Shown here piece after piece: positions 1-57,371 of a stretch of DNA of 57,371 bases. The notes below the pieces were generated by a model. The model ran no database searches, was not told where the DNA came from, and saw only the letters and a program-made list of their open reading frames with translations. A program made the position numbers and the translations under genes. How positions within the stretch are numbered: position 1 is the stretch's first letter; every line of letters starts with the position of its first letter. Source of the stretch: Candidatus Cacconaster stercorequi (GTDB lineage Bacteria; Bacillota; Clostridia; Oscillospirales; Oscillospiraceae); NCBI GenBank assembly GCA_018064925.1, contig JAGHUH010000027.1, positions 1-57,371 on the forward strand. Direction: 5' to 3'.

Positions 1-753
1 GTGTCTATCCAGGTCGGTTCTACCGAAATGGGTCAGGGCTTCAAGACCAGCCTTCGTAAGATCTGCGCAGCAACGCTGGGCATCTCCATTGATAATATCG
101 AGTATCTGGATCCCGATACCTCCAAGGTCGTGGACTCCGGTCCTACTGCCGCATCCCGTTCCACCATGGTCGTCGGCCGTCTGGTCGAGCGTGCCGCATT
201 GGAAATGAAGGAGCGTTGGGACGAGGGCGATATCACCACCGAGGTCGAGTATGAGCATCCCGACGGCTATCCTTGGGATCAGGCCACCTTCCGCGGTGAC
301 GCTTACCTGGGTTACGGCTGGGGTGTTGCCTGCGTGGAAGTGGAAGCAGACAAGCTGACCAACGAGATCAAGACCGTTGGCGTCTGGTCCTCCCACGAAA
401 TCGGCAAGGCCATCGATGAGCTGATCGTTCACGGTCAGATCAACGGCGGTATCATGCAGTCCCTGGGCTATGGCTCCATGGAAAAGCTGGAGGTCAAGAA
501 CGGCCGCTTCAAGCAGAAGAGTATGTCCGACTATGTCATTCCCACCTCCATGGACTTCCCCAAGCAGTTCTATCATATTCAGGATAATCCCTATCCCTGG
601 GGTCCCTACGGTGCCAAGGGCATGGGCGAGCTGGTGTTCAACGGCGCGTCTGCTGCCTATGTGGATGCCGTGGAACGCGCGCTGGGTACAGAGTTTACCT
701 CTATTCCCATTCCGCCGGAAGATATTGAGGAGGCGTTGGAAAATGTTCAGTGA
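1..753 (+). CDS. Molybdenum hydroxylase, molybdopterin-binding subunit (XdhA-like), C-terminal part
   Basis: This is the C-terminal 250 residues of a xanthine dehydrogenase-type molybdopterin subunit; the gene begins before the window and the GTG at base 1 is simply an in-frame valine. The cofactor-binding stretch GSTEMGQGF is at residues 6-14, and GPYGAKGMGE near residues 202-211 carries the glutamate expected to be catalytic in this family. It overlaps the next gene by 11 bases, so the subunits are co-translated. Full-length relatives have about 750-770 residues. The substrate (xanthine, another purine or another heterocycle) cannot be read from this part. Confidence 0.93.
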   Translation: MSIQVGSTEMGQGFKTSLRKICAATLGISIDNIEYLDPDTSKVVDSGPTAASRSTMVVGRLVERAALEMKERWDEGDITTEVEYEHPDGYPWDQATFRGDAYLGYGWGVACVEVEADKLTNEIKTVGVWSSHEIGKAIDELIVHGQINGGIMQSLGYGSMEKLEVKNGRFKQKSMSDYVIPTSMDFPKQFYHIQDNPYPWGPYGAKGMGELVFNGASAAYVDAVERALGTEFTSIPIPPEDIEEALENVQ

Positions 754-1225
754 AATTCGTTTTACGCTCAACGGTGAGCAGAAGATTTATACGGGTGATC
801 CGCTGCGCCGCCTGATTGATGTGCTGCGCGACGATTACGGCCTGACCGGCAGCAAGGAAGGCTGCGGCGAGGGCGAGTGCGGCGCCTGCTCCATCATCAA
901 GGATGGCAAGCTGGTCACAAGCTGCATTATCCCTGTGGCCGGCGTCAACGGATGTGAACTGCTGACCATTGAGGGCATCCGTGACACCGAGAAGGGCAAG
1001 TGCATCATTGATGCTTACGCTGAGGGCGGCGCCGTGCAGTGCGGCTTCTGCATTCCCGGCATGGTCATGGCCACCTATGTCCTGCTGAATAACAATCCCG
1101 ATCCCAGTGAAGAAGAAATCCGTGTCGGCATCAGCGGCAACATCTGCCGCTGCACCGGCTACGATCTGATTGTAGAGTGCATTGCCCTGGCGGCGAAGAA
1201 AGGAGCGGCTTTATGGCAGAAGTAA
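743..1225 (+). CDS. [2Fe-2S] subunit of molybdenum hydroxylase
   Basis: The 160-residue electron-transfer subunit carries two [2Fe-2S] clusters that pass electrons from the molybdenum site to FAD. The plant-type cluster motif CGEGECGACS is near residues 41-50 with a following Cys, and the second cluster motif is CGFCIPG plus CRCTGY near residues 100-138. Its length is normal for the separate small subunit. The ATG at 743 overlaps the stop of the molybdopterin subunit, and its end overlaps the FAD subunit by 13 bases. All eight expected ligand cysteines appear present, unlike the fused domain of the downstream XdhD-like protein. Confidence 0.95.
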   Translation: MFSEIRFTLNGEQKIYTGDPLRRLIDVLRDDYGLTGSKEGCGEGECGACSIIKDGKLVTSCIIPVAGVNGCELLTIEGIRDTEKGKCIIDAYAEGGAVQCGFCIPGMVMATYVLLNNNPDPSEEEIRVGISGNICRCTGYDLIVECIALAAKKGAALWQK

Positions 1226-2079
1226 AGTGCTTCGTTCCCCAGACGCTTCAGGAGGCGCTGGAGATTCGAAAACAGTATCACGCGATCCCCTTGGCCGGCG
1301 GCAGTGACCTGATGGTGGCCGGCAGTATGGGTGCCGGTGTGACCCCGAAGTTTGCAGGTGATGTGGTGGTGATCACCAATCTGCCCGAGCTGAAAGGGAT
1401 TCGGGAACTGGATGACGGCAGTGTGGAGATCGGTGCCTGCACCACCTCCGCCGAAATTGCCGCCTCGGAGCTGGTGCATCCTCTGGTGCGCGATGCCGCG
1501 TCCCGCATGGGCGCCATCGCATTGCGCAACAGCGCCACCATCGGCGGCAACATCGGTAACGCATCGCCCAAGGGTGATATGCCCCAGCCGCTGATCCTGC
1601 TGGATGCGGAGGTGGTGCTTCGCAGTGCAGACGGTGAGCGCCGTATGTTGGTGGACGAATACATTATTGCCACCAAAAAGACGGCTCTGCGGGATGATGA
1701 GCTGATTGTCAGCGTGGTGATCCCCAAGCAGTCGTTTACGCATATCTTCTATCGCAAGATCGGTATGCGCCGCGCCAATGCGATCTCCAAGCTGACGCTT
1801 TCCGCAGCCGCTACTGTGAAGGACGGCGTGGTGGTGGACTTCCGTGCCTCCTCTGGCGCCGCCGGTCCCAAGGTGGCAAGATGCCGCAAGGCCGAGGAGA
1901 TCCTGATCGGTAAAAAGATCAGTGAATTAAATACCTGTAAAGAAGAATTCCTTGACGCGTGGAACGGCGTGATCAGCCCCCACGCAATGCCGGAATATCG
2001 CCGCAATACCACCCGCAGACTGCTGACGCATTTTATTGATGCACTGGCAGCGGGACATCCCGAGGGCAGAGTTGAGTAA
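1213..2079 (+). CDS. FAD-binding subunit of molybdenum hydroxylase
   Basis: The 288-residue protein is the FAD subunit that completes the three-subunit enzyme. FAD-binding motifs are seen as PLAGGSDLM near residue 27 and the conserved ATIGGNIGNASPKGD near residues 111-125, followed by the C-terminal CO-dehydrogenase flavoprotein domain. The ATG at 1213 is chosen because AAAGGAG lies just upstream inside the [2Fe-2S] gene; an in-frame ATG further upstream at 1177 would overlap that gene far more. Length fits the XdhB/CoxM family. Confidence 0.94.
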   Translation: MAEVKCFVPQTLQEALEIRKQYHAIPLAGGSDLMVAGSMGAGVTPKFAGDVVVITNLPELKGIRELDDGSVEIGACTTSAEIAASELVHPLVRDAASRMGAIALRNSATIGGNIGNASPKGDMPQPLILLDAEVVLRSADGERRMLVDEYIIATKKTALRDDELIVSVVIPKQSFTHIFYRKIGMRRANAISKLTLSAAATVKDGVVVDFRASSGAAGPKVARCRKAEEILIGKKISELNTCKEEFLDAWNGVISPHAMPEYRRNTTRRLLTHFIDALAAGHPEGRVE

Positions 2080-2089
2080 GGAGGGGCGT

Positions 2090-2791
2090 ATGACGATTCA
2101 TCATCCCAAAACCGCATTGGAGGCGGTAACGCTGCGCAAGAAATTGGCCGACACTGCCGTGTATCTTTCCGGCGGCACCGACGACCTGCGTCTTGGCGGC
2201 AGCGCGGAAGGCAAGGAGCTGATCGACATCAACGGCCTGGACGAAAAATTCGACACCATTACCGTGCGAGAGGGCAAGGTCTGGATCGGAGCACGCTGCA
2301 CCCTGCAGCAGATCGTCAAGAGCGAACTGATTCCCGCATTTATCCGCGAGAGCGCCGCATTCTGCGCATCCTTCGCCCGCCGCAACAGCGCCACCATCGG
2401 CGGAAATGTGGCTCTGCGCCGCAGCGACAGCTATATGGCGGCCGCGCTAACTGCCGCGGAGGCCGTACTGGACACCATTACGCCGCACGGTGAGGAGGAG
2501 AAAGCCATCGGTGAGTATCTCAAGAGCGACTGCAAGTGCTTGATCCGCTATATCGTGGTGGATCAGAGCCGTACCGGTTTTGTCAAGCGCTTCGGCAACA
2601 CCAGCTCCAGCCATGCGGCATTGATTGCCGCGCACAGCGGCAATGTGTATGCCCTGAGTGTCAGCGGCAGCGTATTTGCCTATGGCAGCTCACCGGAGCT
2701 TGGCAAGAGCATGACATTCGCAGACGATATCACGGGCAGTGCGGCATATAAGAAGTATCTGGCAGAAACTGTGTTTACATTGGGGAGGTAA
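2090..2791 (+). CDS. ygfM: YgfM-like FAD-binding protein paired with XdhD
   Basis: This 233-residue protein belongs to the FAD-binding molybdopterin dehydrogenase family but is shorter than the preceding subunit. YLSGGTDD near residue 25 and ATIGGNVALRRSDSY near residue 100 are the FAD contacts. It ends four bases before the XdhD-like gene, the same order as ygfM-xdhD in E. coli, where the pair is linked to hypoxanthine oxidation and was also proposed for selenate reduction (family knowledge). A strong GGAGGGG site precedes ATG 2090. Two FAD subunits in one operon suggest two distinct hydroxylases, or one flavin unit per catalytic subunit. Confidence 0.87.
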   Translation: MTIHHPKTALEAVTLRKKLADTAVYLSGGTDDLRLGGSAEGKELIDINGLDEKFDTITVREGKVWIGARCTLQQIVKSELIPAFIRESAAFCASFARRNSATIGGNVALRRSDSYMAAALTAAEAVLDTITPHGEEEKAIGEYLKSDCKCLIRYIVVDQSRTGFVKRFGNTSSSHAALIAAHSGNVYALSVSGSVFAYGSSPELGKSMTFADDITGSAAYKKYLAETVFTLGR

Positions 2792-2795
2792 CGCC

Positions 2796-5675
2796 ATGGA
2801 ACTGAAATGCAGAATCAACGGCGAAGAAATGCTCCTTTGCGCCGAGCCGGATGCCCGCCTCCGCGATGTACTGTATAAAGTCGGTTATCGCAGCGTCCGC
2901 GACAGCGATGATGCGGAGGGCTTTGCCGGCAGCGATACCATTATTTTCAACGACCAGCTGAAGTATGCCAATTTTATCCTGTTCTATCAGGCAGCAGGCG
3001 CCGAGATCCGTACCGCCGAGTCTTTGATGAACGGCCGGGAACTCAACTGTGTGCAGCAGGCCATGGTGGCGGCCGGTATCGTGCAGAGCGCCTATAATGC
3101 ACCTGCCGCCGCGCTGATTTTGACTTGGCTGCTGGAGAAAAACGCCCATCCCACACGGGATGAGATCAAAGATGTGCTGACCAGCATTTTTATCCGGGAC
3201 GCCGGCTACGAGCATTACTATCTGGCCGTTCAGCTTGCCACGGAGCTGCGCGACTTCGGCGAGTTCAAAAGCGAGATTGCGCCCTCTTTCCGTCCCAATC
3301 TGGAGGTGGTGGGCAAGCCCTGCGGCAAAATCGACGGTGCGGCTCTGGTGTCCGGTGAACCTGTTTTTGTCGAGGATAAGGTGCCGGATAACGCATGGTG
3401 CCTGCACATTCTGCGCAGTCCCTTTGCCAGCGCCTACATCAAGTCTATTGATACCAGCGCGGCGGAGGAACTGCCCGGCGTGGCGGCGGTGTTCACCGCG
3501 TACAATACCCCCGATACCCACTATATGCAGGCCGGTCAGGGCAATCCCGAGCCGTCGCCTCATGACCGCCGCCTGTTCAATATGAAGGTGCGCCATGTGG
3601 GCGACCGCGTTGCCGGCATCGTTGCCCGTACGCCGGAGATTGCGGACAAGGCCGCATCCCTTATCAAGGTGGAGTATGAGCCGCAGGAGGCGGTTTACAC
3701 CGTGGAGGAGGCCATGGCCGAGGATGCACCCTTGGTGCATAACGGCAAAGTCGTCTATAACGCCGGTGCTCCGGATGATCTGGAGGCATTCAATGCCAAG
3801 GCCGGCGACGAGCGCGAGGGAAAGGTGATTTACCAGTTCCCACTGGGCGCAGATATTCATAAAAATATTGCCGCGTCCAACAAGGGCGGCATCGGCGATG
3901 TGGAAAAGGGCTTCGCCGAGGCGGATGCCGTTGTGGAGCGCACCTACCAAACCAGCCAGATCCAGCATACCCCGCTGGAGCCCCATGTGTGTTACGCACA
4001 CATTGAAAACGGCCGGCTGGTGATGAATTGCTCCACGCAGGTGCCGTTCCATGTCCGCCGCATTGTCAGCTGGGTCTGCGGCATTCCCGAAAACAAGATC
4101 CATATCATTAAAGAGCGCGTCGGCGGCGGCTACGGCAGCAAGCAGGATATTCTGGTGGAAGACCTGACCGGCTATGCTGCATGGGTCACCGGAAAGCCCG
4201 TTTATTACCGCAATACCCGTGCCGAGGAGTTTTACGCCAACTCTACGCGCCATCCCATGCGGGTAAAGGTGAAGATGGGCGGCAAGAAGGATGGCACCAT
4301 CACCGCCATATTTATGGAGGTTTGCGCCAACACCGGCCCCTATGGCAACCACTGCCTGACTGTTCCCATGAATAGCTGCTCCAAGACGCTGCCCCTGTTC
4401 GCTGTAGACAACATGGCATATGACCTGAAGGTGTTCTATACCAATACGCCGCCTGCCGGTGCCTATCAGGGCTACGGTACGCCCAAGGGTACCTACGGCA
4501 TCATGATGGCCATGGCGGAGCTGGCGGATGCGCTGGGCGTGGATTACCGCACGATGGTGGAGAAAAACCATGTCAGCGAAGGTTATATGCTGGAGATTCT
4601 GAAGGGCCTGGGCGAAGGGCGCGAGGGCAATGTGGTTCCTGTCGGCTCCTGTGGTTTGGATGAAGCCATTGCCAAAGGCTGCGACATGATCGAGTGGGGG
4701 AAGAAGGAAGTGTCTGACGACCCCGATTGGAAAATCGGCAAGGGCTTTGCCATGATCATGCAGGGCAGCGGCCTGCCGGGACTGGACCATGCAGAGGCCA
4801 TTGCCAAACTGGAAACCGACGGTACTGTTATCCTCAACAGCGGCGGCGCCGATCTGGGTACCGGTCTGGATACCATTTCCGCCAAGGCGGTAAAGGAAGT
4901 GCTGAAACTGCCTATGGAGAAGATCACGGTGGTGTCCGGCGACACGGACTCCTGCGTGTTTGATACCGGTGCGTATGCTTCCTCCGGTACATTCTTCAGC
5001 GGTAACGCCTCGTTGGTGGCTGTCAAAAATCTGAAGGAAGAAATTCTGAAGGAAGCGGCGCTCCAGATGAACGAAAAGGCAGAGGATCTGGATGTCCGTG
5101 CACCCGGCGAGGTGTATTCCAAGGTTACCGGCAATGCCATCGCCTACGGCGAGCTGTCCCATGCGGCGATTGCCGGAGACGGCCGCGGCCAGATGGTGGC
5201 ACACGGCAGTTATGTGACCATGGCGTCCTCGGTTCCGTACGGCGCGCACTTTGCGCAGGTGGCCGTCAATGTAAAGACCGGCGAGGTCAAGGTGCAGAAA
5301 TTCTATGCACTGCAGGATGCGGGCACACCCATCAATCCTGAAATTGCCCTGTGCCAGATGTACGGCGCTGCCATGAAGTCCATCGGCCATACGCTGTATG
5401 AGGATATGAAGCTGGACGAAAACGGCAAATGCGTCAACGCTAACCTCACCGACTACGGTGCACCGATGATCGGTGAAGCACCTGAGGATTTCAAGGCAGT
5501 TTTGATTGATGTGGACGATGCGTACGGTCCCTTCGGCGCCAAGTCCATTTCCGAGATCGCCTGCAACGGCGCGGCACCTGCCATTGGCATCGCCATCCAC
5601 GATGCCTGCGGCGTGTGGATGCGCTCTTGGCCCATGACACCGGAAAAGCTGCTGAAAGAGCTGGGTAAGATCTGA
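2796..5675 (+). CDS. xdhD: XdhD-like molybdenum hydroxylase with degenerate Fe-S domain
   Basis: The 959-residue protein fuses an N-terminal ferredoxin/[2Fe-2S]-like region (about 1-155) to the two molybdopterin-binding domains. The length and many blocks match E. coli XdhD (about 956 residues). In the Fe-S region the cluster cysteines are gone: the usual VQCGFC block reads IVQSAYNAPAAAL and the last cysteine block reads IRDAGYEHYY. The molybdenum part is intact, with ERVGGGYGSKQD near 450, GGADLGTGLD near 690 and GPFGAKSISE near 910 holding the catalytic glutamate. The probable role is purine (hypoxanthine or xanthine) hydroxylation; the exact substrate is uncertain. A strong terminator follows. 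Confidence 0.9.
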   Translation: MELKCRINGEEMLLCAEPDARLRDVLYKVGYRSVRDSDDAEGFAGSDTIIFNDQLKYANFILFYQAAGAEIRTAESLMNGRELNCVQQAMVAAGIVQSAYNAPAAALILTWLLEKNAHPTRDEIKDVLTSIFIRDAGYEHYYLAVQLATELRDFGEFKSEIAPSFRPNLEVVGKPCGKIDGAALVSGEPVFVEDKVPDNAWCLHILRSPFASAYIKSIDTSAAEELPGVAAVFTAYNTPDTHYMQAGQGNPEPSPHDRRLFNMKVRHVGDRVAGIVARTPEIADKAASLIKVEYEPQEAVYTVEEAMAEDAPLVHNGKVVYNAGAPDDLEAFNAKAGDEREGKVIYQFPLGADIHKNIAASNKGGIGDVEKGFAEADAVVERTYQTSQIQHTPLEPHVCYAHIENGRLVMNCSTQVPFHVRRIVSWVCGIPENKIHIIKERVGGGYGSKQDILVEDLTGYAAWVTGKPVYYRNTRAEEFYANSTRHPMRVKVKMGGKKDGTITAIFMEVCANTGPYGNHCLTVPMNSCSKTLPLFAVDNMAYDLKVFYTNTPPAGAYQGYGTPKGTYGIMMAMAELADALGVDYRTMVEKNHVSEGYMLEILKGLGEGREGNVVPVGSCGLDEAIAKGCDMIEWGKKEVSDDPDWKIGKGFAMIMQGSGLPGLDHAEAIAKLETDGTVILNSGGADLGTGLDTISAKAVKEVLKLPMEKITVVSGDTDSCVFDTGAYASSGTFFSGNASLVAVKNLKEEILKEAALQMNEKAEDLDVRAPGEVYSKVTGNAIAYGELSHAAIAGDGRGQMVAHGSYVTMASSVPYGAHFAQVAVNVKTGEVKVQKFYALQDAGTPINPEIALCQMYGAAMKSIGHTLYEDMKLDENGKCVNANLTDYGAPMIGEAPEDFKAVLIDVDDAYGPFGAKSISEIACNGAAPAIGIAIHDACGVWMRSWPMTPEKLLKELGKI

Positions 5676-5688
5676 TACAGTAAAATAT

Positions 5689-5728
5689 AAGAACGGTTGA
5701 GCATTTGCTCAACCGTTCTTGCGTTTTA
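5689..5728. terminator. Bidirectional terminator between xdhD and the phospholipid synthase gene
   Basis: A perfect 14-15 bp stem (AAGAACGGTTGAGC and its complement, 5689-5720) with a tiny loop is followed by GCGTTTTATT. It lies between convergent genes and overlaps the last codons of the minus-strand gene. Confidence 0.85.
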
Positions 5729-6209
5729 TTATAAAAATGAATTCCTCTGCGGCAGCCCATGTGGCTGCTGTACAGACGGGGATAGCGGCGTAATTGACAT
5801 TGACAAAGTGAAATGACATCGGAAGAAGAAACAGCAGCAAGCCGGTCATTTTGTTGGCGGGCGTATGGAGCAGCAGAGGCTTTTGCCGGGAAATGTACGC
5901 CGCAGTAAAACTAACGAGCCGGATCAGCAGAATGAGCGCCGTCCAGATCCAGATCAACGGCAAAAGAACAATGACAGGGAGCAGGCGGATCAGACAGACA
6001 AGCAGAAAGATCAGATCCGCCACGCTGTCCAACCGTGCGCCAAATGCACAATCCGTGCCGCTTTTTCGAGCGATTGGGCCGTCGATCATATCGGTAAGGC
6101 CGCACAAAAGATAGATGACGAAAAATGACGCAGACAGTGGTGCCGGGAAGAACAGGACAACGGATAGAAGAATACGGCTGACGGTCAGTATATTGGCAAG
6201 ATGCTTCAC
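5709..6209 (-). CDS. CDP-alcohol phosphatidyltransferase (PgsA-like)
   Basis: This 166-residue integral membrane enzyme should move a phosphatidyl group from CDP-diacylglycerol to an alcohol such as glycerol-3-phosphate. The complete family signature D-G-x2-A-R-x8-G-x3-D-x3-D is visible, at residues D43, G44, A47, R48, G57, D61 and D65. Four or five hydrophobic segments surround it. The GTG start overlaps the stop of the upstream HAD gene (GTGA), which indicates coupling. It is short for a housekeeping PgsA, so a second or specialised phosphatidyltransferase is possible; the alcohol acceptor cannot be told from sequence alone. Confidence 0.88.
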   Translation of the reverse strand: MKHLANILTVSRILLSVVLFFPAPLSASFFVIYLLCGLTDMIDGPIARKSGTDCAFGARLDSVADLIFLLVCLIRLLPVIVLLPLIWIWTALILLIRLVSFTAAYISRQKPLLLHTPANKMTGLLLFLLPMSFHFVNVNYAAIPVCTAATWAAAEEFIFIIKRKNG

Positions 6210-6838
6210 GCCTCTGTCAGCTCCTCAAAGCTCATGATATAGTCGTCGCAGATCCGGCGCATTTCCTCCTCCGTCTGGGCGAAGAAGGGATCGTAGACAC
6301 CGATGACAGTCATGCCCGCTTCTTTGGCACCGCGACAGGCAGCTACGGAGTCGTCAAATACGGTACATTCCGACTCGCTGACGCCCATCGTGCAGGCGGC
6401 GGCATGGAACACTTCCGGATTTTTCTTCTCCATTTTGAGATCCTGGGCAAAGATCACCTTTTCAAAATAGTCGATAAGTTCCAGATGCTCCAGTGCGGCG
6501 TAGCAATGCGCCGGCACACTGGAGGTCAGCACGATCATGCGTTCGCCCTTATCTTTGCAACGGGCAAGATATTCCCTGACACCGGGCTTGATAGCAATTT
6601 TAGTGGCATAGGCGTCACCTGCCATTTCCATCCATTCCGCCATAATCTCGTCGGTGGATTCTTCCAGATGGCAGTATTCTTTTGTGAACACGGCAGCCAA
6701 CGGGAAAATAGTGTGCGCCACGCCCTCATAGTACTCCTGCGTATAGGGATAGCCGCGCTTGGCCAGAAACGCCTCGTCTACCTCTCGCCATATCCCGTTG
6801 GAGTCGATGAGGGTACCATCCATATCAAAAATCAACAT
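6206..6838 (-). CDS. HAD-superfamily phosphatase / beta-phosphoglucomutase-like
   Basis: This 210-residue hydrolase opens with motif I, DMDGTLID, at residues 4-11; D4 is the nucleophile and D6 the acid/base. Motif II is the VLTSS block near residue 105, the motif III lysine lies near KMEKKNPEVF, and motif IV is CTVFDDSVAACRGAKEAG near 165. The helical cap after motif I marks subfamily I (phosphoglycolate phosphatase / beta-phosphoglucomutase group). Start ATG 6838 gives a protein beginning right before motif I with AAAGGA upstream. It lies between a DNA glycosylase gene and a phospholipid synthase gene in one operon; its substrate is unknown. Confidence 0.85.
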   Translation of the reverse strand: MLIFDMDGTLIDSNGIWREVDEAFLAKRGYPYTQEYYEGVAHTIFPLAAVFTKEYCHLEESTDEIMAEWMEMAGDAYATKIAIKPGVREYLARCKDKGERMIVLTSSVPAHCYAALEHLELIDYFEKVIFAQDLKMEKKNPEVFHAAACTMGVSESECTVFDDSVAACRGAKEAGMTVIGVYDPFFAQTEEEMRRICDDYIMSFEELTEA

Positions 6839-6846
6839 AGGTTCAA

Positions 6847-7467
6847 TTATCCTTTCTCCAACCAGAAGCGCCATGGAAAGTCTACGGCTTCTTCTGCATA
6901 GTCGATGCCGATCCGTTTACCGGTGTGTACGGTATAGTGCGGCACTTCGGCCTCCGGCAACCCTACATCGACGGGGGAAGTACATAAAAACAGATTACCA
7001 ACCGTTAGATCAATCTGATTAAAAGATCTGTCAATTGATAATCCTTTACAGCATTTTCCGGGGCCATTGAGGAAATTTTTCCGCTGATAAGCGCTCATAC
7101 GGTCGGGAGAACAGCCAAACCTGGCGCGGGCAATGGCCTGCGTGCCATAGACCGGTTCCAATCCCCGCAGCAGCACCGCCTCCGGCTCGCCCTCGGGATT
7201 GGTGACGAAGTTCAAGCAGCAGTGCATCCCGTAAATCAGGTACACATAGGCGTATCCCGGAGGACCGAACAGGGGAGCATTCCGGGGTGTTTTATGATAG
7301 CCGTAGGCGTGACAGGCTTTGTCGATGGAGCCCACATAGGCCTCCGTTTCTGTGATGCGGCAGACCAACGGCTGGCCGTCGATAATGCGCACCAGATATT
7401 TGCCAAGCAGATTTCTGGAAATTTCTACCGTATCACCAATGTAAAATTCTCGACAGAGTATTGCCAT
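6847..7467 (-). CDS. 3-methyladenine DNA glycosylase (AAG/MPG family)
   Basis: The 206-residue protein matches the AAG/MPG glycosylase fold that removes alkylated or deaminated purines. Conserved blocks are LLGKYLVR near residue 20, ITETEAYVG near 38-46 with the general-base glutamate, YVYLIYGMHCCLNFVT near 74-89, and LNGPGKCCKGLSID near 130. Length is typical. It is the first gene of a minus-strand operon with the HAD hydrolase and the CDP-alcohol phosphatidyltransferase; the spacing of only 8 bases suggests one transcript. GAGGTGAGAGG sits directly before the ATG. Confidence 0.93.
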   Translation of the reverse strand: MAILCREFYIGDTVEISRNLLGKYLVRIIDGQPLVCRITETEAYVGSIDKACHAYGYHKTPRNAPLFGPPGYAYVYLIYGMHCCLNFVTNPEGEPEAVLLRGLEPVYGTQAIARARFGCSPDRMSAYQRKNFLNGPGKCCKGLSIDRSFNQIDLTVGNLFLCTSPVDVGLPEAEVPHYTVHTGKRIGIDYAEEAVDFPWRFWLEKG

Positions 7468-7487
7468 CCTCTCACCTCAATGATAAA

Positions 7488-7516
7488 ATCATACCATCGA
7501 ATGAGGCGGCTGTAAA
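7488..7516 (-). promoter_or_regulatory. Sigma-A-type promoter for the glycosylase operon
   Basis: On the minus strand, TTTACA and TATGAT are separated by 17 bases, about 20 bases before the glycosylase start. Predicted from consensus match only. Confidence 0.55.
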
Positions 7517-7541
7517 CTGCCATTTTTGAGGAGGAAGAGAA

Positions 7542-8429
7542 ATGCCGCAGTATGATTATAAAAAGGGCTTGGGTGCCATGGCGGTGTGTTATCTGATCTG
7601 GGGATTTCAGCCGCTGTATTTCGCCCTGTGCGGTGAGGTGGATACCTTTTTCCTGATGGCCTGCCGCATTATCTGGGCGGCGGTGGGCTGCCTGATCCTG
7701 CTGAAGATACAGGGCAAGCTGCCGCAGCTGACGGCGGCATTTCGGGACAAAGCTGTCATGAAGCGTGAGATCCCTGCATCGCTGTTCCTGTTTGCCGACT
7801 GGCTGATCTACCTGTGGGCGGTGCAGAACGGCAGGGTGATGGAGTGCAGTCTGGGCTACTACATTCAGCCGCTGGTGGTATTCTTCTTCGGCGCGCTGAT
7901 TTTCAAGGAAAAGATCACATGGCGCCATTTAGCAATATTAGCCATCGTTGTGGTGGGAATTGTGCTGTCTGTTAACGGGTTTCACGGCGTGCCGTATGTG
8001 ACCATTGCACTGGCGCTGGCCTTTGCCATATATGCTGCTATTAAAAAGAGCCTGACCATTGATTCCATCGTGTCTACCACCATGGAGATCACCATGATGG
8101 TGCCGGTGGCATTGATTTTTGTCCTGCTGTTCCGCATGGGTGAAAACGGCATCGGCGGCTTGACGGCGGTGCGGCAGCTGCTGATGATCGGCAGCGGCGT
8201 GGTGACCTGCATACCCATGCTGTTCTATGCCATCGGCGTACGGAACCTGCCGCTGATGACCACAGGAATCTGTCAATATCTTAGTCCCACACTGGCGATC
8301 TTCTGCGGGATGATTATGGGGGAGAGTCTGACGCGGGAAAAGCTCATCAGTTTTCTATTCATCTGGACAGGTGTGATTCTGTATACGGTGAATGCTTTTT
8401 ATGAGGAGCGCAAAAGGAAAAGTGCATAG
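7542..8429 (+). CDS. rarD: RarD/EamA-family transporter
   Basis: This 295-residue membrane protein has about ten hydrophobic helices in two EamA repeats. The RarD subgroup is recognised by the N-terminal KKGLGAMAVCYLIWGFQPLY, the central block LFADWLIYLWAVQNGRVMECSLGYYI written here in parts (FADWLIYLWAV, SLGYYIQPL) and the C-terminal QYLSPTLAIF. Members are thought to export metabolites; E. coli RarD is linked to chloramphenicol sensitivity, but the substrate is unknown. GAGGAGG precedes ATG 7542, and a terminator follows directly. It is divergent from the glycosylase operon. Confidence 0.9.
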   Translation: MPQYDYKKGLGAMAVCYLIWGFQPLYFALCGEVDTFFLMACRIIWAAVGCLILLKIQGKLPQLTAAFRDKAVMKREIPASLFLFADWLIYLWAVQNGRVMECSLGYYIQPLVVFFFGALIFKEKITWRHLAILAIVVVGIVLSVNGFHGVPYVTIALALAFAIYAAIKKSLTIDSIVSTTMEITMMVPVALIFVLLFRMGENGIGGLTAVRQLLMIGSGVVTCIPMLFYAIGVRNLPLMTTGICQYLSPTLAIFCGMIMGESLTREKLISFLFIWTGVILYTVNAFYEERKRKSA

Positions 8430-8438
8430 CTGATTTTG

Positions 8439-8475
8439 ACAGCGGACGGTATTTGCCGTCTGCTGTTCTTTTTTA
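8439..8475 (+). terminator. Terminator after rarD
   Basis: An 11-bp stem (ACAGCGGACGG with CCGTCTGCTGT, one G-U pair) is followed by TCTTTTTT. Confidence 0.85.
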
Positions 8476-8484
8476 TCGTTTTCG

Positions 8485-8513
8485 TTTACAAAAGGAAAAT
8501 GCTGTGTTATAAT
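8485..8513 (+). promoter_or_regulatory. Sigma-A promoter for the dTMP kinase gene
   Basis: TTTACA and a consensus TATAAT are separated by exactly 17 bases, between the rarD terminator and the kinase start. Confidence 0.75.
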
Positions 8514-8548
8514 ATATTCTGTACGATTATGGAAAGGGAAAAGATACT

Positions 8549-9217
8549 ATGGGAAAACTAATCATTTTTGAGGGGACTGACGGATCCGGCAAGGCTACAC
8601 AGACAGCCATGCTGTGCCGGGAGCTGGAACGGCGTGGAATCCCCCACAAAAAGCTGACTTTTCCCCGATATGATGAGGAATCCTCGGCGCTGATCCGTAT
8701 GTACCTGAATGGCGCGTTCGGTCAGAAGCCGGGTGATGTCAACGCCTATGCGGCGACAACCTTTTTTGCGGTGGATCGCTACGCCTCCTATAAACAGGAC
8801 TGGGGCGCATTTTATGAAGCGGGCGGCTTGCTGATTGCCGACCGTTATACCACCTCCAACGCCGTGCATCAGACCTCCAAGCTGCCGCCGGAGGAGAGAA
8901 AGGCATATCTGGACTGGCTGTTTGATTTTGAATATCGGATGCTGGGTCTGCCAGAGCCAACACGGGTGCTGTATCTGGATTTGCCCACGGAGATCTCCGG
9001 GCAGATGATGCGCCGCCGGGAGAAAGAAACGAGTACCAGTGCAGACATTCACGAGAAAGATGAGGAGTACCTGCGCCGCTGCAGGGAAAGCGCCGCTTTT
9101 GTGGTGGATTACTGTGGCTGGACGCGGATCGACTGCGCGAAAGACGGCGTGGTGCGCTCCGTGGAGGATATCCATGCCGAGGTGCTGGAAAAGACGGCGG
9201 ATCTGCTTGTCCCGTAA
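8549..9217 (+). CDS. tmk: Thymidylate kinase (dTMP kinase)-like
   Basis: The 222-residue enzyme phosphorylates dTMP to dTDP for DNA synthesis. The P-loop GTDGSGKAT is at residues 9-17, and the family's DRY motif is present as IADRYTTSNAVHQ near residue 96. The lid carries MMRRREKET. It is a little longer than E. coli Tmk and has an insert around residues 45-65, as in the clostridial branch. It is transcribed alone from its own promoter. A divergent thymidylate kinase paralogue is possible, because some Firmicutes carry two. Confidence 0.87.
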   Translation: MGKLIIFEGTDGSGKATQTAMLCRELERRGIPHKKLTFPRYDEESSALIRMYLNGAFGQKPGDVNAYAATTFFAVDRYASYKQDWGAFYEAGGLLIADRYTTSNAVHQTSKLPPEERKAYLDWLFDFEYRMLGLPEPTRVLYLDLPTEISGQMMRRREKETSTSADIHEKDEEYLRRCRESAAFVVDYCGWTRIDCAKDGVVRSVEDIHAEVLEKTADLLVP

Positions 9218-9228
9218 GCAGGACGGAG

Positions 9229-9249
9229 AAAAGGGACGCCGGGCGTCCC
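9229..9249 (-). terminator. Short terminator for the Cys-rich small gene
   Basis: A 7-bp GC-rich hairpin (GGGACGC/GCGTCCC) is followed, when read on the minus strand, by TTTTCT. The stem is short, so this is a modest prediction. Confidence 0.45.
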
Positions 9250-9272
9250 CATTCTCAGACGATATGTGTCTG

Positions 9273-9410
9273 TCAGCAGGAGCAGCAGGAGCTTCCGCTG
9301 TTGTCACAGCCGCAGCCGCAATTACCGCTATTGTTGCCGCAGCAGGTGAACAGCAGGATCAGAATGATGATCAGCCAGATGCAGGAGCAGTTGTTGTTGT
9401 CAAAGCACAT
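9273..9410 (-). CDS. Small cysteine-rich membrane-anchored protein, 45 aa
   Basis: The 45-residue product has a short N-terminus with NNN, a hydrophobic segment (WLIIILILLF) around residues 12-21, and a tail of Cys, Gly, Asn and Ser with ten cysteines after that segment. A good ribosome site (GAGGTGA) sits 5-6 bases before the ATG. Similar tiny Cys/Asn/Gly-rich proteins, some labelled 'high-cysteine chorion-class' by automatic annotation, are common in Oscillospiraceae; their role is unknown. Metal binding or spore/envelope localisation would be guesses. Confidence 0.7.
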   Translation of the reverse strand: MCFDNNNCSCIWLIIILILLFTCCGNNSGNCGCGCDNSGSSCCSC

Positions 9411-9512
9411 AGTAGTCACCTCACTTCTCTGTGCTATTGTATGAAATGAAAATACCTTTGGTATCTTGTCCTGCGGGATTTTCTGCAGCGACAAAAAGAA
9501 AGGGAAAGGGAT

Positions 9513-10703
9513 ATGGCCAATAAAAAGATTTTTGAAACCACGAAATGGGATGTCAACAAGGTAAGGAGTAAGGGGGAAAATACGCAGCAATCTGCACAAT
9601 CTGCTCCGCAGCAGGTATCCCCCAGAAAGCCGAGAAAAAAGAAGAAGTTCAATGTACCACGGTATATTGCCTGCGTGCTGTTGATCTCCTGCCTGCTGGC
9701 CGGTCTGGGCTGGCTGCTGGCCAACGATTTGTGTTCGTTGAGCAAGGAGTATACCGAGGCCACCATTGTTGTTGAAGAAGACGACAGCGTGGGCGATGTA
9801 GCCAAAAAGCTGAAGGATGCGGGTCTGATCAATTTCAAGAGCTTTTTCTGCTTTACCGGCATCTTTCTCCACGCTAAGGATACCATTGATCCGGGCACCT
9901 ACAAGGAGCTGACCAGTGATATGGACTATCGCTGCCTGATCCACAGTCTGCACGACTATGAGCAGGATGAGATGGATGACGCCGGTATCGTGCAGGTCAC
10001 CATTCCCGAAGGTTACACCGTGCAGCAGATTATTGATCTGTTGGCGAAAAACGGTGTTGCGACAAAAGAAGATTTGACGGATGCCGCCGCCAACTACGAA
10101 TTCCAGGACTATGACTTCCTGGACAGCGGTAAGAAAGGCAATCCCAACCGCATGGAGGGTTTCCTGTTCCCGGATACCTATCAGTTCTATACGGACAAGT
10201 CCGCCGTGCTGGCATTTGACACGATGCTGACAGGCTTTGTCAATCAGATTTCGGATGAGATGAAGGCTGACATGGAGAAATCCGGTAAGAGCCTACACGA
10301 TATTGTGACCATGGCGTCCATCATCGAAAAGGAAGGGATCGGCGACGCGAAAGAACGCAAGAATATTGCGTCGGTGCTGTATAACCGTCTGAAGTCCTCC
10401 AATCAGGAAACCTACGGATATCTGCAGCTGGATACCACCATCTACTATGCCCTGTCTCTGGAGGGCAAGGACAAGACGGACTTTGACAAGGATATGGACA
10501 GCCCCTACAACACCTATCTGCATGACGGCCTGCCTGTTGGCCCCATCTGCAATCCGGGTCTGAATTCGATCAAGGCAGCCATTTATCCCAACAATACCGA
10601 CTACTATTACTTTGCTGCCGGCAAGGACGGTGTCAACCACTTCAACAAGACATTCAGTGAGCATGATGAGTTTGTTCACAGCGATATGTACCAACCTGAC
10701 TGA
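9513..10703 (+). CDS. mltG: Endolytic transglycosylase MltG (YceG-like)
   Basis: This 396-residue membrane enzyme cleaves nascent peptidoglycan strands and so sets glycan chain length. It has a charged, low-complexity cytoplasmic tail of about 50 residues, a transmembrane helix near 52-70, a LysM-like subdomain, and the catalytic domain. IPEGYTVQQI near 170 and MASIIEKEGIG near 268-278, with the catalytic glutamate, identify the family; LPVGPICNPG near 344 is the usual C-terminal block. It overlaps the next gene by one base, the same mltG-U32 neighbourhood as yrrL-yrrN/yrrO in B. subtilis. Confidence 0.95.
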   Translation: MANKKIFETTKWDVNKVRSKGENTQQSAQSAPQQVSPRKPRKKKKFNVPRYIACVLLISCLLAGLGWLLANDLCSLSKEYTEATIVVEEDDSVGDVAKKLKDAGLINFKSFFCFTGIFLHAKDTIDPGTYKELTSDMDYRCLIHSLHDYEQDEMDDAGIVQVTIPEGYTVQQIIDLLAKNGVATKEDLTDAAANYEFQDYDFLDSGKKGNPNRMEGFLFPDTYQFYTDKSAVLAFDTMLTGFVNQISDEMKADMEKSGKSLHDIVTMASIIEKEGIGDAKERKNIASVLYNRLKSSNQETYGYLQLDTTIYYALSLEGKDKTDFDKDMDSPYNTYLHDGLPVGPICNPGLNSIKAAIYPNNTDYYYFAAGKDGVNHFNKTFSEHDEFVHSDMYQPD

Positions 10704-11932
10704 TGATAGAGAGAAAGAAACCGGAACTCCTGGCCCCGGCGGGGGACATGGAGCGATTGAAAATGGCTGTGCTGTACGGCGCCGACGCAGTATATCTGGC
10801 GGGTACCTCTTTCGGGATGCGCTCCTTTGCCGGAAACTTTGATGATGAACAGTTGCCTCAGGCGGTAAAGTATGCCCATGACCATGGAGTGCGCGTCCAT
10901 GTAACGGTGAATACCATGCCCAGATGCGGGGAGGTGGATCACCTGCCCGCCCATTTGGAGCGGTTGGATGATGCCGGAGTAGATGCGCTGATTCTGGCAG
11001 ATCTGGGCGCTTTCACGCTGGCGGGAAAGTACGCACCCCATTGTGAGCGTCATGTCAGCACCCAGCAGTCTATCGCGAATTATGCCTGTGCATCGGCGTG
11101 GTATGACCTGGGCGCCAAGCGGGTGGTGCTGGCCCGTGAACTGAGCTTGGACGAAATCCGGGAGATCCGCGCCCGGGTGCCGAAGGAATTGGAGATCGAG
11201 ACCTTCTGCCACGGTGCCATGTGTGTCAGCTACTCCGGACGCTGTCTTTTGAGTAACTATATGACCGGGCGTGACAGCAATCGCGGCGCCTGCGCGCAGC
11301 CCTGCCGCTATCAGTATGCGCTGGTGGAGGAGAAGCGTCCCGGCGAGTATTTCCCGGTGTTTGAGGATGAAAAGGGTACCTACATCATGAATTCGCGCGA
11401 TATGTGCATGATTGACCATCTGGACGACCTGATGGATGCCGGCGTGGATTGCCTGAAGATCGAAGGACGCGCCAAGTCTGCTTATTACGCCGCCATTGTT
11501 ACCGGCGCGTATCGTCATGTATTGGATGATGTATATGCCGGTCGGCCCATTGATCCTGTCTGGCGGGATGAGGTGGAGCATGTCAGCCATCGTCACTATG
11601 CCACAGGCTTTTTCTATGGTGCGCCGGGGCAGTATTATGAGAATTCCCGCTACATCCGCGACTGGCAGATCTGCGCCGTGATCACAGCGTGTGACAGTGA
11701 GGGGAACGCCACGCTTTCTCTGCGCAACAAGTTTGCCGCCGGCGACACGGTGGAAATCGTGGGGCCGGATACCAAGCCCTTTACCATGATCGCTCCGCTG
11801 ATGACCAACGCAGACGGCGAGACCATTACCGAGCCGAAAACACCGCAGATGGTGTTCCGTATGAAGCTGCCTGCGCCTGTGCCGCCCATGAGTTTTGTGC
11901 GCCATGCGGTGGAGCTCAGCGCAAAAGACTGA
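10703..11932 (+). CDS. U32 peptidase-family protein (TrhP-like tRNA hydroxylation factor)
   Basis: The 409-residue protein has the U32 signature ETFCHGAMCVSYSGRCLLS near residues 168-186, together with LLAPAGDMERLKMAVLYGAD at the N-terminus. Family members YegQ/TrhP are required for 5-hydroxyuridine formation at tRNA position 34, and B. subtilis has relatives beside mltG (family knowledge). The start codon shares one base with the mltG stop (TGATG). The four cysteines around residues 172-205 could hold an Fe-S cluster, as proposed for the family. Older annotations call it a collagenase-like protease; tRNA modification is more likely. Confidence 0.9.
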   Translation: MIERKKPELLAPAGDMERLKMAVLYGADAVYLAGTSFGMRSFAGNFDDEQLPQAVKYAHDHGVRVHVTVNTMPRCGEVDHLPAHLERLDDAGVDALILADLGAFTLAGKYAPHCERHVSTQQSIANYACASAWYDLGAKRVVLARELSLDEIREIRARVPKELEIETFCHGAMCVSYSGRCLLSNYMTGRDSNRGACAQPCRYQYALVEEKRPGEYFPVFEDEKGTYIMNSRDMCMIDHLDDLMDAGVDCLKIEGRAKSAYYAAIVTGAYRHVLDDVYAGRPIDPVWRDEVEHVSHRHYATGFFYGAPGQYYENSRYIRDWQICAVITACDSEGNATLSLRNKFAAGDTVEIVGPDTKPFTMIAPLMTNADGETITEPKTPQMVFRMKLPAPVPPMSFVRHAVELSAKD

Positions 11933-11942
11933 GGAGGAAACC

Positions 11943-12176
11943 ATGAAAGACATTACTTTGGTGGTGCTGCCGCTGCTGCTGATTGCCGTAGCGATGGTGC
12001 TGGCGGTATCTGTGTTTCGGCAGAAGGATGAGAACAGACAGATGAAATTTATCATCGGCATGGCTGTGGGGATTTCTGTCGGCTTCATCGTAGGCACGAT
12101 GAAATTCATCAGCATGGGACTGTCCATCAGCATCGGACTGCTGCTGGGCGAGTGGATTGGTCTATTGCGGAAATGA
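11943..12176 (+). CDS. Small three-helix membrane protein, unknown
   Basis: The 77-residue protein contains three hydrophobic segments at about 5-22, 36-53 and 56-72, with a charged loop (RQKDENRQMK) after the first. GGAGGAAACC precedes the ATG 10 bases after the U32 gene, so it is the last gene of the mltG operon; a terminator follows. I do not recognise a family. Confidence 0.75.
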   Translation: MKDITLVVLPLLLIAVAMVLAVSVFRQKDENRQMKFIIGMAVGISVGFIVGTMKFISMGLSISIGLLLGEWIGLLRK

Positions 12177-12186
12177 TGAGAATGCG

Positions 12187-12219
12187 ATCCCCTCGGCAAC
12201 CATTGCCGGGGGGATATTT
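12187..12219 (+). terminator. Terminator of the mltG operon
   Basis: A 12-13 bp stem (ATCCCC-CGGCAA with TTGCCG-GGGGAT, one T-G pair) with a 3-base loop is followed by a weak ATTTC. Confidence 0.65.
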
Positions 12220-12223
12220 CATG

Positions 12224-12251
12224 TTGACAACGGTATGATTTGTGGTACAAT
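12224..12251 (+). promoter_or_regulatory. Promoter of the alaS T-box transcript
   Basis: A consensus TTGACA (12224-12229) and TACAAT (12246-12251) are separated by 16 bases, directly before the T-box leader. Confidence 0.8.
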
Positions 12252-12257
12252 AGTTTT

Positions 12258-12487
12258 GATATGGAAATGCTATGACGAAACGAGCCGCAGCAGGCAGCCC
12301 AGAGCGAGAAGGGGACGGTGCAAGCCCTTCGGGATCTGATGCCGCGGCAGCCACTTCGCCCTGCTGACGGCGACGAGCCGTACGCTTCATCCTCGTTATC
12401 GGATGAACTAAGATGCCCCGTACAGGGGATAATTAGGGTGGTACCGTGAAGCAGGCCTTCGCCCCTATGTGGTGGCGGGGCTTTTTT
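12258..12487 (+). promoter_or_regulatory. T-box riboswitch, alanine-specific (alaS leader)
   Basis: This leader reads uncharged tRNA and controls alaS by antitermination. The T-box sequence AGGGTGGTACCGTG is at 12435-12448. Stem I shows a base stem (CAGCAGG with CTGCTG), the AGAGCGAG and GGTGCAAGCC motifs near 12301-12325, and a GCC alanine triplet at 12358-12360 that may be the specifier. Stem III is TTCATCC/GGATGAA. The terminator is GCCCC (12461-12465) with GGGGC (12477-12481) and a T tract at 12482-12487. The specifier position is inferred from stem I pairing and from the downstream gene. Confidence 0.92.
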
Positions 12488-12529
12488 ATTTTGGTATAAC
12501 GAAATAACTGATATAAAGGAGTAATGATT

Positions 12530-15169
12530 ATGTCTCATCCCTATCATGGCCTCAATGAGCTGCGGGAGTTGTTCCTGAGCTATTTTGAGAGCAAAGACCA
12601 TCTGCGTCTGCCCAGCTTTTCTCTGGTGCCGCAGAATGACAAGTCCATCCTGCTGATCAACGCCGGCATGACGCCTATGAAGCCCTGGTTTAAGGGCGAG
12701 GAGGAGCCGCCCCGCAAGCGCGTTTGCACCTGCCAGAAGTGCATCCGTACCGGTGATATCGACAATGTGGGCAAAACCGCCCGTCACGGCACCTACTTCG
12801 AGATGCTGGGTAACTTCTCTTTCGGTGATTATTTCAAGCACGATGCCATCAACTGGTCCTGGGAATTTCTGACCCGTGTGGTGGGGCTGGAAGGTGAGCG
12901 CCTGTATCCTTCCATCTATCTGGATGACGAGCAGGCCTTTGACATCTGGCACAACGAGGTGGGTATTCCTGCCGAGAAGATCACCCGTCTGGGCAAGGAG
13001 GATAACTTCTGGGAGCATGGCTCCGGTCCCTGCGGCCCCTGCTCCGAGATCTACTATGACCGCGGCGAGGAGTTCGGCTGCGGCAGTCCTGATTGCGGCC
13101 CCGGCTGCGACTGCGACCGCTATATTGAGATCTGGAACAATGTGTTCACCCAGTTCGATAACGACGGCAAGGGCAACTATACCGAGCTTGCCCAGAAGAA
13201 TATCGACACCGGTATGGGTTTGGAGCGTCTGGCCTGCGTCTGCCAGAATGTCAACAGCCTGTTTGATGTGGATACCGTCATGAACATCACCAACAAGGTC
13301 AGTGAGCTCACCGGTGCTTACTATGGCCAGAGCCAGAAGCGCGATGTCTCCCTGCGTGTCATTACCGACCATATCCGCTCTGCCACCTTCATGATCTGCG
13401 ACGGCATTCTGCCCTCCAACGAGGGCCGCGGCTATGTCCTGCGCCGTCTGCTCCGCCGCGCTGCCCGTCACGGTAAGCTTTTAGGCGTGAATAATCCATT
13501 CCTGTATGAAGTGGTGGCTACCGTCATCCATGAGAACGAGTGCCAGTATCCCGATTTGCGGGAGAAGCAGACCTATATCACCAAGGTGATCCGCACCGAG
13601 GAGGAGAACTTTGCCCGCACCATCGACGGCGGCATGAAGATCTTTGCCGACTTGCTGGCCGAGCACAAGGCCAAGGGCGAGCAGGTGTTCTCCGGCGCCG
13701 ATGCTTTCAAGCTGTATGATACCTTTGGCTTCCCCATTGACCTGACCCGCGAGATGGCCGCCGATGAGGGCCTGACCGTGGACGAGGAAGCATTCCAGAA
13801 GCTGATGGATGAGCAGAAGGTGCGTGCCCGTGAGGCCCGCAAGGCACTGGGCGATCTGGGCTGGGCCGGCATTGAGTTCGGCAAGGAAGTGCCCTCCACC
13901 GAGTTTGTGGGCTATGAAAAAGATGAAGCGGACTGCAAGGTGGTGGCCATCATCGCCGACGATGAGCTGCGTGAGGCCGTGGTAGCTGGTACAGATGCCA
14001 TCGTGGTGCTGGACAAGACTCCGTTCTATGCCGAGATGGGCGGTCAGGTGGCCGACCACGGTATCATGACCGCCGACGGCGTGGAGTTTGAAGTTCACGA
14101 TGTGCAGAAGAACAAGGGCGGCAAATATATGCACTATGGCAAGCTGATCTCTGGTGAGCTGAAGGTAGGTGACACGGTAACGGCCACCATCTGCACCAAG
14201 CGCCGCAGTGCCATTCGCCGCGCACACAGCGCCACCCATCTGCTGCAGAGCGCACTGGAGAAGGTACTGGGCGATCATGTTCATCAGGCCGGTTCGCTGG
14301 TGGAGCCCGATCATCTGCGCTTCGACTTTACTCATTTCTCCGCTGTGACAGCCGAGGAGATGGCAAAAGTCAACGAACTGATGGAAGACTATATCTTGGA
14401 CGGCAATGCCATTGAGACCATGGTGCTGCCCATCGAGGAGGCCAAGAAGCTGGGCGCAACTGCTCTGTTCGGTGAAAAGTATGGCGAAACTGTCCGCGTG
14501 GTGAAGATGGGCGAGGTGTCCATGGAATTCTGCGGCGGTACGCATCTGGATAGCACCGCCAAGATCGGCGGCTTCCGCATCATCAGCGAATCCTCCGTGG
14601 CATCCGGTGTGCGCCGCATTGAAATGGTCACCGGCAAGGCCGTTCGTGCTCTGATGGACGAGAGCGATAAGACGCTTGCACAGGTGGCAGAGACCATTAA
14701 GGCCGCCAGCGTGGCCGATGTTGCCCGCCGCGCCCAGCAGGTGATGGACGAGCTGAAGGAAGAGAAGCGCGTTATTGAGCAATATAAGGCCAAGGAATCT
14801 GCCGGCGGCGCCGATGACATGATCCGGAATGCCAAGGAGATCGGCGGCGTCAAGGTGGTCACCACCAAGCTCAAAGAAGGCGACGCCAACGCGCTGCGTC
14901 AGCTGGGCGATGTGCTGCGTGACAAAGACGCTTCCATCGTGGCGGCTATGGTGGTGCAGAACGGTGCCAAGATCACCATTCAGGTGGTTTGCGGTAAGGA
15001 AGCTGTGAAAAAGGGCATCAAGGCCGGCGATATCATCAAGTCTGTGGCACCCATCATGGGCGGCAAGGGCGGCGGCAAGCCCGACAGCGCCATGGGCGGC
15101 GGCAGTGATGCCTCCAAGATTGACGAGGCACTGGCTGCTGTGGAAACCTTTGTGGCAGAAAAACTGTAA
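12530..15169 (+). CDS. alaS: Alanyl-tRNA synthetase
   Basis: The 879-residue enzyme charges tRNA-Ala. The class II catalytic core at the N-terminus includes the GLERLACV block near 230, and the editing domain has the zinc-binding HSATH near residue 565 and FCGGTHL near 665. The C-terminal DHHA1 domain ends with GGKGGGKPDSAMGGG. ATG 12530 is preferred to ATG 12524 because the AAAGGAG site lies 8 bases before 12530 and only 2 before 12524. It is controlled by the upstream alanine T-box and is probably co-transcribed with the HIT gene. Confidence 0.97.
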   Translation: MSHPYHGLNELRELFLSYFESKDHLRLPSFSLVPQNDKSILLINAGMTPMKPWFKGEEEPPRKRVCTCQKCIRTGDIDNVGKTARHGTYFEMLGNFSFGDYFKHDAINWSWEFLTRVVGLEGERLYPSIYLDDEQAFDIWHNEVGIPAEKITRLGKEDNFWEHGSGPCGPCSEIYYDRGEEFGCGSPDCGPGCDCDRYIEIWNNVFTQFDNDGKGNYTELAQKNIDTGMGLERLACVCQNVNSLFDVDTVMNITNKVSELTGAYYGQSQKRDVSLRVITDHIRSATFMICDGILPSNEGRGYVLRRLLRRAARHGKLLGVNNPFLYEVVATVIHENECQYPDLREKQTYITKVIRTEEENFARTIDGGMKIFADLLAEHKAKGEQVFSGADAFKLYDTFGFPIDLTREMAADEGLTVDEEAFQKLMDEQKVRAREARKALGDLGWAGIEFGKEVPSTEFVGYEKDEADCKVVAIIADDELREAVVAGTDAIVVLDKTPFYAEMGGQVADHGIMTADGVEFEVHDVQKNKGGKYMHYGKLISGELKVGDTVTATICTKRRSAIRRAHSATHLLQSALEKVLGDHVHQAGSLVEPDHLRFDFTHFSAVTAEEMAKVNELMEDYILDGNAIETMVLPIEEAKKLGATALFGEKYGETVRVVKMGEVSMEFCGGTHLDSTAKIGGFRIISESSVASGVRRIEMVTGKAVRALMDESDKTLAQVAETIKAASVADVARRAQQVMDELKEEKRVIEQYKAKESAGGADDMIRNAKEIGGVKVVTTKLKEGDANALRQLGDVLRDKDASIVAAMVVQNGAKITIQVVCGKEAVKKGIKAGDIIKSVAPIMGGKGGGKPDSAMGGGSDASKIDEALAAVETFVAEKL

Positions 15170-15202
15170 ATAATAAATACTTTAGGGAAAGGAGACGGCG
15201 AA

Positions 15203-15544
15203 ATGAAGAATAATTGTCTGTTCTGCGCCATTGTCGCAGGGGAGATCCCCTCCAACAAGGTGTATGAGGACGAAATCTGCTATGCCTTCTATGACATTGA
15301 TCCTCAGGCACCCACGCATTTCCTGGTGATCCCCAAGGAGCATATCGGCTCCGTGGCAGAGATCAACGCCGATAACAGCGGTGTGGTGGCTCATATATTT
15401 GAGGTCATTGCAAAGCTGTGCAAGGAGATGAAGCTGGAGAGCTATCGCGTGGTATCCAATATCGGCAGCGAAGCCGGCCAGAGCGTGCTGCATCTGCACT
15501 TCCATGTGCTCAGTGGGCGCGACATGACCTGGCCTCCGGGCTAA
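15203..15544 (+). CDS. HIT-family nucleotide hydrolase
   Basis: The 113-residue protein carries the histidine triad motif HLHFHVL near residues 96-102, plus the N-terminal CLFCAIVAGEIPS typical of HINT-type hydrolases that act on purine nucleoside phosphoramidates. Length is standard. It starts 33 bases after alaS with a GGGAAAGGAG site. HINT enzymes can act on aminoacyl-AMP made by synthetases (family knowledge), which would fit placement behind alaS, but that link is inference. Confidence 0.93.
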   Translation: MKNNCLFCAIVAGEIPSNKVYEDEICYAFYDIDPQAPTHFLVIPKEHIGSVAEINADNSGVVAHIFEVIAKLCKEMKLESYRVVSNIGSEAGQSVLHLHFHVLSGRDMTWPPG

Positions 15545-15594
15545 GTAAAGACGAAATTAAAGTACCCCGAAAAATAATTTAAGAGTTGCCACGC

Positions 15595-15637
15595 AAAAAG
15601 AGTTCCCACATCCATCAAGGGTGTGGGAACTCTTTTT
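15595..15637. terminator. Strong terminator after the alaS-HIT operon
   Basis: A 16-bp stem AAAAAGAGTTCCCACA with its exact complement, loop of 11, ends in CTTTTT at 15632-15637. Confidence 0.9.
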
Positions 15638-15724
15638 CACGCCGAAATCTTATCACGCCGAAATGTGATAAAATGATTTAAAATAAGTATTTGAGAATAT
15701 GCAGGAAATAATTATCTATAAATA

Positions 15725-15770
15725 CAAAAGAAGCCCTAAAACCATTGTAATCACAAGGTTTTCAGGGCTT
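15725..15770 (-). terminator. Terminator downstream of tRNA-Arg
   Basis: Hairpin AAGCCCT-AAAACC...GGTTTT-AGGGCTT (15731-15770) is followed on the minus strand by CTTTTGT, directly after the tRNA. Confidence 0.85.
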
Positions 15771-15775
15771 TCTTT

Positions 15776-15852
15776 TGGCACGCCGTGAGGGATTCGAACC
15801 CCCGGCCTTCTGGTCCGTAGCCAGACGCTCTATCCAGCTGAGCTAACGGCGC
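15776..15852 (-). tRNA. tRNA-Arg(ACG), CCA encoded
   Basis: The cloverleaf is clear on the minus strand: acceptor GCGCCGT/ACGGCGT (one G-U), D arm with AGCTCAGCTGGATAGAGC, anticodon stem TCTGG/CCAGA with loop CTACGGA (anticodon ACG), T arm with GGTTCGAATCC, discriminator G and encoded CCA. It reads CGU and, after inosine formation, CGC and CGA. Confidence 0.97.
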
Positions 15853-15875
15853 TTGTCTCTCCAGACGACTTCTAT

Positions 15876-15904
15876 ATAATAGCACAGTGTTTTCTAAAAT
15901 GCAA
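15876..15904 (-). promoter_or_regulatory. Promoter of tRNA-Arg
   Basis: On the minus strand, TTGCAT and TATTAT are 17 bases apart, ending 23 bases before the tRNA 5' end. Confidence 0.7.
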
Positions 15905-15940
15905 TAGTAAATTTCAAATTTCTTGAAATTTTTTTATGTC

Positions 15941-15969
15941 TTGTAAAAGGAGTCGAATTGTGTTATCTT
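15941..15969 (+). promoter_or_regulatory. Possible promoter of the DivIVA-like gene
   Basis: TTGTAA and TATCTT are separated by 17 bases, about 37 bases before the gene start. The match is moderate. Confidence 0.5.
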
Positions 15970-16006
15970 AAAAGAAACAGAGATTACTTGTGGGAGGATG
16001 ATATAA

Positions 16007-16582
16007 ATGGATATGAATTTTAAAACCTGTATGTTCGGTGGATTTGACAAGCAAGATGTGATTGCTTTTATTCAGAATATGACGAACGCACACCAGGAAA
16101 AGCTCAACGAGCTGGAAAGTGAGAACGAAACGCTGAAGAACAGCAATGACAGCAAAGAGAGCGAGCTGCTCCTGCTGCGCCAGCAGGCAGTAGAGGATCA
16201 AAAAGAAAAAGAAGATTGCGAGAGTCTGCGAGAACAGCTGGAAACGCTGCAGAGCCGCAATGAGCAGCTGGAGCAGGAGGTTGAGAAACTTCGTTCTCAG
16301 GCAAATGACTACCAGTCCTTGCGGGATCACATTGCTGATATTGAGATTAGCGCCCATCGGCGCACGGAGGAATTCCGCGCACAGGCCATTGCCAAGCTGC
16401 GTGAGACCATTGATCAACAGCGTGCTTGGTGCGAGAAGTCCAAAAAAGAGTATATCAACATGAATGAACAGCTTGTTGAGAAAATGAATCAAGCGCAGGA
16501 GGCAATGTCCCATGCCGATTTCAGCGCATTTGAGCAGATGGATCAGGAACTGCAGGAACTGTCCGACAGCTTTGATAACTAA
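16007..16582 (+). CDS. DivIVA-like coiled-coil protein
   Basis: The 191-residue protein begins FKTCMFGGFDKQDVIAFIQ, resembling the N-terminal membrane-binding segment of DivIVA-type proteins (the F-x-x-x-x-G-G-F/Y-x-x-x-D-V pattern). A long charged coiled coil with Leu/Glu/Gln heptads follows from about residue 28 to 115, then helical sequence rich in Ala, Gln and Glu to the end. DivIVA proteins mark curved membrane at poles and septa and recruit division or sporulation factors. It is shorter than SepIVA/GpsB-DivIVA fusions, and its partner is unknown. It is a single-gene unit with its own terminator. Confidence 0.7.
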   Translation: MDMNFKTCMFGGFDKQDVIAFIQNMTNAHQEKLNELESENETLKNSNDSKESELLLLRQQAVEDQKEKEDCESLREQLETLQSRNEQLEQEVEKLRSQANDYQSLRDHIADIEISAHRRTEEFRAQAIAKLRETIDQQRAWCEKSKKEYINMNEQLVEKMNQAQEAMSHADFSAFEQMDQELQELSDSFDN

Positions 16583-16599
16583 ACGAAGTAAGCAACACA

Positions 16600-16630
16600 A
16601 AACGGTGCAGATCAACGATCTGCACCGTTT
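16600..16630. terminator. Bidirectional terminator between the DivIVA-like gene and asnA
   Basis: A perfect 13-bp stem (AAACGGTGCAGAT and complement) with a 5-base loop, ending TTTATTTT on the plus strand, lies between convergent genes. Confidence 0.85.
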
Positions 16631-16633
16631 ATT

Positions 16634-17644
16634 TTACAGCAGCGTAATACCGGACTCGCGGCAGGTATCAATCGTATCACGATCCCATAAGCTGGCCTGC
16701 ACTTCACCGATGTGACAGGTGCCGATCATCAGCATGCACAGGCGGGATTGACCGATACCGCCGCCGATGGTCAGGGGCAACTCACCGTTGAGCAGCATCC
16801 TATGGAAAGGCAGCTTTTTGCGGTCGTTGCAGTTGCGAATATCCAACTGGTAGTTCATAGCCGCCTCGTCCACGCGGATCCCCATGGAAGAGATCTCAAA
16901 GCTGCGCTGCAGCACTTCGTTCCAGATCAGGATATCACCATTCAACTGCCAGTCATCATAGTCGGGGGCGCGACCGTCATGGGGCTTCCCGGAGCGGCGC
17001 AGGGAATCGCCAATCTGCATCAAAAACACGGTATGGTGCTCGCGGCAGATAGCATCTTCGCGCTCCTTGGGTGTCAGATCGGGCCAACGATCTTCCAGTT
17101 CCTGACTGGTAATAAAGTATACCTCGCGCTCCAGTTTGGTGTGCAGGCTGGGAAAAGCGATTTGCAGAGCTTCGTTGGTTTCGCACACGGCGCCCACAAT
17201 GGAGCGGACAGTCTGACGCAGATAGTACTCGGTGCGGTCTTCTCTGGAGATGACCTTTTCCCAGTCCCATTGATCCACATAAATGGAGTGAGTATTGTCC
17301 ACTTCTTCATCGCGCCGGATGGCGTTCATATCGGTAAACAGACCCTTGCCGACATTGAATTCATACTGCTTCAGCGCCAGACGCTTCCACTTTGCCAGAG
17401 AATGCACGACCTGAGCATTGGAGCCCACATCGGGAATATCAAAGGAAACGGGGCGCTCCACACCATTGAGGTTATCATTTAGACCGGAATTTTCATCTAC
17501 AAACAAGGGAGCGGATACGCGCCGCAAATTCAGCGCCTGACCAAGATTTACCTGGAAATTACTTTTGATAAATTCGATAGCACGCTGCATCTCGTAAATG
17601 GAAAGCGGCGTTTTATAGCCGTCAGGAATATAGATTTTGCTCAT
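16634..17644 (-). CDS. asnA: Aspartate-ammonia ligase (asparagine synthetase A)
   Basis: The 336-residue enzyme makes asparagine from aspartate, ammonia and ATP. It is a class II synthetase-like fold. AsnA blocks include LNLRRVSAPLFVD near residue 39, ERPVSFDIP near 64, VHSLAKWKR near 80, SIYVDQWDWEK near 119, and GGGIGQSRLCMLM near 299. Length equals the family's usual 330-336 residues. GAGGTG lies 8 bases before the ATG and a good promoter upstream shows it is a single gene. Confidence 0.96.
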   Translation of the reverse strand: MSKIYIPDGYKTPLSIYEMQRAIEFIKSNFQVNLGQALNLRRVSAPLFVDENSGLNDNLNGVERPVSFDIPDVGSNAQVVHSLAKWKRLALKQYEFNVGKGLFTDMNAIRRDEEVDNTHSIYVDQWDWEKVISREDRTEYYLRQTVRSIVGAVCETNEALQIAFPSLHTKLEREVYFITSQELEDRWPDLTPKEREDAICREHHTVFLMQIGDSLRRSGKPHDGRAPDYDDWQLNGDILIWNEVLQRSFEISSMGIRVDEAAMNYQLDIRNCNDRKKLPFHRMLLNGELPLTIGGGIGQSRLCMLMIGTCHIGEVQASLWDRDTIDTCRESGITLL

Positions 17645-17682
17645 GACAGAAACACCTCGCTTAAACCAGAAATATAAAAAGC

Positions 17683-17711
17683 ATTATACCGATAATCCCA
17701 TGAAATTACAA
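17683..17711 (-). promoter_or_regulatory. Promoter of asnA
   Basis: On the minus strand, TTGTAA and TATAAT are separated by 17 bases, 38 bases before asnA. Confidence 0.7.
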
Positions 17712-17731
17712 GAGGAAATAATACTGTGCGG

Positions 17732-17770
17732 GAAAAGAGGCATGCTCCGAAAGAAAATTCGGAGCATGCC
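17732..17770 (-). terminator. Terminator after glnN
   Basis: A perfect 13-bp stem (GGCATGCTCCGAA and complement, 17739-17770) is followed on the minus strand by TCTTTTCC. Confidence 0.8.
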
Positions 17771-17777
17771 TAAAATC

Positions 17778-19880
17778 TTATACGCTGAACAAAATATCTG
17801 CGTAGGTGGGATAGGGCCAATATTCGGCGCTGGTAATAACCTCTAAGGCATTGATGAGTTCGCCAGCCTGATTGATGCGGGTGCTGATCTCATCCCGGAA
17901 ATAGCGAGCGGCCGTAATACCGGACTCTGCGGCAGGAGCGGCTTCCATAGCGGCACGCAGTTGGCCGCTTACCTGATACAGACGGCTGCTGAGCCCGGAG
18001 ATGCGGGTGAGCAGTTCCGTTTCGGCGTCGCAGGGAAGCTGGGACAGCGCCTGCTGCTTGTGCACGATGGTGCCGGCCAGCGCATCGGAATATTTGGTGA
18101 CGGCCGGCAGTATATTGCGCATGACCATATCCAGCAGAGTGTCACATTCGATGGCAGTCACCTTGCAATAGTTCTCCAGATGGATCTCATAGCGGGCGTA
18201 CATCTCCGCTTCGGTGAAAATGCCGTGCTTGGTGAACAGCGCCATGTTCTTCTTATCAATGTAGGTGGGCATACAATCCACGGTGTCGCGCAGATTGCTC
18301 AGGCCGCGGCGCTCCGCTTCAGCGCGCCAGGCATCATCGTATCCGTTGCCGTTAAAGATGATGCGCTGATGATCGCGGAAAGTATCCTGCAGCAGCTTCT
18401 GCAACGCGACCTGAAAGTCATCGGCGCTTTCCAGAATATCGGCAAACTGACGCAGCTCCTCGATCATCATGGTGTTCAGCACCACATTGGGGCCGGCAAT
18501 GGACTGGGAGGAACCCAGCATACGGAACTCAAACTTATTGCCGGTAAAGGCCAGCGGGGAGGTGCGGTTGCGGTCGGTGGTGTCTTGCGGAATTTCCGGC
18601 AGCGTGTCAACACCGATCTCCAACTTCTGCGTGGCAATGTCCACATATTCCGTGCCGCGGACAATAGACTCCAGAATGGCGGTCAACTCATCACCCAGGA
18701 AAATGGATACCACAGTAGGAGGCGCTTCGTTGCCGCCCAGACGGTGGTCATTGCCGGGGTAGCAGACGCAGCAGCGCAGCATATCCTGATATTCATCCAC
18801 GCCCTTGATGAAAGCGGCCAGAAACAGTAGGAACTGGGCGTTCTGGCTGGGTGTCTTGCCGGGCTTCAGCAGGTTTTCGCCGGTATCGGTCTGCAGTGAC
18901 CAGTTGTCGTGCTTACCGCTGCCGTTGACGCCGGCAAAGGGTTTTTCATGGAGCAGGCAGACCAGATCGTGGCGATCAGCCACCTTCTTCAAAAATTCCA
19001 TGGTGAGCTGGTTGTGGTCGCAGGCGGCGTTGGCATCGTTATAAACCGGCGCCACCTCGTGCTGGGAGGGCGCCACCTCGTTGTGCTCTGTTTTGGCCAG
19101 TACGCCGACCTTCCACAATTCGGTATCCAACTCGTGCATGAAATCGGCCACGCGGGGCTTGATGGCACCGTAATAGTGGTCATCCAGTTCCTGCCCCTTG
19201 GGGGGTTTGGCACCGAACAGCGTCCGACCACAGAGCTTCAGATCCTCGCGGCGGCGATACATTTCCTTGTCGATGAGGAAATACTCCTGCTCGGCGCCGA
19301 CCTGCGCGGTAACATGCTGGACATCGGTGTTGCCGAACAGCCGCAGGATGCGGATGCATTCCTTGTCCAGCAGATGCATGGAACGCAGGAGAGGTGTTTT
19401 CTTATCCAGCGTCTGGCCACTGTAGGAGCAGAAAATGGTGGGGATATACAGGGTCTTATCCTTCACGAAAGCATAAGAGGTAGGATCCCACGCGGTATAG
19501 CCGCGAGCTTCAAAGGTAGCACGCAGGCCGCCGGATGGGAAGCTGGAGGCGTCTGCCTCGCCGCGACTCAACTCCTTGCCGCTCAGTTCCATGATAATGG
19601 TGCCGGGGTTGGAAGGGGAGATAAAGCTGTCATGCTTTTCGGCGGTAAAACCGGTCATGGGCTGGAACCAGTGGGTATAATGTGTCGCGCCCAGCTCAAT
19701 GGCCCAATCCTTCATGGCAGAGGCAATCTCGTTGGCCATGGAGCGATCCAACGGTGTACCCTGAATCAGACTTTGCTGCCAGGCGTTGTAAACCTTGAAG
19801 GGAAGACGCTGTCGCATCTTGGCTTCATTGAATACCATACTGCCGAACAGTTCCGGAATGTTTCTGACATTGTCTTTCAT
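17778..19880 (-). CDS. glnN: Glutamine synthetase type III (GlnN)
   Basis: At 700 residues this is the long dodecameric type III enzyme, not the 440-470 residue type I. It opens with the GSIII-specific FGSMVFNEAKMRQRLP near 11-26. HYTHWFQPMTGFTAEKHDSF, seen in parts near 80-100, and the AGVNGSGKHDNWSL nucleotide-binding block near 320 are characteristic. It is the last gene of gltX-spoIIM-glnN with 22 bases between spoIIM and its AAGGAAGG site. It assimilates ammonium into glutamine; its place next to asnA and near gltX links it to glutamate/ammonia use. No GlnR-type operator was seen. Confidence 0.96.
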   Translation of the reverse strand: MKDNVRNIPELFGSMVFNEAKMRQRLPFKVYNAWQQSLIQGTPLDRSMANEIASAMKDWAIELGATHYTHWFQPMTGFTAEKHDSFISPSNPGTIIMELSGKELSRGEADASSFPSGGLRATFEARGYTAWDPTSYAFVKDKTLYIPTIFCSYSGQTLDKKTPLLRSMHLLDKECIRILRLFGNTDVQHVTAQVGAEQEYFLIDKEMYRRREDLKLCGRTLFGAKPPKGQELDDHYYGAIKPRVADFMHELDTELWKVGVLAKTEHNEVAPSQHEVAPVYNDANAACDHNQLTMEFLKKVADRHDLVCLLHEKPFAGVNGSGKHDNWSLQTDTGENLLKPGKTPSQNAQFLLFLAAFIKGVDEYQDMLRCCVCYPGNDHRLGGNEAPPTVVSIFLGDELTAILESIVRGTEYVDIATQKLEIGVDTLPEIPQDTTDRNRTSPLAFTGNKFEFRMLGSSQSIAGPNVVLNTMMIEELRQFADILESADDFQVALQKLLQDTFRDHQRIIFNGNGYDDAWRAEAERRGLSNLRDTVDCMPTYIDKKNMALFTKHGIFTEAEMYARYEIHLENYCKVTAIECDTLLDMVMRNILPAVTKYSDALAGTIVHKQQALSQLPCDAETELLTRISGLSSRLYQVSGQLRAAMEAAPAAESGITAARYFRDEISTRINQAGELINALEVITSAEYWPYPTYADILFSV

Positions 19881-19902
19881 GATGGATTCCTTCCTTTCCG
19901 GG

Positions 19903-20535
19903 TCAATGAAACAGGTTAATCAGCTGTGGGGTAATATATGCTTCCACCACTGCGGCGATGAGAAGCAGTGGAACGATCTGCATGATCAGTACACGCAGAC
20001 AATCGAAAAGTGCGGGCTTCAGCGGTGTTTTTGGCTGTTTGCTGCTTTTACTTTTCAGGCGCTGTGTTGTCAGGCGACACAGGTAAAGAGCCATTGCCAG
20101 GGAAATCACCAGCGCGGGCAGCTCAAAAATGCCATGGGGCACGATGCTCAGCAGGTAGAGCCACAAAGAGGCACCGCCGTTGGTATAGTATGCACCGACC
20201 AGCCCTATCATTGAGGCATTGACCCCAAGAACCAGAGCGGGGAGATAGACCATGGGGAGCAATCCGTATACTATGCCGATGGTGGTAACACGCAGATTAT
20301 TGATAAACAGGCCAGTGGCTGTAATGGAGCCCTCATCCGAAATAACACCCGAATTTGAGGCCTGCTGAACAAACAGCTCCACGGTGCGTTCGGCAATGGC
20401 GGGCTTGATAATGCCCACAATGTAAGCGCCGACAGCAAGTGCCAGAAATGCCACGGTGGTAATGCGCAGGAAATAGGAGAAGTTTCCCTGGTAAAAGCTG
20501 CGCAGCTTTTGGCAGTGTTCTTTGAGATACGCCAT
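19903..20535 (-). CDS. spoIIM: Stage II sporulation protein M family membrane protein
   Basis: The 210-residue protein has five or six hydrophobic helices and the SpoIIM/DUF95 hallmarks NNLRVTTIGIVYGLLP near residue 78 and IVPHGIFELPALVIS near 131. SpoIIM scaffolds the SpoIIDMP peptidoglycan-remodelling complex during engulfment. Its ATG shares one base with the gltX stop (TAATG). In B. subtilis spoIIM stands alone, so location inside a gltX-glnN operon is unusual; the DUF95 family also has non-sporulation members, so the sporulation role is probable rather than certain. Confidence 0.85.
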   Translation of the reverse strand: MAYLKEHCQKLRSFYQGNFSYFLRITTVAFLALAVGAYIVGIIKPAIAERTVELFVQQASNSGVISDEGSITATGLFINNLRVTTIGIVYGLLPMVYLPALVLGVNASMIGLVGAYYTNGGASLWLYLLSIVPHGIFELPALVISLAMALYLCRLTTQRLKSKSSKQPKTPLKPALFDCLRVLIMQIVPLLLIAAVVEAYITPQLINLFH

Positions 20536-22025
20536 TATGCCTCCAGCATGGCAAGGCCGGCCTTCAGACGCTTGATGGTCTCATCGCGGCCCAAAATCTG
20601 GCAGATCTCCACAGCTCCGCCGGGAGTCACCAGCTTGCCGGCAGCGGCAATGCGGACGGGCCACATCAGCGTGGCGTTCTTGACCTCCAGACGGGCGGCC
20701 AAATCGATCAGACCATCGTGGATGGTGTCCGTTGTCCACTCATTCAGAGATTCCAGCATGGGAATAGCTTCGTGGAGCATACGAGTGCAGACCTCGGGGT
20801 TGGTCTTGGACTTCTTATTGGTGAAAAATTCAAGACCATAGGCAGGACATTCGTCAAAGAAATCTACCTTTTCAGGAATTTCGGTGAGTTTTTCGCATCT
20901 GGCCTGCAGCAGGGCAGCGATGGAGGCGGTGTCGAACTGCTCACCCTTAACACTCTGACGGATGTAGGGCTCCGCCACCTTGGCAAAGCTTTCCGGTGCC
21001 ATGGCACGCAGATAGGTTGCGTTGAAATGATCCAGCTTGGCGCGGTCAAAAATGGCAGGGGACTTGGAAATGCCTGTCATGTCAAATGCCTTTACAAGCT
21101 CCGGAAGCGTAAAGAATTCTTCTTCAGCCAGCTCGCCCTTGGGACTCCAGCCCAACAGCGCGACATAGTTGAGGATGGCTTCCGTCAGATAACCCTCGGC
21201 CTTCAGATCCTCGTAGCTGGGATCGCCGTGGCGCTTGGACATTTTGTTCTGGGCGTCACGCATGACGGGGGAGCAATGCACATAGGTGGGGACCTCCCAG
21301 CCGAAGGACTCGTACAGCAGATTGTACTTGGGTGCAGAGGCCAGATATTCGCTGCCGCGCACCACATGGGTAATGCCCATCAGATGGTCGTCGATAACAT
21401 TGGCAAAGTTATAGGTGGGCAGACCGTCACGCTTTAAGAGCACCTGATCGTCCAGCGTGCTGTTTTCTACCGTGATGTCACCGAAAATGGCATCGTGGAA
21501 GGTAGTAGTACCGTTTTCGGGAATCTTCTGGCGAATGACATAGGGGAGACCTGCATCCAGCTTGGCCTGTACTTCCTCGGCGCTTAATTCGCGGCAGGGA
21601 TCGGCGGCGCGGTCAAACTCGCCGCTGTCCTCCTCGGACTCCGTCTTTTCACAGAAGCAGTAGTAAGCGCCGCCTTTTTCCACCAGAAGCTGCGCATATT
21701 TGCCGTAGGTATCGCGGCGTTGAGACTGGATATAGGGTGCCACGGGGCCACCCACATCGGGGCCTTCATCGTGCGTAAGACCGCATTCGGCCATGGTGCG
21801 ATAGATCACATCCACCGCGCCGTCCACCAAGCGCCCCTGATCGGTATCCTCAATGCGCAGGATGAAGGTGCCGTCATTTGCCCGGGCGATCAGCCAGGTA
21901 TACAGCGCCGTGCGCAGGTTGCCCACATGCATATAACCAGTGGGGGAGGGTGCAAAACGGGTGCGTACCTTGCCGCGGGGGATTTTGGCTTCCATCTCCT
22001 GGAAATAATTGTAGTCAAGTGTCAT
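20535..22025 (-). CDS. gltX: Glutamyl-tRNA synthetase
   Basis: The 496-residue class I synthetase shows the HIGH-type motif in RFAPSPTGYMHVGNLRTAL near residues 23-41 and the KMSKR loop near residue 260 (QNKMSKRHGDPS). The C-terminal anticodon-binding domain is complete. ATG 22025 is chosen because GGAGG lies 8 bases upstream; further upstream in-frame starts lack a site. In Firmicutes the enzyme often charges both tRNA-Glu and tRNA-Gln, but specificity is not readable here. A good promoter lies upstream, divergent from trpS. Confidence 0.96.
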   Translation of the reverse strand: MTLDYNYFQEMEAKIPRGKVRTRFAPSPTGYMHVGNLRTALYTWLIARANDGTFILRIEDTDQGRLVDGAVDVIYRTMAECGLTHDEGPDVGGPVAPYIQSQRRDTYGKYAQLLVEKGGAYYCFCEKTESEEDSGEFDRAADPCRELSAEEVQAKLDAGLPYVIRQKIPENGTTTFHDAIFGDITVENSTLDDQVLLKRDGLPTYNFANVIDDHLMGITHVVRGSEYLASAPKYNLLYESFGWEVPTYVHCSPVMRDAQNKMSKRHGDPSYEDLKAEGYLTEAILNYVALLGWSPKGELAEEEFFTLPELVKAFDMTGISKSPAIFDRAKLDHFNATYLRAMAPESFAKVAEPYIRQSVKGEQFDTASIAALLQARCEKLTEIPEKVDFFDECPAYGLEFFTNKKSKTNPEVCTRMLHEAIPMLESLNEWTTDTIHDGLIDLAARLEVKNATLMWPVRIAAAGKLVTPGGAVEICQILGRDETIKRLKAGLAMLEA

Positions 22026-22084
22026 ATCGTAAGCCTCCGTAGAAATACAATAATTGGAATTATGCGTACAAAAAATCATTCTAT

Positions 22085-22112
22085 ATTATATTTTATTCCT
22101 GCGAAAAGTCAA
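22085..22112 (-). promoter_or_regulatory. Promoter of the gltX operon
   Basis: On the minus strand, TTGACT and TATAAT are separated by 16 bases, about 60 bases before gltX. Confidence 0.7.
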
Positions 22113-22132
22113 TACAGATTGCACCATTTGCA

Positions 22133-22161
22133 TTGCAATTAGACGGGAAATATGGTAAAAT
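22133..22161 (+). promoter_or_regulatory. Promoter of trpS
   Basis: TTGCAA and TAAAAT are separated by 17 bases, 90 bases before trpS and divergent from the gltX promoter. No T-box element was found in the leader. Confidence 0.6.
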
Positions 22162-22251
22162 AAAATACAATAAATTGGGATGTTGTGCCCGATTCAGCGT
22201 ATTAATAATTTATTTTCCAAACGGATAAGGATAGAAGGCGAGGTCAAAACT

Positions 22252-23247
22252 ATGGAAGAAAAGAAAAAAAGAATTTTCAGCGGTATTCAGCCCAGCGGTG
22301 AGTTGACCCTGGGTTCTTATATGGGCGCCATCCGCAACTGGGTGGATTTGCAGGATGATTACGAGTGCCTGTACTGCATCGTGGATATGCACGCCATCAC
22401 CGTGCGTCAGGATCCGGCAACCCTGCGCCGCCGCAGTGTCAATCAGCTGGCGCAGTACATTGCCTGCGGTCTGGACCCCAAGAAGAATATTATGTTTATC
22501 CAGAGCCATGTACCCCAGCACGCAGAGCTGGGCTGGGTGCTGGGCTGTTATACCCAGTTCGGTGAGCTCAGCCGTATGACGCAGTTCAAGGCCAAGTCCG
22601 CCCAGCATGCCGATAATATTACCGCCGGTCTTTTCACCTATCCTGTGTTGATGGCGGCTGATATTCTGCTGTATCAAGCGGATCTGGTGCCGGTTGGCGA
22701 GGATCAAAAGCAGCATGTGGAGCTGTGCCGTGACATTGCCCAGCGCTTCAACGGCGTTTACAGCGATACCTTTACCCTGCCGGAACCCTTTATCCCAAAG
22801 ATGGGCGCACGGCTGATGTCTTTGGACGATCCCACCAACAAGATGAGTAAGTCCATGCCGGATGGCTGCGTGAACCTGATGGATTCTCCCGAGGTCATTA
22901 TGAAGAAGTTCAAGCGCGCCGTGACTGACTGTGAAATGGCTGTTAAGTTCGATAAGGAGAACAAGGCCGGTATCTCCAACCTGCTGACCATCTACTGCGC
23001 CGCCACCGGCAAGACCATTGCCGAGGCGGAGGCGGAGTTTGCCGGTCAGGGCTACGGTGTGTTCAAGCCTGCTGTGGGCGAGGCTGTTGTGGAGCTGTTG
23101 CGTCCCATCCGCGAGGAGTCCCAGCGCATCATGGCAGATAAGGCGTATCTGGAGGGGATTTATAAGGAGGGCGCACAGCATGCCCAGTATCTGGCCAACA
23201 AGACCCTCAGCAAAGTTTACCGCAAGGTTGGCTTTGTGGCAAAATAA
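22252..23247 (+). CDS. trpS: Tryptophanyl-tRNA synthetase
   Basis: The 331-residue class I synthetase begins with the TrpRS signature [18 protein letters not shown] at residues 9-26, which replaces HIGH, and has KMSKS near 199 ([10 protein letters not shown]). The block [18 protein letters not shown] near 145-162 binds tRNA-Trp and ATP. Length is normal. GGCGAGG lies upstream of the ATG; the in-frame starts further 5' lack a ribosome site. A short 7-bp hairpin (AATTCAA/TTGAATT, 23250-23267) lies between trpS and the next gene, so weak attenuation is possible. Confidence 0.96.
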
Positions 23248-23291
23248 GCAATTCAAATCGTTGAATTTTAATGAGAAAGGAATCGATCATT

Positions 23292-23984
23292 ATGATTTAT
23301 ACCACCGAAGTACAGCATATGTGCCCTGTGGCAAAGGGCGCCTATCATGGCCCGGCTCCCATCCCCGAAGAAGGTAAGTGGGTACAGGCCAAGGAAATTT
23401 CCGATATTTCCGGTTTTACCCACGGTATTGGCTGGTGCGCACCCCAGCAGGGTGCCTGCAAGCTGACGCTGAATGTGAAGAACGGCATCATTGAAGAGGC
23501 CCTGGTGGAGGTACTGGGTTGCTCCGGTATGACCCACAGTGCCGCCATGGCATCCGAGATCCTCATCGGCAAGACCCTGCTGGAGGCGCTGAACACCGAC
23601 CTGGTGTGCGATGCCATCAACACGGCTATGCGTGAGCTGTTTTTGCAGATCGTCTACGGTCGTACCCAGTCCGCGTTCTCCGAGGACGGTCTGGCTGTCG
23701 GTTCCTCTTTGGAGGATCTGGGCAAGGGGCTGCGCTCTCAGGTGGGTACCATGTTCGGTACCAAGGAAAAGGGTCCCCGCTATCTGGAGATGGCCGAAGG
23801 CTACTGCACCAAGATGGCACTGAACAAGGACGATGAGGTCATTGGTTATGAGTTCGTCAATCTGGGCAAGATGATGGACTTCATCAAGAAGGGCGACGAC
23901 GCCAACGAGGCGCTGGAAAAGGCCAAGGGTCATTACGGTCAGTGGGATGCCGCTGTAAAGTATATTGACCCCCGTCAGGACTAA
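23292..23984 (+). CDS. NifU/IscU-like scaffold protein paired with GGGtGRT protein
   Basis: The 230-residue protein looks like an Fe-S cluster scaffold of the NifU N-terminal/IscU type: GCSGMTHSAAMASEIL near residues 77-92 has the CSG ligand region followed by the typical helix. A second cysteine-containing block is WCAPQQGACKLTLNV near residues 49-63. The C-terminal half (about 130-230) carries GTMFGTKEKGPRYLEMAEGY, unlike classic IscU. It ends 18 bases before the GGGtGRT gene, a pairing seen repeatedly in anaerobes (family knowledge). The function of the pair is unknown; Fe-S handling is inferred from the scaffold-like fold. Confidence 0.75.
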   Translation: MIYTTEVQHMCPVAKGAYHGPAPIPEEGKWVQAKEISDISGFTHGIGWCAPQQGACKLTLNVKNGIIEEALVEVLGCSGMTHSAAMASEILIGKTLLEALNTDLVCDAINTAMRELFLQIVYGRTQSAFSEDGLAVGSSLEDLGKGLRSQVGTMFGTKEKGPRYLEMAEGYCTKMALNKDDEVIGYEFVNLGKMMDFIKKGDDANEALEKAKGHYGQWDAAVKYIDPRQD

Positions 23985-24002
23985 AAGAGGGAGGATACAA
24001 CA

Positions 24003-25004
24003 ATGGCTTTGTTTGAAAATTACGAAAGAAGAATTACAAAGATCAACGGCGTCCTCGCTCAGTACGGTATTTCCTCCGTGGAAGAGTGCCGTGAGATTTG
24101 CAAGGACAAGGGCTTTGATCCTTATGAGATTGTCAAGAGCATTCAGCCCATCTGCTTTGAGAACGCCTGCTGGGCGTATACCGTGGGTGCTGCCATTGCT
24201 ATCAAGTCCGGCATCAAGACCGCTGCCGAGGCTGCCAAGCTGATCGGTGTGGGTCTGCAGGCCTTCTGTATCGATGGCTCCGTGGCCGAGGATCGTAAGG
24301 TCGGTCTGGGTCATGGTAATCTGGGTGCCATGCTGCTGAGCGAAGAGGCCAAGTGTTTTGCCTTTCTGGCAGGTCATGAGTCCTTTGCCGCCGCTGAAGG
24401 TGCCATCGGTATCGTGAAGAACGCCAATAAGGCTCGCAAGGAGCCCCTGCGCGTGATCCTGAATGGTTTGGGAAAGGATGCTGCGCAGATTATCTCCCGT
24501 ATCAATGGCTTCACCTATGTGCAGACGCAGTTTGATTACTTTACCAGCGAGCTGAAGATCGTCCGCGAGATCCGTTACTCCGAAGGTGAGCGCGCCAATG
24601 TCCGTTGCTATGGTGCTGACGATGTCCGTGAGGGTGTGGCCATCATGCACCACGAGGGTGTGGATGTGTCCATCACCGGTAACTCCACCAACCCCACCCG
24701 CTTCCAGCATCCTGTGGCCGGCACTTACAAGAAGGAGTGCATCGAGCAGGGAAAGAAGTACTTCTCTGTGGCTTCCGGCGGTGGTACCGGCCGTACGCTG
24801 CATCCCGACAACATGGCTGCCGGCCCTGCCAGCTACGGCATGACCGATACCATGGGCCGTATGCACTCTGATGCCCAGTTCGCCGGCTCCTCCTCCGTCC
24901 CCGCACATGTGGAGATGATGGGCTTCCTGGGCATGGGCAACAACCCCATGGTGGGCGCTACCGTCGCCGTGGCAGTTGCTGCCGCAGAGGCAATGAACAA
25001 GTAA
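24003..25004 (+). CDS. GGGtGRT family protein (function unknown)
   Basis: The 333-residue protein contains the naming motif in SVASGGGTGRTLHPDNMA near residues 259-276, which resembles a nucleotide- or phosphate-binding loop. Other notable blocks are NGFTYVQTQFDYFTSEL near 169-185 and ITGNSTNPTRFQHPVAG near 224-240. Several conserved Cys are present (residues 32, 51, 56, 89, 119, 202, 246). No signal peptide or membrane helix is apparent. It follows the NifU-like gene with a GAGGGAGG-type site and is terminated at 25061. No biochemical role is established for this family, to my knowledge. Confidence 0.8.
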   Translation: MALFENYERRITKINGVLAQYGISSVEECREICKDKGFDPYEIVKSIQPICFENACWAYTVGAAIAIKSGIKTAAEAAKLIGVGLQAFCIDGSVAEDRKVGLGHGNLGAMLLSEEAKCFAFLAGHESFAAAEGAIGIVKNANKARKEPLRVILNGLGKDAAQIISRINGFTYVQTQFDYFTSELKIVREIRYSEGERANVRCYGADDVREGVAIMHHEGVDVSITGNSTNPTRFQHPVAGTYKKECIEQGKKYFSVASGGGTGRTLHPDNMAAGPASYGMTDTMGRMHSDAQFAGSSSVPAHVEMMGFLGMGNNPMVGATVAVAVAAAEAMNK

Positions 25005-25025
25005 AAAAGATCGATATTTGAATAT

Positions 25026-25061
25026 AAAAATGCTCTCAATCCACGGATTGAGAGCATTTTT
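25026..25061. terminator. Bidirectional terminator after the GGGtGRT gene
   Basis: A long perfect stem (AAAAATGCTCTCAATCC and complement, loop ACG) ends in TTTTT. It separates convergent genes. Confidence 0.9.
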
Positions 25062-25095
25062 GTATCAAAAAATCATTTGCCTCGGTTATGGATAT

Positions 25096-25584
25096 TTACT
25101 TTCGTTGTATCCTGAATTGATGCGCCAGCGCATCACGATTTTCAGGTGTTACTGTCACAACCTGTACCTGCGGATGCTGTGTAACCTGCCACAAAAACGG
25201 CGTGTCGGCACATTGCAATACGCCGATAATGGGCACATCGCCGTCCAGCGCCTGCCATACGGCGGTTTGAAAAGCCAGAGCGTTTTGTTCAGTGGGGCCC
25301 AGTTCATCCATCACCAGTACCGGCGCTTTTACGGACAGCGCCGTACATCCCAACCGATCAAATCGCTGTGCGATGGTCGCGTCATCTTTCCGATGGCAGA
25401 AAAAGAGCAGATTGTCCGGTGATGGCGTTTCTCCGGGACGCAACAGATGAACAGAAAGGCAATCATAGACGGTGTCGGTTTTTACGGTGAAAAAACCACC
25501 GATTTCTCCGGCAGGCAGTAGCTTTTTTAGCAGGGTGGACTTGCCGACGCCCTTCGCACCGGTCAAAAATAAATGCTTCTTCAT
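25096..25584 (-). CDS. THEP1-like P-loop NTPase
   Basis: The 162-residue NTPase has the Walker A motif LTGAKGVGKSTLL at residues 7-19 and a Walker B APVLVMDELGPTE near 95-107, typical of the small nucleoside-triphosphatase THEP1 family. ATG 25584 is one base after the XdhC/CoxI gene stop, so it is translationally linked. Position suggests a role in molybdenum hydroxylase cofactor handling, perhaps like YqeC of selenium-dependent hydroxylase clusters, but sequence similarity is to THEP1 rather than YqeC. Substrate is unknown. Confidence 0.7.
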   Translation of the reverse strand: MKKHLFLTGAKGVGKSTLLKKLLPAGEIGGFFTVKTDTVYDCLSVHLLRPGETPSPDNLLFFCHRKDDATIAQRFDRLGCTALSVKAPVLVMDELGPTEQNALAFQTAVWQALDGDVPIIGVLQCADTPFLWQVTQHPQVQVVTVTPENRDALAHQFRIQRK

Positions 25585-25585
25585 A

Positions 25586-26611
25586 TCAATGCACGGGACA
25601 GCCGTGGATTTCGATGCCGCCCGCTTCGCGCCGACAGGCACGCACATAGATCATTTCCCCGGCAATAGACACGGCGATCTCCTCCGGCGTGACCGCTTTG
25701 ATGGCAGTGCCCACCGGTGTGTGAACGCAGGCAATGGCATCCTCCGAGATGCCGGTTTGGCGCAGCTTCTCGTTTACCACGGCTGTTTTGGAGCGGGAGC
25801 CGATGACGCCCACATAGGCCAACTTCTGTCGCAAAATCTGTCGCTGCACCTCGAAATCGTGGCTGTGACCGCTGGTCATCACCACCACATAGTCCTCCGG
25901 CTGCAGCGTCAAACTGTCACTAATGTTCCGGAAATCCCCCACGACGACCTGTTCGGCGGTGGGGAAGGCTTCGTCATTTGCCAGTGCGGCGCGGTCATCA
26001 AACACGGTGACGCGAAATCCCACGGTTTTCAGCAAGGGTGCCAACGCCTGCGAGCAGTGACCCGCCCCAAACAGAATGGCACGCTCACCAACGGGCAGCG
26101 GTATGGAATAATCATTGCTCTGAAGAACAAAACCATCCCGCAAAAGGCAGTCCTCTGCACCGTAACCGCACAGTGGTGTGTGGTCTGCATCAATCAGAGA
26201 AGGTGTGGCACCGTTAAGATGCAAAATCAGCCAGCCGCGCCGATGGCTGTTCATCTGATCTAACAGCTTTCCGGCCAGTGTATTCCACTCCGTGTCATTC
26301 CAAGGGATATACTGCAAGTGGACCGTTACATCGCCGCCGCAGACCATACCGATATCGCCTGCGTCGCTTTCATGGAGGGGGAATGTATGGACGAGACTTT
26401 GCTTTTTTTCCAGCAGCTCCCGGGCAAGCTCTTCCGAGCGGTACTCCACCGCACCGCCGCCGATGGTGCCAATCAATCTGCCGTGGCGGCCCACCAACAT
26501 TTGAGAACCGGAGCCGCGCGGTGCGGAGCCGTTCGCCGCAATGATGGTTATCAGCATCACATCGTGCTGCTCCTGTGTCATATAAAGTAACTTGGCAAAA
26601 ATAGAATTCAT
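25586..26611 (-). CDS. XdhC/CoxI-family molybdenum hydroxylase maturation factor
   Basis: The 341-residue protein has the CoxI domain with GSAPRGSGSQMLVGRHG near residues 29-45 and the IGGGAVE block near 50-56, then the conserved cysteine in IGMVCGGDV near 87-95. A C-terminal Rossmann domain has LFGAGHCSQAL near residue 180. XdhC-type chaperones bind and sulfurate the molybdenum cofactor and insert it into xanthine dehydrogenase-like enzymes. It is about 20 kb from the hydroxylase cluster at the window start, which it probably serves. It forms a two-gene operon with the P-loop NTPase. Confidence 0.9.
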   Translation of the reverse strand: MNSIFAKLLYMTQEQHDVMLITIIAANGSAPRGSGSQMLVGRHGRLIGTIGGGAVEYRSEELARELLEKKQSLVHTFPLHESDAGDIGMVCGGDVTVHLQYIPWNDTEWNTLAGKLLDQMNSHRRGWLILHLNGATPSLIDADHTPLCGYGAEDCLLRDGFVLQSNDYSIPLPVGERAILFGAGHCSQALAPLLKTVGFRVTVFDDRAALANDEAFPTAEQVVVGDFRNISDSLTLQPEDYVVVMTSGHSHDFEVQRQILRQKLAYVGVIGSRSKTAVVNEKLRQTGISEDAIACVHTPVGTAIKAVTPEEIAVSIAGEMIYVRACRREAGGIEIHGCPVH

Positions 26612-26637
26612 GGAAATCCACCCTTTCCTGTGGTATC

Positions 26638-26666
26638 ATTGTAGCGGGGATGAAACGGAAAGTAAA
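26638..26666 (-). promoter_or_regulatory. Promoter of the XdhC-type operon
   Basis: On the minus strand, TTTACT and TACAAT are separated by 17 bases, 27 bases before the start codon. Confidence 0.6.
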
Positions 26667-26699
26667 GCCTTCCTTTTTCCGTTTTCCAGTGATTGATAC

Positions 26700-26728
26700 T
26701 TGCAATTTATGCCTGCAGGAGATATACT
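26700..26728 (+). promoter_or_regulatory. Promoter of the DUF554 gene
   Basis: TTGCAA and TATACT are separated by 17 bases, about 38 bases before the gene. Confidence 0.6.
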
Positions 26729-26766
26729 ACCTAAAAAATCAGTTTTCCGAAAGGGGACAGGCGGCT

Positions 26767-27465
26767 ATGATGGGTGTATTGGTGAATACCGCCACCGTGC
26801 TGATGGGCAGTGCGTTGGGGCTGCTGCTGAAAAAAGGAATTTCGGAGCGTGTTTCAAAGGCGGTGATGATTGCCATTGGCCTGTGCACCGTGTATATCGG
26901 TGTGGATGAGGCTATGGAGGGCAGCAATGCTATCGTACTGATCGTGTCCATGGTGTTGGGCACCATCGTGGGAACGCTCATTGATATTGATGATAAAATC
27001 AACCGCGCGGGAGCATTTTTGGAAACGAAAATGAAGCACAGTGACGGCAAGACCACCATTGCCGAGGGTTTTATGACCGGCAGTCTGTTGTTCTGCGTCG
27101 GTGCCATGACCATTGTCGGTTCGCTGAACGCGGGACTGTCCGGGGATAACGAACTGCTGTTTACCAAATCCATTTTGGATCTGATCTCCTCGTGTATGCT
27201 GGCTAGCACGCTTGGTATCGGCGTCATGTTTGCCGCGCTGTTTGTGCTGGTGTTTCAGGGTGGTCTGGTGCTGTTGGCAGGACTGTTGCAGAATGTGCTG
27301 ACCAATCCAGCGATGATTGCTGAGATCACCTGTGCCGGCGGTGTGATGATCATTGGTTTGGGATTGAATATTCTGGGCCTGTCCAAATTCAAGGTGGCCA
27401 ATTTTATGCCCGCTATCCTGTTCGTGCCACTGATCTACTGGCTAGTGCAGTTCCTGCCGCTGTGA
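26767..27465 (+). CDS. DUF554 family membrane protein (YdfK-like)
   Basis: The 232-residue protein has about seven hydrophobic segments and the DUF554 pattern: MGVLVNTATVLMGSALGLLL at the N-terminus, a loop with IDDKINRAGAFLETK near residue 76, then GFMTGSLLFCVGAMTIVGSL near 101. ATG 26767 is chosen because AAAGGGG lies 10 bases upstream; an earlier in-frame ATG lies within the promoter region. Family function is unknown; a transporter role is often assumed. It is a single gene with its own promoter and terminator. Confidence 0.88.
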   Translation: MMGVLVNTATVLMGSALGLLLKKGISERVSKAVMIAIGLCTVYIGVDEAMEGSNAIVLIVSMVLGTIVGTLIDIDDKINRAGAFLETKMKHSDGKTTIAEGFMTGSLLFCVGAMTIVGSLNAGLSGDNELLFTKSILDLISSCMLASTLGIGVMFAALFVLVFQGGLVLLAGLLQNVLTNPAMIAEITCAGGVMIIGLGLNILGLSKFKVANFMPAILFVPLIYWLVQFLPL

Positions 27466-27477
27466 CGGATGCGCTTG

Positions 27478-27514
27478 AAATATCCTCCGACCTGCGGGTC
27501 GGAGGATATTTTTT
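27478..27514. terminator. Terminator after the DUF554 gene
   Basis: A perfect 15-bp stem (AAATATCCTCCGACC and complement) with loop TGCG ends in TTTTTT. It sits between convergent genes and may serve both. Confidence 0.9.
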
Positions 27515-27541
27515 ACAAAATATATGTAAAGCATTACTGCA

Positions 27542-28600
27542 TTACAGCAATGAATTAGCAATAAGTTTGTCAAATTGATCGTGTGTCAGCTCCGTGTGAT
27601 AGAACAGACGGAAATACTGCGCCACTTCATCGTATAATTTATATCCGCAGGCATCTGGATAGAGCACATAGGTCATCCAGATCATGCCCAAAAGACGCTG
27701 CGCGGAGGGCGGAAAGCCCATCCAGTTGTAGGGCCCCTCCGGTACCTGACAGCAATGTCCGTTTTTGATGGCGCTTACCTGCTGCCATGCAGGATCGTTT
27801 GCGGCCTGTGCGCAGATGCTGTCCGGAGAAAAGAGAATATAATCCGGATCCCATAGCAGGATCTGCTCCAAATCGGTCTCATTGCCGGTACCCTTGGCGG
27901 ATGGGGTGTCCACCACGGCCAGATTATTGCTCAAAAGGTCGATCACTTCAGAGTGGTAAGAATTTCGGGCAATGACATTGCAGCCCTGATCGCCCAGTAA
28001 ATAGAGCAGATCGACTTTTTCTGCACGGTCTGCTATGCTGACCGCGCGGTCGTATACATGGCGACAGTATTTGCTGAGTACGGACGCCTCATCTGTCATG
28101 CCCAGGAGCTGTCCCAGCATCGTATAGGTATCATCCAGCGAGGAAAGCGTGGCATCAATATGCACGAAGGGAAGTCCGGTCTGGGCCTGCAGTGCATCTA
28201 GATCCGCTGCAATACCATCCTTTGCTTCGCCCACATCGACTACCACCTGAGCGCCGCTATTCAGCAGGGTTTCCGGATTTAAATCGCCTTTTCCACCGTA
28301 TAACTGCCCCAGAATGGGGAGATCAATGTATTTATCCGGGATATAGCGGCGGGCAATGTCACTCCACGCATCGGCAATGCCCACCAGCTTGTCCGGAGCC
28401 AAAGCAAACACCACAACCTGTGCCATTGTGCCAGAAACGGCGATATGGTCGATCTGCGCGGGGATATCTACCACGCGTCCACAGGAATCTGTAAAGGAAA
28501 TAGTCTTGTCATCCGATACCGCGGAGGAATTGCCGCAAGCGCACAGCGTGTAGCACATAATCAAAGCCAGAAATAAGGCGGTGACTCGTTCTTTCATCAT
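27542..28600 (-). CDS. ABC transporter substrate-binding lipoprotein (iron/corrinoid type)
   Basis: The 352-residue protein has a signal peptide ending in the lipobox LCAC (Cys21), so it is anchored outside the membrane. The fold is that of periplasmic binding proteins of the FecB/BtuF class: TDSCGRVVDIPAQIDHIAVSG near residues 37-57 is seen in parts, plus LNPETLLNSGAQVVV near 107. Tandem starts ATG 28600 and 28597 exist; the second has better spacing from AGGAGG. It is divergent from the permease, ATPase and methyltransferase genes and probably belongs with them. The ligand (ferric siderophore, heme or cobalamin) is not readable. Confidence 0.88.
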   Translation of the reverse strand: MMKERVTALFLALIMCYTLCACGNSSAVSDDKTISFTDSCGRVVDIPAQIDHIAVSGTMAQVVVFALAPDKLVGIADAWSDIARRYIPDKYIDLPILGQLYGGKGDLNPETLLNSGAQVVVDVGEAKDGIAADLDALQAQTGLPFVHIDATLSSLDDTYTMLGQLLGMTDEASVLSKYCRHVYDRAVSIADRAEKVDLLYLLGDQGCNVIARNSYHSEVIDLLSNNLAVVDTPSAKGTGNETDLEQILLWDPDYILFSPDSICAQAANDPAWQQVSAIKNGHCCQVPEGPYNWMGFPPSAQRLLGMIWMTYVLYPDACGYKLYDEVAQYFRLFYHTELTHDQFDKLIANSLL

Positions 28601-28627
28601 GCTTCCTCCTGAATAGTTGTTGTCGTT

Positions 28628-28656
28628 ATTCTATCAGAAGAATTACAATTACGCAA
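28628..28656 (-). promoter_or_regulatory. Promoter of the substrate-binding protein gene
   Basis: On the minus strand, TTGCGT and TAGAAT are separated by 17 bases, 27 bases before the start. No clear Fur box was recognised. Confidence 0.55.
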
Positions 28657-28767
28657 TCGGCACATTCGACAATACCGAATATATTTTCGATAAAGCGAAA
28701 TGGATATTCTCATTTTAGAACAACCGTGATAAAATATAGAAAAATTGGAACGGGAAGGAGGAACTAT

Positions 28768-29760
28768 ATGAAACGAAATCGCGCTGTCTGGAAGCTTGGC
28801 GGATTAGTTGCATTGCTGATGGCGCTGTTCCTGCTTTCCTTCCTGTTGGGGCGGTATCCTGTTGCGCTGGATGATGTACTGCGAAGTTTTATCGGACGGG
28901 AGCAGGACACCTCGGTGAGCGCAGTCGTGCTGCAGATTCGCCTCCCGCGCATTTTGCTGGCGTGTCTGGTGGGTGCTTGCCTGTCCATGGCGGGAACGGC
29001 CTATCAGGGCGTGTTCCAAAATCCCATGGCAGCCCCAGATATTCTGGGCGCTTCCTCCGGTGCTGCGTTCGGCGCGGCGCTGGCCATTTTAATGGGACTT
29101 TCCGGACAGTGGATTACGCTGTTGGCCTTTGCCGGGAGCTTACTGGCGGTATTGGCGGCCTATTTGGTAGGGCAGCGCGCCAAGGGGTACAAGGTGGTCA
29201 ATCTGGTGCTGGCGGGCGTCATGGTGTCCTCGCTATTTTCGGCGGGGACATCCTACCTCAAGCTCGTGGCTGATCCCGGAAGTCAATTGCCGGAGATTAC
29301 CTATTGGCTCATCGGCAGTCTGGCCGGAGCTGAGATGCCGCAGATCAAAATGGCGCTGATTCCCATGGTGCTCGGCACGGTACCGCTGCTTCTAATCCGC
29401 TGGCGGATCAATGTGTTGACCTTCGGCGACGAGGAGGCGCGCACCATGGGCGTGAATGCATCCCGGGTGCGGTTGGTGGTGATTATCTGCGCCACATTGC
29501 TGACAGCGTCCAGCGTGTCGCTCAGTGGCATGATCGGATGGGTCGGACTGGTTATTCCGCACCTGTGCCGCCGATTTATCGGAAATGACTACCGCCATCT
29601 GCTTCCTGCGTCGTTGCTGGTGGGTGCGGCATTTCTGCTGTTAGTGGACAATTTTTCCCGCAGCCTACTGGCAACCGAAATTCCCATCGGTATTTTAACG
29701 GCTCTTGTCGGGGTGCCATTTTTTATCTATCTGATGTTGGGAGAGGAGCGATTTACATGA
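28768..29760 (+). CDS. FecCD-family ABC permease
   Basis: The 330-residue membrane protein has about nine or ten helices and FecCD signatures: LQIRLPRILLACLVGACLS in the N-terminal third, GTAYQGVFQNPMAAPDILG near residue 77, and GWVGLVIPHLCRR near residue 258, which forms part of the coupling region to the ATPase. ATG 28768 is chosen because AAGGAGG lies just upstream. It overlaps the ATPase start by four bases (ATGA). A single permease gene implies a homodimer, as in BtuC2D2. Confidence 0.93.
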   Translation: MKRNRAVWKLGGLVALLMALFLLSFLLGRYPVALDDVLRSFIGREQDTSVSAVVLQIRLPRILLACLVGACLSMAGTAYQGVFQNPMAAPDILGASSGAAFGAALAILMGLSGQWITLLAFAGSLLAVLAAYLVGQRAKGYKVVNLVLAGVMVSSLFSAGTSYLKLVADPGSQLPEITYWLIGSLAGAEMPQIKMALIPMVLGTVPLLLIRWRINVLTFGDEEARTMGVNASRVRLVVIICATLLTASSVSLSGMIGWVGLVIPHLCRRFIGNDYRHLLPASLLVGAAFLLLVDNFSRSLLATEIPIGILTALVGVPFFIYLMLGEERFT

Positions 29761-30515
29761 CGATTACCGTAGAAAACCTCTCCTACTCCTATAAAAACCA
29801 ACCTGTGCTGAAGCAGGTGACTTTTCGTGCCGAGCCCGGTATGACGGCGGTGCTTGGTCCCAACGGCGTGGGAAAAAGCACGCTTTTTAAATGTATGCTG
29901 GGTCTGGAAAAGGGATATAGTGGTTCCATTTGCTTCGGCACGCAGGAGACATCCGATCTGTCGCCGCGCCAATTGGCAGGCATTGCGGCCTATATCCCGC
30001 AGAGCAGCCATCCGACATTTGGCTATCGGGTATTTGATGTGGTACTGATGGGCACCAGCGGGCGTCTGGCGCCGTTTTCTGTCCCGGGGAAGCGGGAGCA
30101 TCAGGCCGCCTGTCAGGCACTGGAAACGGTGGGAATTGCCGAGCTTGCACAGCGGGATTATCGGAAGCTGTCCGGCGGCGAACAGCAGTTGGTGCTGATC
30201 GCCCGGGCATTGGCGCAGCAGACGGAAGTGCTGATCATGGATGAGCCCACCGCCAATCTGGATTACGGCAATCAGATCCGCGTACTGGAAACGGTGCAGA
30301 GTCTTGCAAAGCAGGGATATACCGTGCTGATGTCCACGCATAATCCACAGAACGCGCTGACCTATGCTGACCGCGTTCTGGCGCTGTATCGAGGACGGGT
30401 GCAGGCCGACGGAGCTCCCCGCGAGGTGCTTTCAGGCACCCTTATTCGCACGCTGTACGGGATTGAGACCAATGTGGAAGGGGACTTCATCATTCCCGGG
30501 AGGTCACGGACATGA
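29757..30515 (+). CDS. ABC transporter ATPase (iron/corrinoid type)
   Basis: The 252-residue nucleotide-binding subunit contains Walker A GPNGVGKST near residues 34-42, the ABC signature LSGGEQQLVLIARALAQQ near 139-156, Walker B VLIMDEPTANLD near 161-172 and the switch histidine in MSTHNPQ. It matches FhuC/BtuD-type ATPases. It overlaps both neighbours by four bases, so permease, ATPase and methyltransferase are translated together. Confidence 0.94.
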   Translation: MTITVENLSYSYKNQPVLKQVTFRAEPGMTAVLGPNGVGKSTLFKCMLGLEKGYSGSICFGTQETSDLSPRQLAGIAAYIPQSSHPTFGYRVFDVVLMGTSGRLAPFSVPGKREHQAACQALETVGIAELAQRDYRKLSGGEQQLVLIARALAQQTEVLIMDEPTANLDYGNQIRVLETVQSLAKQGYTVLMSTHNPQNALTYADRVLALYRGRVQADGAPREVLSGTLIRTLYGIETNVEGDFIIPGRSRT

Positions 30516-31219
30516 TGTACGAGTGGAAAACAGAGCACATCCGTTTTATGCGTGATGCGGCAGCGTACGGGAACTATCATCAGAAGCTTGCGGAAAAGCT
30601 GCTGCCGCACCTAAAGCAGGGAGGCAGAATCTGTGATGCCGGCTGCGGCATGGGATACCTTACACAGGCATTGCTGCCGTATTTTTCCGAGGTAACCGCC
30701 TGCGATATATCAGCAAAAGCGTTGGATGAACTGCGGTATCGCGCCGGCGGCGAAAGCAATCTGCGCACTATCTGCGGCGACATTGCAGACAATCCTCCGA
30801 CCGTGCCGTATGATGGCATGGTGTTCTGTCTGTTCGGCGCACCGGGGCTGGTGCTGCGTGTGGCAAAGCAGCAATGCAGCGGAGTGGTATGCGTGATCTG
30901 CCGCGGCAGCCTGCGGCATCGCTTTTCCATTGGCGAAGAAGTTTTGCACACCGATGGTGTAGGGAATTTGGAACAGCTACTGAAAAAGAATGTAATTCCA
31001 TTTTCACGCGAAGAATTTACGCCGGAGTTTGGCCAACCGTTTCGCACCCGCCAGGAAGCCGTGGCGTTTTTCAGACTCTACAATTGCGGTGACGCATCGC
31101 CAACGGAGGAAGATGTGGCGGCGCAATTGACCGAAACCGGGCGCACGGATTTTCCATTTTATCTTCCGCAGAAAAAAGACCTGGCATTACTTTGCTTTGA
31201 TAGCCGTGACATTCCATAA
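30512..31219 (+). CDS. SAM-dependent methyltransferase linked to ABC transporter
   Basis: The 235-residue class I methyltransferase shows motif I ICDAGCGMGYLTQALLP near residues 40-56 and the acidic end of strand 2 (ACDIS) near 67. A TrpR/UbiE-like Rossmann fold follows; the C-terminal 100 residues are less typical. It overlaps the ATPase gene (ATGATGA), and the same gene set recurs in Clostridia, so a link with the transported compound or its metal is likely (inference). Substrate unknown. A GC-neutral end with stop TAA lies 7 bases before an inverted repeat. Confidence 0.85.
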   Translation: MMYEWKTEHIRFMRDAAAYGNYHQKLAEKLLPHLKQGGRICDAGCGMGYLTQALLPYFSEVTACDISAKALDELRYRAGGESNLRTICGDIADNPPTVPYDGMVFCLFGAPGLVLRVAKQQCSGVVCVICRGSLRHRFSIGEEVLHTDGVGNLEQLLKKNVIPFSREEFTPEFGQPFRTRQEAVAFFRLYNCGDASPTEEDVAAQLTETGRTDFPFYLPQKKDLALLCFDSRDIP

Positions 31220-31226
31220 ACGAAGA

Positions 31227-31269
31227 AAGAACAGTTTCGCATTTGCGACAGCCATGTAAGGAAGTATTT
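31227..31269 (+). repeat. Left arm of 43-nt inverted repeat
   Basis: It begins AAGAACAGTTTCGC and ends TAAGGAAGTATTT. Read against the reverse complement of 32253-32295, the first 14 and last 13 bases are identical, while the middle is diverged. Confidence 0.75.
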
Positions 31270-31270
31270 C

Positions 31271-31334
31271 GAACGTGGATTTTGTGCGGCAAAATCCGAT
31301 GCTCGTTCAAGATGCGGACAAATTTGAATTTGTC
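31271..31334 (+). other. Two consecutive hairpins in noncoding DNA (31220-31512)
   Basis: The 293-base gap between methyltransferase and XRE gene has no protein gene. Hairpin 1 pairs GAACG with CGTTC and GGATTTTG with CAAAATCC (31271-31308). Hairpin 2 is the perfect GACAAATT/AATTTGTC (31317-31334). No T tract directly follows, but TTCGTTTTTTATT is at 31357-31370. The rest is AT-rich with no recognised signal. Confidence 0.5.
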
Positions 31335-31512
31335 GGGCTGATTAGTTCGATATAGTTTCGTTTTTTATTAATGAGAGTTTCGTTAAAACCAATATTTATG
31401 CGGATGCTACGTAGCGTTGCATTCTTGCTACATAGCGATTCTTGGAAATAGTATTATATGATGATAATTTGAAATTACAGCAAGCGCTGAATTCAAATTA
31501 AGGAGATTTTTA

Positions 31513-32112
31513 ATGACATTAGGTGAAAAACTTAAAGAAACAAGAAAATAAAATGGGTTAACTCAACAGGAGTTAGCTGACAAACTTATGGTATCACGAC
31601 AGGCTATTACAAAATGGGAATCAGACAAGGGAGTGCCTGATATTGAGAACCTTAAATTACTTTCATCATTACTTGGGGTTAGTATTGATTATCTTCTTTC
31701 TAATGATGATGTTAATGAAAAATCGATTATTAGAGAAAAGATTGATCTTTCGCTTTACAATGAGCGAACAAAGAAAAAAAAGAAGGACAGAATTGTCAGA
31801 GAAAGATATCCTGATGCTCAGATCAATGGTCTTATGATGAAGCAAAAGAATACAAAAGAAGAAAAGATCATAGATAATCTTCTTGGTTTTCTGACACCAA
31901 CACCATTTGGCGTACCAGAAGTTATTAATGGCGTGAAAAATCTTGATAAAGAATTCTATCTTGTGGACGCTAAGGAGAAGCAATTTCTTGTCATGGTAAC
32001 CGACGAGTTCATTGAAAGTAGAGAAAATGTAAAAAAATTACGTAACGTCAAAATGGAAACATTTGATGTTGATTTGTTTCACTTTAGAAATGTGGGGCCA
32101 ATAAGGGAATAG
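31513..32112 (+). pseudogene. XRE-family regulator with nonsense codon
   Basis: The reading frame begins at ATG 31513 with a GGAG site and gives MTLGEKLKETRK, then TAA at 31549-31551 where a Lys or similar codon is expected, then NGLTQQELADKL and a normal HTH (VSRQAITKWESDKGVPDIENL). The frame is open to 32112. A restart at ATG 31588 would drop the first helix. The C-terminal 100 residues are AT-rich and unrelated to any family I know. Codon use is very A/T-ending, unlike the neighbours, which suggests acquisition. A single AAA to TAA change explains the break. Confidence 0.75.
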
Positions 32113-32204
32113 AATATTATTCATTCACAATTATTTTGTCAAGTAAGTAGCAAAATTTGAATTCACTTAAACAGTCAAACGGCAGTTTGTCAGATAAAAG
32201 AATT

Positions 32205-32246
32205 ACCCGCCGAAGAGGAAATGAATTCCTTTTCGGCGGGTTTTAC
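32205..32246 (+). terminator. Terminator after the XRE pseudogene
   Basis: Stem ACCCGCCGAA with TTCGGCGGGT, extended inside by imperfect GAGGAA/TTCCTT, is followed by TTTT. Confidence 0.8.
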
Positions 32247-32252
32247 TATACA

Positions 32253-32295
32253 AAATACTTCCTTATGTGGCGGTGCCATTAGCGAAACTGTTCTT
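32253..32295 (-). repeat. Right arm of 43-nt inverted repeat
   Basis: The reverse complement of 31227-31269 with about 8 differences. It ends CTGTTCTT and is followed by TTTT, two bases before the stop codon of the convergent minus-strand gene. Confidence 0.75.
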
Positions 32296-32297
32296 TT

Positions 32298-32654
32298 TTA
32301 CAAAATCAACAGCAATCCAATGGCAATCAACAGTTCTTCGTCTGCATTTTCCTGAAACAGCAGAAAGAGGATCAGTAAAAGCAACAAGTCACCGGAGTCG
32401 ATATCCCCCAGATGTACTTTATCCAACAGCCGATTGAAAAAACGACTTTCCGGTGTTCGGTATTTCGATTGCAGAGTTTCGCCGGACTGGGATGACGCAG
32501 GCGGCGGAGGTGGAGGCGGCGGTGGGGGAGGTGATTGCTTTGCCTGCGGAGGCGGTGATTGCTTTGCCTGCGGAGGCGGATTGCGGGATGGATCATCCTG
32601 CGTCATGCGGGCATAAGAGCCGTTATCATTGCGGATATAGCGATTATACACCAC
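32298..32654 (-). CDS. Proline-rich protein with hydrophobic C-terminus
   Basis: The 118-residue protein has a short N-terminus, a Pro/Gln/Ala/Ser tract at residues about 25-55 (two copies of PPPQAKQS followed by 11 prolines), then a helical part, and a C-terminal end with long hydrophobic stretches (LLLLLILFLLF and LLIAIGLLLIL) that look membrane-inserted. It starts with GTG directly after the upstream gene's TGA. The upstream gene has its own proline run, so the operon may encode an interacting complex. I do not recognise a family. Confidence 0.7.
   Translation of the reverse strand: MVYNRYIRNDNGSYARMTQDDPSRNPPPQAKQSPPPQAKQSPPPPPPPPPPPASSQSGETLQSKYRTPESRFFNRLLDKVHLGDIDSGDLLLLLILFLLFQENADEELLIAIGLLLIL
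32530..32577. repeat. Two tandem 24-bp units
   Basis: The unit from 32530 to 32553 is repeated exactly at 32554-32577 and encodes PPPQAKQS on the minus strand. Next to it, 32488-32530 is a run of GGC/GGA/GGT triplets that encodes the polyproline tract and is likely to vary in length between strains. Confidence 0.85.
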
Positions 32655-33026
32655 TCAGACCTCCCACTCGGACAGAAATTGCTTGCCCAGATAAATGAGC
32701 CGAGCCAGCTTAGCGGCGCGCTCTACCTTACCCTGCTTTTCCTCCTTCAAAAACGGCCGCAGCGCATAGAGAAGTTGCATGGTCTGACTGTTATTTTGTC
32801 CCTGCAGAAGCGGTAGCAGCCGAGAGATCAGCTTTGGGTCCAGATTACCCAGTAGCGAAGCTGAATTTGACTGCGGTGTCTGTGATTGCTGCGGCGGAGG
32901 CGGAGGAGGCGGAGTTGGCATATCGCCGCCGAAAGTCCCGGACAACTGCTGCGCCAACTGCATCACCTGCGCCATACTGTCGGGATTGGACAGCAGCGCA
33001 TTGAGTTTATCATCCAGTTCCGACAC
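32655..33026 (-). CDS. Proline-tract protein, unknown
   Basis: The 123-residue protein has an N-terminal helical block (MSELDDKLNALLSNPDSMAQ), a Pro tract (seven prolines) and Gln/Ser linker around residues 38-55, and a helical C-terminus ending in LARLIYLGKQFLSEWEV. The N-terminal LLSNPDSMAQVMQLAQQL resembles the small helical gene upstream (both NP-x-x-x-x-x-x-M). It overlaps none of its neighbours; start ATG 33026. No family was recognised. Confidence 0.7.
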   Translation of the reverse strand: MSELDDKLNALLSNPDSMAQVMQLAQQLSGTFGGDMPTPPPPPPPQQSQTPQSNSASLLGNLDPKLISRLLPLLQGQNNSQTMQLLYALRPFLKEEKQGKVERAAKLARLIYLGKQFLSEWEV

Positions 33027-33046
33027 ATTTGCCGCCCCCTTGCTGA

Positions 33047-33298
33047 TTATTTCTGCAGATTGTCACGGATGCGCTGCACCAACGCTGCGCCATTCGGTGT
33101 GCTCATCACATTTTTGAGCATCTGTATCATTTCGGCAGCATTGCCGACGGATGCCTGTGATGCCGCATGATTTAAAGCTGCGCCGCCGTCATTGCCGGAT
33201 AGCATTTGCATCAGTTGCTGACCGTCGCGGGACTGCATGATACCTTGCAGAGCGGCGGGGTTGCGCTTGAGCTGCTCTACCAATTCTCTTTGATCCAT
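33047..33298 (-). CDS. Small helical protein, first gene of the Pro-rich operon
   Basis: The 83-residue, mostly helical protein is rich in Gln, Asn and Met (MDQRELVEQLKRNPAALQGI), with repeated MQ-x-L and ML-K-x-V-M pieces. It shows no signal peptide or metal ligands. The nth terminator lies just upstream, so the three small genes (33298 down to 32298) are probably one transcription unit with its own promoter, or partial read-through from nth. Unknown function. Confidence 0.7.
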   Translation of the reverse strand: MDQRELVEQLKRNPAALQGIMQSRDGQQLMQMLSGNDGGAALNHAASQASVGNAAEMIQMLKNVMSTPNGAALVQRIRDNLQK

Positions 33299-33346
33299 TT
33301 GGGTACCCCCTTGCTTGGTTTCATAGGACAGTATATGAAATGGCCA

Positions 33347-33379
33347 TAAAAAAAGTGCCTGTCAGCGGGCAGGCACTTT
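33347..33379 (-). terminator. Terminator after nth
   Basis: A 10-bp stem (AAAGTGCCTG and CAGGCACTTT) is followed by seven T on the minus strand. Confidence 0.85.
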
Positions 33380-33385
33380 ACAGGT

Positions 33386-34024
33386 TTATTCGTCTCCTTT
33401 GGCATAATCACACAAGTCGGACAGCGGACAGCTTTCACATTGCGGCGCACGCGCCATGCACAGAGCGCGTCCATGCAGCACCATGCGGTGGCAGAAATCG
33501 CTGGACTCCTCCGGGGGAATGCAGGTACGCAGCTGCTTTTCCACCTTGACCGGGTCTTTGCTGCCGTCGGTAAGGCCAAGGCGGCCGGTAATACGAATGC
33601 AATGCGTATCGCACACATACCCCTCCTGTCCGTAGATATCGCCTAAAATGAGGTTGGCGGTCTTGCGTCCCACGCCGGGCAGCGTCAGCAGGTCGGCCAT
33701 ATTGTCCGGCACACGGCCGTTAAAACGCTCCACCAGCATTTTGGCAGATGCAACAATATCCCGCGCCTTAGTGCGCCAGAAGCCGCAGGAATGGACATAT
33801 TCTCCCACTTCATCCACATCGGCGCTGGCAAAAGAATCCAGCGTGGGGTAGCGGGTAAAAAGGGCAGGGGTCACCAGATTGACCCGGGCGTCGGTGCATT
33901 GAGCCGCCAGACGCACGGAGAATAGCAACTCATAATCCTTTTCATAATTCAGCGAGCATATGGCATCGGGATAAAGCTCTTTTAGACGGGAGATTATGAT
34001 GTCAACTTCACATTTCGACTTCAT
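33386..34024 (-). CDS. nth: Endonuclease III
   Basis: The 212-residue base-excision repair enzyme removes oxidised pyrimidines and nicks AP sites. The helix-hairpin-helix LPGVGRKTANLILGD near residues 114-128 holds the catalytic lysine, the catalytic aspartate is in VCDTHC near 137, and the C-terminal CMARAPQCESCPLSDLC supplies the C-x6-C-x2-C-x5-C [4Fe-4S] ligands. Length is normal. It is divergent from rarA, with GAGGTGAGGTG before ATG 34024. Confidence 0.97.
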   Translation of the reverse strand: MKSKCEVDIIISRLKELYPDAICSLNYEKDYELLFSVRLAAQCTDARVNLVTPALFTRYPTLDSFASADVDEVGEYVHSCGFWRTKARDIVASAKMLVERFNGRVPDNMADLLTLPGVGRKTANLILGDIYGQEGYVCDTHCIRITGRLGLTDGSKDPVKVEKQLRTCIPPEESSDFCHRMVLHGRALCMARAPQCESCPLSDLCDYAKGDE

Positions 34025-34056
34025 TTGACTTCACCTCACCTCAATTATAACAGCGG

Positions 34057-34085
34057 TTGCAGAAATATGCAAATGATGCTATAAT
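34057..34085 (+). promoter_or_regulatory. Promoter of rarA
   Basis: TTGCAG and TATAAT are separated by 17 bases, 28 bases before rarA. On the minus strand a TATAAT (34034-34039) for nth lies back to back with it, but no good -35 was seen for nth. Confidence 0.7.
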
Positions 34086-34112
34086 CAAATATTATGGCAG
34101 GGAGGTGACGGT

Positions 34113-35372
34113 ATGCGGCCTTTGGCGGACGAAATTCGACCCCAGACATTGGATGAGGTTGCCGGACAGAAGCATTTACTGGGTGATGGCGCCTTGCTGC
34201 GCCGATTGATCGAGAGCGGTACCAGCGCAAATCTGATCTTTTACGGGCCCTCCGGCACCGGTAAAACCACCATTGCCAACATCATCGCCAAGCGAACGGA
34301 GAAGGCACTCTATCATTTGAATGCGACCACCGCATCATTGCAGGATGTAAAAAACATCATTGCCGATGTGGACACTATGCTGGCGCCCAATGGCGTACTG
34401 CTGTATCTGGACGAAATTCAGTATTTCAACAAAAAGCAGCAGCAGAGTTTGTTGGAATTCATGGAGAACGGTAAGATCACGCTGATCGCCTCCACCACAG
34501 AAAACCCCTATTTTTATATCTATAATGCCCTGCTGTCCCGCAGCACCGTGTTTGAATTCAAGGCGCTTACAGCAGAGGAAACTGTTCCCGCCATTGTGCG
34601 GGCGCTGAAGATCGAAAAAGAGCGTAGTGGTCTTCCGTTTCGCTGGGAGGACTCTGTGCCTGATACCATTGCCGCAGCCTGCGGTGGTGATGTGCGCAAG
34701 GCAATCAACGCGGTTGACCTGTTGTACCAATCGGCAAAACCGGAAAACGGTGCTTTATGTGTGACAAGTAATGACGCCTTACAGTTAGCGCAGCGCAGCG
34801 CAATGCGCTATGACCGTGATGGCGACGCGCACTATGACCTGCTGTCCGCGCTGCAAAAATCCATTCGTGGCTCTGACCCGGATGCGGCGGTCTATTATCT
34901 GGGTCGATTGCTGGTGGCGGGCGATCTATTGTCCCCCTGTCGGCGTCTATTGGTGATTGCGGCGGAGGATATCGGTCTGGCTTATCCCCAGGCAATTGTA
35001 GTGACCAAGGCCTGCGTTGATGCGGCGCTGCAGCTTGGATTGCCGGAGGCGCGTCTGCCGCTGGCAGAGGCGGCGATCCTGCTGGCCACAGCGCCGAAGT
35101 CCAATTCAGCACATAATGCCATCATCGCGGCGATGACGGATATCCAAAAAGGCAAGGTGGGCGACATTCCGCGGCATCTGCAAAATGTCCATGCGGACAG
35201 CGCGGGCAGTGAAAAAGCGCCCGGCTATAAATACCCCCACAATTATCCGAACCACTATACGCCGCAGCGGTACCTGCCCGAAACGCTGGGCGATACCAGA
35301 TATTACGAGTATGGCGAAAATAAGACCGAGCAGGCCGCTTACCGCTACTGGAAAGAGATCAAGGGCGAGTAG
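34113..35372 (+). CDS. rarA: Replication-associated recombination protein RarA/MgsA
   Basis: This 419-residue AAA+ ATPase is a clamp-loader-like protein acting at stalled forks. It begins MRPLADEIRPQTLDEVAGQ, with Walker A FYGPSGTGKTT near residues 43-53, Walker B YLDEIQYF near residue 96, sensor 1 IASTTENP near 125, and the C-terminal RarA block SNSAHNAI and PRHLQNVHA. Length is typical. It is convergent with and overlaps the last 14 bases of the S1-domain gene on the other strand. Confidence 0.96.
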   Translation: MRPLADEIRPQTLDEVAGQKHLLGDGALLRRLIESGTSANLIFYGPSGTGKTTIANIIAKRTEKALYHLNATTASLQDVKNIIADVDTMLAPNGVLLYLDEIQYFNKKQQQSLLEFMENGKITLIASTTENPYFYIYNALLSRSTVFEFKALTAEETVPAIVRALKIEKERSGLPFRWEDSVPDTIAAACGGDVRKAINAVDLLYQSAKPENGALCVTSNDALQLAQRSAMRYDRDGDAHYDLLSALQKSIRGSDPDAAVYYLGRLLVAGDLLSPCRRLLVIAAEDIGLAYPQAIVVTKACVDAALQLGLPEARLPLAEAAILLATAPKSNSAHNAIIAAMTDIQKGKVGDIPRHLQNVHADSAGSEKAPGYKYPHNYPNHYTPQRYLPETLGDTRYYEYGENKTEQAAYRYWKEIKGE

Positions 35373-36258
35373 GCGCGTACTGCCAGTTTTCGACCCGTCC
35401 ACCGGTTATGCGATATGTTAGCGGCGTGGGGAATACCGGAGCATCCAACAGATGAAGAACCTGCAGCTTGATTTTTTGCTGTTCCGGCAAGATGGATTTG
35501 ATGTACACCGCTGCCGCGCGACCCTCCGGAAGCGGCTGCTGCGGAAGATCTGCCAGGCCGGTTAAGTTGGGCGTCAGTTCCACAAATACGCCATATTCCT
35601 TTTGCGTACGGATGATTCCGGGCACGGTTTCACCGGCGCGAAACATCCCGGCATTTTCCAACCAGGTACCCAGTAACTCCTTATGGGTGAGATAGACCCG
35701 TTTTTCCACCGGATCAATATGCTCGATGCGGGCGTAGATTTTTTGACGCAGTGAAAACCGCTCAGCAGGATGTTGGATGCGCGATACGGAAATAGCGGAC
35801 AGAGGAATCATGGAAATGATACCGCAGCCCACATCTGCAAAGGCTCCGAACGGCGCCAAGTGTGTGATTTGCGCTGGAATAACGGTGCCGCTCAGCCAGT
35901 TTGACACCATGTATTCCATGGCTTGCTGCTGTGCGCTGCGCCGCGACAAGAGGAACACGGTGTCGCCGTTGGGCGCGGATTTTTGTCCCGTGACGGTGAA
36001 GCAGACCGTTCGCCCGACACATGACAGAATGGCAATATCCCTGCCAGCGCCGGAGAGAAAGGGCGCTACGCACTCATTGCGTGGAATGGAGCCGATGAAC
36101 GGCCCAACTTGCACGATAAGATTTTGCTGTGCATCACAGCGCAGTACCGTGCCGGTTAGTACGGATTTTTCCTGCTGTGCCTGGCAGAGCTGCTCGTGCG
36201 TATAGGATCTGTGACCGGAGTGAAAGCCCTCCGGCAGGAGCCATCTATTTTGACACAT
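35359..36258 (-). CDS. S1-domain RNA-binding protein
   Basis: The 299-residue protein has at least two S1-like modules: residues about 114-182 (SGTVIPAQITHLAPFGAFADVGCGIISMIP) and 195-265 (PGIIRTQKEYGVFVELTPNLTGLADLP, given here in part), and an N-terminal OB-like piece. It resembles the short S1-like proteins of clostridia that are annotated as 30S ribosomal protein S1 but lack its usual four to six repeats. An RNA-binding role is probable. Start ATG 36258 is followed by a poorly conserved N-terminus. Confidence 0.8.
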   Translation of the reverse strand: MCQNRWLLPEGFHSGHRSYTHEQLCQAQQEKSVLTGTVLRCDAQQNLIVQVGPFIGSIPRNECVAPFLSGAGRDIAILSCVGRTVCFTVTGQKSAPNGDTVFLLSRRSAQQQAMEYMVSNWLSGTVIPAQITHLAPFGAFADVGCGIISMIPLSAISVSRIQHPAERFSLRQKIYARIEHIDPVEKRVYLTHKELLGTWLENAGMFRAGETVPGIIRTQKEYGVFVELTPNLTGLADLPQQPLPEGRAAAVYIKSILPEQQKIKLQVLHLLDAPVFPTPLTYRITGGRVENWQYAPTRP

Positions 36259-36337
36259 GGTATCATCCTAACTTTTATGGGATACTTCACTATATGCACC
36301 CGGTGTGCCGGAGGTGAGGAGAAGGGAGAGAACAACA

Positions 36338-36529
36338 TTGGATTTACATCTGAACGACATTCTGGAATTAAAAAAAGAACACCCCTGCGGCAGCCGCCGA
36401 TGGGAAGTGCTGCGTGTGGGAATGGATATTAAGCTGCGCTGTCTGGGCTGCGGCCATGAACTGATGGCACCGCGCAGAAAAGTGGAGAAAAGTATCAAAC
36501 GAATTGTATTGGAGGAGGAAAAAGCATGA
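36338..36529 (+). CDS. DUF951 family small zinc-binding-like protein
   Basis: The 63-residue protein reads LHLNDILELKKEHPCGSRRW and IKLRCLGCGHELM, which is the DUF951 pattern with three cysteines (C19, C36 and C39 by the TTG start). A TTG at 36338 with GAAGGGAG 9-10 bases upstream is favoured; in-frame GTG starts at 36305 and 36314 would add 8-11 unconserved residues. Family members near DNA-replication genes have no known function. The next small gene overlaps by four bases. Confidence 0.8.
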   Translation: MDLHLNDILELKKEHPCGSRRWEVLRVGMDIKLRCLGCGHELMAPRRKVEKSIKRIVLEEEKA

Positions 36530-36627
36530 ATCGCAAATGGACTCGTTATATTGCCATGGCAATTGCATTTTTGATGGCCGTGCTAATGTTGGCAACGCTG
36601 ATCGTACCATATATCGGACTTTCGTAA
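36526..36627 (+). CDS. 33-aa single-helix membrane protein
   Basis: The frame from ATG 36526 reads MNRKWTRYIAMAIAFLMAVL then a short end to a TAA at 36625-36627. It has one hydrophobic helix of about 20 residues behind a basic N-terminus. It overlaps the DUF951 gene by ATGA and has a strong GGAGGAGG site, so translation is likely although the gene is small. Resembles the tiny positive-inside membrane proteins found with DUF951 in clostridia (impression only). Confidence 0.65.
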   Translation: MNRKWTRYIAMAIAFLMAVLMLATLIVPYIGLS

Positions 36628-36639
36628 TAATAGACACAG

Positions 36640-36673
36640 GGAGGTGAGAAAGAAATCTCACCTCCTTCTTTTT
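36640..36673 (+). terminator. Terminator after the DUF951/33-aa pair
   Basis: A 10-bp stem GGAGGTGAGA with its complement (loop AAGAAA) is followed by TTCTTTTT. Confidence 0.85.
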
Positions 36674-36700
36674 ATGACCGTTTTCTGTTTGGGACTTCCT

Positions 36701-36706
36701 TATAAT
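36701..36706 (+). promoter_or_regulatory. -10 element before spoIIGA
   Basis: TATAAT lies about 30 bases before spoIIGA, without a consensus -35 at 17 bases. This would suit an activator-dependent promoter such as the Spo0A-controlled one in B. subtilis, but no clear Spo0A box was seen. Confidence 0.4.
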
Positions 36707-36736
36707 ACCTATGCAGTGGAAGCGAGGTGACAGCAG

Positions 36737-37654
36737 ATGCAGGTGGTCTATATTGACCGGGTGATTCTGCTGAATGCGTTGGTGGATTACTTACTGCTAC
36801 TGTCTGCTGCGCGTCTCTGCGGTAGACCATTGCGAAGGTGGCGTTTTCTGATCTGCGCTATTTTGGGAGGAATCTACGCCGCGGCGGTATTCTACTTTCC
36901 TTGGCTTGCGCATCCTGCGGCAAAACTGCTTTCCGGTACTCTTATGGTGTGGTTGGCATATCGTCGGGAAATTCATCCTATTCGGCAGATGGCACTATTT
37001 TTCCTGCTTTCAGGGGGATTGGCCGGTATTTTGCTAGGCTTTGGCATCGCGGCAGGCGCGCCTGCATTCTATTTGGATCGCTTGACTTACGCGCAGATCA
37101 GTTGGCCGGTTCTGATTATCTCAGCGGTAACATTCAGCATATTGCTGCAGATACTTTTTCGTCAGGGGGCAAGGCATGGAGGAAAGGAGATCATGGATAT
37201 GATTATTTCCATCGGAGGTCACAGCCAATCTGTGCGGGCGCTGCACGATACGGGAAATACATTGCGAGATCCCATCAGTGGGCGACCTGTATTGGTATTG
37301 GAACAAAGTATGCTGAAAGAACTGCTGCCATCGGAGGTGTGGCACATTCTGAACAGTAATATTCCGCCGGAAGAAAAGATGGCATACCTGCATCAGCAGG
37401 AAACTCCGTATTGCTTTACGCTGCTGCCGTTTCGTAGTGTAGGCGTAGCATCGGGATTGCTGTTGGCAATTCGAAGCGATTATATCCAGGTCGAGCGCAA
37501 ACGGTACAGCAGGACGCTGATTGCGCTTTCTCCCGGGTCAATCAGCGATGGCGGTGGATATCAGGCACTGTGGCGAGCAGAAGAGGGGGAAGCAGAGCGT
37601 GAAAATCTGGAGAGTGCTGCAGGCGTGGCTCAGAAAAAAAGCCGGGCCAGATAA
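36737..37654 (+). CDS. spoIIGA: Pro-sigma-E processing peptidase SpoIIGA
   Basis: The 305-residue protein has five hydrophobic helices in the N-terminal half (about 6-160) and an aspartic-protease-like domain in the C-terminal half with [20 protein letters not shown] near residues 166-185. The aspartate in DTGN is the expected catalytic residue. SpoIIGA sits in the sporulation septum and activates pro-sigma E on the mother-cell side. The sigE gene starts 56 bases before its stop, so the two are coupled, as in B. subtilis. Confidence 0.94.
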
Positions 37655-38300
37655 AATAATGTACATAGGCGGCAGTGATACATTGCCGCCGCCTCTACCG
37701 CGGGAGGAAGAGACAGAACTGATTGCGCGACTCGACACCGGAGATTTTCAGGTGCGGCAGACGCTGATAGAGCGCAATCTGCGGTTGGTTGTTTATATTG
37801 CCAGGCGTTTTGAGAACACCGGAATTAATATCGAAGATTTGATCTCCATCGGGACCATCGGTCTGATCAAAGCAGTAAACACATTCCGAGCAGACAGAAA
37901 TATCAAGCTGGCCACATACGCCTCCCGCTGTATTGAAAATGAAATATTGATGTATCTTCGAAAAAATGCCAATACAAAAACTGAAGTCAGCTTTGATGAA
38001 CCATTAAACACCGATTGGGATGGGAAAGAACTGTTGCTCAGCGATGTACTGGGTACGGACAGCGATGTTGTTATGCGCCCCATCGAGGCAGATGTAGATC
38101 GAAAACTGCTGACAGATGCCGTGGCAAAATTACCGGATCGAGAGCAGAACATCATTAGTATGCGGTTTGGCTTGCGTGGACAAAAAGAACTGACACAAAA
38201 AGAGGTCGCAGATCGACTGGGAATTTCACAATCATATATTTCACGGCTGGAAAAGCGAATCATTCTGCGCTTGCGCCGTGAAATTACCAAAATGAGCTAA
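37599..38300 (+). CDS. sigE: Sporulation sigma factor E (pro-sigma E)
   Basis: The 233-residue sigma-70-family protein has a pro-region of about 20 residues ([16 protein letters not shown]) before [13 protein letters not shown], which resembles YYIGGSEALPPPL of the B. subtilis mature protein. Region 2 ends in [18 protein letters not shown], and region 4 has [23 protein letters not shown] 37599 is the start because AGAGGGGGA lies 8 bases upstream; it overlaps spoIIGA by 56 bases. It runs early mother-cell gene expression after asymmetric division. No sigG follows directly. Confidence 0.95.
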
Positions 38301-38301
38301 A

Positions 38302-38329
38302 AAAGCACCTGCAAATATGCAGGTGCTTT
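38302..38329. terminator. Bidirectional terminator after sigE
   Basis: A 12-bp stem (AAAGCACCTGCA and complement) with loop AATA. Preceded by AAAA and thus followed by T on the minus strand, it can serve the convergent XRE gene. Confidence 0.8.
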
Positions 38330-38341
38330 GCTTGTGGGATA

Positions 38342-39070
38342 TTAAAGGAAAAGGGAGGCTGGACGATTGATTACCATCATGTTGTAATATTTCAGCAGAT
38401 GATAGTCGTCCTTGTCCAGTTTTGTGGTAGCAATCAAACGATCGTTCTCCTCGAGTGGCTCTTTAGAGATCAATGCCTTCAAAGCGATGGGGGCAAAAAA
38501 CGGTGTGCTGCCAATACCTGAGAGCAGACCGATAGCCGGCGCACGGTTTTGCATGGGATTGAGCATACAAATATACATTTTTTCAGCATCGTTGATCTGA
38601 TTGTGCAGTACCATGTGGGTGATGGTGTCATAGGGTTTCATCTCGCCGGTAAAGAGATGCTGACAGCGATCCGGATCAGAGAAATTCTCTACACCGAGAT
38701 AAAGCATTACATCAATGTTATCACCGGACGAGGAAGGGGAGAAGCACAGCAAGGAACGCACCAACTGCCGTACACGCCCATCGTAATAGTACATATACGC
38801 TCTGGGTTGATTGAAATAAAAGCTCTTTGGTAGTACAGGATCGTTGTGAAAAACGGGGGGCTGATAGTCAATAAAGCACTTCAAATCAATATTCAAAGCG
38901 CGGGAAATATCGTAGAGTGTTTCGATGTCAATGGTGATCGTGCCGTTTTCATATTTGGAAAGGGTCGCCTTACTCTTATTGATCATTACAGAGAATTGCT
39001 CGATCGTATAGCCACGGCTTTTGCGATATTTTTTAATACGCTGACCGACAAAATAAGAAAAAGAACTCAC
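38342..39070 (-). CDS. XRE-family transcriptional regulator with C-terminal domain
   Basis: The 242-residue protein has an N-terminal HTH (residues about 10-60: GQRIKKYRKSRGYTIEQFSV with SKATLSKYENGTI) and a large C-terminal region from about 80 onward with no recognised domain. GTG 39068-39070 is chosen because TAGGAGGT lies about 6 bases upstream, whereas an in-frame ATG further upstream at 39127 has no site. It may be an environmental regulator, but its targets are unknown. It is separated from the next operon by a strong terminator. Confidence 0.8.
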   Translation of the reverse strand: MSSFSYFVGQRIKKYRKSRGYTIEQFSVMINKSKATLSKYENGTITIDIETLYDISRALNIDLKCFIDYQPPVFHNDPVLPKSFYFNQPRAYMYYYDGRVRQLVRSLLCFSPSSSGDNIDVMLYLGVENFSDPDRCQHLFTGEMKPYDTITHMVLHNQINDAEKMYICMLNPMQNRAPAIGLLSGIGSTPFFAPIALKALISKEPLEENDRLIATTKLDKDDYHLLKYYNMMVINRPASLFL

Positions 39071-39180
39071 ACTTACACCTCCTATTACAAAGCATATCAT
39101 ACCAAATTTTTTTTCATTAGTCAACAAAAAGTTTCGGACTATGAAACATTCTCGGCATTAAATTTCTTTATAATAGTTGC

Positions 39181-39222
39181 CTGAAAATAAAAACTTCCGG
39201 TACCCATAAGGGTACCGGAAGT
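39181..39222 (-). terminator. Terminator of the 2-oxoacid oxidoreductase operon
   Basis: A perfect 13-bp stem (ACTTCCGGTACCC with its complement, loop ATAA) is followed by TTTTATTTT on the minus strand. Confidence 0.9.
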
Positions 39223-39249
39223 AGAGATAATTTACTTTTTAACGGTAAA

Positions 39250-39786
39250 TTACTTGCAAGCCTCCATACCAGCAATCAGGGCAGCCTTATTGCCGGGCAG
39301 GAACTTGGCCTTCTTCTCACCAAGCTCAATGCGGATTGCTTCCATCATCTGATCAACAGAAGTGATGGGGCAAGCCTGCATAACAGCACCCAGGATAGCC
39401 ACATTGGCGCCCTTGGGATTCTTGATGGACTCGGCAATGCCGTTAGCGTCGCAGTAAACGACAGTGATGTCGTCACGGACGGCCTTACGGTCAATGATGG
39501 AGCTATTGATGACCAGAACGCCACCGGGCTTAACGCTATCCTCGAACTTGTCCAGAGAAGGACGGTTCATAGCGACGATGACATCAGCCTTGTCAACCAG
39601 GGGAGATGCAACGGGATCGTCGGAAACGATAACGGAGCAGTTGGCGGTACCGCCACGCATCTCGGGGCCATAAGAGGGCAGCCAAGAAACGTGCTTGCCA
39701 TCCAGCATGCAGGACATAGCCATGAACTTACCAATCAGGAGCATACCCTGACCGCCGAAACCGGCAAAGATGAAGGTTTTTTCCAT
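39250..39786 (-). CDS. 2-oxoacid:ferredoxin oxidoreductase, gamma subunit
   Basis: The 178-residue gamma subunit begins MEKTFIFAGFGGQGMLLIGK and contains PSYGPEMRGGTANCSVI near residues 37-53, both conserved in VorC/KorC/PorC. It completes the four-gene operon 41837 to 39250 (delta, alpha, beta, gamma) with one base between beta stop and its ATG. The complex oxidatively decarboxylates a 2-oxoacid to acyl-CoA and reduces ferredoxin. The set most resembles 2-ketoisovalerate (VorABCD) or 2-oxoglutarate (KorABCD) enzymes. Confidence 0.93.
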   Translation of the reverse strand: MEKTFIFAGFGGQGMLLIGKFMAMSCMLDGKHVSWLPSYGPEMRGGTANCSVIVSDDPVASPLVDKADVIVAMNRPSLDKFEDSVKPGGVLVINSSIIDRKAVRDDITVVYCDANGIAESIKNPKGANVAILGAVMQACPITSVDQMMEAIRIELGEKKAKFLPGNKAALIAGMEACK

Positions 39787-39787
39787 A

Positions 39788-40534
39788 TTACTCGGCCTCC
39801 TTGTCTTTGAATACGCCCAGAGGATAGTAAGGCATCATGTTGTCTTCCAGCCACTTCATAGCCTCGGTGGGAGCCAGACCCCAGTTGGTGGGGCAGGGGG
39901 ACAGAACTTCGACCATGCAGAAGCCCTTGCCTTCCATCTGCAGACGGAAAGCCTTGGCAATAGCCTTCTTGGTCTTATTGATGTTGGCGGTGTTGTTCAC
40001 TGCGCAACGCTCAATGTAGTAGGAGCTGGGGACGGCGGACAGCATTTCAGCCATCTTGATGGGCTTGCCGCACCAATCCTCGTCACGACCCTTGGGGCAG
40101 GTAGTAGCCTTCTGACCAACCAGGGTGGTGGGAGCCATCTGACCGCCGGTCATACCATAAATGGCATTGTTGACGAAGATGGTGGAAATCTTCTCGCCGC
40201 GGTGTGCGACGTGAACGATTTCAGCAGTACCGATGGAAGCCAGGTCGCCGTCGCCCTGATAGGTGAACACCAGGGTGTCCTTGCCGACAACGCGCTTTAC
40301 GCCGGTAGCAACTGCGGGTGCACGGCCGTGAGCGGCTTCGTACATATCGCAGTTAAAGTAATCATAAGCAAACACGGAGCAGCCAACAGGAGCCACACCG
40401 ATGACCTTACCGTTCAGGTTCATCTCATCAATGACCTCGGCAACCAGACGATGGATAATACCATGGCCGCAACCGGGGCAATAATGGAAAACCTTGTCAG
40501 TCAGGTACTTGGTCTTTTCAAATACAACAGCCAT
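39788..40534 (-). CDS. 2-oxoacid:ferredoxin oxidoreductase, beta (TPP) subunit
   Basis: The 248-residue thiamine-diphosphate subunit shows CPGCGHGIIHR near residue 19 and the TPP motif YQGDGDLASIGTAEIVHVA... with NNAIYGMTGGQ near 122-132. These match VorA/KorB proteins. Start ATG 40534 follows the alpha stop TAA with one base between. The substrate class is suggested by the operon, not by unique residues. Confidence 0.95.
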   Translation of the reverse strand: MAVVFEKTKYLTDKVFHYCPGCGHGIIHRLVAEVIDEMNLNGKVIGVAPVGCSVFAYDYFNCDMYEAAHGRAPAVATGVKRVVGKDTLVFTYQGDGDLASIGTAEIVHVAHRGEKISTIFVNNAIYGMTGGQMAPTTLVGQKATTCPKGRDEDWCGKPIKMAEMLSAVPSSYYIERCAVNNTANINKTKKAIAKAFRLQMEGKGFCMVEVLSPCPTNWGLAPTEAMKWLEDNMMPYYPLGVFKDKEAE

Positions 40535-40535
40535 C

Positions 40536-41615
40536 TTATTTACCCTCCTTCATGCTGAGAATCTTGGCAACGATCTCATCGGTGGTGGGCATCTGGCTGC
40601 CGCAGTGACCGAAGAAGTCGACATCCTTGGCGCCACCGATAGCCAGCTTGACATCCTCAAGCATCTGGCCTTCGTTCAGCTCGACATCCAGGACTGCCTT
40701 GACGGAATCCTGAGCAACGACCTTCTTGATAGCGTCATAGGGGAAGGGCCATACGGTGATGGGACGAATCAGACCGACATTGATGCCCTGAGCCTTCAGC
40801 TCGGTGATAGCGCTCTTGGCGATACGAGCAACGGTACCGAAAGCGGTGATGATATAATCAGCACCCTCGCAGTTGAACTCTTCCCACTGCTGCTCATTCT
40901 CGATAACGGTCTTGTACATAGCCTGCAGCTCGTCGTTATGAACGGCCAGGCTCTCGGTGTCGATGTAGATGGAGTTGATGATGCCGCGCTTCTCGGGATC
41001 ATCACCGGGCTGCCAACCAGTGCAAGCCCAGGGCTTCTTCTCGGGATCGATCTTGAAGTCGACCATCTCGGGCAGCTCCACAGGCTCCATCATCTGGGCG
41101 ATGATACCATCGGCCAGGAACAGAACGGGGATACGATAGTACTCAGCCTTATCATAAGCAACCATCATCAGATCGATGAACTCCTGGACGGAAGAAGGAG
41201 CGAAGGTCAGCAGGTGATAGTCACCGTTACCGCCGCCCTTGGTGCCCTGGAAATAGTCACCCTGGGAAGCCTGAATGTTACCCAGACCGGGGCCGCCGCG
41301 CATCACGTTGATGATGACACAGGGAACATTAGCGCCTGCGCAGTAGGAGATACCTTCCTGCTTCAGGGACACGCCGGGGCTGGAAGAAGAAGTGATGACA
41401 CGGGCACCGGTACCGCCAGCGCCGTATACCATGTTAATAGCAGCCACTTCGGACTCGGCCTGCAAGAAGCAGCCGCCGACCTCGGGCATACGAGCAGACA
41501 TGTATTCAGGAATTTCAGTCTGCGGGGTGATGGGGTAACCGAAGAAATAGCGAGCGCCGGCACGGATGGCGGCCTCGGCAATAGCTTCGGAACCCTTCAT
41601 AAGAGTCAAAGCCAT
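40536..41615 (-). CDS. 2-oxoacid:ferredoxin oxidoreductase, alpha subunit
   Basis: The 359-residue alpha subunit begins MALTLMKGSEAIAEAAIRAG and has YPITPQTEIPEYM near residue 27 and the SSSSPGVSLKQEGISY block near 76, typical of VorB/KorA. RGGPGLGNIQASQGDYFQ follows near 106. Many annotations call this form 3-methyl-2-oxobutanoate dehydrogenase subunit VorB, which oxidises branched-chain 2-oxoacids made from valine, leucine and isoleucine. GGAGGAAACAAC precedes ATG 41615. Confidence 0.94.
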   Translation of the reverse strand: MALTLMKGSEAIAEAAIRAGARYFFGYPITPQTEIPEYMSARMPEVGGCFLQAESEVAAINMVYGAGGTGARVITSSSSPGVSLKQEGISYCAGANVPCVIINVMRGGPGLGNIQASQGDYFQGTKGGGNGDYHLLTFAPSSVQEFIDLMMVAYDKAEYYRIPVLFLADGIIAQMMEPVELPEMVDFKIDPEKKPWACTGWQPGDDPEKRGIINSIYIDTESLAVHNDELQAMYKTVIENEQQWEEFNCEGADYIITAFGTVARIAKSAITELKAQGINVGLIRPITVWPFPYDAIKKVVAQDSVKAVLDVELNEGQMLEDVKLAIGGAKDVDFFGHCGSQMPTTDEIVAKILSMKEGK

Positions 41616-41627
41616 GTTGTTTCCTCC

Positions 41628-41837
41628 TTAGTCTTTTTCAATACGAATTACCACATCGGGGCAGGTCTTTGCACAGGATGCGCAGGCAACACAAGCTGCC
41701 ATATCAGTGATCTCAGCGGGGTGATAACCCTTTGCGTTGATCTTGGTCTTGGACAGCTGCAGCAAGTTCTTGGGGCAAGCTCTCACACACAGACCACAAC
41801 CCTTACACAGGACTTCGTTGATAGTCAGTTTTACCAC
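41628..41837 (-). CDS. 2x[4Fe-4S] ferredoxin-like delta subunit
   Basis: The 69-residue protein has two cluster motifs, [13 protein letters not shown] near residues 11-23 and [13 protein letters not shown] near 49-61, and is the electron-carrying delta subunit of the 2-oxoacid oxidoreductase. The start is GTG (41837), with GAGGTG about 9 bases upstream. It is the first gene of the subunit set; whether transcription begins here or at the P-loop ATPase gene upstream is not clear. Confidence 0.95.
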
Positions 41838-41899
41838 TCTTTTACACCTCTTTCCTATTTTGCTGAATTGCTATATTTTCCCATTACTGGGGGACGCGC

Positions 41900-42637
41900 T
41901 TAATATATTTCCTTTTTGGGGTTGGTGGTATTCAAACCGTACTTGATGAAGCTGTCCCAGTCACGATGCATAAACATATCGATGGCAATGGGAGTGCCTA
42001 CATACTTCGGGTCGGGGTTTTCCGCCAAAAAGGCATCCAGAAACTCTTTTTTACCGGTGGTATAGGCAACGGGGATACCGGTCTGCTCGGAAACTTCCTT
42101 CAGCAGCTCATAGCCGTCGCGCAACTCATTCACGCTAGTCATAGTGGCAAGGTTGGTATTATTCACCATACCGGTAATCTGCAAACGGGAGTGAATTTGC
42201 ATCTTCTCCTGCAGAATGGTAATCTTTTCCAGGGTGCTGGCCAGAGGACGGCGAATGTTGACTACATTCAAAACCTCCAGAGAACCGGGCTCCAGTTCCA
42301 TGAAATCCTTATGATAGCGCCCCAATGCGGTGGAACCGGCATCATCGCCGCCCACATCGAAAATCACGGTATCCCAATCCAGCACGAAGGCGGAAGCCAC
42401 CTCGGCGGGGAGGGACAGAGTCTCGATACCGCCGCAGGCAAAGTTAGGGGAAACCAGACGGATTTCCTTCTGCTCCACCATCTTACCGCGCTCGGTCAGA
42501 CGGAAATAGGTGTTTACCATATCCAGATCGATCAACTCGGTCTTTTCACCGCGGGCTGCAGCCTGGGTGGCAAAGTTCAGCGCCAATTCACTCTTGCCGC
42601 TGCCGTAGTTGCCGATCAATACCTTCACTTTTTTCAT
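41900..42637 (-). CDS. P-loop ATPase (MinD/ParA-like), linked to 2-oxoacid oxidoreductase
   Basis: The 245-residue ATPase has an N-terminal P-loop LIGNYGSGKSELA near residues 7-19, ELIDLDMVNTYFRL near 34-47 and an IFDVGGDDAGS Walker B region near 91-101. This is the CobQ/MinD-like group, but without the signature deviant Walker lysine pair. It is 62 bases upstream of the oxidoreductase delta gene and the same neighbour recurs in clostridia, so a maturation role (cluster or ferredoxin loading) is an attractive inference. No close characterised homologue is known to me. Confidence 0.7.
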   Translation of the reverse strand: MKKVKVLIGNYGSGKSELALNFATQAAARGEKTELIDLDMVNTYFRLTERGKMVEQKEIRLVSPNFACGGIETLSLPAEVASAFVLDWDTVIFDVGGDDAGSTALGRYHKDFMELEPGSLEVLNVVNIRRPLASTLEKITILQEKMQIHSRLQITGMVNNTNLATMTSVNELRDGYELLKEVSEQTGIPVAYTTGKKEFLDAFLAENPDPKYVGTPIAIDMFMHRDWDSFIKYGLNTTNPKKEIY

Positions 42638-42682
42638 TGCACAGTATCTCCTAATTGCTTATACAAACATAATAAGGTACAC

Positions 42683-42715
42683 CACAAGATGTCCCCTTTA
42701 CGGGGACATCTTGTG
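42683..42715. other. Isolated 13-14 bp hairpin
   Basis: ACAAGATGTCCCC pairs with its exact complement around loop TTTAC. No T tract follows on either strand, so it is more likely a transcript-stabilising or processing element between the aminotransferase and the ATPase than an intrinsic terminator. Confidence 0.5.
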
Positions 42716-42743
42716 TACACCGTAAACTATGTATAGGGGTAAA

Positions 42744-43928
42744 TTACTTCAGATTCTCCTTGATGGTATCGCACAGAGCGGTGATACCCTTAACGATCTT
42801 CTCCTCGGGCATGCAGGAGTAGTTCAGACGCAGGGTGTTCTCGTGACCGCCGTTGGGGAAGAAGGAACCGCCGGGAACGAAGGCAACCTTCTTCTCCAGG
42901 CACTTCATCTGCAGATCCTTGGCGTTCATGTACTCAGGCAGAACGACCCAGGCAAACAGACCGCCGACAGGATGAGTGTAGGTGCAGCAATCAGGCAGAT
43001 TCTTCTCCAGAGTATCCAGCATCACAGTGCGGCGAGCCTTGTAGACCTCGCGAATCTTAGCAACATGAGCGTCCAGATCGAACATATCGATCCACTTGGA
43101 AGTCTCCATCTGGCCGATGGTGGAAGCCTGCAGAGTAGCAGCCTGAGCCAGGAAGTTATACTTGGACAGAATCAGGTCATCAGCGCAGACCCAACCCAGG
43201 CGATAGCCGGGAGCCAGGATCTTGGAGAAGGTGCCCAGATAGACAACCAGACCCTTGGTATCCAGAGACTTCAGAGCGGGCAGATACTCGCCCTCGAAGC
43301 GCAGCTCACCATAGGGGTTATCCTCGATGACGGGCACTTCGTACTTGTTGACGATCTCCATGAACTTCTGACGACGCTCCAGATCCCAAGTACGACCGGT
43401 GGGGTTCTGGAAATCGGGGATGACATAGATCATCTTGACATTCTCGGTGGAAGCCAGAACCTTCTCCAGCTCTTCCATGATCATGCCGCCGTCATCAGTG
43501 GGGATCTCGATGAAGGTGGGCTCGCAAGCCTTGAAAGCGTTAACAGCACCCAGATAAGAGGGGCTCTCCAGCAGCACGACATCGCCCTTGTTCAGGAACA
43601 CGCGAGCGGACAGATCCAGACCCTGCTGGGAACCGGAGGTGACCAGGATGTGATCCTTGTCGGTTTTGATGTTGTTCTTGGCATCCATGCGCTCCACGAT
43701 CTGCTCACGCAGACGGGGATAGCCCTCAGTAGAAGAATACTGCAGAGCAACGCGGCCGTTCTCTTCCATAACAGCCTGGGAAGCCTTGGCCATTTCCTCA
43801 ACGGGGAACAGCTCGGGAGCGGGCATACCACCGGCGAAGGAAATGATGTCGGGCTGAGAAGTCAGCTTCAGCAGCTCACGAATTTCGGAACCCTTCAGCA
43901 GGTTCATGCGGGTAGAAAACTGTACCAT
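42744..43928 (-). CDS. PLP-dependent aminotransferase (class I/II, LysN-like)
   Basis: The 394-residue fold-type I enzyme has IISFAGGMPAPELFP near residues 28-42, SGSQQGLDLSARVFL near 97-111, IYVIPDFQNPTGR near 166-178 and the PLP lysine in YLGTFSKILAPGYRLGW near 227-243. It is of the type annotated as 2-aminoadipate, valine-pyruvate or aromatic aminotransferase. Next to a 2-oxoacid:ferredoxin oxidoreductase it may supply 2-oxoacids by transamination of branched-chain or aromatic amino acids, giving fermentation coupled to ferredoxin reduction (inference). GAGGAGG precedes the ATG. Confidence 0.92.
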   Translation of the reverse strand: MVQFSTRMNLLKGSEIRELLKLTSQPDIISFAGGMPAPELFPVEEMAKASQAVMEENGRVALQYSSTEGYPRLREQIVERMDAKNNIKTDKDHILVTSGSQQGLDLSARVFLNKGDVVLLESPSYLGAVNAFKACEPTFIEIPTDDGGMIMEELEKVLASTENVKMIYVIPDFQNPTGRTWDLERRQKFMEIVNKYEVPVIEDNPYGELRFEGEYLPALKSLDTKGLVVYLGTFSKILAPGYRLGWVCADDLILSKYNFLAQAATLQASTIGQMETSKWIDMFDLDAHVAKIREVYKARRTVMLDTLEKNLPDCCTYTHPVGGLFAWVVLPEYMNAKDLQMKCLEKKVAFVPGGSFFPNGGHENTLRLNYSCMPEEKIVKGITALCDTIKENLK

Positions 43929-44228
43929 GATTGTTTTTCCTCCTCAAAAATATTAATCGGATTACTCCGATTAGCGACAGATAAGCGCACGTATACTTGT
44001 ACGCATAACCGTACGCCATTATTAAAACACAAAATTGCGTAAAAGTAAACAAGCGAAAAGGACGAAATCAAAAAAAAATAGGGTTGATTTTTATTTTCAG
44101 CAATAACAACAAAAATCCAGCAAAAAAAGACAGCATTTTCACCAAACGAAAAATGTACACAGTTTTTATGTTATAAACAAGAACCATTAACTATTTTATA
44201 TGAAAATCAGCATTTTTATGAGGTTTTC
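43929..44228. other. Noncoding region upstream of the aminotransferase
   Basis: Roughly 300 bases without a gene. It holds a 7-bp palindrome (AATCGGA/TCCGATT, 43955-43972) and a GTACGC-rich stretch (43988-44016) close to the aminotransferase start, then AT-rich, A-tract-rich DNA. No full sigma-A promoter was found, though a -10-like TAATAA lies on the minus strand near 44020. Confidence 0.5.
43955..43972. promoter_or_regulatory. Candidate operator before the aminotransferase gene
   Basis: AATCGGA-TTAC-TCCGATT is a perfect palindrome placed between the probable promoter and the ribosome site of the aminotransferase gene. It could bind a dimeric repressor. Confidence 0.4.
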
Positions 44229-44271
44229 ACAAAAAATGACAGCAGAAACAAATACTGTTTCTGCTGTCATT
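44229..44271 (-). terminator. Terminator after glutaminase
   Basis: A 16-bp stem (AATGACAGCAGAAACA and complement, loop AATAC) is followed by TTTTTGTG on the minus strand. Confidence 0.85.
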
Positions 44272-44273
44272 GA

Positions 44274-45191
44274 TCAAAAGATGCTCAAATACATCCTGCG
44301 GGAGAACTCCTCGAGTGCACGGATGCCTGCCAGACTATTTCCTTTTTCATCCAGTGCCGGCCCGTAGATACCGATGCCCATTTTGGTGGGGACAACACCC
44401 ATAATACCGCCGCCGACGCCGCTCTTGGCGGGAATACCAACGCGGATTGCAAAATCTCCGGAGCCGTCGTACATGCCGCAGGTGGTCAGACAGGCATTGA
44501 CAAAGCGGGCATACTTGGCAGGGAAGACGCGCTCGTCCGTCTTGGGCTTGCGCCCGTGGTTGGCCAGAACGAAACCGATGCGGGCCAGATCGCGGCTGCA
44601 TACGCGAATGGAACAGGCCTTGAAGTAACAATCCAGTACATCCTCCACATCGTCCCAGATCATACCGTGGGATTTCAGGAGATAGGCCAGTGCACGGTTT
44701 TTGGCGCCGGTGCTCTTTTCAGAATGGTAGACATCCTCGTCCAAAGCAATTTCGGGATTGTCGGCCAGCATACGAATCAGATCCAGCAGACGGTTGAATC
44801 GTTCGTCATAGTTCTCCCCCTTGAGAAACTGGCACAGCAGAATAGCACCGGCGTTGACCATTGGATTCAGATTAGATGCCAGCAAGGAGGTACCAGATAC
44901 ATTGATGGCGTCAAAGGGTTTGCCGGTAGCTTCCACGCCGACATACTTGCAAATGTATTCAATACCGTTGTCCATCAGCGCCAAAAGCAGTAGCATGGGC
45001 TTCATGACACTCTGAATGGTAAACGGCTTTAGATAGTCTCCGGCACCGTAATGACTACCGTCGCTGCAGATCACATACATGCCAAGACCGCTGGGATCCT
45101 GTTTAGCCAGTTCCGGGATGTAGGTGGCAACAGCACCGTCTTTTGTATACGGCTGACATTCATTTAAGATTTCTTCCAACAGTTCTTCCAT
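44274..45191 (-). CDS. glsA: Glutaminase
   Basis: The 305-residue enzyme converts glutamine to glutamate and ammonia. It has the serine-dependent fold of the GlsA family: TIQSVMKPM near residues 58-66 (the catalytic Ser-x-x-Lys), VSGTSLLASNLNPMVNAGAI near 98-117 and SGDFAIRVGIPAKSGVGGGI near 243-262. Length is typical. A good promoter precedes it and a terminator follows, so it is a single gene. With glnN, gltX and the aminotransferase it suggests active glutamate/glutamine turnover. Confidence 0.96.
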   Translation of the reverse strand: MEELLEEILNECQPYTKDGAVATYIPELAKQDPSGLGMYVICSDGSHYGAGDYLKPFTIQSVMKPMLLLLALMDNGIEYICKYVGVEATGKPFDAINVSGTSLLASNLNPMVNAGAILLCQFLKGENYDERFNRLLDLIRMLADNPEIALDEDVYHSEKSTGAKNRALAYLLKSHGMIWDDVEDVLDCYFKACSIRVCSRDLARIGFVLANHGRKPKTDERVFPAKYARFVNACLTTCGMYDGSGDFAIRVGIPAKSGVGGGIMGVVPTKMGIGIYGPALDEKGNSLAGIRALEEFSRRMYLSIF

Positions 45192-45228
45192 TTCGTCCTC
45201 CTAAAGTGTAATTTGCAATTATAGATTT

Positions 45229-45257
45229 ATTATATCACAAAAAATATGGTTTGTCAC
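45229..45257 (-). promoter_or_regulatory. Promoter of glsA
   Basis: On the minus strand, GTGACA and TATAAT are separated by 17 bases, about 38 bases before the start. Confidence 0.7.
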
Positions 45258-45389
45258 GCAAAAATGACATTTACAAGAGAAAAAATGAAATGCTTTTCGC
45301 GGGAAATTGCATTTTTTGTTTCAGTATCAGCAAACAATGATAGGAACAGTGTTTGCTACGGTAGTCGCGTATGGGCAGGGAAAACAATT

Positions 45390-45418
45390 TTGCAAATGAT
45401 ATCATCTTTTGATATAAT
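45390..45418 (+). promoter_or_regulatory. Promoter of the orphan ABC ATPase
   Basis: TTGCAA and consensus TATAAT are separated by 17 bases, 69 bases before ATG 45487. Confidence 0.7.
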
Positions 45419-45486
45419 GTGTATAATTGATGAAAACACTGCTGAAGAGCAGGGGTATGTCATATTTATACTGCGAGGAAACAGAC

Positions 45487-46242
45487 ATGAACAGCATCAT
45501 TATTAAAGAGTTAAGCAAATCATACACAACACAGAGTACAGATATCATCATTGACCATGTACGGCAGCCGGTTCGCACGCGCACGGTATTGCAAGATATG
45601 AATTTGACCATTCCCATTGGGCAAATGACCGTGATTGTCGGACGAAGCGGCTGCGGAAAAAGCACGCTGCTGCGTCTTTTAAACGGCGAAACGGAGGCGG
45701 ACAGTGGCGAGATCTGTATGCCGGAAGGATGGCACACGGCACTATTGAGTCCGGACCCATATGTGATCACATGGACATCCGTACTACGCAATGTTGCGCT
45801 GGCAGCCGGCGCCGGCAGAACGCCGGAGGAACGCATGAATCTGGCGGAGCGGCTGGTACGCCTTGTGCGTCTGGAAGCATATGCCGATCTAACGCCGGCA
45901 GAGTTGTCCACCGGTATGCGTCAGCGATTAGGATTGGCTCGCGTATTGGCCAGTCAGGCGCAGCTTTTGTTGATGGACGAGCCATTTGCGTCACTGGATT
46001 TTATCACGAGAGAAGAGCTGCAAAATGAACTGCTGACCATTCAGAAAACCATGCCACGCACGGTGGTTCTGGTCACGCATCAGTTGGATGAGGCGTTGCT
46101 TTTGGGGCAGCGGATTGTGGTGATGCATCAGGACAGTACGCTGCGAGAGTTCGATCTGACCGAGCTTCCTTATCCGCGCGATCTTGATACGCCGCTGCTC
46201 CGTCAGCTAAAGCGTGAAGTTACAGAGGAGTGCAAAAAGTAG
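45487..46242 (+). CDS. ABC transporter ATPase, orphan (nitrate/sulfonate/taurine-like)
   Basis: The 251-residue ATPase has Walker A GRSGCGKST, an STGMRQRLGLARVLA signature that is weaker than the canonical SGGQ form, and Walker B LLMDEPFASLD. It resembles SsuB/TauB/NrtD-type importers. ATG 45487 follows GAGGA; an in-frame ATG at 45457 has only a weak site. No permease or binding protein gene is adjacent, so it may be a shared ATPase or remnant. The last 30 residues after the helical region have no recognised motif. Confidence 0.85.
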   Translation: MNSIIIKELSKSYTTQSTDIIIDHVRQPVRTRTVLQDMNLTIPIGQMTVIVGRSGCGKSTLLRLLNGETEADSGEICMPEGWHTALLSPDPYVITWTSVLRNVALAAGAGRTPEERMNLAERLVRLVRLEAYADLTPAELSTGMRQRLGLARVLASQAQLLLMDEPFASLDFITREELQNELLTIQKTMPRTVVLVTHQLDEALLLGQRIVVMHQDSTLREFDLTELPYPRDLDTPLLRQLKREVTEECKK

Positions 46243-46280
46243 ATAATACAATAACTATAAAGTGATTTTACATTACAGAA

Positions 46281-46316
46281 AGCAAGGGTATGATTTGAGA
46301 AAATCATACCCTTGCT
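46281..46316. terminator. Terminator between the ABC ATPase and the cotJC remnant
   Basis: A 16-bp perfect stem (AGCAAGGGTATGATTT and complement, loop GAGA). T-rich sequence flanks both sides weakly. Confidence 0.75.
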
Positions 46317-46318
46317 GC

Positions 46319-46834
46319 TTATTTGTCAAAGGACGGATTGATATAGTAAATGTTCTTCTGATTCATTTTCTCCTTTGCCAGACGCAATCCCTCACCAAAA
46401 CGCTGGAAGTGAACAATCTCGCGGGCGCGCAGGAATTTGATGGCATCATTGACATCCGGGTCATCGCTGAGCCGCAGAATGTTGTCGTAGGTGACACGTG
46501 CCTTTTGCTCTGCGGCTAGATCTTCCGTCAGATCGGCAATCAGATCGCCCTTGACCGCCATGGAAGCAGCGCTGTAAGGAAATCCGGAGGCGGCAGTTGG
46601 ATAAACGCCGGTGGTTCGATCCACAAAATAGGTATCAAATCCGGCGGTTTTGATCTGCTTTTCATTTAGATTGCGGGTCAACTGATGCACGATGGTGCCG
46701 ATCATTTCCAGATGCCCCAGTTCCTCTGTGCCGATATCGGTGAGCAGTCCCTTCAGTTCGGGATACGGCATGGAATATCGCTGACTTAAATAGCGCAGAG
46801 AGGCACCAAGCTCCCCGTCGGGCCCGCCGTATTG
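46319..46834 (-). pseudogene. cotJC: Spore coat protein CotJC, 5'-truncated by the prophage
   Basis: The frame runs from the stop at 46319 up to about 46834 and encodes 171 residues of a CotJC-like (manganese-catalase-like) spore coat protein. Conserved pieces are QYGGPDGELGASLRYLSQ, then DIGTEELGHLEMIGTIVHQL and FLRAREIVHFQRFGEGLR, with the His/Glu metal ligands. CotJC normally has about 25-30 more N-terminal residues; here codons before the glutamine at 46834 read IS-DYLFL with no start codon, and the recombinase coding sequence follows at once. The first in-frame ATG (46771) lies inside the conserved domain. Reconstitution would need excision of the element. Confidence 0.85.
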
Positions 46835-46850
46835 TAAAAACAGATAATCA
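46830..46850. other. Likely attachment-site junction
   Basis: Homology to cotJC coding begins at 46834 and the recombinase stop TGA is at 46848-46850, so the crossover should lie within or next to these bases. Exact core cannot be set without the other junction. Confidence 0.55.
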
Positions 46851-48302
46851 GATATAGAAATATATGGCCAAACGGTGGTTGGCCTTGTCGTATACGATAT
46901 GGTCTATGATGGTGCGGAGGGCTTTATTTTTGGCGTCGGGGGTGGCGTCGGACTGAATGAAGGATAGAACACCGGAAACTTTTTCGGCGTATGCGGTCTT
47001 GTCAAAATCCAGGGGATCGACGGAGGTGTTCGCTTCCTGCTCCTGTAGCCGGCGGATATTTTCCGTGATGCGGGATTTGTTTTCGCGGTATTCTTCCAGC
47101 GTGTCAATGCCGGACTGATAGGCATCCTTACAACGGGATAGCTTGCGCTGCTCCTGCTCGATCAGGCGGGCATAGTCAACCGTTTGTCGTGGGGCGGAGG
47201 TGCGATGCGGCGTCATGGTGAAATCCAGATTGGCGACGGCATCCGACAGGGCGGACATCAGCGCGGCTTCGGCCTTGCGCTGGGACAGGCAATGGGACAC
47301 GGCGCAGGATCCCTTTGCGTATTTATGGCACTGCAAAAATGGGGAATTGGTTTTCAGGCCGGCAAGGATCAGCGTGGAGCCGCAGGAAGAGCAGCGAACA
47401 AGTCCCTTGAGCATCCAGTTGGCTACATCATCCTGGCGCTGGTAACGTCCATAGGAAGCCTTGCGCTGATCCATGCGCTGCTGGACGGCATCCCACAACG
47501 CCTGATCGATAATAGGCGGGTGCTTGCCAGCCACAAGCTGCACGCCGTCATCCACATGAACGCGGGAGTATTTGGTCTTATGATCCGGAGTCCAGCGGAT
47601 CTTACCGATATACACCGGATTCCGCAGCATATACTCCACAAACCGATTGTCCGGCGGGTTGCCGCGGCGGGTGGTAACACCTATGGCGTTCAGCTCTGCG
47701 GCGATCTCACGGAAGCCGGCACCGTCTGCGTACCGGTGAAACACCCGGCGGACGATATCGGCGCGATCAACATCCACTATGTAGGTCTTATTGGCGCTGT
47801 CGATGCGATAGCCGAAGGGGGCGGTTCCCATGGCCTCACCACGCAGGAACTTCTCTGTCATGCCGCGCTTGACCTCAGAGGACAGATTGATGAGGTAATA
47901 CTCGTCAAACCACTCGATGATGCTTTCGATGAGCGTACCGAAAGGACCGTCGATGGCGGGCTCCTTGACGGAGATCACGGAGATCCCCTGCTTGCGCAGC
48001 AGCCCCTTATAGAGAACGCTTTCTTCACGGTTGCGGCAGAAGCGGGAGAACATCAACACCAGAATGGCATCAAAGGGCTTTTCTTTCTCTTTCGCCATGG
48101 CAATCATGCGTGTAAAGGCGGGACGCTTGCGGGCCGTGGCGGCGGAAATGCCGTCATCCTGGAACACATAGTCGTCCGGGATCAGGTAGCCGTTCTTCTT
48201 TGCGTACTCGCGGATGATACGGATCTGACTATCCGGGGAATACTCCTCCTGATCGTCCGTGCTGACACGGATATAAGCGGCGGCGATTTTCAGATCGGAC
48301 AT
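46848..48302 (-). CDS. Large serine recombinase (phage integrase)
   Basis: The 484-residue enzyme has an N-terminal resolvase domain with YIRVSTDDQ at residues 10-18 (catalytic Ser14), a recombinase domain around 165-275, a zinc ribbon with CSSCGSTLI and a downstream C-x-K-YAKGSC near 305-330, and a C-terminal helical/coiled-coil arm from about 375. The architecture fits serine integrases such as those of TP901-1 and of skin elements. It ends 14 bases from the cotJC remnant and is transcribed toward it. Directional excision would need a partner factor (RDF), which is not seen here. Confidence 0.95.
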   Translation of the reverse strand: MSDLKIAAAYIRVSTDDQEEYSPDSQIRIIREYAKKNGYLIPDDYVFQDDGISAATARKRPAFTRMIAMAKEKEKPFDAILVLMFSRFCRNREESVLYKGLLRKQGISVISVKEPAIDGPFGTLIESIIEWFDEYYLINLSSEVKRGMTEKFLRGEAMGTAPFGYRIDSANKTYIVDVDRADIVRRVFHRYADGAGFREIAAELNAIGVTTRRGNPPDNRFVEYMLRNPVYIGKIRWTPDHKTKYSRVHVDDGVQLVAGKHPPIIDQALWDAVQQRMDQRKASYGRYQRQDDVANWMLKGLVRCSSCGSTLILAGLKTNSPFLQCHKYAKGSCAVSHCLSQRKAEAALMSALSDAVANLDFTMTPHRTSAPRQTVDYARLIEQEQRKLSRCKDAYQSGIDTLEEYRENKSRITENIRRLQEQEANTSVDPLDFDKTAYAEKVSGVLSFIQSDATPDAKNKALRTIIDHIVYDKANHRLAIYFYI

Positions 48303-48364
48303 GGGTGCCTCCTTTCTTTTATATTAGACAAAAAATTGATTTGTTGCATGAACGGCCAGTGTAG

Positions 48365-48401
48365 ATTACCCTGCCGCATTTTCGGACGCGGCGGGGATTT
48401 T
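48365..48401. repeat. Direct repeat copy 1 (YHYH gene flank)
   Basis: About 34 of 37 bases match 49798-49834. Copy 1 reads ATTACCCTGCCGCATTTTCG and then a diverged GC-rich end. On the minus strand it encodes the same ASENAAG end as the CI gene, so it looks like a duplicated repressor tail. Confidence 0.7.
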
Positions 48402-48420
48402 GCGTATTGAGGGAGGCTGG

Positions 48421-49773
48421 TTAAGTAGAACAATTTGGAATGCGGCTACTGGGATAGTGGCCTTTGATAAAATCATTATAGTAACGGCCAACAGAATCAG
48501 AAGATCTCATTCTGGAAAATATGGCAGGAGAGACACCAGAATACTTGTACCAATAGCCGGAGCCGGACATTTGGAGAAGTAATGAAAGGGATTTTTCGTT
48601 ATATCCAGCGCGAGAAATACAGGTGGAATCTACGCGATAGATTGGGAAACGCAGGCCGGATAGATAAAAATCGACAGGGGAATCATCAAGGAAACGTTCA
48701 CGTTTCACACGCAAAGCATCTTGCGCCTTTTTCCAGTCTTCGAGCTTATCGGAAGGGATGCGAACGGTCATGCCGTTTGCGGCTTTTGCATAAATAAAAG
48801 CAACTTTGCGTGACCCGGAATTTGTGACGCGATCATGGTATTCCTGCTTGATGTTGTCCTGATGCCTTTTCGTGATCCCGGGATAAATGATCTCAAGGCC
48901 ATCCATGATTTCTTTATATTTGTCTACCCATGACACATCGGGAGCGTGGGGGAGACAGAAGTTACAGGGGCGTGGTTTGGGATAACCGTATTTACCGCAA
49001 TACAGTATATAATAGTTTTTGAGGGAAGAGCATTGGGTGTATCTGCATTCCGGTGTGTGATAAACGCCGGAATTGGGATTGACATATACATAGTACCGAT
49101 CATCTTTAAAATAAAAAGCGCCAAGCTGACGGGGGAGACCTTCGTCGTCCAGATAGGAATCGGAGGGGACGCCGGAGACTTCCTCGGGAGATAAAAGGTC
49201 GGAGGTAAAAAAACTGTGTTGCAAAGCGGAATATTGGGATTCGAGGTCAAGACAGCTTCGTTTCAATTCAGAAGATAAAAAGCCGCGTATAAAAGAATAA
49301 TACTGAGATTGGAGGTCAAGGAAGTTTTGTTTCAGCACAGGGATGCCTGCTTTTAGGTTTTGCTTACCCATATATCGGCGCTGGATGGACATTAAAACGA
49401 GGCAGATAATGAGAGCGAAAAAACAAGATGCGAAAAATACGACAGCGACAAAACCGGGAGAAGTGGAAAAGTCTTTTTCCGGGGCTGGCGGGTCATAGAA
49501 TGGGGAAGTGCGGGTATTGCCGCTGGAGGTACTGGGGCTGCCGCTGTTCCAGCGGATTCTGTCATTAAAATCATAGGGACAGTCCGGGATGCCGTCGCCG
49601 TCAATATCATAGTGCTGGTGTGCAGAATAGCCGTGGTGATAATGGTATTCACTGGTGCTGTGGTCAAAGTGGCCGCCGTTTTCATCTGTTTGACCGGGAT
49701 GAGCGGATGCTATGACACTACAAAAAATTGTAATGAAACACAACAGAAAAATGATGGAAGTTAAACGCTTCAT
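48421..49773 (-). CDS. YHYH-domain membrane protein, prophage cargo
   Basis: The 450-residue protein has an N-terminal signal peptide, followed by HPGQTDENGGHFDHSTSEYHYHHG, seen in parts, around residues 25-48 (a YHYH-type histidine motif), a Ca-binding-like DIDGDGIPDCPYD near 57-69, a Ser/Thr/Pro linker, a transmembrane helix near 110-132, then a cytoplasmic or second domain with a YVNPNSGVYHTPECRYTQCS block near 230-249. I do not recognise the C-terminal 300 residues. It lies between the integrase and the repressor, inside a pair of direct repeats, in a typical cargo position. Function is unknown. Confidence 0.75.
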   Translation of the reverse strand: MKRLTSIIFLLCFITIFCSVIASAHPGQTDENGGHFDHSTSEYHYHHGYSAHQHYDIDGDGIPDCPYDFNDRIRWNSGSPSTSSGNTRTSPFYDPPAPEKDFSTSPGFVAVVFFASCFFALIICLVLMSIQRRYMGKQNLKAGIPVLKQNFLDLQSQYYSFIRGFLSSELKRSCLDLESQYSALQHSFFTSDLLSPEEVSGVPSDSYLDDEGLPRQLGAFYFKDDRYYVYVNPNSGVYHTPECRYTQCSSLKNYYILYCGKYGYPKPRPCNFCLPHAPDVSWVDKYKEIMDGLEIIYPGITKRHQDNIKQEYHDRVTNSGSRKVAFIYAKAANGMTVRIPSDKLEDWKKAQDALRVKRERFLDDSPVDFYLSGLRFPIYRVDSTCISRAGYNEKSLSLLLQMSGSGYWYKYSGVSPAIFSRMRSSDSVGRYYNDFIKGHYPSSRIPNCST

Positions 49774-49797
49774 AGGCCATCACCAAAGTTAACATAA

Positions 49798-49834
49798 ATT
49801 ACCCTGCCGCATTTTCGGATGCGGTGGGGTTTTT
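49798..49834. repeat. Direct repeat copy 2 (end of repressor gene)
   Basis: It covers the last codons of the CI-like gene and the bases behind them. It matches 48365-48401 at about 34 of 37 positions. Confidence 0.7.
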
Positions 49835-50164
49835 ATTTGCATAGGGAGCAAGGGCGGTATCCACAATGTCACGGATGGGTTGCGGAGCGGCGCGGTAGGC
49901 GGAGAGAAGCTCACCCTCGGCGGGGGTGATGGAGGGGGATTGCCGGGGGGCAATGCTCGCCCCTATGGGGGTGATGTCGCGGCCCAGAAGGTAATCCGTG
50001 CTGACGCCGAATAGGTCGGCAAGTTTACAGATATTGTCGGATGTGGGGGTTTTCTTTCCGCTTTCCCAGTCACTTACGGATGGAGCGGAAACATGGAGAG
50101 TGATTGCAACTTCCTTTTGACTAAGCCCGGAGTTAATCCGCGCAATTCTGATGTTGTTATCCAT
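49799..50164 (-). CDS. CI-like repressor (XRE HTH)
   Basis: The 121-residue protein has an N-terminal HTH (residues about 3-60: MDNNIRIARINSGLSQKEVA with VSAPSVSDWESGKKTPTSD) and a short C-terminal part without the LexA-type protease domain. It should hold the prophage dormant by binding the operators upstream of its own promoter. It is divergent from the Cro-like gene. Its last codons are duplicated 1.4 kb downstream. Confidence 0.85.
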   Translation of the reverse strand: MDNNIRIARINSGLSQKEVAITLHVSAPSVSDWESGKKTPTSDNICKLADLFGVSTDYLLGRDITPIGASIAPRQSPSITPAEGELLSAYRAAPQPIRDIVDTALAPYANKNPTASENAAG

Positions 50165-50195
50165 ATATTTCTCCTCAAAAGTACTTTATATCAAT

Positions 50196-50224
50196 AGAAT
50201 ATAGCTATTTGCTATTATTAGCAA
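50196..50224 (-). promoter_or_regulatory. Promoter of the CI-like repressor
   Basis: On the minus strand, TTGCTA and TATTCT are separated by 17 bases, and operator 1 (50202-50214) fills the spacer. This fits autoregulation. Confidence 0.65.
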
Positions 50225-50310
50225 GAAAAATATAATAGCAAATAGCTAATTATTTAGCTGTATGCTATTGACATTAGCCTGAGGTTATGATATATAATAG
50301 CTATAAGCTA
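50202..50310. promoter_or_regulatory. Four palindromic operators TAGC-N5-GCTA
   Basis: Perfect copies lie at 50202-50214, 50236-50248, 50255-50267 and 50298-50310 between the divergent CI and Cro genes. The first is within the CI promoter, the third abuts the -35 and the fourth overlaps the -10 of the Cro promoter. Centres are 34, 19 and 43 bases apart. They are the probable binding sites of CI and Cro. Confidence 0.85.
50268..50298 (+). promoter_or_regulatory. Early lytic promoter (Cro side)
   Basis: Consensus TTGACA is 17 bases before TATATA (50291-50296) or 19 before TATAAT (50293-50298). Operators 3 and 4 flank it. Confidence 0.7.
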
Positions 50311-50333
50311 ATTTCCAAGAAAGGGGGGTGCTT

Positions 50334-50510
50334 ATGAATTGGCTGGAAGCTATTAGAGCAAGAAGGAGTCAGGCGGAAGTGGCAAAAGAGGCAGGTATCA
50401 GTCAGGCGTTTTACTGTGAGATTGAAACCGGGAAGAAACGTCCCAGCGTGGCGGTGGCCAAGCGGATCGCGGCGGTGCTGGGATTCGAGTGGGTGAGGTT
50501 CTTTGAGTGA
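50334..50510 (+). CDS. Cro-like HTH protein
   Basis: The 58-residue protein consists of little more than an XRE helix-turn-helix: AIRARRSQAEVAKEAGISQA and FYCEIETGKKRPSVAVAKRI. Its position directly behind the operator array and opposite the repressor gene fits Cro. ATG 50334 follows AAAGGGGGG; an in-frame GTG at 50328 lies within that site. Confidence 0.8.
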   Translation: MNWLEAIRARRSQAEVAKEAGISQAFYCEIETGKKRPSVAVAKRIAAVLGFEWVRFFE

Positions 50511-50557
50511 TAGGACGACCACGCCGGGGAATAGCGTGAAACGGAGGTGGTGATGCA

Positions 50558-50734
50558 ATGGCAGGGAAAAAGCTGGGATACATCTGCTACATGATGGACA
50601 AAAAGACCGGAGAGGTGCAGGAGATCCAGCAGGTGGCGCCGGAGGTCAAGCAGAAGTGGGCGGAGCGTCTGAGCTCCACAATGAGCGACTACTACACACA
50701 GCACATGGACGAATACACGAAGCTGCACATATAA
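50558..50734 (+). CDS. Small early prophage protein, 58 aa
   Basis: The frame begins MAGKKLGYICYMMDKKTGEV and is mostly charged and helical. GGAGGTGG lies upstream, and its stop overlaps the GGAGG site of the next gene. No domain recognised; similar short proteins are frequent at this position in clostridial phages. Confidence 0.7.
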   Translation: MAGKKLGYICYMMDKKTGEVQEIQQVAPEVKQKWAERLSSTMSDYYTQHMDEYTKLHI

Positions 50735-50747
50735 GGAGGAAAGCGGT

Positions 50748-51023
50748 ATGCGATACTGCTGGCTATGCGGCGGGCCGGAAACAAGCGCGGATCCGATGGA
50801 CACGCACCACATTTTCGGCGGGAGTAACCGGAAGAAAAGCGAGAGGATGGGGCTGACGGTGGATCTGCACCACAACAAATGCCACATCTTCGGGAAAAAA
50901 GCTGTACACAACTGCGCGGAAACCATGCAGGCGCTGCACGAATACGGGCAGCGCCTGGCCATGGAAAACATGGGATGGGACAAGGATACGTTCCGAAGAG
51001 AGTTTGGAAAGAACTATCTGTAA
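50748..51023 (+). CDS. HNH-like nuclease or zinc protein, prophage
   Basis: The 91-residue protein has CWLCGG near residues 4-9, then DTHHIFGGSNRKKSE near 18-32 and LHHNKCHIFGKKAVHNC, seen in parts, near 40-56. The C-x2-C followed by a HH-x-F pattern is the reduced HNH fold found in small phage proteins (DUF968/NinG-like). It could be a recombination or late-control nuclease. A strong AAGGAGG site precedes ATG 50748. Confidence 0.65.
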   Translation: MRYCWLCGGPETSADPMDTHHIFGGSNRKKSERMGLTVDLHHNKCHIFGKKAVHNCAETMQALHEYGQRLAMENMGWDKDTFRREFGKNYL

Positions 51024-51031
51024 TAAAAAAC

Positions 51032-51107
51032 GGCGCATTAGCTCAATCGGCAGAGCATCCCGCTCATAACGGGACGGTTCCGGGTTCAATCCCCCGATGC
51101 GCCACCA
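51032..51107 (+). tRNA. tRNA with CAT anticodon (Met or Ile2), CCA encoded
   Basis: Acceptor GGCGCAT/ATGCGCC, D arm GCTC-AATCGGCA-GAGC, anticodon stem TCCCG/CGGGA with loop CTCATAA, T arm with a mismatch in its stem (C-C), and encoded ACCA. CAT may be elongator Met or lysidine-modified Ile. Confidence 0.9.
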
Positions 51108-51139
51108 CGCCCGTATGGGCCTGTCATAAATATATATCG

Positions 51140-51215
51140 GATCCCCGTAAAACGCTGACGAATATCGTGCTGGTACCGCGATATTCGCTCCGGTGCAATT
51201 CCGGTTGGGGAATCA
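51140..51215 (+). ncRNA. tRNA-like element without a D arm
   Basis: TCCCCG (51142-51147) pairs with TGGGGA (51206-51211). A T-arm-like hairpin CCGG-TGCAATT-CCGG (51190-51204) resembles TTCRANY. Between them, an 11-bp stem (51159-51169 with 51177-51187, one G-U) closes a 7-base loop CTGGTAC that would present GGT, the Thr anticodon. No D arm fits: only 11 bases link acceptor and stem. It ends one base before tRNA-Gly, so it could be processed with it. Not a normal tRNA, possibly a decayed tRNA-Thr or a mimic. Confidence 0.35.
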
Positions 51216-51216
51216 T

Positions 51217-51290
51217 GCAGCATTGGTGTAAAGGAAGCACATCTGCCTTCCAAGCAGACGGTGCCGGTTCGAGTCCGGTATGCTGCTCCA
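51217..51290 (+). tRNA. tRNA-Gly(TCC), CCA encoded
   Basis: Acceptor GCAGCAT/ATGCTGC with discriminator T and encoded CCA, anticodon stem TCTGC/GCAGA with loop CTTCCAA (anticodon TCC), T arm GTGCCGGTTCGAGTCCGGTA. It reads GGA and GGG. Confidence 0.94.
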
Positions 51291-51528
51291 CCCGGCTCGA
51301 GATGAGAGGGCCGGGCCTCCTATAAGCCGAGGGCGATAAAAAGCGGCTCCGCTGCGGTAGACACGCAAGGTCACGCGGCGGCCTCCGGACGAAAAGCCGG
51401 ACGCCGTGCCGGAGGTCGGGCGGACAAGGAAATCCATAACGAAAGAAGGGAATGCACCTCCCGATGGGTCGATGGACGCCCGGCCTGTGCCGGCGCAAGG
51501 AGGACAAGATACAAAAAGGAGACAAGTT
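51291..51528 (+). ncRNA. GC-rich noncoding stretch with several stems
   Basis: These 238 bases hold no good reading frame with a ribosome site until 51529. Stems seen are CCCGGC/GCCGGG (51291-51315), CCTCCGG/CCGGAGG (51382-51415) and CGGGCG/CGCCCG (51417-51482) with an internal GGGA/TCCC. It may be a phage regulatory RNA or a long 5' leader for the next gene; no known family was recognised. Confidence 0.35.
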
Positions 51529-51723
51529 ATGACAGAGGAAAGAAAAAACGAGCTGCAATGGCTCTGGGAAAATGAGACAAATGATCCGGAGACAGAGGAA
51601 TGGCGTGACGAGCTGGACGCAGATGAAATGATGTTTGTGGAAAAACTGGACGAGCAGTACGAGCGTGGATTGGGAAAGCTGCTGAACGATTGGGAAAGAA
51701 TGCAGAACGGTGGTGAAGCGTGA
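51529..51723 (+). CDS. Small acidic prophage protein, 64 aa
   Basis: A 64-residue, strongly acidic protein (many Glu and Asp; NETNDPETEEWRDELDADEM near residues 15-34). AAGGAG lies about 8 bases before ATG 51529. No domain was recognised; acidic DNA-mimic roles are possible but unsupported. Confidence 0.7.
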   Translation: MTEERKNELQWLWENETNDPETEEWRDELDADEMMFVEKLDEQYERGLGKLLNDWERMQNGGEA

Positions 51724-51809
51724 TGGAGTGGATCATGTGCTACATAGGAGCCGGCACAGTGGCGTACCTGCTGATGAGAGGGTGGAAAAATCTGGATGGA
51801 GAGAAGTAA
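51723..51809 (+). CDS. 28-aa membrane peptide
   Basis: MEWIMCYIGAGTVAYLLMRG begins at the ATG that overlaps the stop of the preceding gene (TGATG), and a short charged tail follows. One hydrophobic helix. Small size means only moderate certainty. Confidence 0.5.
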   Translation: MEWIMCYIGAGTVAYLLMRGWKNLDGEK

Positions 51810-52023
51810 TCCATGCGAGATGTGCGCCGAGAAGGTGATCTGCCGCGGATACTGCGCGGCAGTTGGACCGTATATCAACGAGCTGCGGAGAGAGCAGGAA
51901 GCGAAACGGCAGAGGGAAAGGAGACACCGTGAAGAAAAGAACACAGAAGCTGACGCGGCGCATGAAAATTGTGCTGAGTGCAGCGGGAAGAAACCCGGAG
52001 GAATATCGACTGCACCACATTGA
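51796..52023 (+). CDS. Small Cys-containing prophage protein (overlapping)
   Basis: The 75-residue frame begins MERSNPCEMCAEKVICRGYC with C-x2-C and two further cysteines, then a charged helix and a basic tail. It overlaps the genes before and after it, the latter by 95 bases. The Cys-rich start resembles a zinc-binding motif and is unlikely to be a chance frame, but its C-terminal half may not be real. Confidence 0.45.
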   Translation: MERSNPCEMCAEKVICRGYCAAVGPYINELRREQEAKRQRERRHREEKNTEADAAHENCAECSGKKPGGISTAPH

Positions 52024-52090
52024 TCGGGAAACCGGGAAGTGGGTGTTCATCCACAAGGTGACCGGAGAGACGGTACAGGCGGATATGTAG
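51929..52090 (+). CDS. DUF6906-like small prophage protein, 53 aa
   Basis: The protein starts at GTG 51929, 6 bases behind AAAGGAG, and reads KLTRRMKIVLSAAGRNPEEY near residues 8-27, then IDRETGKWVFIHKVTGET. This order of TR-x-x-K-I-x-L-x-x-A-G-x-x-P, then a TG-x-x-x-x-I-x-x turn, matches small DUF6906-type phage proteins from clostridia (recognised by pattern). Function unknown. Confidence 0.65.
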   Translation: MKKRTQKLTRRMKIVLSAAGRNPEEYRLHHIDRETGKWVFIHKVTGETVQADM

Positions 52091-52102
52091 CGAGGAAGTG
52101 AC

Positions 52103-52330
52103 ATGATGGAGTACAGGGTATATGACGCAGAGGGCGTTTTCGTGGGAAGCGGAGGAGTGAGAGAACAGGCTGTTGAAGCGGCGAAGCGAAAAGCACGCAA
52201 GGACGGAAAGCCGATAGACGTGGTGCAGGTGAGCGACCGGGGAGGAATCAAACGATGCCGATACTGGCCGGACGGCACCGTGGAAAGGATGTGGCTGCAC
52301 GATGGCGACAAAAAAGACAGAGTACGATAA
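52103..52330 (+). CDS. Small prophage protein with R/K-rich N-terminus, 75 aa
   Basis: The 75-residue protein reads MMEYRVYDAEGVFVGSGGVR at the N-terminus and EQAVEAAKRKARKDGKPIDV next, resembling a short single-domain phage protein with a beta-alpha-beta pattern. Tandem ATGs at 52103 and 52106; GAGGAAG lies upstream. It overlaps the next gene by 29 bases. Unknown. Confidence 0.65.
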   Translation: MMEYRVYDAEGVFVGSGGVREQAVEAAKRKARKDGKPIDVVQVSDRGGIKRCRYWPDGTVERMWLHDGDKKDRVR

Positions 52331-52637
52331 ATGCTGGGTGGTGACACACCCGGATCACGGACGCGCCTATGTGGTGGCGGACAACTGGGAGCAGGCCACG
52401 GTGAAGGCCGCAAAATTCTGGGGCGTGAAATGGCGGGATGTGGCGTTCTTCTGCGATCTGGAAAAGACGATGGAGGCAAGGAAGAATGTATGCCTAAAGT
52501 GCCGGCGGATCATCTACACCAAAAGTGAACTGTGTCCGGATTGCGCCCATGCCCTGCGGGTGGAGGATGAACAGGTAAAGAACAGGCTGCGGAATTCGTG
52601 GTACCTGGGCAAGAAAGGGGATGCATTTGGGACATGA
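52302..52637 (+). CDS. Prophage protein with zinc ribbon, 111 aa
   Basis: The 111-residue protein has a charged, Trp/Lys-rich N-terminal half and a C-terminal zinc ribbon: CLKCRRIIYTKSELCPDC near residues 64-81 (two C-x2-C). No ribosome site is obvious before ATG 52302, so it may rely on coupling to the preceding gene. The next gene starts inside its stop codon (ATGA). Confidence 0.7.
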   Translation: MATKKTEYDKCWVVTHPDHGRAYVVADNWEQATVKAAKFWGVKWRDVAFFCDLEKTMEARKNVCLKCRRIIYTKSELCPDCAHALRVEDEQVKNRLRNSWYLGKKGDAFGT

Positions 52638-52858
52638 CGGATCGGCCGAAGTGCCCGTGTACGGCCGAGTGCCGGGAAAGATCCGCACGGTGCCGGATCA
52701 GCTGCGAGAGGTACGCCGTGTACGAGGCGGAGCGCGGGAAGTATTACGAAGAAAAAACAAAATCCATCGAAAGGCGGCAGAGTGCCGGGATGATGACGGC
52801 GGCACACGCCGCAAAGATGCGGGACAACGCGCGAAAGAAAAGGGAGGGGCGGTTATGA
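52634..52858 (+). CDS. Small basic Cys-containing prophage protein, 74 aa
   Basis: The 74-residue protein begins MTDRPKCPCTAECRERSARC, has five cysteines in the first 25 residues (C-x-C-x3-C and more), then a long charged helix. It overlaps both neighbours by four bases (ATGA). It may bind zinc through its N-terminal cysteines; no known family. Confidence 0.65.
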   Translation: MTDRPKCPCTAECRERSARCRISCERYAVYEAERGKYYEEKTKSIERRQSAGMMTAAHAAKMRDNARKKREGRL

Positions 52859-53169
52859 CGGTACATACGAGAGAAGATCTGATCGCACGATGGAGATGCT
52901 GCGCAGAGGGGAACTGCGGGAGCTGTCCGGGCGAGATGGAGCTCTGTGATGGGCTTGAGGCCGAAACGATAAAGATGCTGGAGGGAGACGCGGCGGAGCT
53001 GCAGAATAAGCAGCGGCATATTGACAGCCTGCTGCTGGCCAACGAGGGGCTGCGGAACAACATGGGACACATGATGCAGGAAAACCAGCGCCTGAAGGAG
53101 GAAAACGAGAGGCTGCACCGTGAGAATTTCTGGCTGAGTGGAGGGGAGGAAAGAAATGGAACGGACTAA
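52855..53169 (+). CDS. Coiled-coil prophage protein, 104 aa
   Basis: The 104-residue protein has CCAEGNCGSCPGEMELC near residues 15-31 (a Cys-rich block) and a coiled coil from about 45 to 95 (LLLANEGLRNNMGHMMQENQ and RLKEENERLHRENF). It overlaps the next gene by 14 bases and the previous by four. Unknown role, possibly a scaffolding or transcription partner. Confidence 0.65.
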   Translation: MTVHTREDLIARWRCCAEGNCGSCPGEMELCDGLEAETIKMLEGDAAELQNKQRHIDSLLLANEGLRNNMGHMMQENQRLKEENERLHRENFWLSGGEERNGTD

Positions 53170-53422
53170 TTATATTGAGAGAATTTTTCTGGCGGGGGAG
53201 AAGGGATTTCTTCCGATTCTGGAAGAGGCGCTGCGTGAGATCGGAGAGGACGAGACGAAGCTCGTGAACAAGTATAAGGACGATTTGCCGATTTTGCTGG
53301 CATGTCTAAGAGAGATGATTTCTCAAATTGAGGAAATCTGCGGAGAAAGCGGGAAAGAGCTTGCTAACGATCTTGGCCAAATGATTGGCATCGTAAGGTT
53401 TAGCGTTCCGATGGATAAATAA
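53156..53422 (+). CDS. Small helical prophage protein, 88 aa
   Basis: The 88-residue, largely helical and acidic protein begins MERTNYIERIFLAGEKGFLP. ATG 53156 is preceded by GGAGGGGAGG. The start lies inside the end of the previous gene. No domain recognised. Confidence 0.65.
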   Translation: MERTNYIERIFLAGEKGFLPILEEALREIGEDETKLVNKYKDDLPILLACLREMISQIEEICGESGKELANDLGQMIGIVRFSVPMDK

Positions 53423-53427
53423 AAAAT

Positions 53428-53454
53428 GCCCTGCCGGATGGAGCCCGGCAGGGC
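53428..53454. other. GC-rich hairpin before the PcfK-like gene
   Basis: A perfect 10-bp stem GCCCTGCCGG with CCGGCAGGGC (loop ATGGAGC) lies in the 102-base gap between 53422 and 53525. No T tract follows, so it may be a stabilising element or weak terminator. Confidence 0.5.
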
Positions 53455-53524
53455 GGTGAAGTATAGGGACTATATTCCACGCCTCTATTGTAATGCGTGG
53501 GACAAGGAATTGCAAGGAGGAAAT

Positions 53525-53890
53525 ATGAGTAATTTTTACGATGACGCCATCCAGAAGCTGGATGAAGGTGTGAAGGCAAAGCACAAGAGCCGCGAGGCGG
53601 AGGCCATGAAGAAGGCGGTTGCCGATAAGCTGAAGGAATTCTGTAAGCAGGATGATGAATTTGCGCAGGCCGTTGTACAGGGCGGAAAATTCACGGACTG
53701 CATGGATGCCGTGAAGAAGAAGGTCAAGGGGAACAGCATCAGCGACATTGACGCATATAACACGGCGGCAGATTTCTATTTCCCGGGCGCGACTATTCGC
53801 ATGAAAATGGAAATCGACCTGTGCGGGAGTGTGGACGGCGAGGAAGTCGAGCCGGAGACGAAGATCCTCGACCTGTCGGATTTCCTGTGA
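53525..53890 (+). CDS. PcfK-like prophage protein
   Basis: The 121-residue helical protein has KSREAEAMKKAVADKLKEFC near residues 20-39 and EFAQAVVQGGKFTDCMDAVK near 44-63, the layout of PcfK-like proteins of enterococcal plasmids and clostridial phages. It immediately precedes the PcfJ-like gene, the usual pairing, with 10 bases between. GGAGG lies upstream. Role unknown, though the pcfJK pair is found with DNA mobility genes (family context). Confidence 0.65.
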   Translation: MSNFYDDAIQKLDEGVKAKHKSREAEAMKKAVADKLKEFCKQDDEFAQAVVQGGKFTDCMDAVKKKVKGNSISDIDAYNTAADFYFPGATIRMKMEIDLCGSVDGEEVEPETKILDLSDFL

Positions 53891-53900
53891 GGTGGCTGAC

Positions 53901-55553
53901 ATGACGGAACGAGAAAAAAGGATCGAGTGGCTGACGACACACGCGCCGGCGCTGGATGAGAACGATTATAGGACGCTGAACAGCGTATATCAGCCGTATC
54001 TATTTCGCCGGCGGAAGACCGGCGAGCTGTGGACAAGCTGCTGCGGGCAGCATGCGCAGTTGGATGCAAACAGCGCTGTGATGCTGGCCGAGCATGAGCC
54101 GGAGCCGCCGCGCGGATACTGGTCGAGCCAAAGGTATATCCCGAAGCCCCAGATCGTCAAGTGCCCCATCTGCGGGAAGGTTGGACGCGTGAAAGAAGTG
54201 GGACGCACCGGCCGGCGCGATAACCTGTATGCCTTTGACCGCCACATCATCCTCAAGTGGTATCGCGGCGCCCTGTGGGGGCTGGGCGTACACACCGAGA
54301 AGTACTACGGCGGCGAGCTGACGGCGCTGCCGGGGGCAAAGATCACGAAGATCTACCGCTTCACGCCGGGGCGGTGCGAGTATGTGGGGCGAGATTGGTG
54401 GTACCAAAGCAGCATATGGACCAGTTACAGCGAGCTGAAAGGTAGCAGCCTCTGCGCCGGCTGGAAGTGGCCGGACGGCTTTCCGTACTGCGCAGAGCAC
54501 GGAACGGCCTACCACCTGCACGGCGCGGGAGAGGCAGCAAAGAGCCAGACATTACGGTACTGCTTCCGGGAGGAATGGATCCCGGGCGGTAAAGCTATGC
54601 GGTACCTTGCGCTGTGCTGCGTATATCCGAGGCAGGTGGAGATGCTGGGAAAGATCGGGTGCACCGCTGCCATCGATGATATGGTACGACACGGTAAACG
54701 CAACGCCCGGGCATTTAACTGGGACGAGGAAAACCCCGGGAAAGGATTTGCTATCGGAAAGGATGCGATGCGCGAGTGGAAAGATGCCGGCGGAGATCTG
54801 GCGTATTTGGAGGTTTACAAGCTTCTGGCCAAAAAGGGGAAGCCGGCGACATTTGGTGAGCTGGCAGAGCTCAGGCGCTACACTCACGGCGGCATCGGAG
54901 ATTTTAAGCGGGCCGGACAGGCGTGTGCGCGGCACGGGATTTCGGTTCGGAAGCTGTGCAATTATTTCGGCAAACAGAAAATCGGAAGCCCATTGCGGAC
55001 ATGGATTGACACCATAACAGCCGCCGAGAAGATCGGGATCGATCTCGAGAACGAGATCAATCTCCTACCCAAAAATCTTGTGGAAAAGCACGATCTGTGG
55101 ACACATACCGCCGCTCTGCTTTTTGCTGAAAAAGAGAGTGAGGAACAGCGGAAAAAGATGAAGGCGCGGGCAAAAGTACTCGCAAAGAAGTACACATACA
55201 CAGACGGAACACTTCTAATCCGGCCTCCCGTCAGCTGCGGCGAGATCACTGCAGAAGGAAAGTATCTGAAGCACTGTGTGGGCGGATATGCGCACCGCCA
55301 CGCCGATGGGAAAACGACGATCCTTTTCCTGCGTAGGCGGGACAGGCCAGGCATCCCGCTGTGTACAATCGAGATGAAAGGGAGCAAGATCATCCAGATC
55401 CACGGATACCGGAATGAATGGGAGCCGTGCCGGGATAACCCGCAGAGGAAAGACCCGCGTGAACTGTATAAGGGTTTTCTGGGCGCGTGGATCGCATGGG
55501 TGGAAGCCGGAAGCAAACGCGAGAAGAAAAAGAAAGTGAGGAAAACAGCATGA
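53901..55553 (+). CDS. PcfJ-like prophage protein
   Basis: The 550-residue protein has a PcfJ signature in the C-terminal part: AEGKYLKHCVGGYAHRHADG near 455-474 and CTIEMKGSKIIQIHGYRN near 488-505. A zinc-ribbon-like VKCPICGKVGRVKE is near residue 85. ATG 53901 is preferred since GAGGTG lies just before it; earlier in-frame ATGs give a non-homologous extension. The enzyme-like C-terminal domain has no known activity. It is among the longest early genes and is followed by the DUF3102 gene overlapping at ATGA. Confidence 0.75.
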   Translation: MTEREKRIEWLTTHAPALDENDYRTLNSVYQPYLFRRRKTGELWTSCCGQHAQLDANSAVMLAEHEPEPPRGYWSSQRYIPKPQIVKCPICGKVGRVKEVGRTGRRDNLYAFDRHIILKWYRGALWGLGVHTEKYYGGELTALPGAKITKIYRFTPGRCEYVGRDWWYQSSIWTSYSELKGSSLCAGWKWPDGFPYCAEHGTAYHLHGAGEAAKSQTLRYCFREEWIPGGKAMRYLALCCVYPRQVEMLGKIGCTAAIDDMVRHGKRNARAFNWDEENPGKGFAIGKDAMREWKDAGGDLAYLEVYKLLAKKGKPATFGELAELRRYTHGGIGDFKRAGQACARHGISVRKLCNYFGKQKIGSPLRTWIDTITAAEKIGIDLENEINLLPKNLVEKHDLWTHTAALLFAEKESEEQRKKMKARAKVLAKKYTYTDGTLLIRPPVSCGEITAEGKYLKHCVGGYAHRHADGKTTILFLRRRDRPGIPLCTIEMKGSKIIQIHGYRNEWEPCRDNPQRKDPRELYKGFLGAWIAWVEAGSKREKKKKVRKTA

Positions 55554-56524
55554 GTGAGATCATCACCGTGCCGATGGCGGCACAGAGAGACATCCAGACG
55601 ATTACGGCGGAGATTAGGGTCTATGTGCACCAGGGAATGGTGGCGGCAATAGAAATCGGCAGGCGCCTGGTAGAGGCAAAGGATATGCTAGAGCACGGAG
55701 AATGGGGGAGATGGCTGGAGGAGGAAGCCAACATATCGCAGAGCAATGCACAAATCTACATGAGTGTATTCCGGGAATACGGAAGCGGGCAGCAGAGCCT
55801 GTACGGGGACAGCAGTGCCATGCTGGAGAAGATACCGAACCTGACCATGGCGCATGAGCTGCTGGCCATTAAGGATCTTGCCGAGCGGGAAAAATTCGTG
55901 GAGGAGCATGATCTGTCGGAGATGAGCACCCGCGAGCTGAAGCAGGCCATCCGGGAGCGGGACGAGGCGAAGGATCGCGCCGAGGAGGCGGAAAGAGCAC
56001 TGGATCAGGCACGAAGCGAGGCAACCGGATATTTCCACAGCCAGCAGGATATGGAAAAGAAGTGGCGCGCGGCACAGGATGAGGCAAGGAGCGCCAGAGA
56101 GAGAGCGGAAAAAGAAAAGGCAAACGCCGTTGCTGCCGAGAAAAAGCTGAAGGAACTGCAGGAGCATCCGGAGATCCCGGAGGGCACCATGGAGCAGCTG
56201 CGGCGCGAGGCGGAGGAAAAGGCCGCCAAGGAAGCGCTGGAGAAGGTGCAGAAAAAACTGGAGAAAGAGAAGAAACGAGCTGCAGAGGCGGAGAAGGCAG
56301 AACGGCAGGCGAAGGAGAAGCTGGAGAACATCCGGAAGCAGTCGGCGATGGCGGACGCAGACACAGCGCTTTTCAGTCTGCATTATAAGGAAATACAAAA
56401 TAAATTTGAACAGCTGAAGCAGTTGTATGCCAGGATCAGGGAGCAGGACGAGGAGAAGGCGGACAAGCTGAAGGGAGCCATGAAGGCGCTGCTGGAGAGC
56501 ATGGAGGAAACATGGGAAAGATGA
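55550..56524 (+). CDS. DUF3102-domain coiled-coil prophage protein
   Basis: The 324-residue protein has the DUF3102 domain at about 15-110, recognised from AAIEIGRRLVEAKDMLEHGE and EEANISQSNAQIYMSVFREY, with a predicted helix-turn-helix-like shape. The following 200 residues form a long, Glu/Lys/Ala-rich coiled coil (residues about 130-310). The family appears in phage and plasmid regions and has been linked to partition-like or DNA-binding roles (family impression). It overlaps both neighbours by four bases. Confidence 0.75.
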   Translation: MSEIITVPMAAQRDIQTITAEIRVYVHQGMVAAIEIGRRLVEAKDMLEHGEWGRWLEEEANISQSNAQIYMSVFREYGSGQQSLYGDSSAMLEKIPNLTMAHELLAIKDLAEREKFVEEHDLSEMSTRELKQAIRERDEAKDRAEEAERALDQARSEATGYFHSQQDMEKKWRAAQDEARSARERAEKEKANAVAAEKKLKELQEHPEIPEGTMEQLRREAEEKAAKEALEKVQKKLEKEKKRAAEAEKAERQAKEKLENIRKQSAMADADTALFSLHYKEIQNKFEQLKQLYARIREQDEEKADKLKGAMKALLESMEETWER

Positions 56525-56577
56525 GATGGCATGACGCCAAAACAGATCCACCGGACCTGCCGGGGGAGGAAACATGA
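56521..56577 (+). CDS. 18-aa frame bridging two genes, DUF551-like start
   Basis: ATG 56521 overlaps the DUF3102 stop (ATGA), and the stop TGA (56575-56577) overlaps the next ATG. MRWHDAKTDPPDLPGEET resembles the beginning of DUF551 phage proteins, which are normally 60-70 residues. It may be a decayed gene or a translational bridge. Confidence 0.35.
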   Translation: MRWHDAKTDPPDLPGEET

Positions 56578-57173
56578 AGCGAGAAAACGAGGGAATGAAA
56601 AAATGCCGGAAGTGCATCTACCGCAACAAGGGAAGATGGAAAGATTATGGGTGCAATCACATGGATGTGGCTGGCGTATCACGGCTGTTGCGGGGGAAGA
56701 TGGAAGGATATGCAACGGTGGACAAAATGGGGACGGTGCATTTCCCGGTGGAGGACTGCCCATTCTGGCGGGATACAGAAATCTGGACACGGGATGGCAT
56801 CCCGGCGCAGAAGCCGAAGGACGGGAAAATGTCAAAGATGTGCAGAGAAAAGAAGAAACGAGGCCTTGCGCCGGAAAAGGTAACGCTGATCGTGGAGCTG
56901 CTGAAAAGCGGGGCAGCCTACAAAGAAATTGCGCAGAAAGCAAGGTGCAGCGTGCCAACCATCTGCAAGGTAGCCGATCAGCACGGATTGAAGCGCAGAG
57001 CGGAATACAACCACGAGAAAACAGACGCGGAACGAATAGAGCTGTGGAAACAGGGAATGACGGACGGGCAGATCGCGGAGAAGCTGGGGCTGACGCGGAA
57101 GGCGATATGGTCATGGCGGACGGAGCGGGGGCTTGCGAGGAACGAGGAGCCGGTATGCGGAGGAAAGAAATGA
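56574..57173 (+). CDS. HTH/zinc-type prophage regulator, 199 aa
   Basis: The 199-residue protein has an N-terminal Cys/His block (KKCRKCIYRNKGRWKDYGC near residues 9-27) and two helix-turn-helix-like repeats in the C-terminal half: AYKEIAQKARCSVPTICKVAD near 115-136 is one and DGQIAEKLGLTRKAIWSWR near 163-181 the other. It could be a phage transcription activator or terminase-associated factor. ATG 56574 is preceded by GGGGGAGG. The next gene overlaps at ATGA. Confidence 0.6.
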   Translation: MKRENEGMKKCRKCIYRNKGRWKDYGCNHMDVAGVSRLLRGKMEGYATVDKMGTVHFPVEDCPFWRDTEIWTRDGIPAQKPKDGKMSKMCREKKKRGLAPEKVTLIVELLKSGAAYKEIAQKARCSVPTICKVADQHGLKRRAEYNHEKTDAERIELWKQGMTDGQIAEKLGLTRKAIWSWRTERGLARNEEPVCGGKK

Positions 57174-57371
57174 TAAAAGTGATACTGTGGTTTTTCGACA
57201 TTGTGTTGGTGCTGATCATCGCCATGGGATTCATGCGTGATGCGTACGGGTGGTGCATTGAGGACCCGGACGAAAATGCCAAGATCGATGCGGCGCTGGA
57301 CTGGCACTATCTTGATGGCGTCACGCTGACCGCCTACTGCAACTGCCCTGAATGCTGCGGCCAATGGTCTG
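57170..57371 (+). CDS. 3D-domain-like membrane/cell-wall protein, cut by window end
   Basis: The visible 67 residues have an N-terminal hydrophobic helix (WFFDIVLVLIIAMGF) and an end TLTAYCNCPECCGQWS that resembles the start of the 3D (Asp-Asp-Asp) domain of cell-wall lytic or resuscitation-type proteins (TAYCPCEKCCG pattern). It may be a phage lysis-related or spore/cell-wall enzyme. The rest lies outside the window. Confidence 0.7.
   Translation, partial: MIKVILWFFDIVLVLIIAMGFMRDAYGWCIEDPDENAKIDAALDWHYLDGVTLTAYCNCPECCGQWS

Follow-up and report, generated by a model that had tools for sequence, protein, structure and literature searches.

A prophage interrupting the coat gene cotJC and the recurrence of split cotJC genes among Clostridia

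The coat gene cotJC is split by a prophage in a 1.83-Mb MAG (46 contigs, 88% complete). The window, that is, the whole stretch of DNA analysed, is one entire contig of this genome (C37, 57,371 bp) and contains the 3' part of the gene, whereas the 5' part is found on a second contig, C11. We hold the insertion itself with high confidence, as both junctions and a restorable frame could be defined. The explanation that we consider likely is that the prophage splits cotJC and that its recombinase, together with a directionality factor, would excise the element in the sporulating mother cell, restoring the gene.

Results

Two parts of cotJC and a shared recombination core

The features around the junction in the window are the following:

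46319..46834, minus strand: 3' part of cotJC, codons 28-198, reading through to the natural stop
46821..46831, minus strand: recombination core TACGGCGGGCC, 11 bp, codons Y29 G30 G31 P32, from the junction alignment
46836..46847, minus strand: element-side half-site TTATCTGTTTTT, read from the sequence
46848..48302, minus strand: large serine recombinase, 484 aa, of the cotJC site-A clade (site A being the break at about codon 32)

The protein encoded by the 3' part matches Pfam Mn_catalase (1.4e-43). The initial annotation had read this frame as intact from 46319 to about 46834 and truncated at the N-terminus, and it is indeed stop-free on the minus strand; its alignment to full-length CotJC begins at codon 28 of 198, the N-terminal 27 residues being absent. 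The large serine recombinase, which had been placed 14 bp away, was confirmed next to it with Resolvase, Recombinase and Zn_ribbon domains, ending at 46848 and leaving a gap of 13 bp.

The N-terminal part, which had been predicted to lie at the far end of the element, was found on C11. Here a CotJB gene (C11:326-541, from a CotJB search of the same genome) is followed by the start of cotJC, MFIYEKKLQYPVRITNTNPKLAAVIISQYGGPDG, and then by unrelated sequence with a stop after three codons. This 5' piece was detected with an E value of 9.8e-15 and 86% identity over 35 codons, and it ends in an exact repeat of the core TACGGCGGGCC at C11:214-224, thus breaking at the same core as the window copy. 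The inverted partner half-site, AAAAAGATATAA in the sense of cotJC, is located at C11:195-206, each junction (C37 and C11) carrying one half of the inverted repeat on its element side. The symmetry of the deduced att site is one between half-sites and not that of a hairpin; single-strand folding of the deduced attP gave no signal (z 0.34). The element side of the C11 junction contains the end of a peptidoglycan-binding, endolysin-like protein (PF01471, 6.7e-15), which is what one would expect where the lysis genes of a prophage end.

A site-specific recombinase is therefore found at one end of the element, beside an att core that is repeated at the other, and the element divides cotJC into two parts that are both present and have open frames. 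Both fragments, the shared core and the half-sites together indicate that a prophage interrupts cotJC, and its precise excision would restore the gene. In all three other sampled genomes of the same genus (3/3), cotJC is intact with the core in place, as empty sites.

Taken alone, the window gives a cotJC without a start, which could be the dead remnant of a decayed duplicate. This is extremely improbable given the start of the gene behind CotJB, the two open frames and the exact core. A second full cotJC, which would have pointed to such a duplicate, was searched for, and none was found in the 88%-complete MAG beyond the two pieces. In addition, comparing the joined window cotJC with two intact relatives gave dN/dS values of 0.038 and 0.043, another two comparisons being saturated (NG86 estimates, here and below, rough where dS is above about 1).

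Prophage genes and contig ends

Beyond the recombinase, the window contains the following genes:

48421..49773, minus strand: prophage gene, KTSC domain protein
49799..50164, minus strand: HTH repressor-like gene
50328..50510, plus strand: HTH cro-like gene, start of the rightward early region
50558..50734, plus strand: candidate recombination directionality factor, 58 aa (E 3.9e-14 with a model built from five small proteins of related site-A elements)
50748..57370, plus strand: early prophage region, running off the contig end

The early region encodes a phrog_7566 protein, a PcfJ-like protein and a phrog_15609 protein. It also contains a tRNA-Met (51032-51107) and a tRNA-Gly (51217-51290). 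Features of the kind found in a temperate phage are distributed among contigs: the window has the integrase and the repressor-like and cro-like genes, C11 the peptidoglycan-binding end, and C15, which, like C24, shares 68 bp with the end of the window, has replication and packaging genes. These final 68 bp recur without mismatch both where C15 starts and where C24 ends, and the first 116 bp of C11 match the start of C25 at 98% identity. On C15 there are genes for a primase/helicase, a helicase, a terminase, a portal and a minor head protein, and on C24 a terminase and a portal that differ from those of C15, plus an internal virion protein. Judging from these common ends, more than one prophage seems to be present in the genome, with stretches in common, and the route from C37 to C11 is ambiguous.

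In a MAG of 46 contigs, whose relevant ends are common to other contigs, some of them phage-like, C11 and C37 could come from different metagenome strains or from two different elements, joined here as a chimera. We consider this very unlikely, as each junction is internal to its contig (about 210 bp from the end in C11 and about 10.5 kb in C37), the half-sites match, the core is the same and a search of the genome gave no empty-site cotJC.

Partial cotJC beside related recombinases

The window recombinase was scanned against a set with one genome per species, which yielded 54 loci, mostly from Clostridia. A partial cotJC is present in 49 of them, usually adjoining the recombinase; together with the C11 fragment and the shared core, this supports the proposal of the initial annotation that an element interrupts cotJC. 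The partial gene is missing from L023, L025, L060, L062 and L065, and in L025 and L060 the core is still found beside the recombinase. The hosts include the isolates Hungatella hathewayi DSM 13479, Lacrimispora xylanisolvens and Clostridium sp. MCC353. The core, of the form GG-GG-CC, could be aligned in 20/21 site-A junction pairs, with mismatches in several and with the register of L045 chosen wrongly.

Related loci were also found in viral contigs, half of which (7/14; L157, L158, L159, L160, L163, L164 and L165) contain a partial cotJC. Among the other seven, L155, L161 and L167 have a GG-GG-CC-like core near the recombinase. The recombinase of L161 is a close sister of that of L036 (H. hathewayi DSM 13479), and the two sequences coincide over the first half-site and up to a point within the core, after which L161 continues into a second half-site and not into cotJC. 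By this comparison, L161 carries an attP, the free form of the site. L167 and L042 part at the same point, the second half-site being less clear.

A full-length cotJC initially assigned beside the recombinase of L041 was rejected, as it is really the 3' part plus a spurious extension. The same locus shows two tandem att-like cores beside the recombinase (7430-7640), possibly the scar of a second site-A event. In Clostridium sp. Marseille-P2415 (L051, 1443-9153), three site-A recombinase copies are arranged in tandem, about 3 kb apart, each accompanied by a small protein gene.

Split cotJC in the family of the window

Two hundred genomes were drawn evenly from the family of the window, and a cotJC match was obtained in 158, all of which were searched again with full-length CotJC (53 with partial or multiple first matches, 79 and 26). 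Of the 42 genomes without a match, 20 were searched a second time, with one weak match. By a hand tally, cotJC is split with both fragments present in 43 of the 158 genomes. The breaks fall at codon ~32 (site A, 16 genomes), codon ~64 (site B, 25 genomes, counting G111 and G188 despite a stop in the 3' part) and codon ~136 (site C, 6 genomes), including double insertions at A and B in three genomes (G150, G029, G024) and at A and C in one (G143). In G150, and likewise in the isolate Clostridium sp. MCC353 (locus L045), the gene is cut twice and its three pieces are found in order on one contig; in several split-cotJC genomes the fragments are on different contigs. No second full-length cotJC at 50% identity or more was found among the 43 split genomes, four of which have a paralogue near 40% identity. 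Genomes with one fragment or an unclear second one were kept outside the 43 (for example G023, G126, G119, G097, G035, G026, G142, G165, G172, G052 and G062).

A fourth recurrent break, site D, lies near codon 172 (RFGE) and, with no recombinase assigned to it, is likewise outside the 43; examples are G072, G053, G017, G091, G067, G005, G116, G189, G061 and G058. In G072 (L120, 735-17666), no serine recombinase was detected by similarity at the break, and the first cotJC part runs into a different C-terminus. In G143:C1 (L131, L132, L133), where the gene is cut at A and C, the last part is on the opposite strand, as if by inversion or misassembly. The site-B element of G098 and G166 (L105, L106) is about 3.1 kb long and apparently consists mainly of the serine recombinase and what we take to be a pyrimidine-nucleoside-phosphorylase-like gene.

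Recombinase lineages and insertion sites

A FastTree tree was built from 109 recombinase rows, whose long branches make the deep order unsafe; some of the site labels were set by hand before building. The site-A recombinases form one clade of 78 rows (support 100), those of site C one clade of 5 rows, and those of site B two clades of 8 and 17 rows, one of the 17 being without a positional site assignment. Some rows of the site-A clade bear labels B, C or D (L022, L027, L033, L037, L052, L064), which, on inspection, we attribute to over-extended alignments. In the fetched loci, distinct recombinase lineages belong to distinct positions of cotJC, and the cores of the two site-B clades seem to be offset by a few bases. 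From the separate A, C and two B clades, at least four lineages converge on cotJC. That distantly related serine recombinases may converge on the same gene is a general observation (PMC10083194); in the main text of that paper, catalase and spore terms are absent, save in one reference title.

Small elements and selection on the split gene

For 18 site-A elements whose two ends fall within one fetched locus, the lengths are 1.9-6.9 kb, the longer type of the window standing outside this list. In the Lacrimispora group, elements of about 2.8 kb contain at least the recombinase, a small protein, a PdaC/DUF3298 protein and a 53-aa protein, and are syntenic in L043, L046, L047, L048, L057 and L061.

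The split genes, when joined, show strong conservation of the protein. Values of dN/dS are 0.017 (L043/L061) and 0.018 (L047/L061) at dS 0.54-0.57; the site-A joins used here extend one codon beyond the core and so create a stop at the L061 joint. In the closer pairs L043/L046 and L043/L047, dN = 0. Other joined pairs gave 0.005 (G053/G198), 0.013 (G145/G066) and 0.079 (G098/G166), and three more distant ones 0.009-0.033. For intact cotJC, the three distinct pairs with a usable value gave 0.019, 0.047 and 0.064, L151/L148 repeating L014/L015 and one other pair being saturated. As the split gene keeps its protein sequence, rejoining is the simplest explanation. It could also work in pieces, which seems unlikely for a start fragment of 32 codons.

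The age of the insertions bears on this argument. Between L043 and L061, dS is 0.81 and 1.19 for element genes, 0.54 for the cotJC 3' part, and 0.87-0.92 in three and 0.17-0.19 in the other three of six flanking genes. Element and host genes have dS 0.14-0.24 and 0.03-0.25, respectively, in L043/L047, and 0.35-0.95 and 0.09-0.73 in G053/G198. These values would fit old, shared elements. Since the element values lie at or above the host range, later replacement by a related element is possible, which weakens the selection argument. The recombinases of G145/G066 and G098/G166 are far more diverged, with dS above 2, so insertion may have been independent there. Overall, the small elements, with no phage gene recognised among the genes listed for them, and the strong purifying selection seen in these comparisons support the rejoining of cotJC at sporulation, which we consider distinctly likely in the hosts of mini-elements.

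A candidate directionality factor and its promoter

A family of proteins of about 50 aa is found in site-A elements; in mini-elements its gene adjoins that of the recombinase, and in longer elements it is placed elsewhere. From its size, position and co-occurrence, the window protein at 50558-50734 is a candidate directionality factor of this family. The motif AC-N16/17-CATA is located at most 80 bp upstream of 22/24 distinct type-1 candidates (20 in a stricter form), against a mean of 1.5 and a maximum of 5 expected from shuffles; type 1 is defined by a sequence pattern, some of its members are near-identical, and starts were chosen by a length rule. Among all 39 distinct small proteins, 27 have the motif (shuffle mean 2.1, maximum 8), five matches to second or out-of-frame fragments (L163, L164, L165, L049, L042) having been dropped before counting. 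The corresponding number for other ORFs of the same loci is 36/597, with 20 strict. Motif occurrences are homologous and thus not independent. In its sequence, the motif is similar to C. difficile mother-cell promoters, which have a CATATAAT-like -10 and, for sigmaK, an AC -35. According to PMC3789822, the cotJ genes are expressed in the mother cell, and in C. difficile the cotJB2-cotD operon depends on sigmaK. A search for CATA[ACT]A-N-T in the sequence before cotJC in 19 loci, over at most 1300 bp, gave scattered matches in four and no shared box; that scan therefore lends no support to a joint control of the cotJ operon and the directionality factor.

In the window, AC-N16/17-CATA was absent within 150-200 bp before the candidate factor, the recombinase and the cro-like gene. 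The factor could possibly have another mother-cell promoter, and, positioned as it is behind the cro-like gene, control by the lytic switch is equally plausible. These observations, together with the presence of repressor and cro-like genes, agree with ordinary lysogeny, in which a conserved core in a dispensable gene serves for integration, excision takes place only on lytic induction and spores are formed without CotJC. B. subtilis mutants without this protein show no apparent defect according to a 2025 report (PMC12122855), which also fits. However, lysogeny accounts less well for a split gene that is conserved in relatives with small syntenic elements, and for the four recombinase lineages that converge on cotJC. 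We regard it as possible, if somewhat doubtful. As for excision timed by sporulation in this very strain, we find the case evenly balanced.

Discussion

In the mechanism that we favor, excision in the sporulating mother cell, the large serine recombinase of a temperate prophage has integrated the element at the conserved 11-bp core in codons 29-32, splitting cotJC into the parts now found on C11 and in the window. Growing cells would lose the gene, which they would not need. The recombinase and the small directionality factor would then recombine attL with attR and excise the element, leaving an open cotJC. Excision in the mother cell is likely for the small elements of the relatives; for the window prophage, we infer it.

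Several known systems are comparable. The skin element in sigK of B. subtilis and C. difficile carries a serine recombinase at one of its ends, splits a gene of the mother cell and encodes a small directionality factor, for which the window has a candidate, and its excision restores the gene (PMC5025042). Excision of skinCd needs the RDF, under sigmaE and SpoIIID (PMC5025042). The targets differ, a sigma factor in skin and a coat enzyme gene in the window; moreover, the window element, unlike skin, has phage early genes, and its excision is postulated. SPbeta, an active prophage with integrase and directionality factor, lies inside the spore-envelope gene spsM of B. subtilis (PMC4191935, PMC6957869), and its excision is controlled by sprB, which has a mother-cell promoter (PMC6957869). 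It differs from the window element in its target, and the candidate factor of the latter is without the mother-cell motif found in relatives.

Of the proteins GirC and GirX, GirC is the recombinase. The gin element in gerE of B. cereus and yin in yabG of C. botulinum depend on a recombinase plus a small protein, GirC and GirX (42 aa), and can be compared with the small cotJC elements of the relatives (PMC5595907, PMC10747680). The gin and yin elements are described at single sites, whereas cotJC is struck at at least three positions by four lineages, sometimes twice. The C. difficile phage phi027 has its attachment site beside cotG, a CotJC-like gene, but there the gene lies downstream of attR and is not described as split in the available text (PMC11222575, PMC12122855). 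The interrupted sporulation genes named in the sources available are sigK, spsM, spoVFB (printed as spoIVFB in one paper), spoVR, gerE and yabG, and kamA is interrupted by a phage. The initial annotation knew of no description of cotJC as such a target, and in the open-access literature searched no report of a split cotJC was found among the matches listed.

With at least four lineages, three or four positions and some genes that would require two excisions, we lean slightly towards cotJC being a general developmental rearrangement locus of Clostridia. If so, a doubly split cotJC would need two excisions, timed by the mother-cell promoters of the directionality factors, before the coat protein is made. 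If the rejoining is real, the phenomenon would be common and not anecdotal, providing many natural replicates of the passage from phage to developmental switch, as well as a supply of pairs of recombinase and directionality factor with defined sites.
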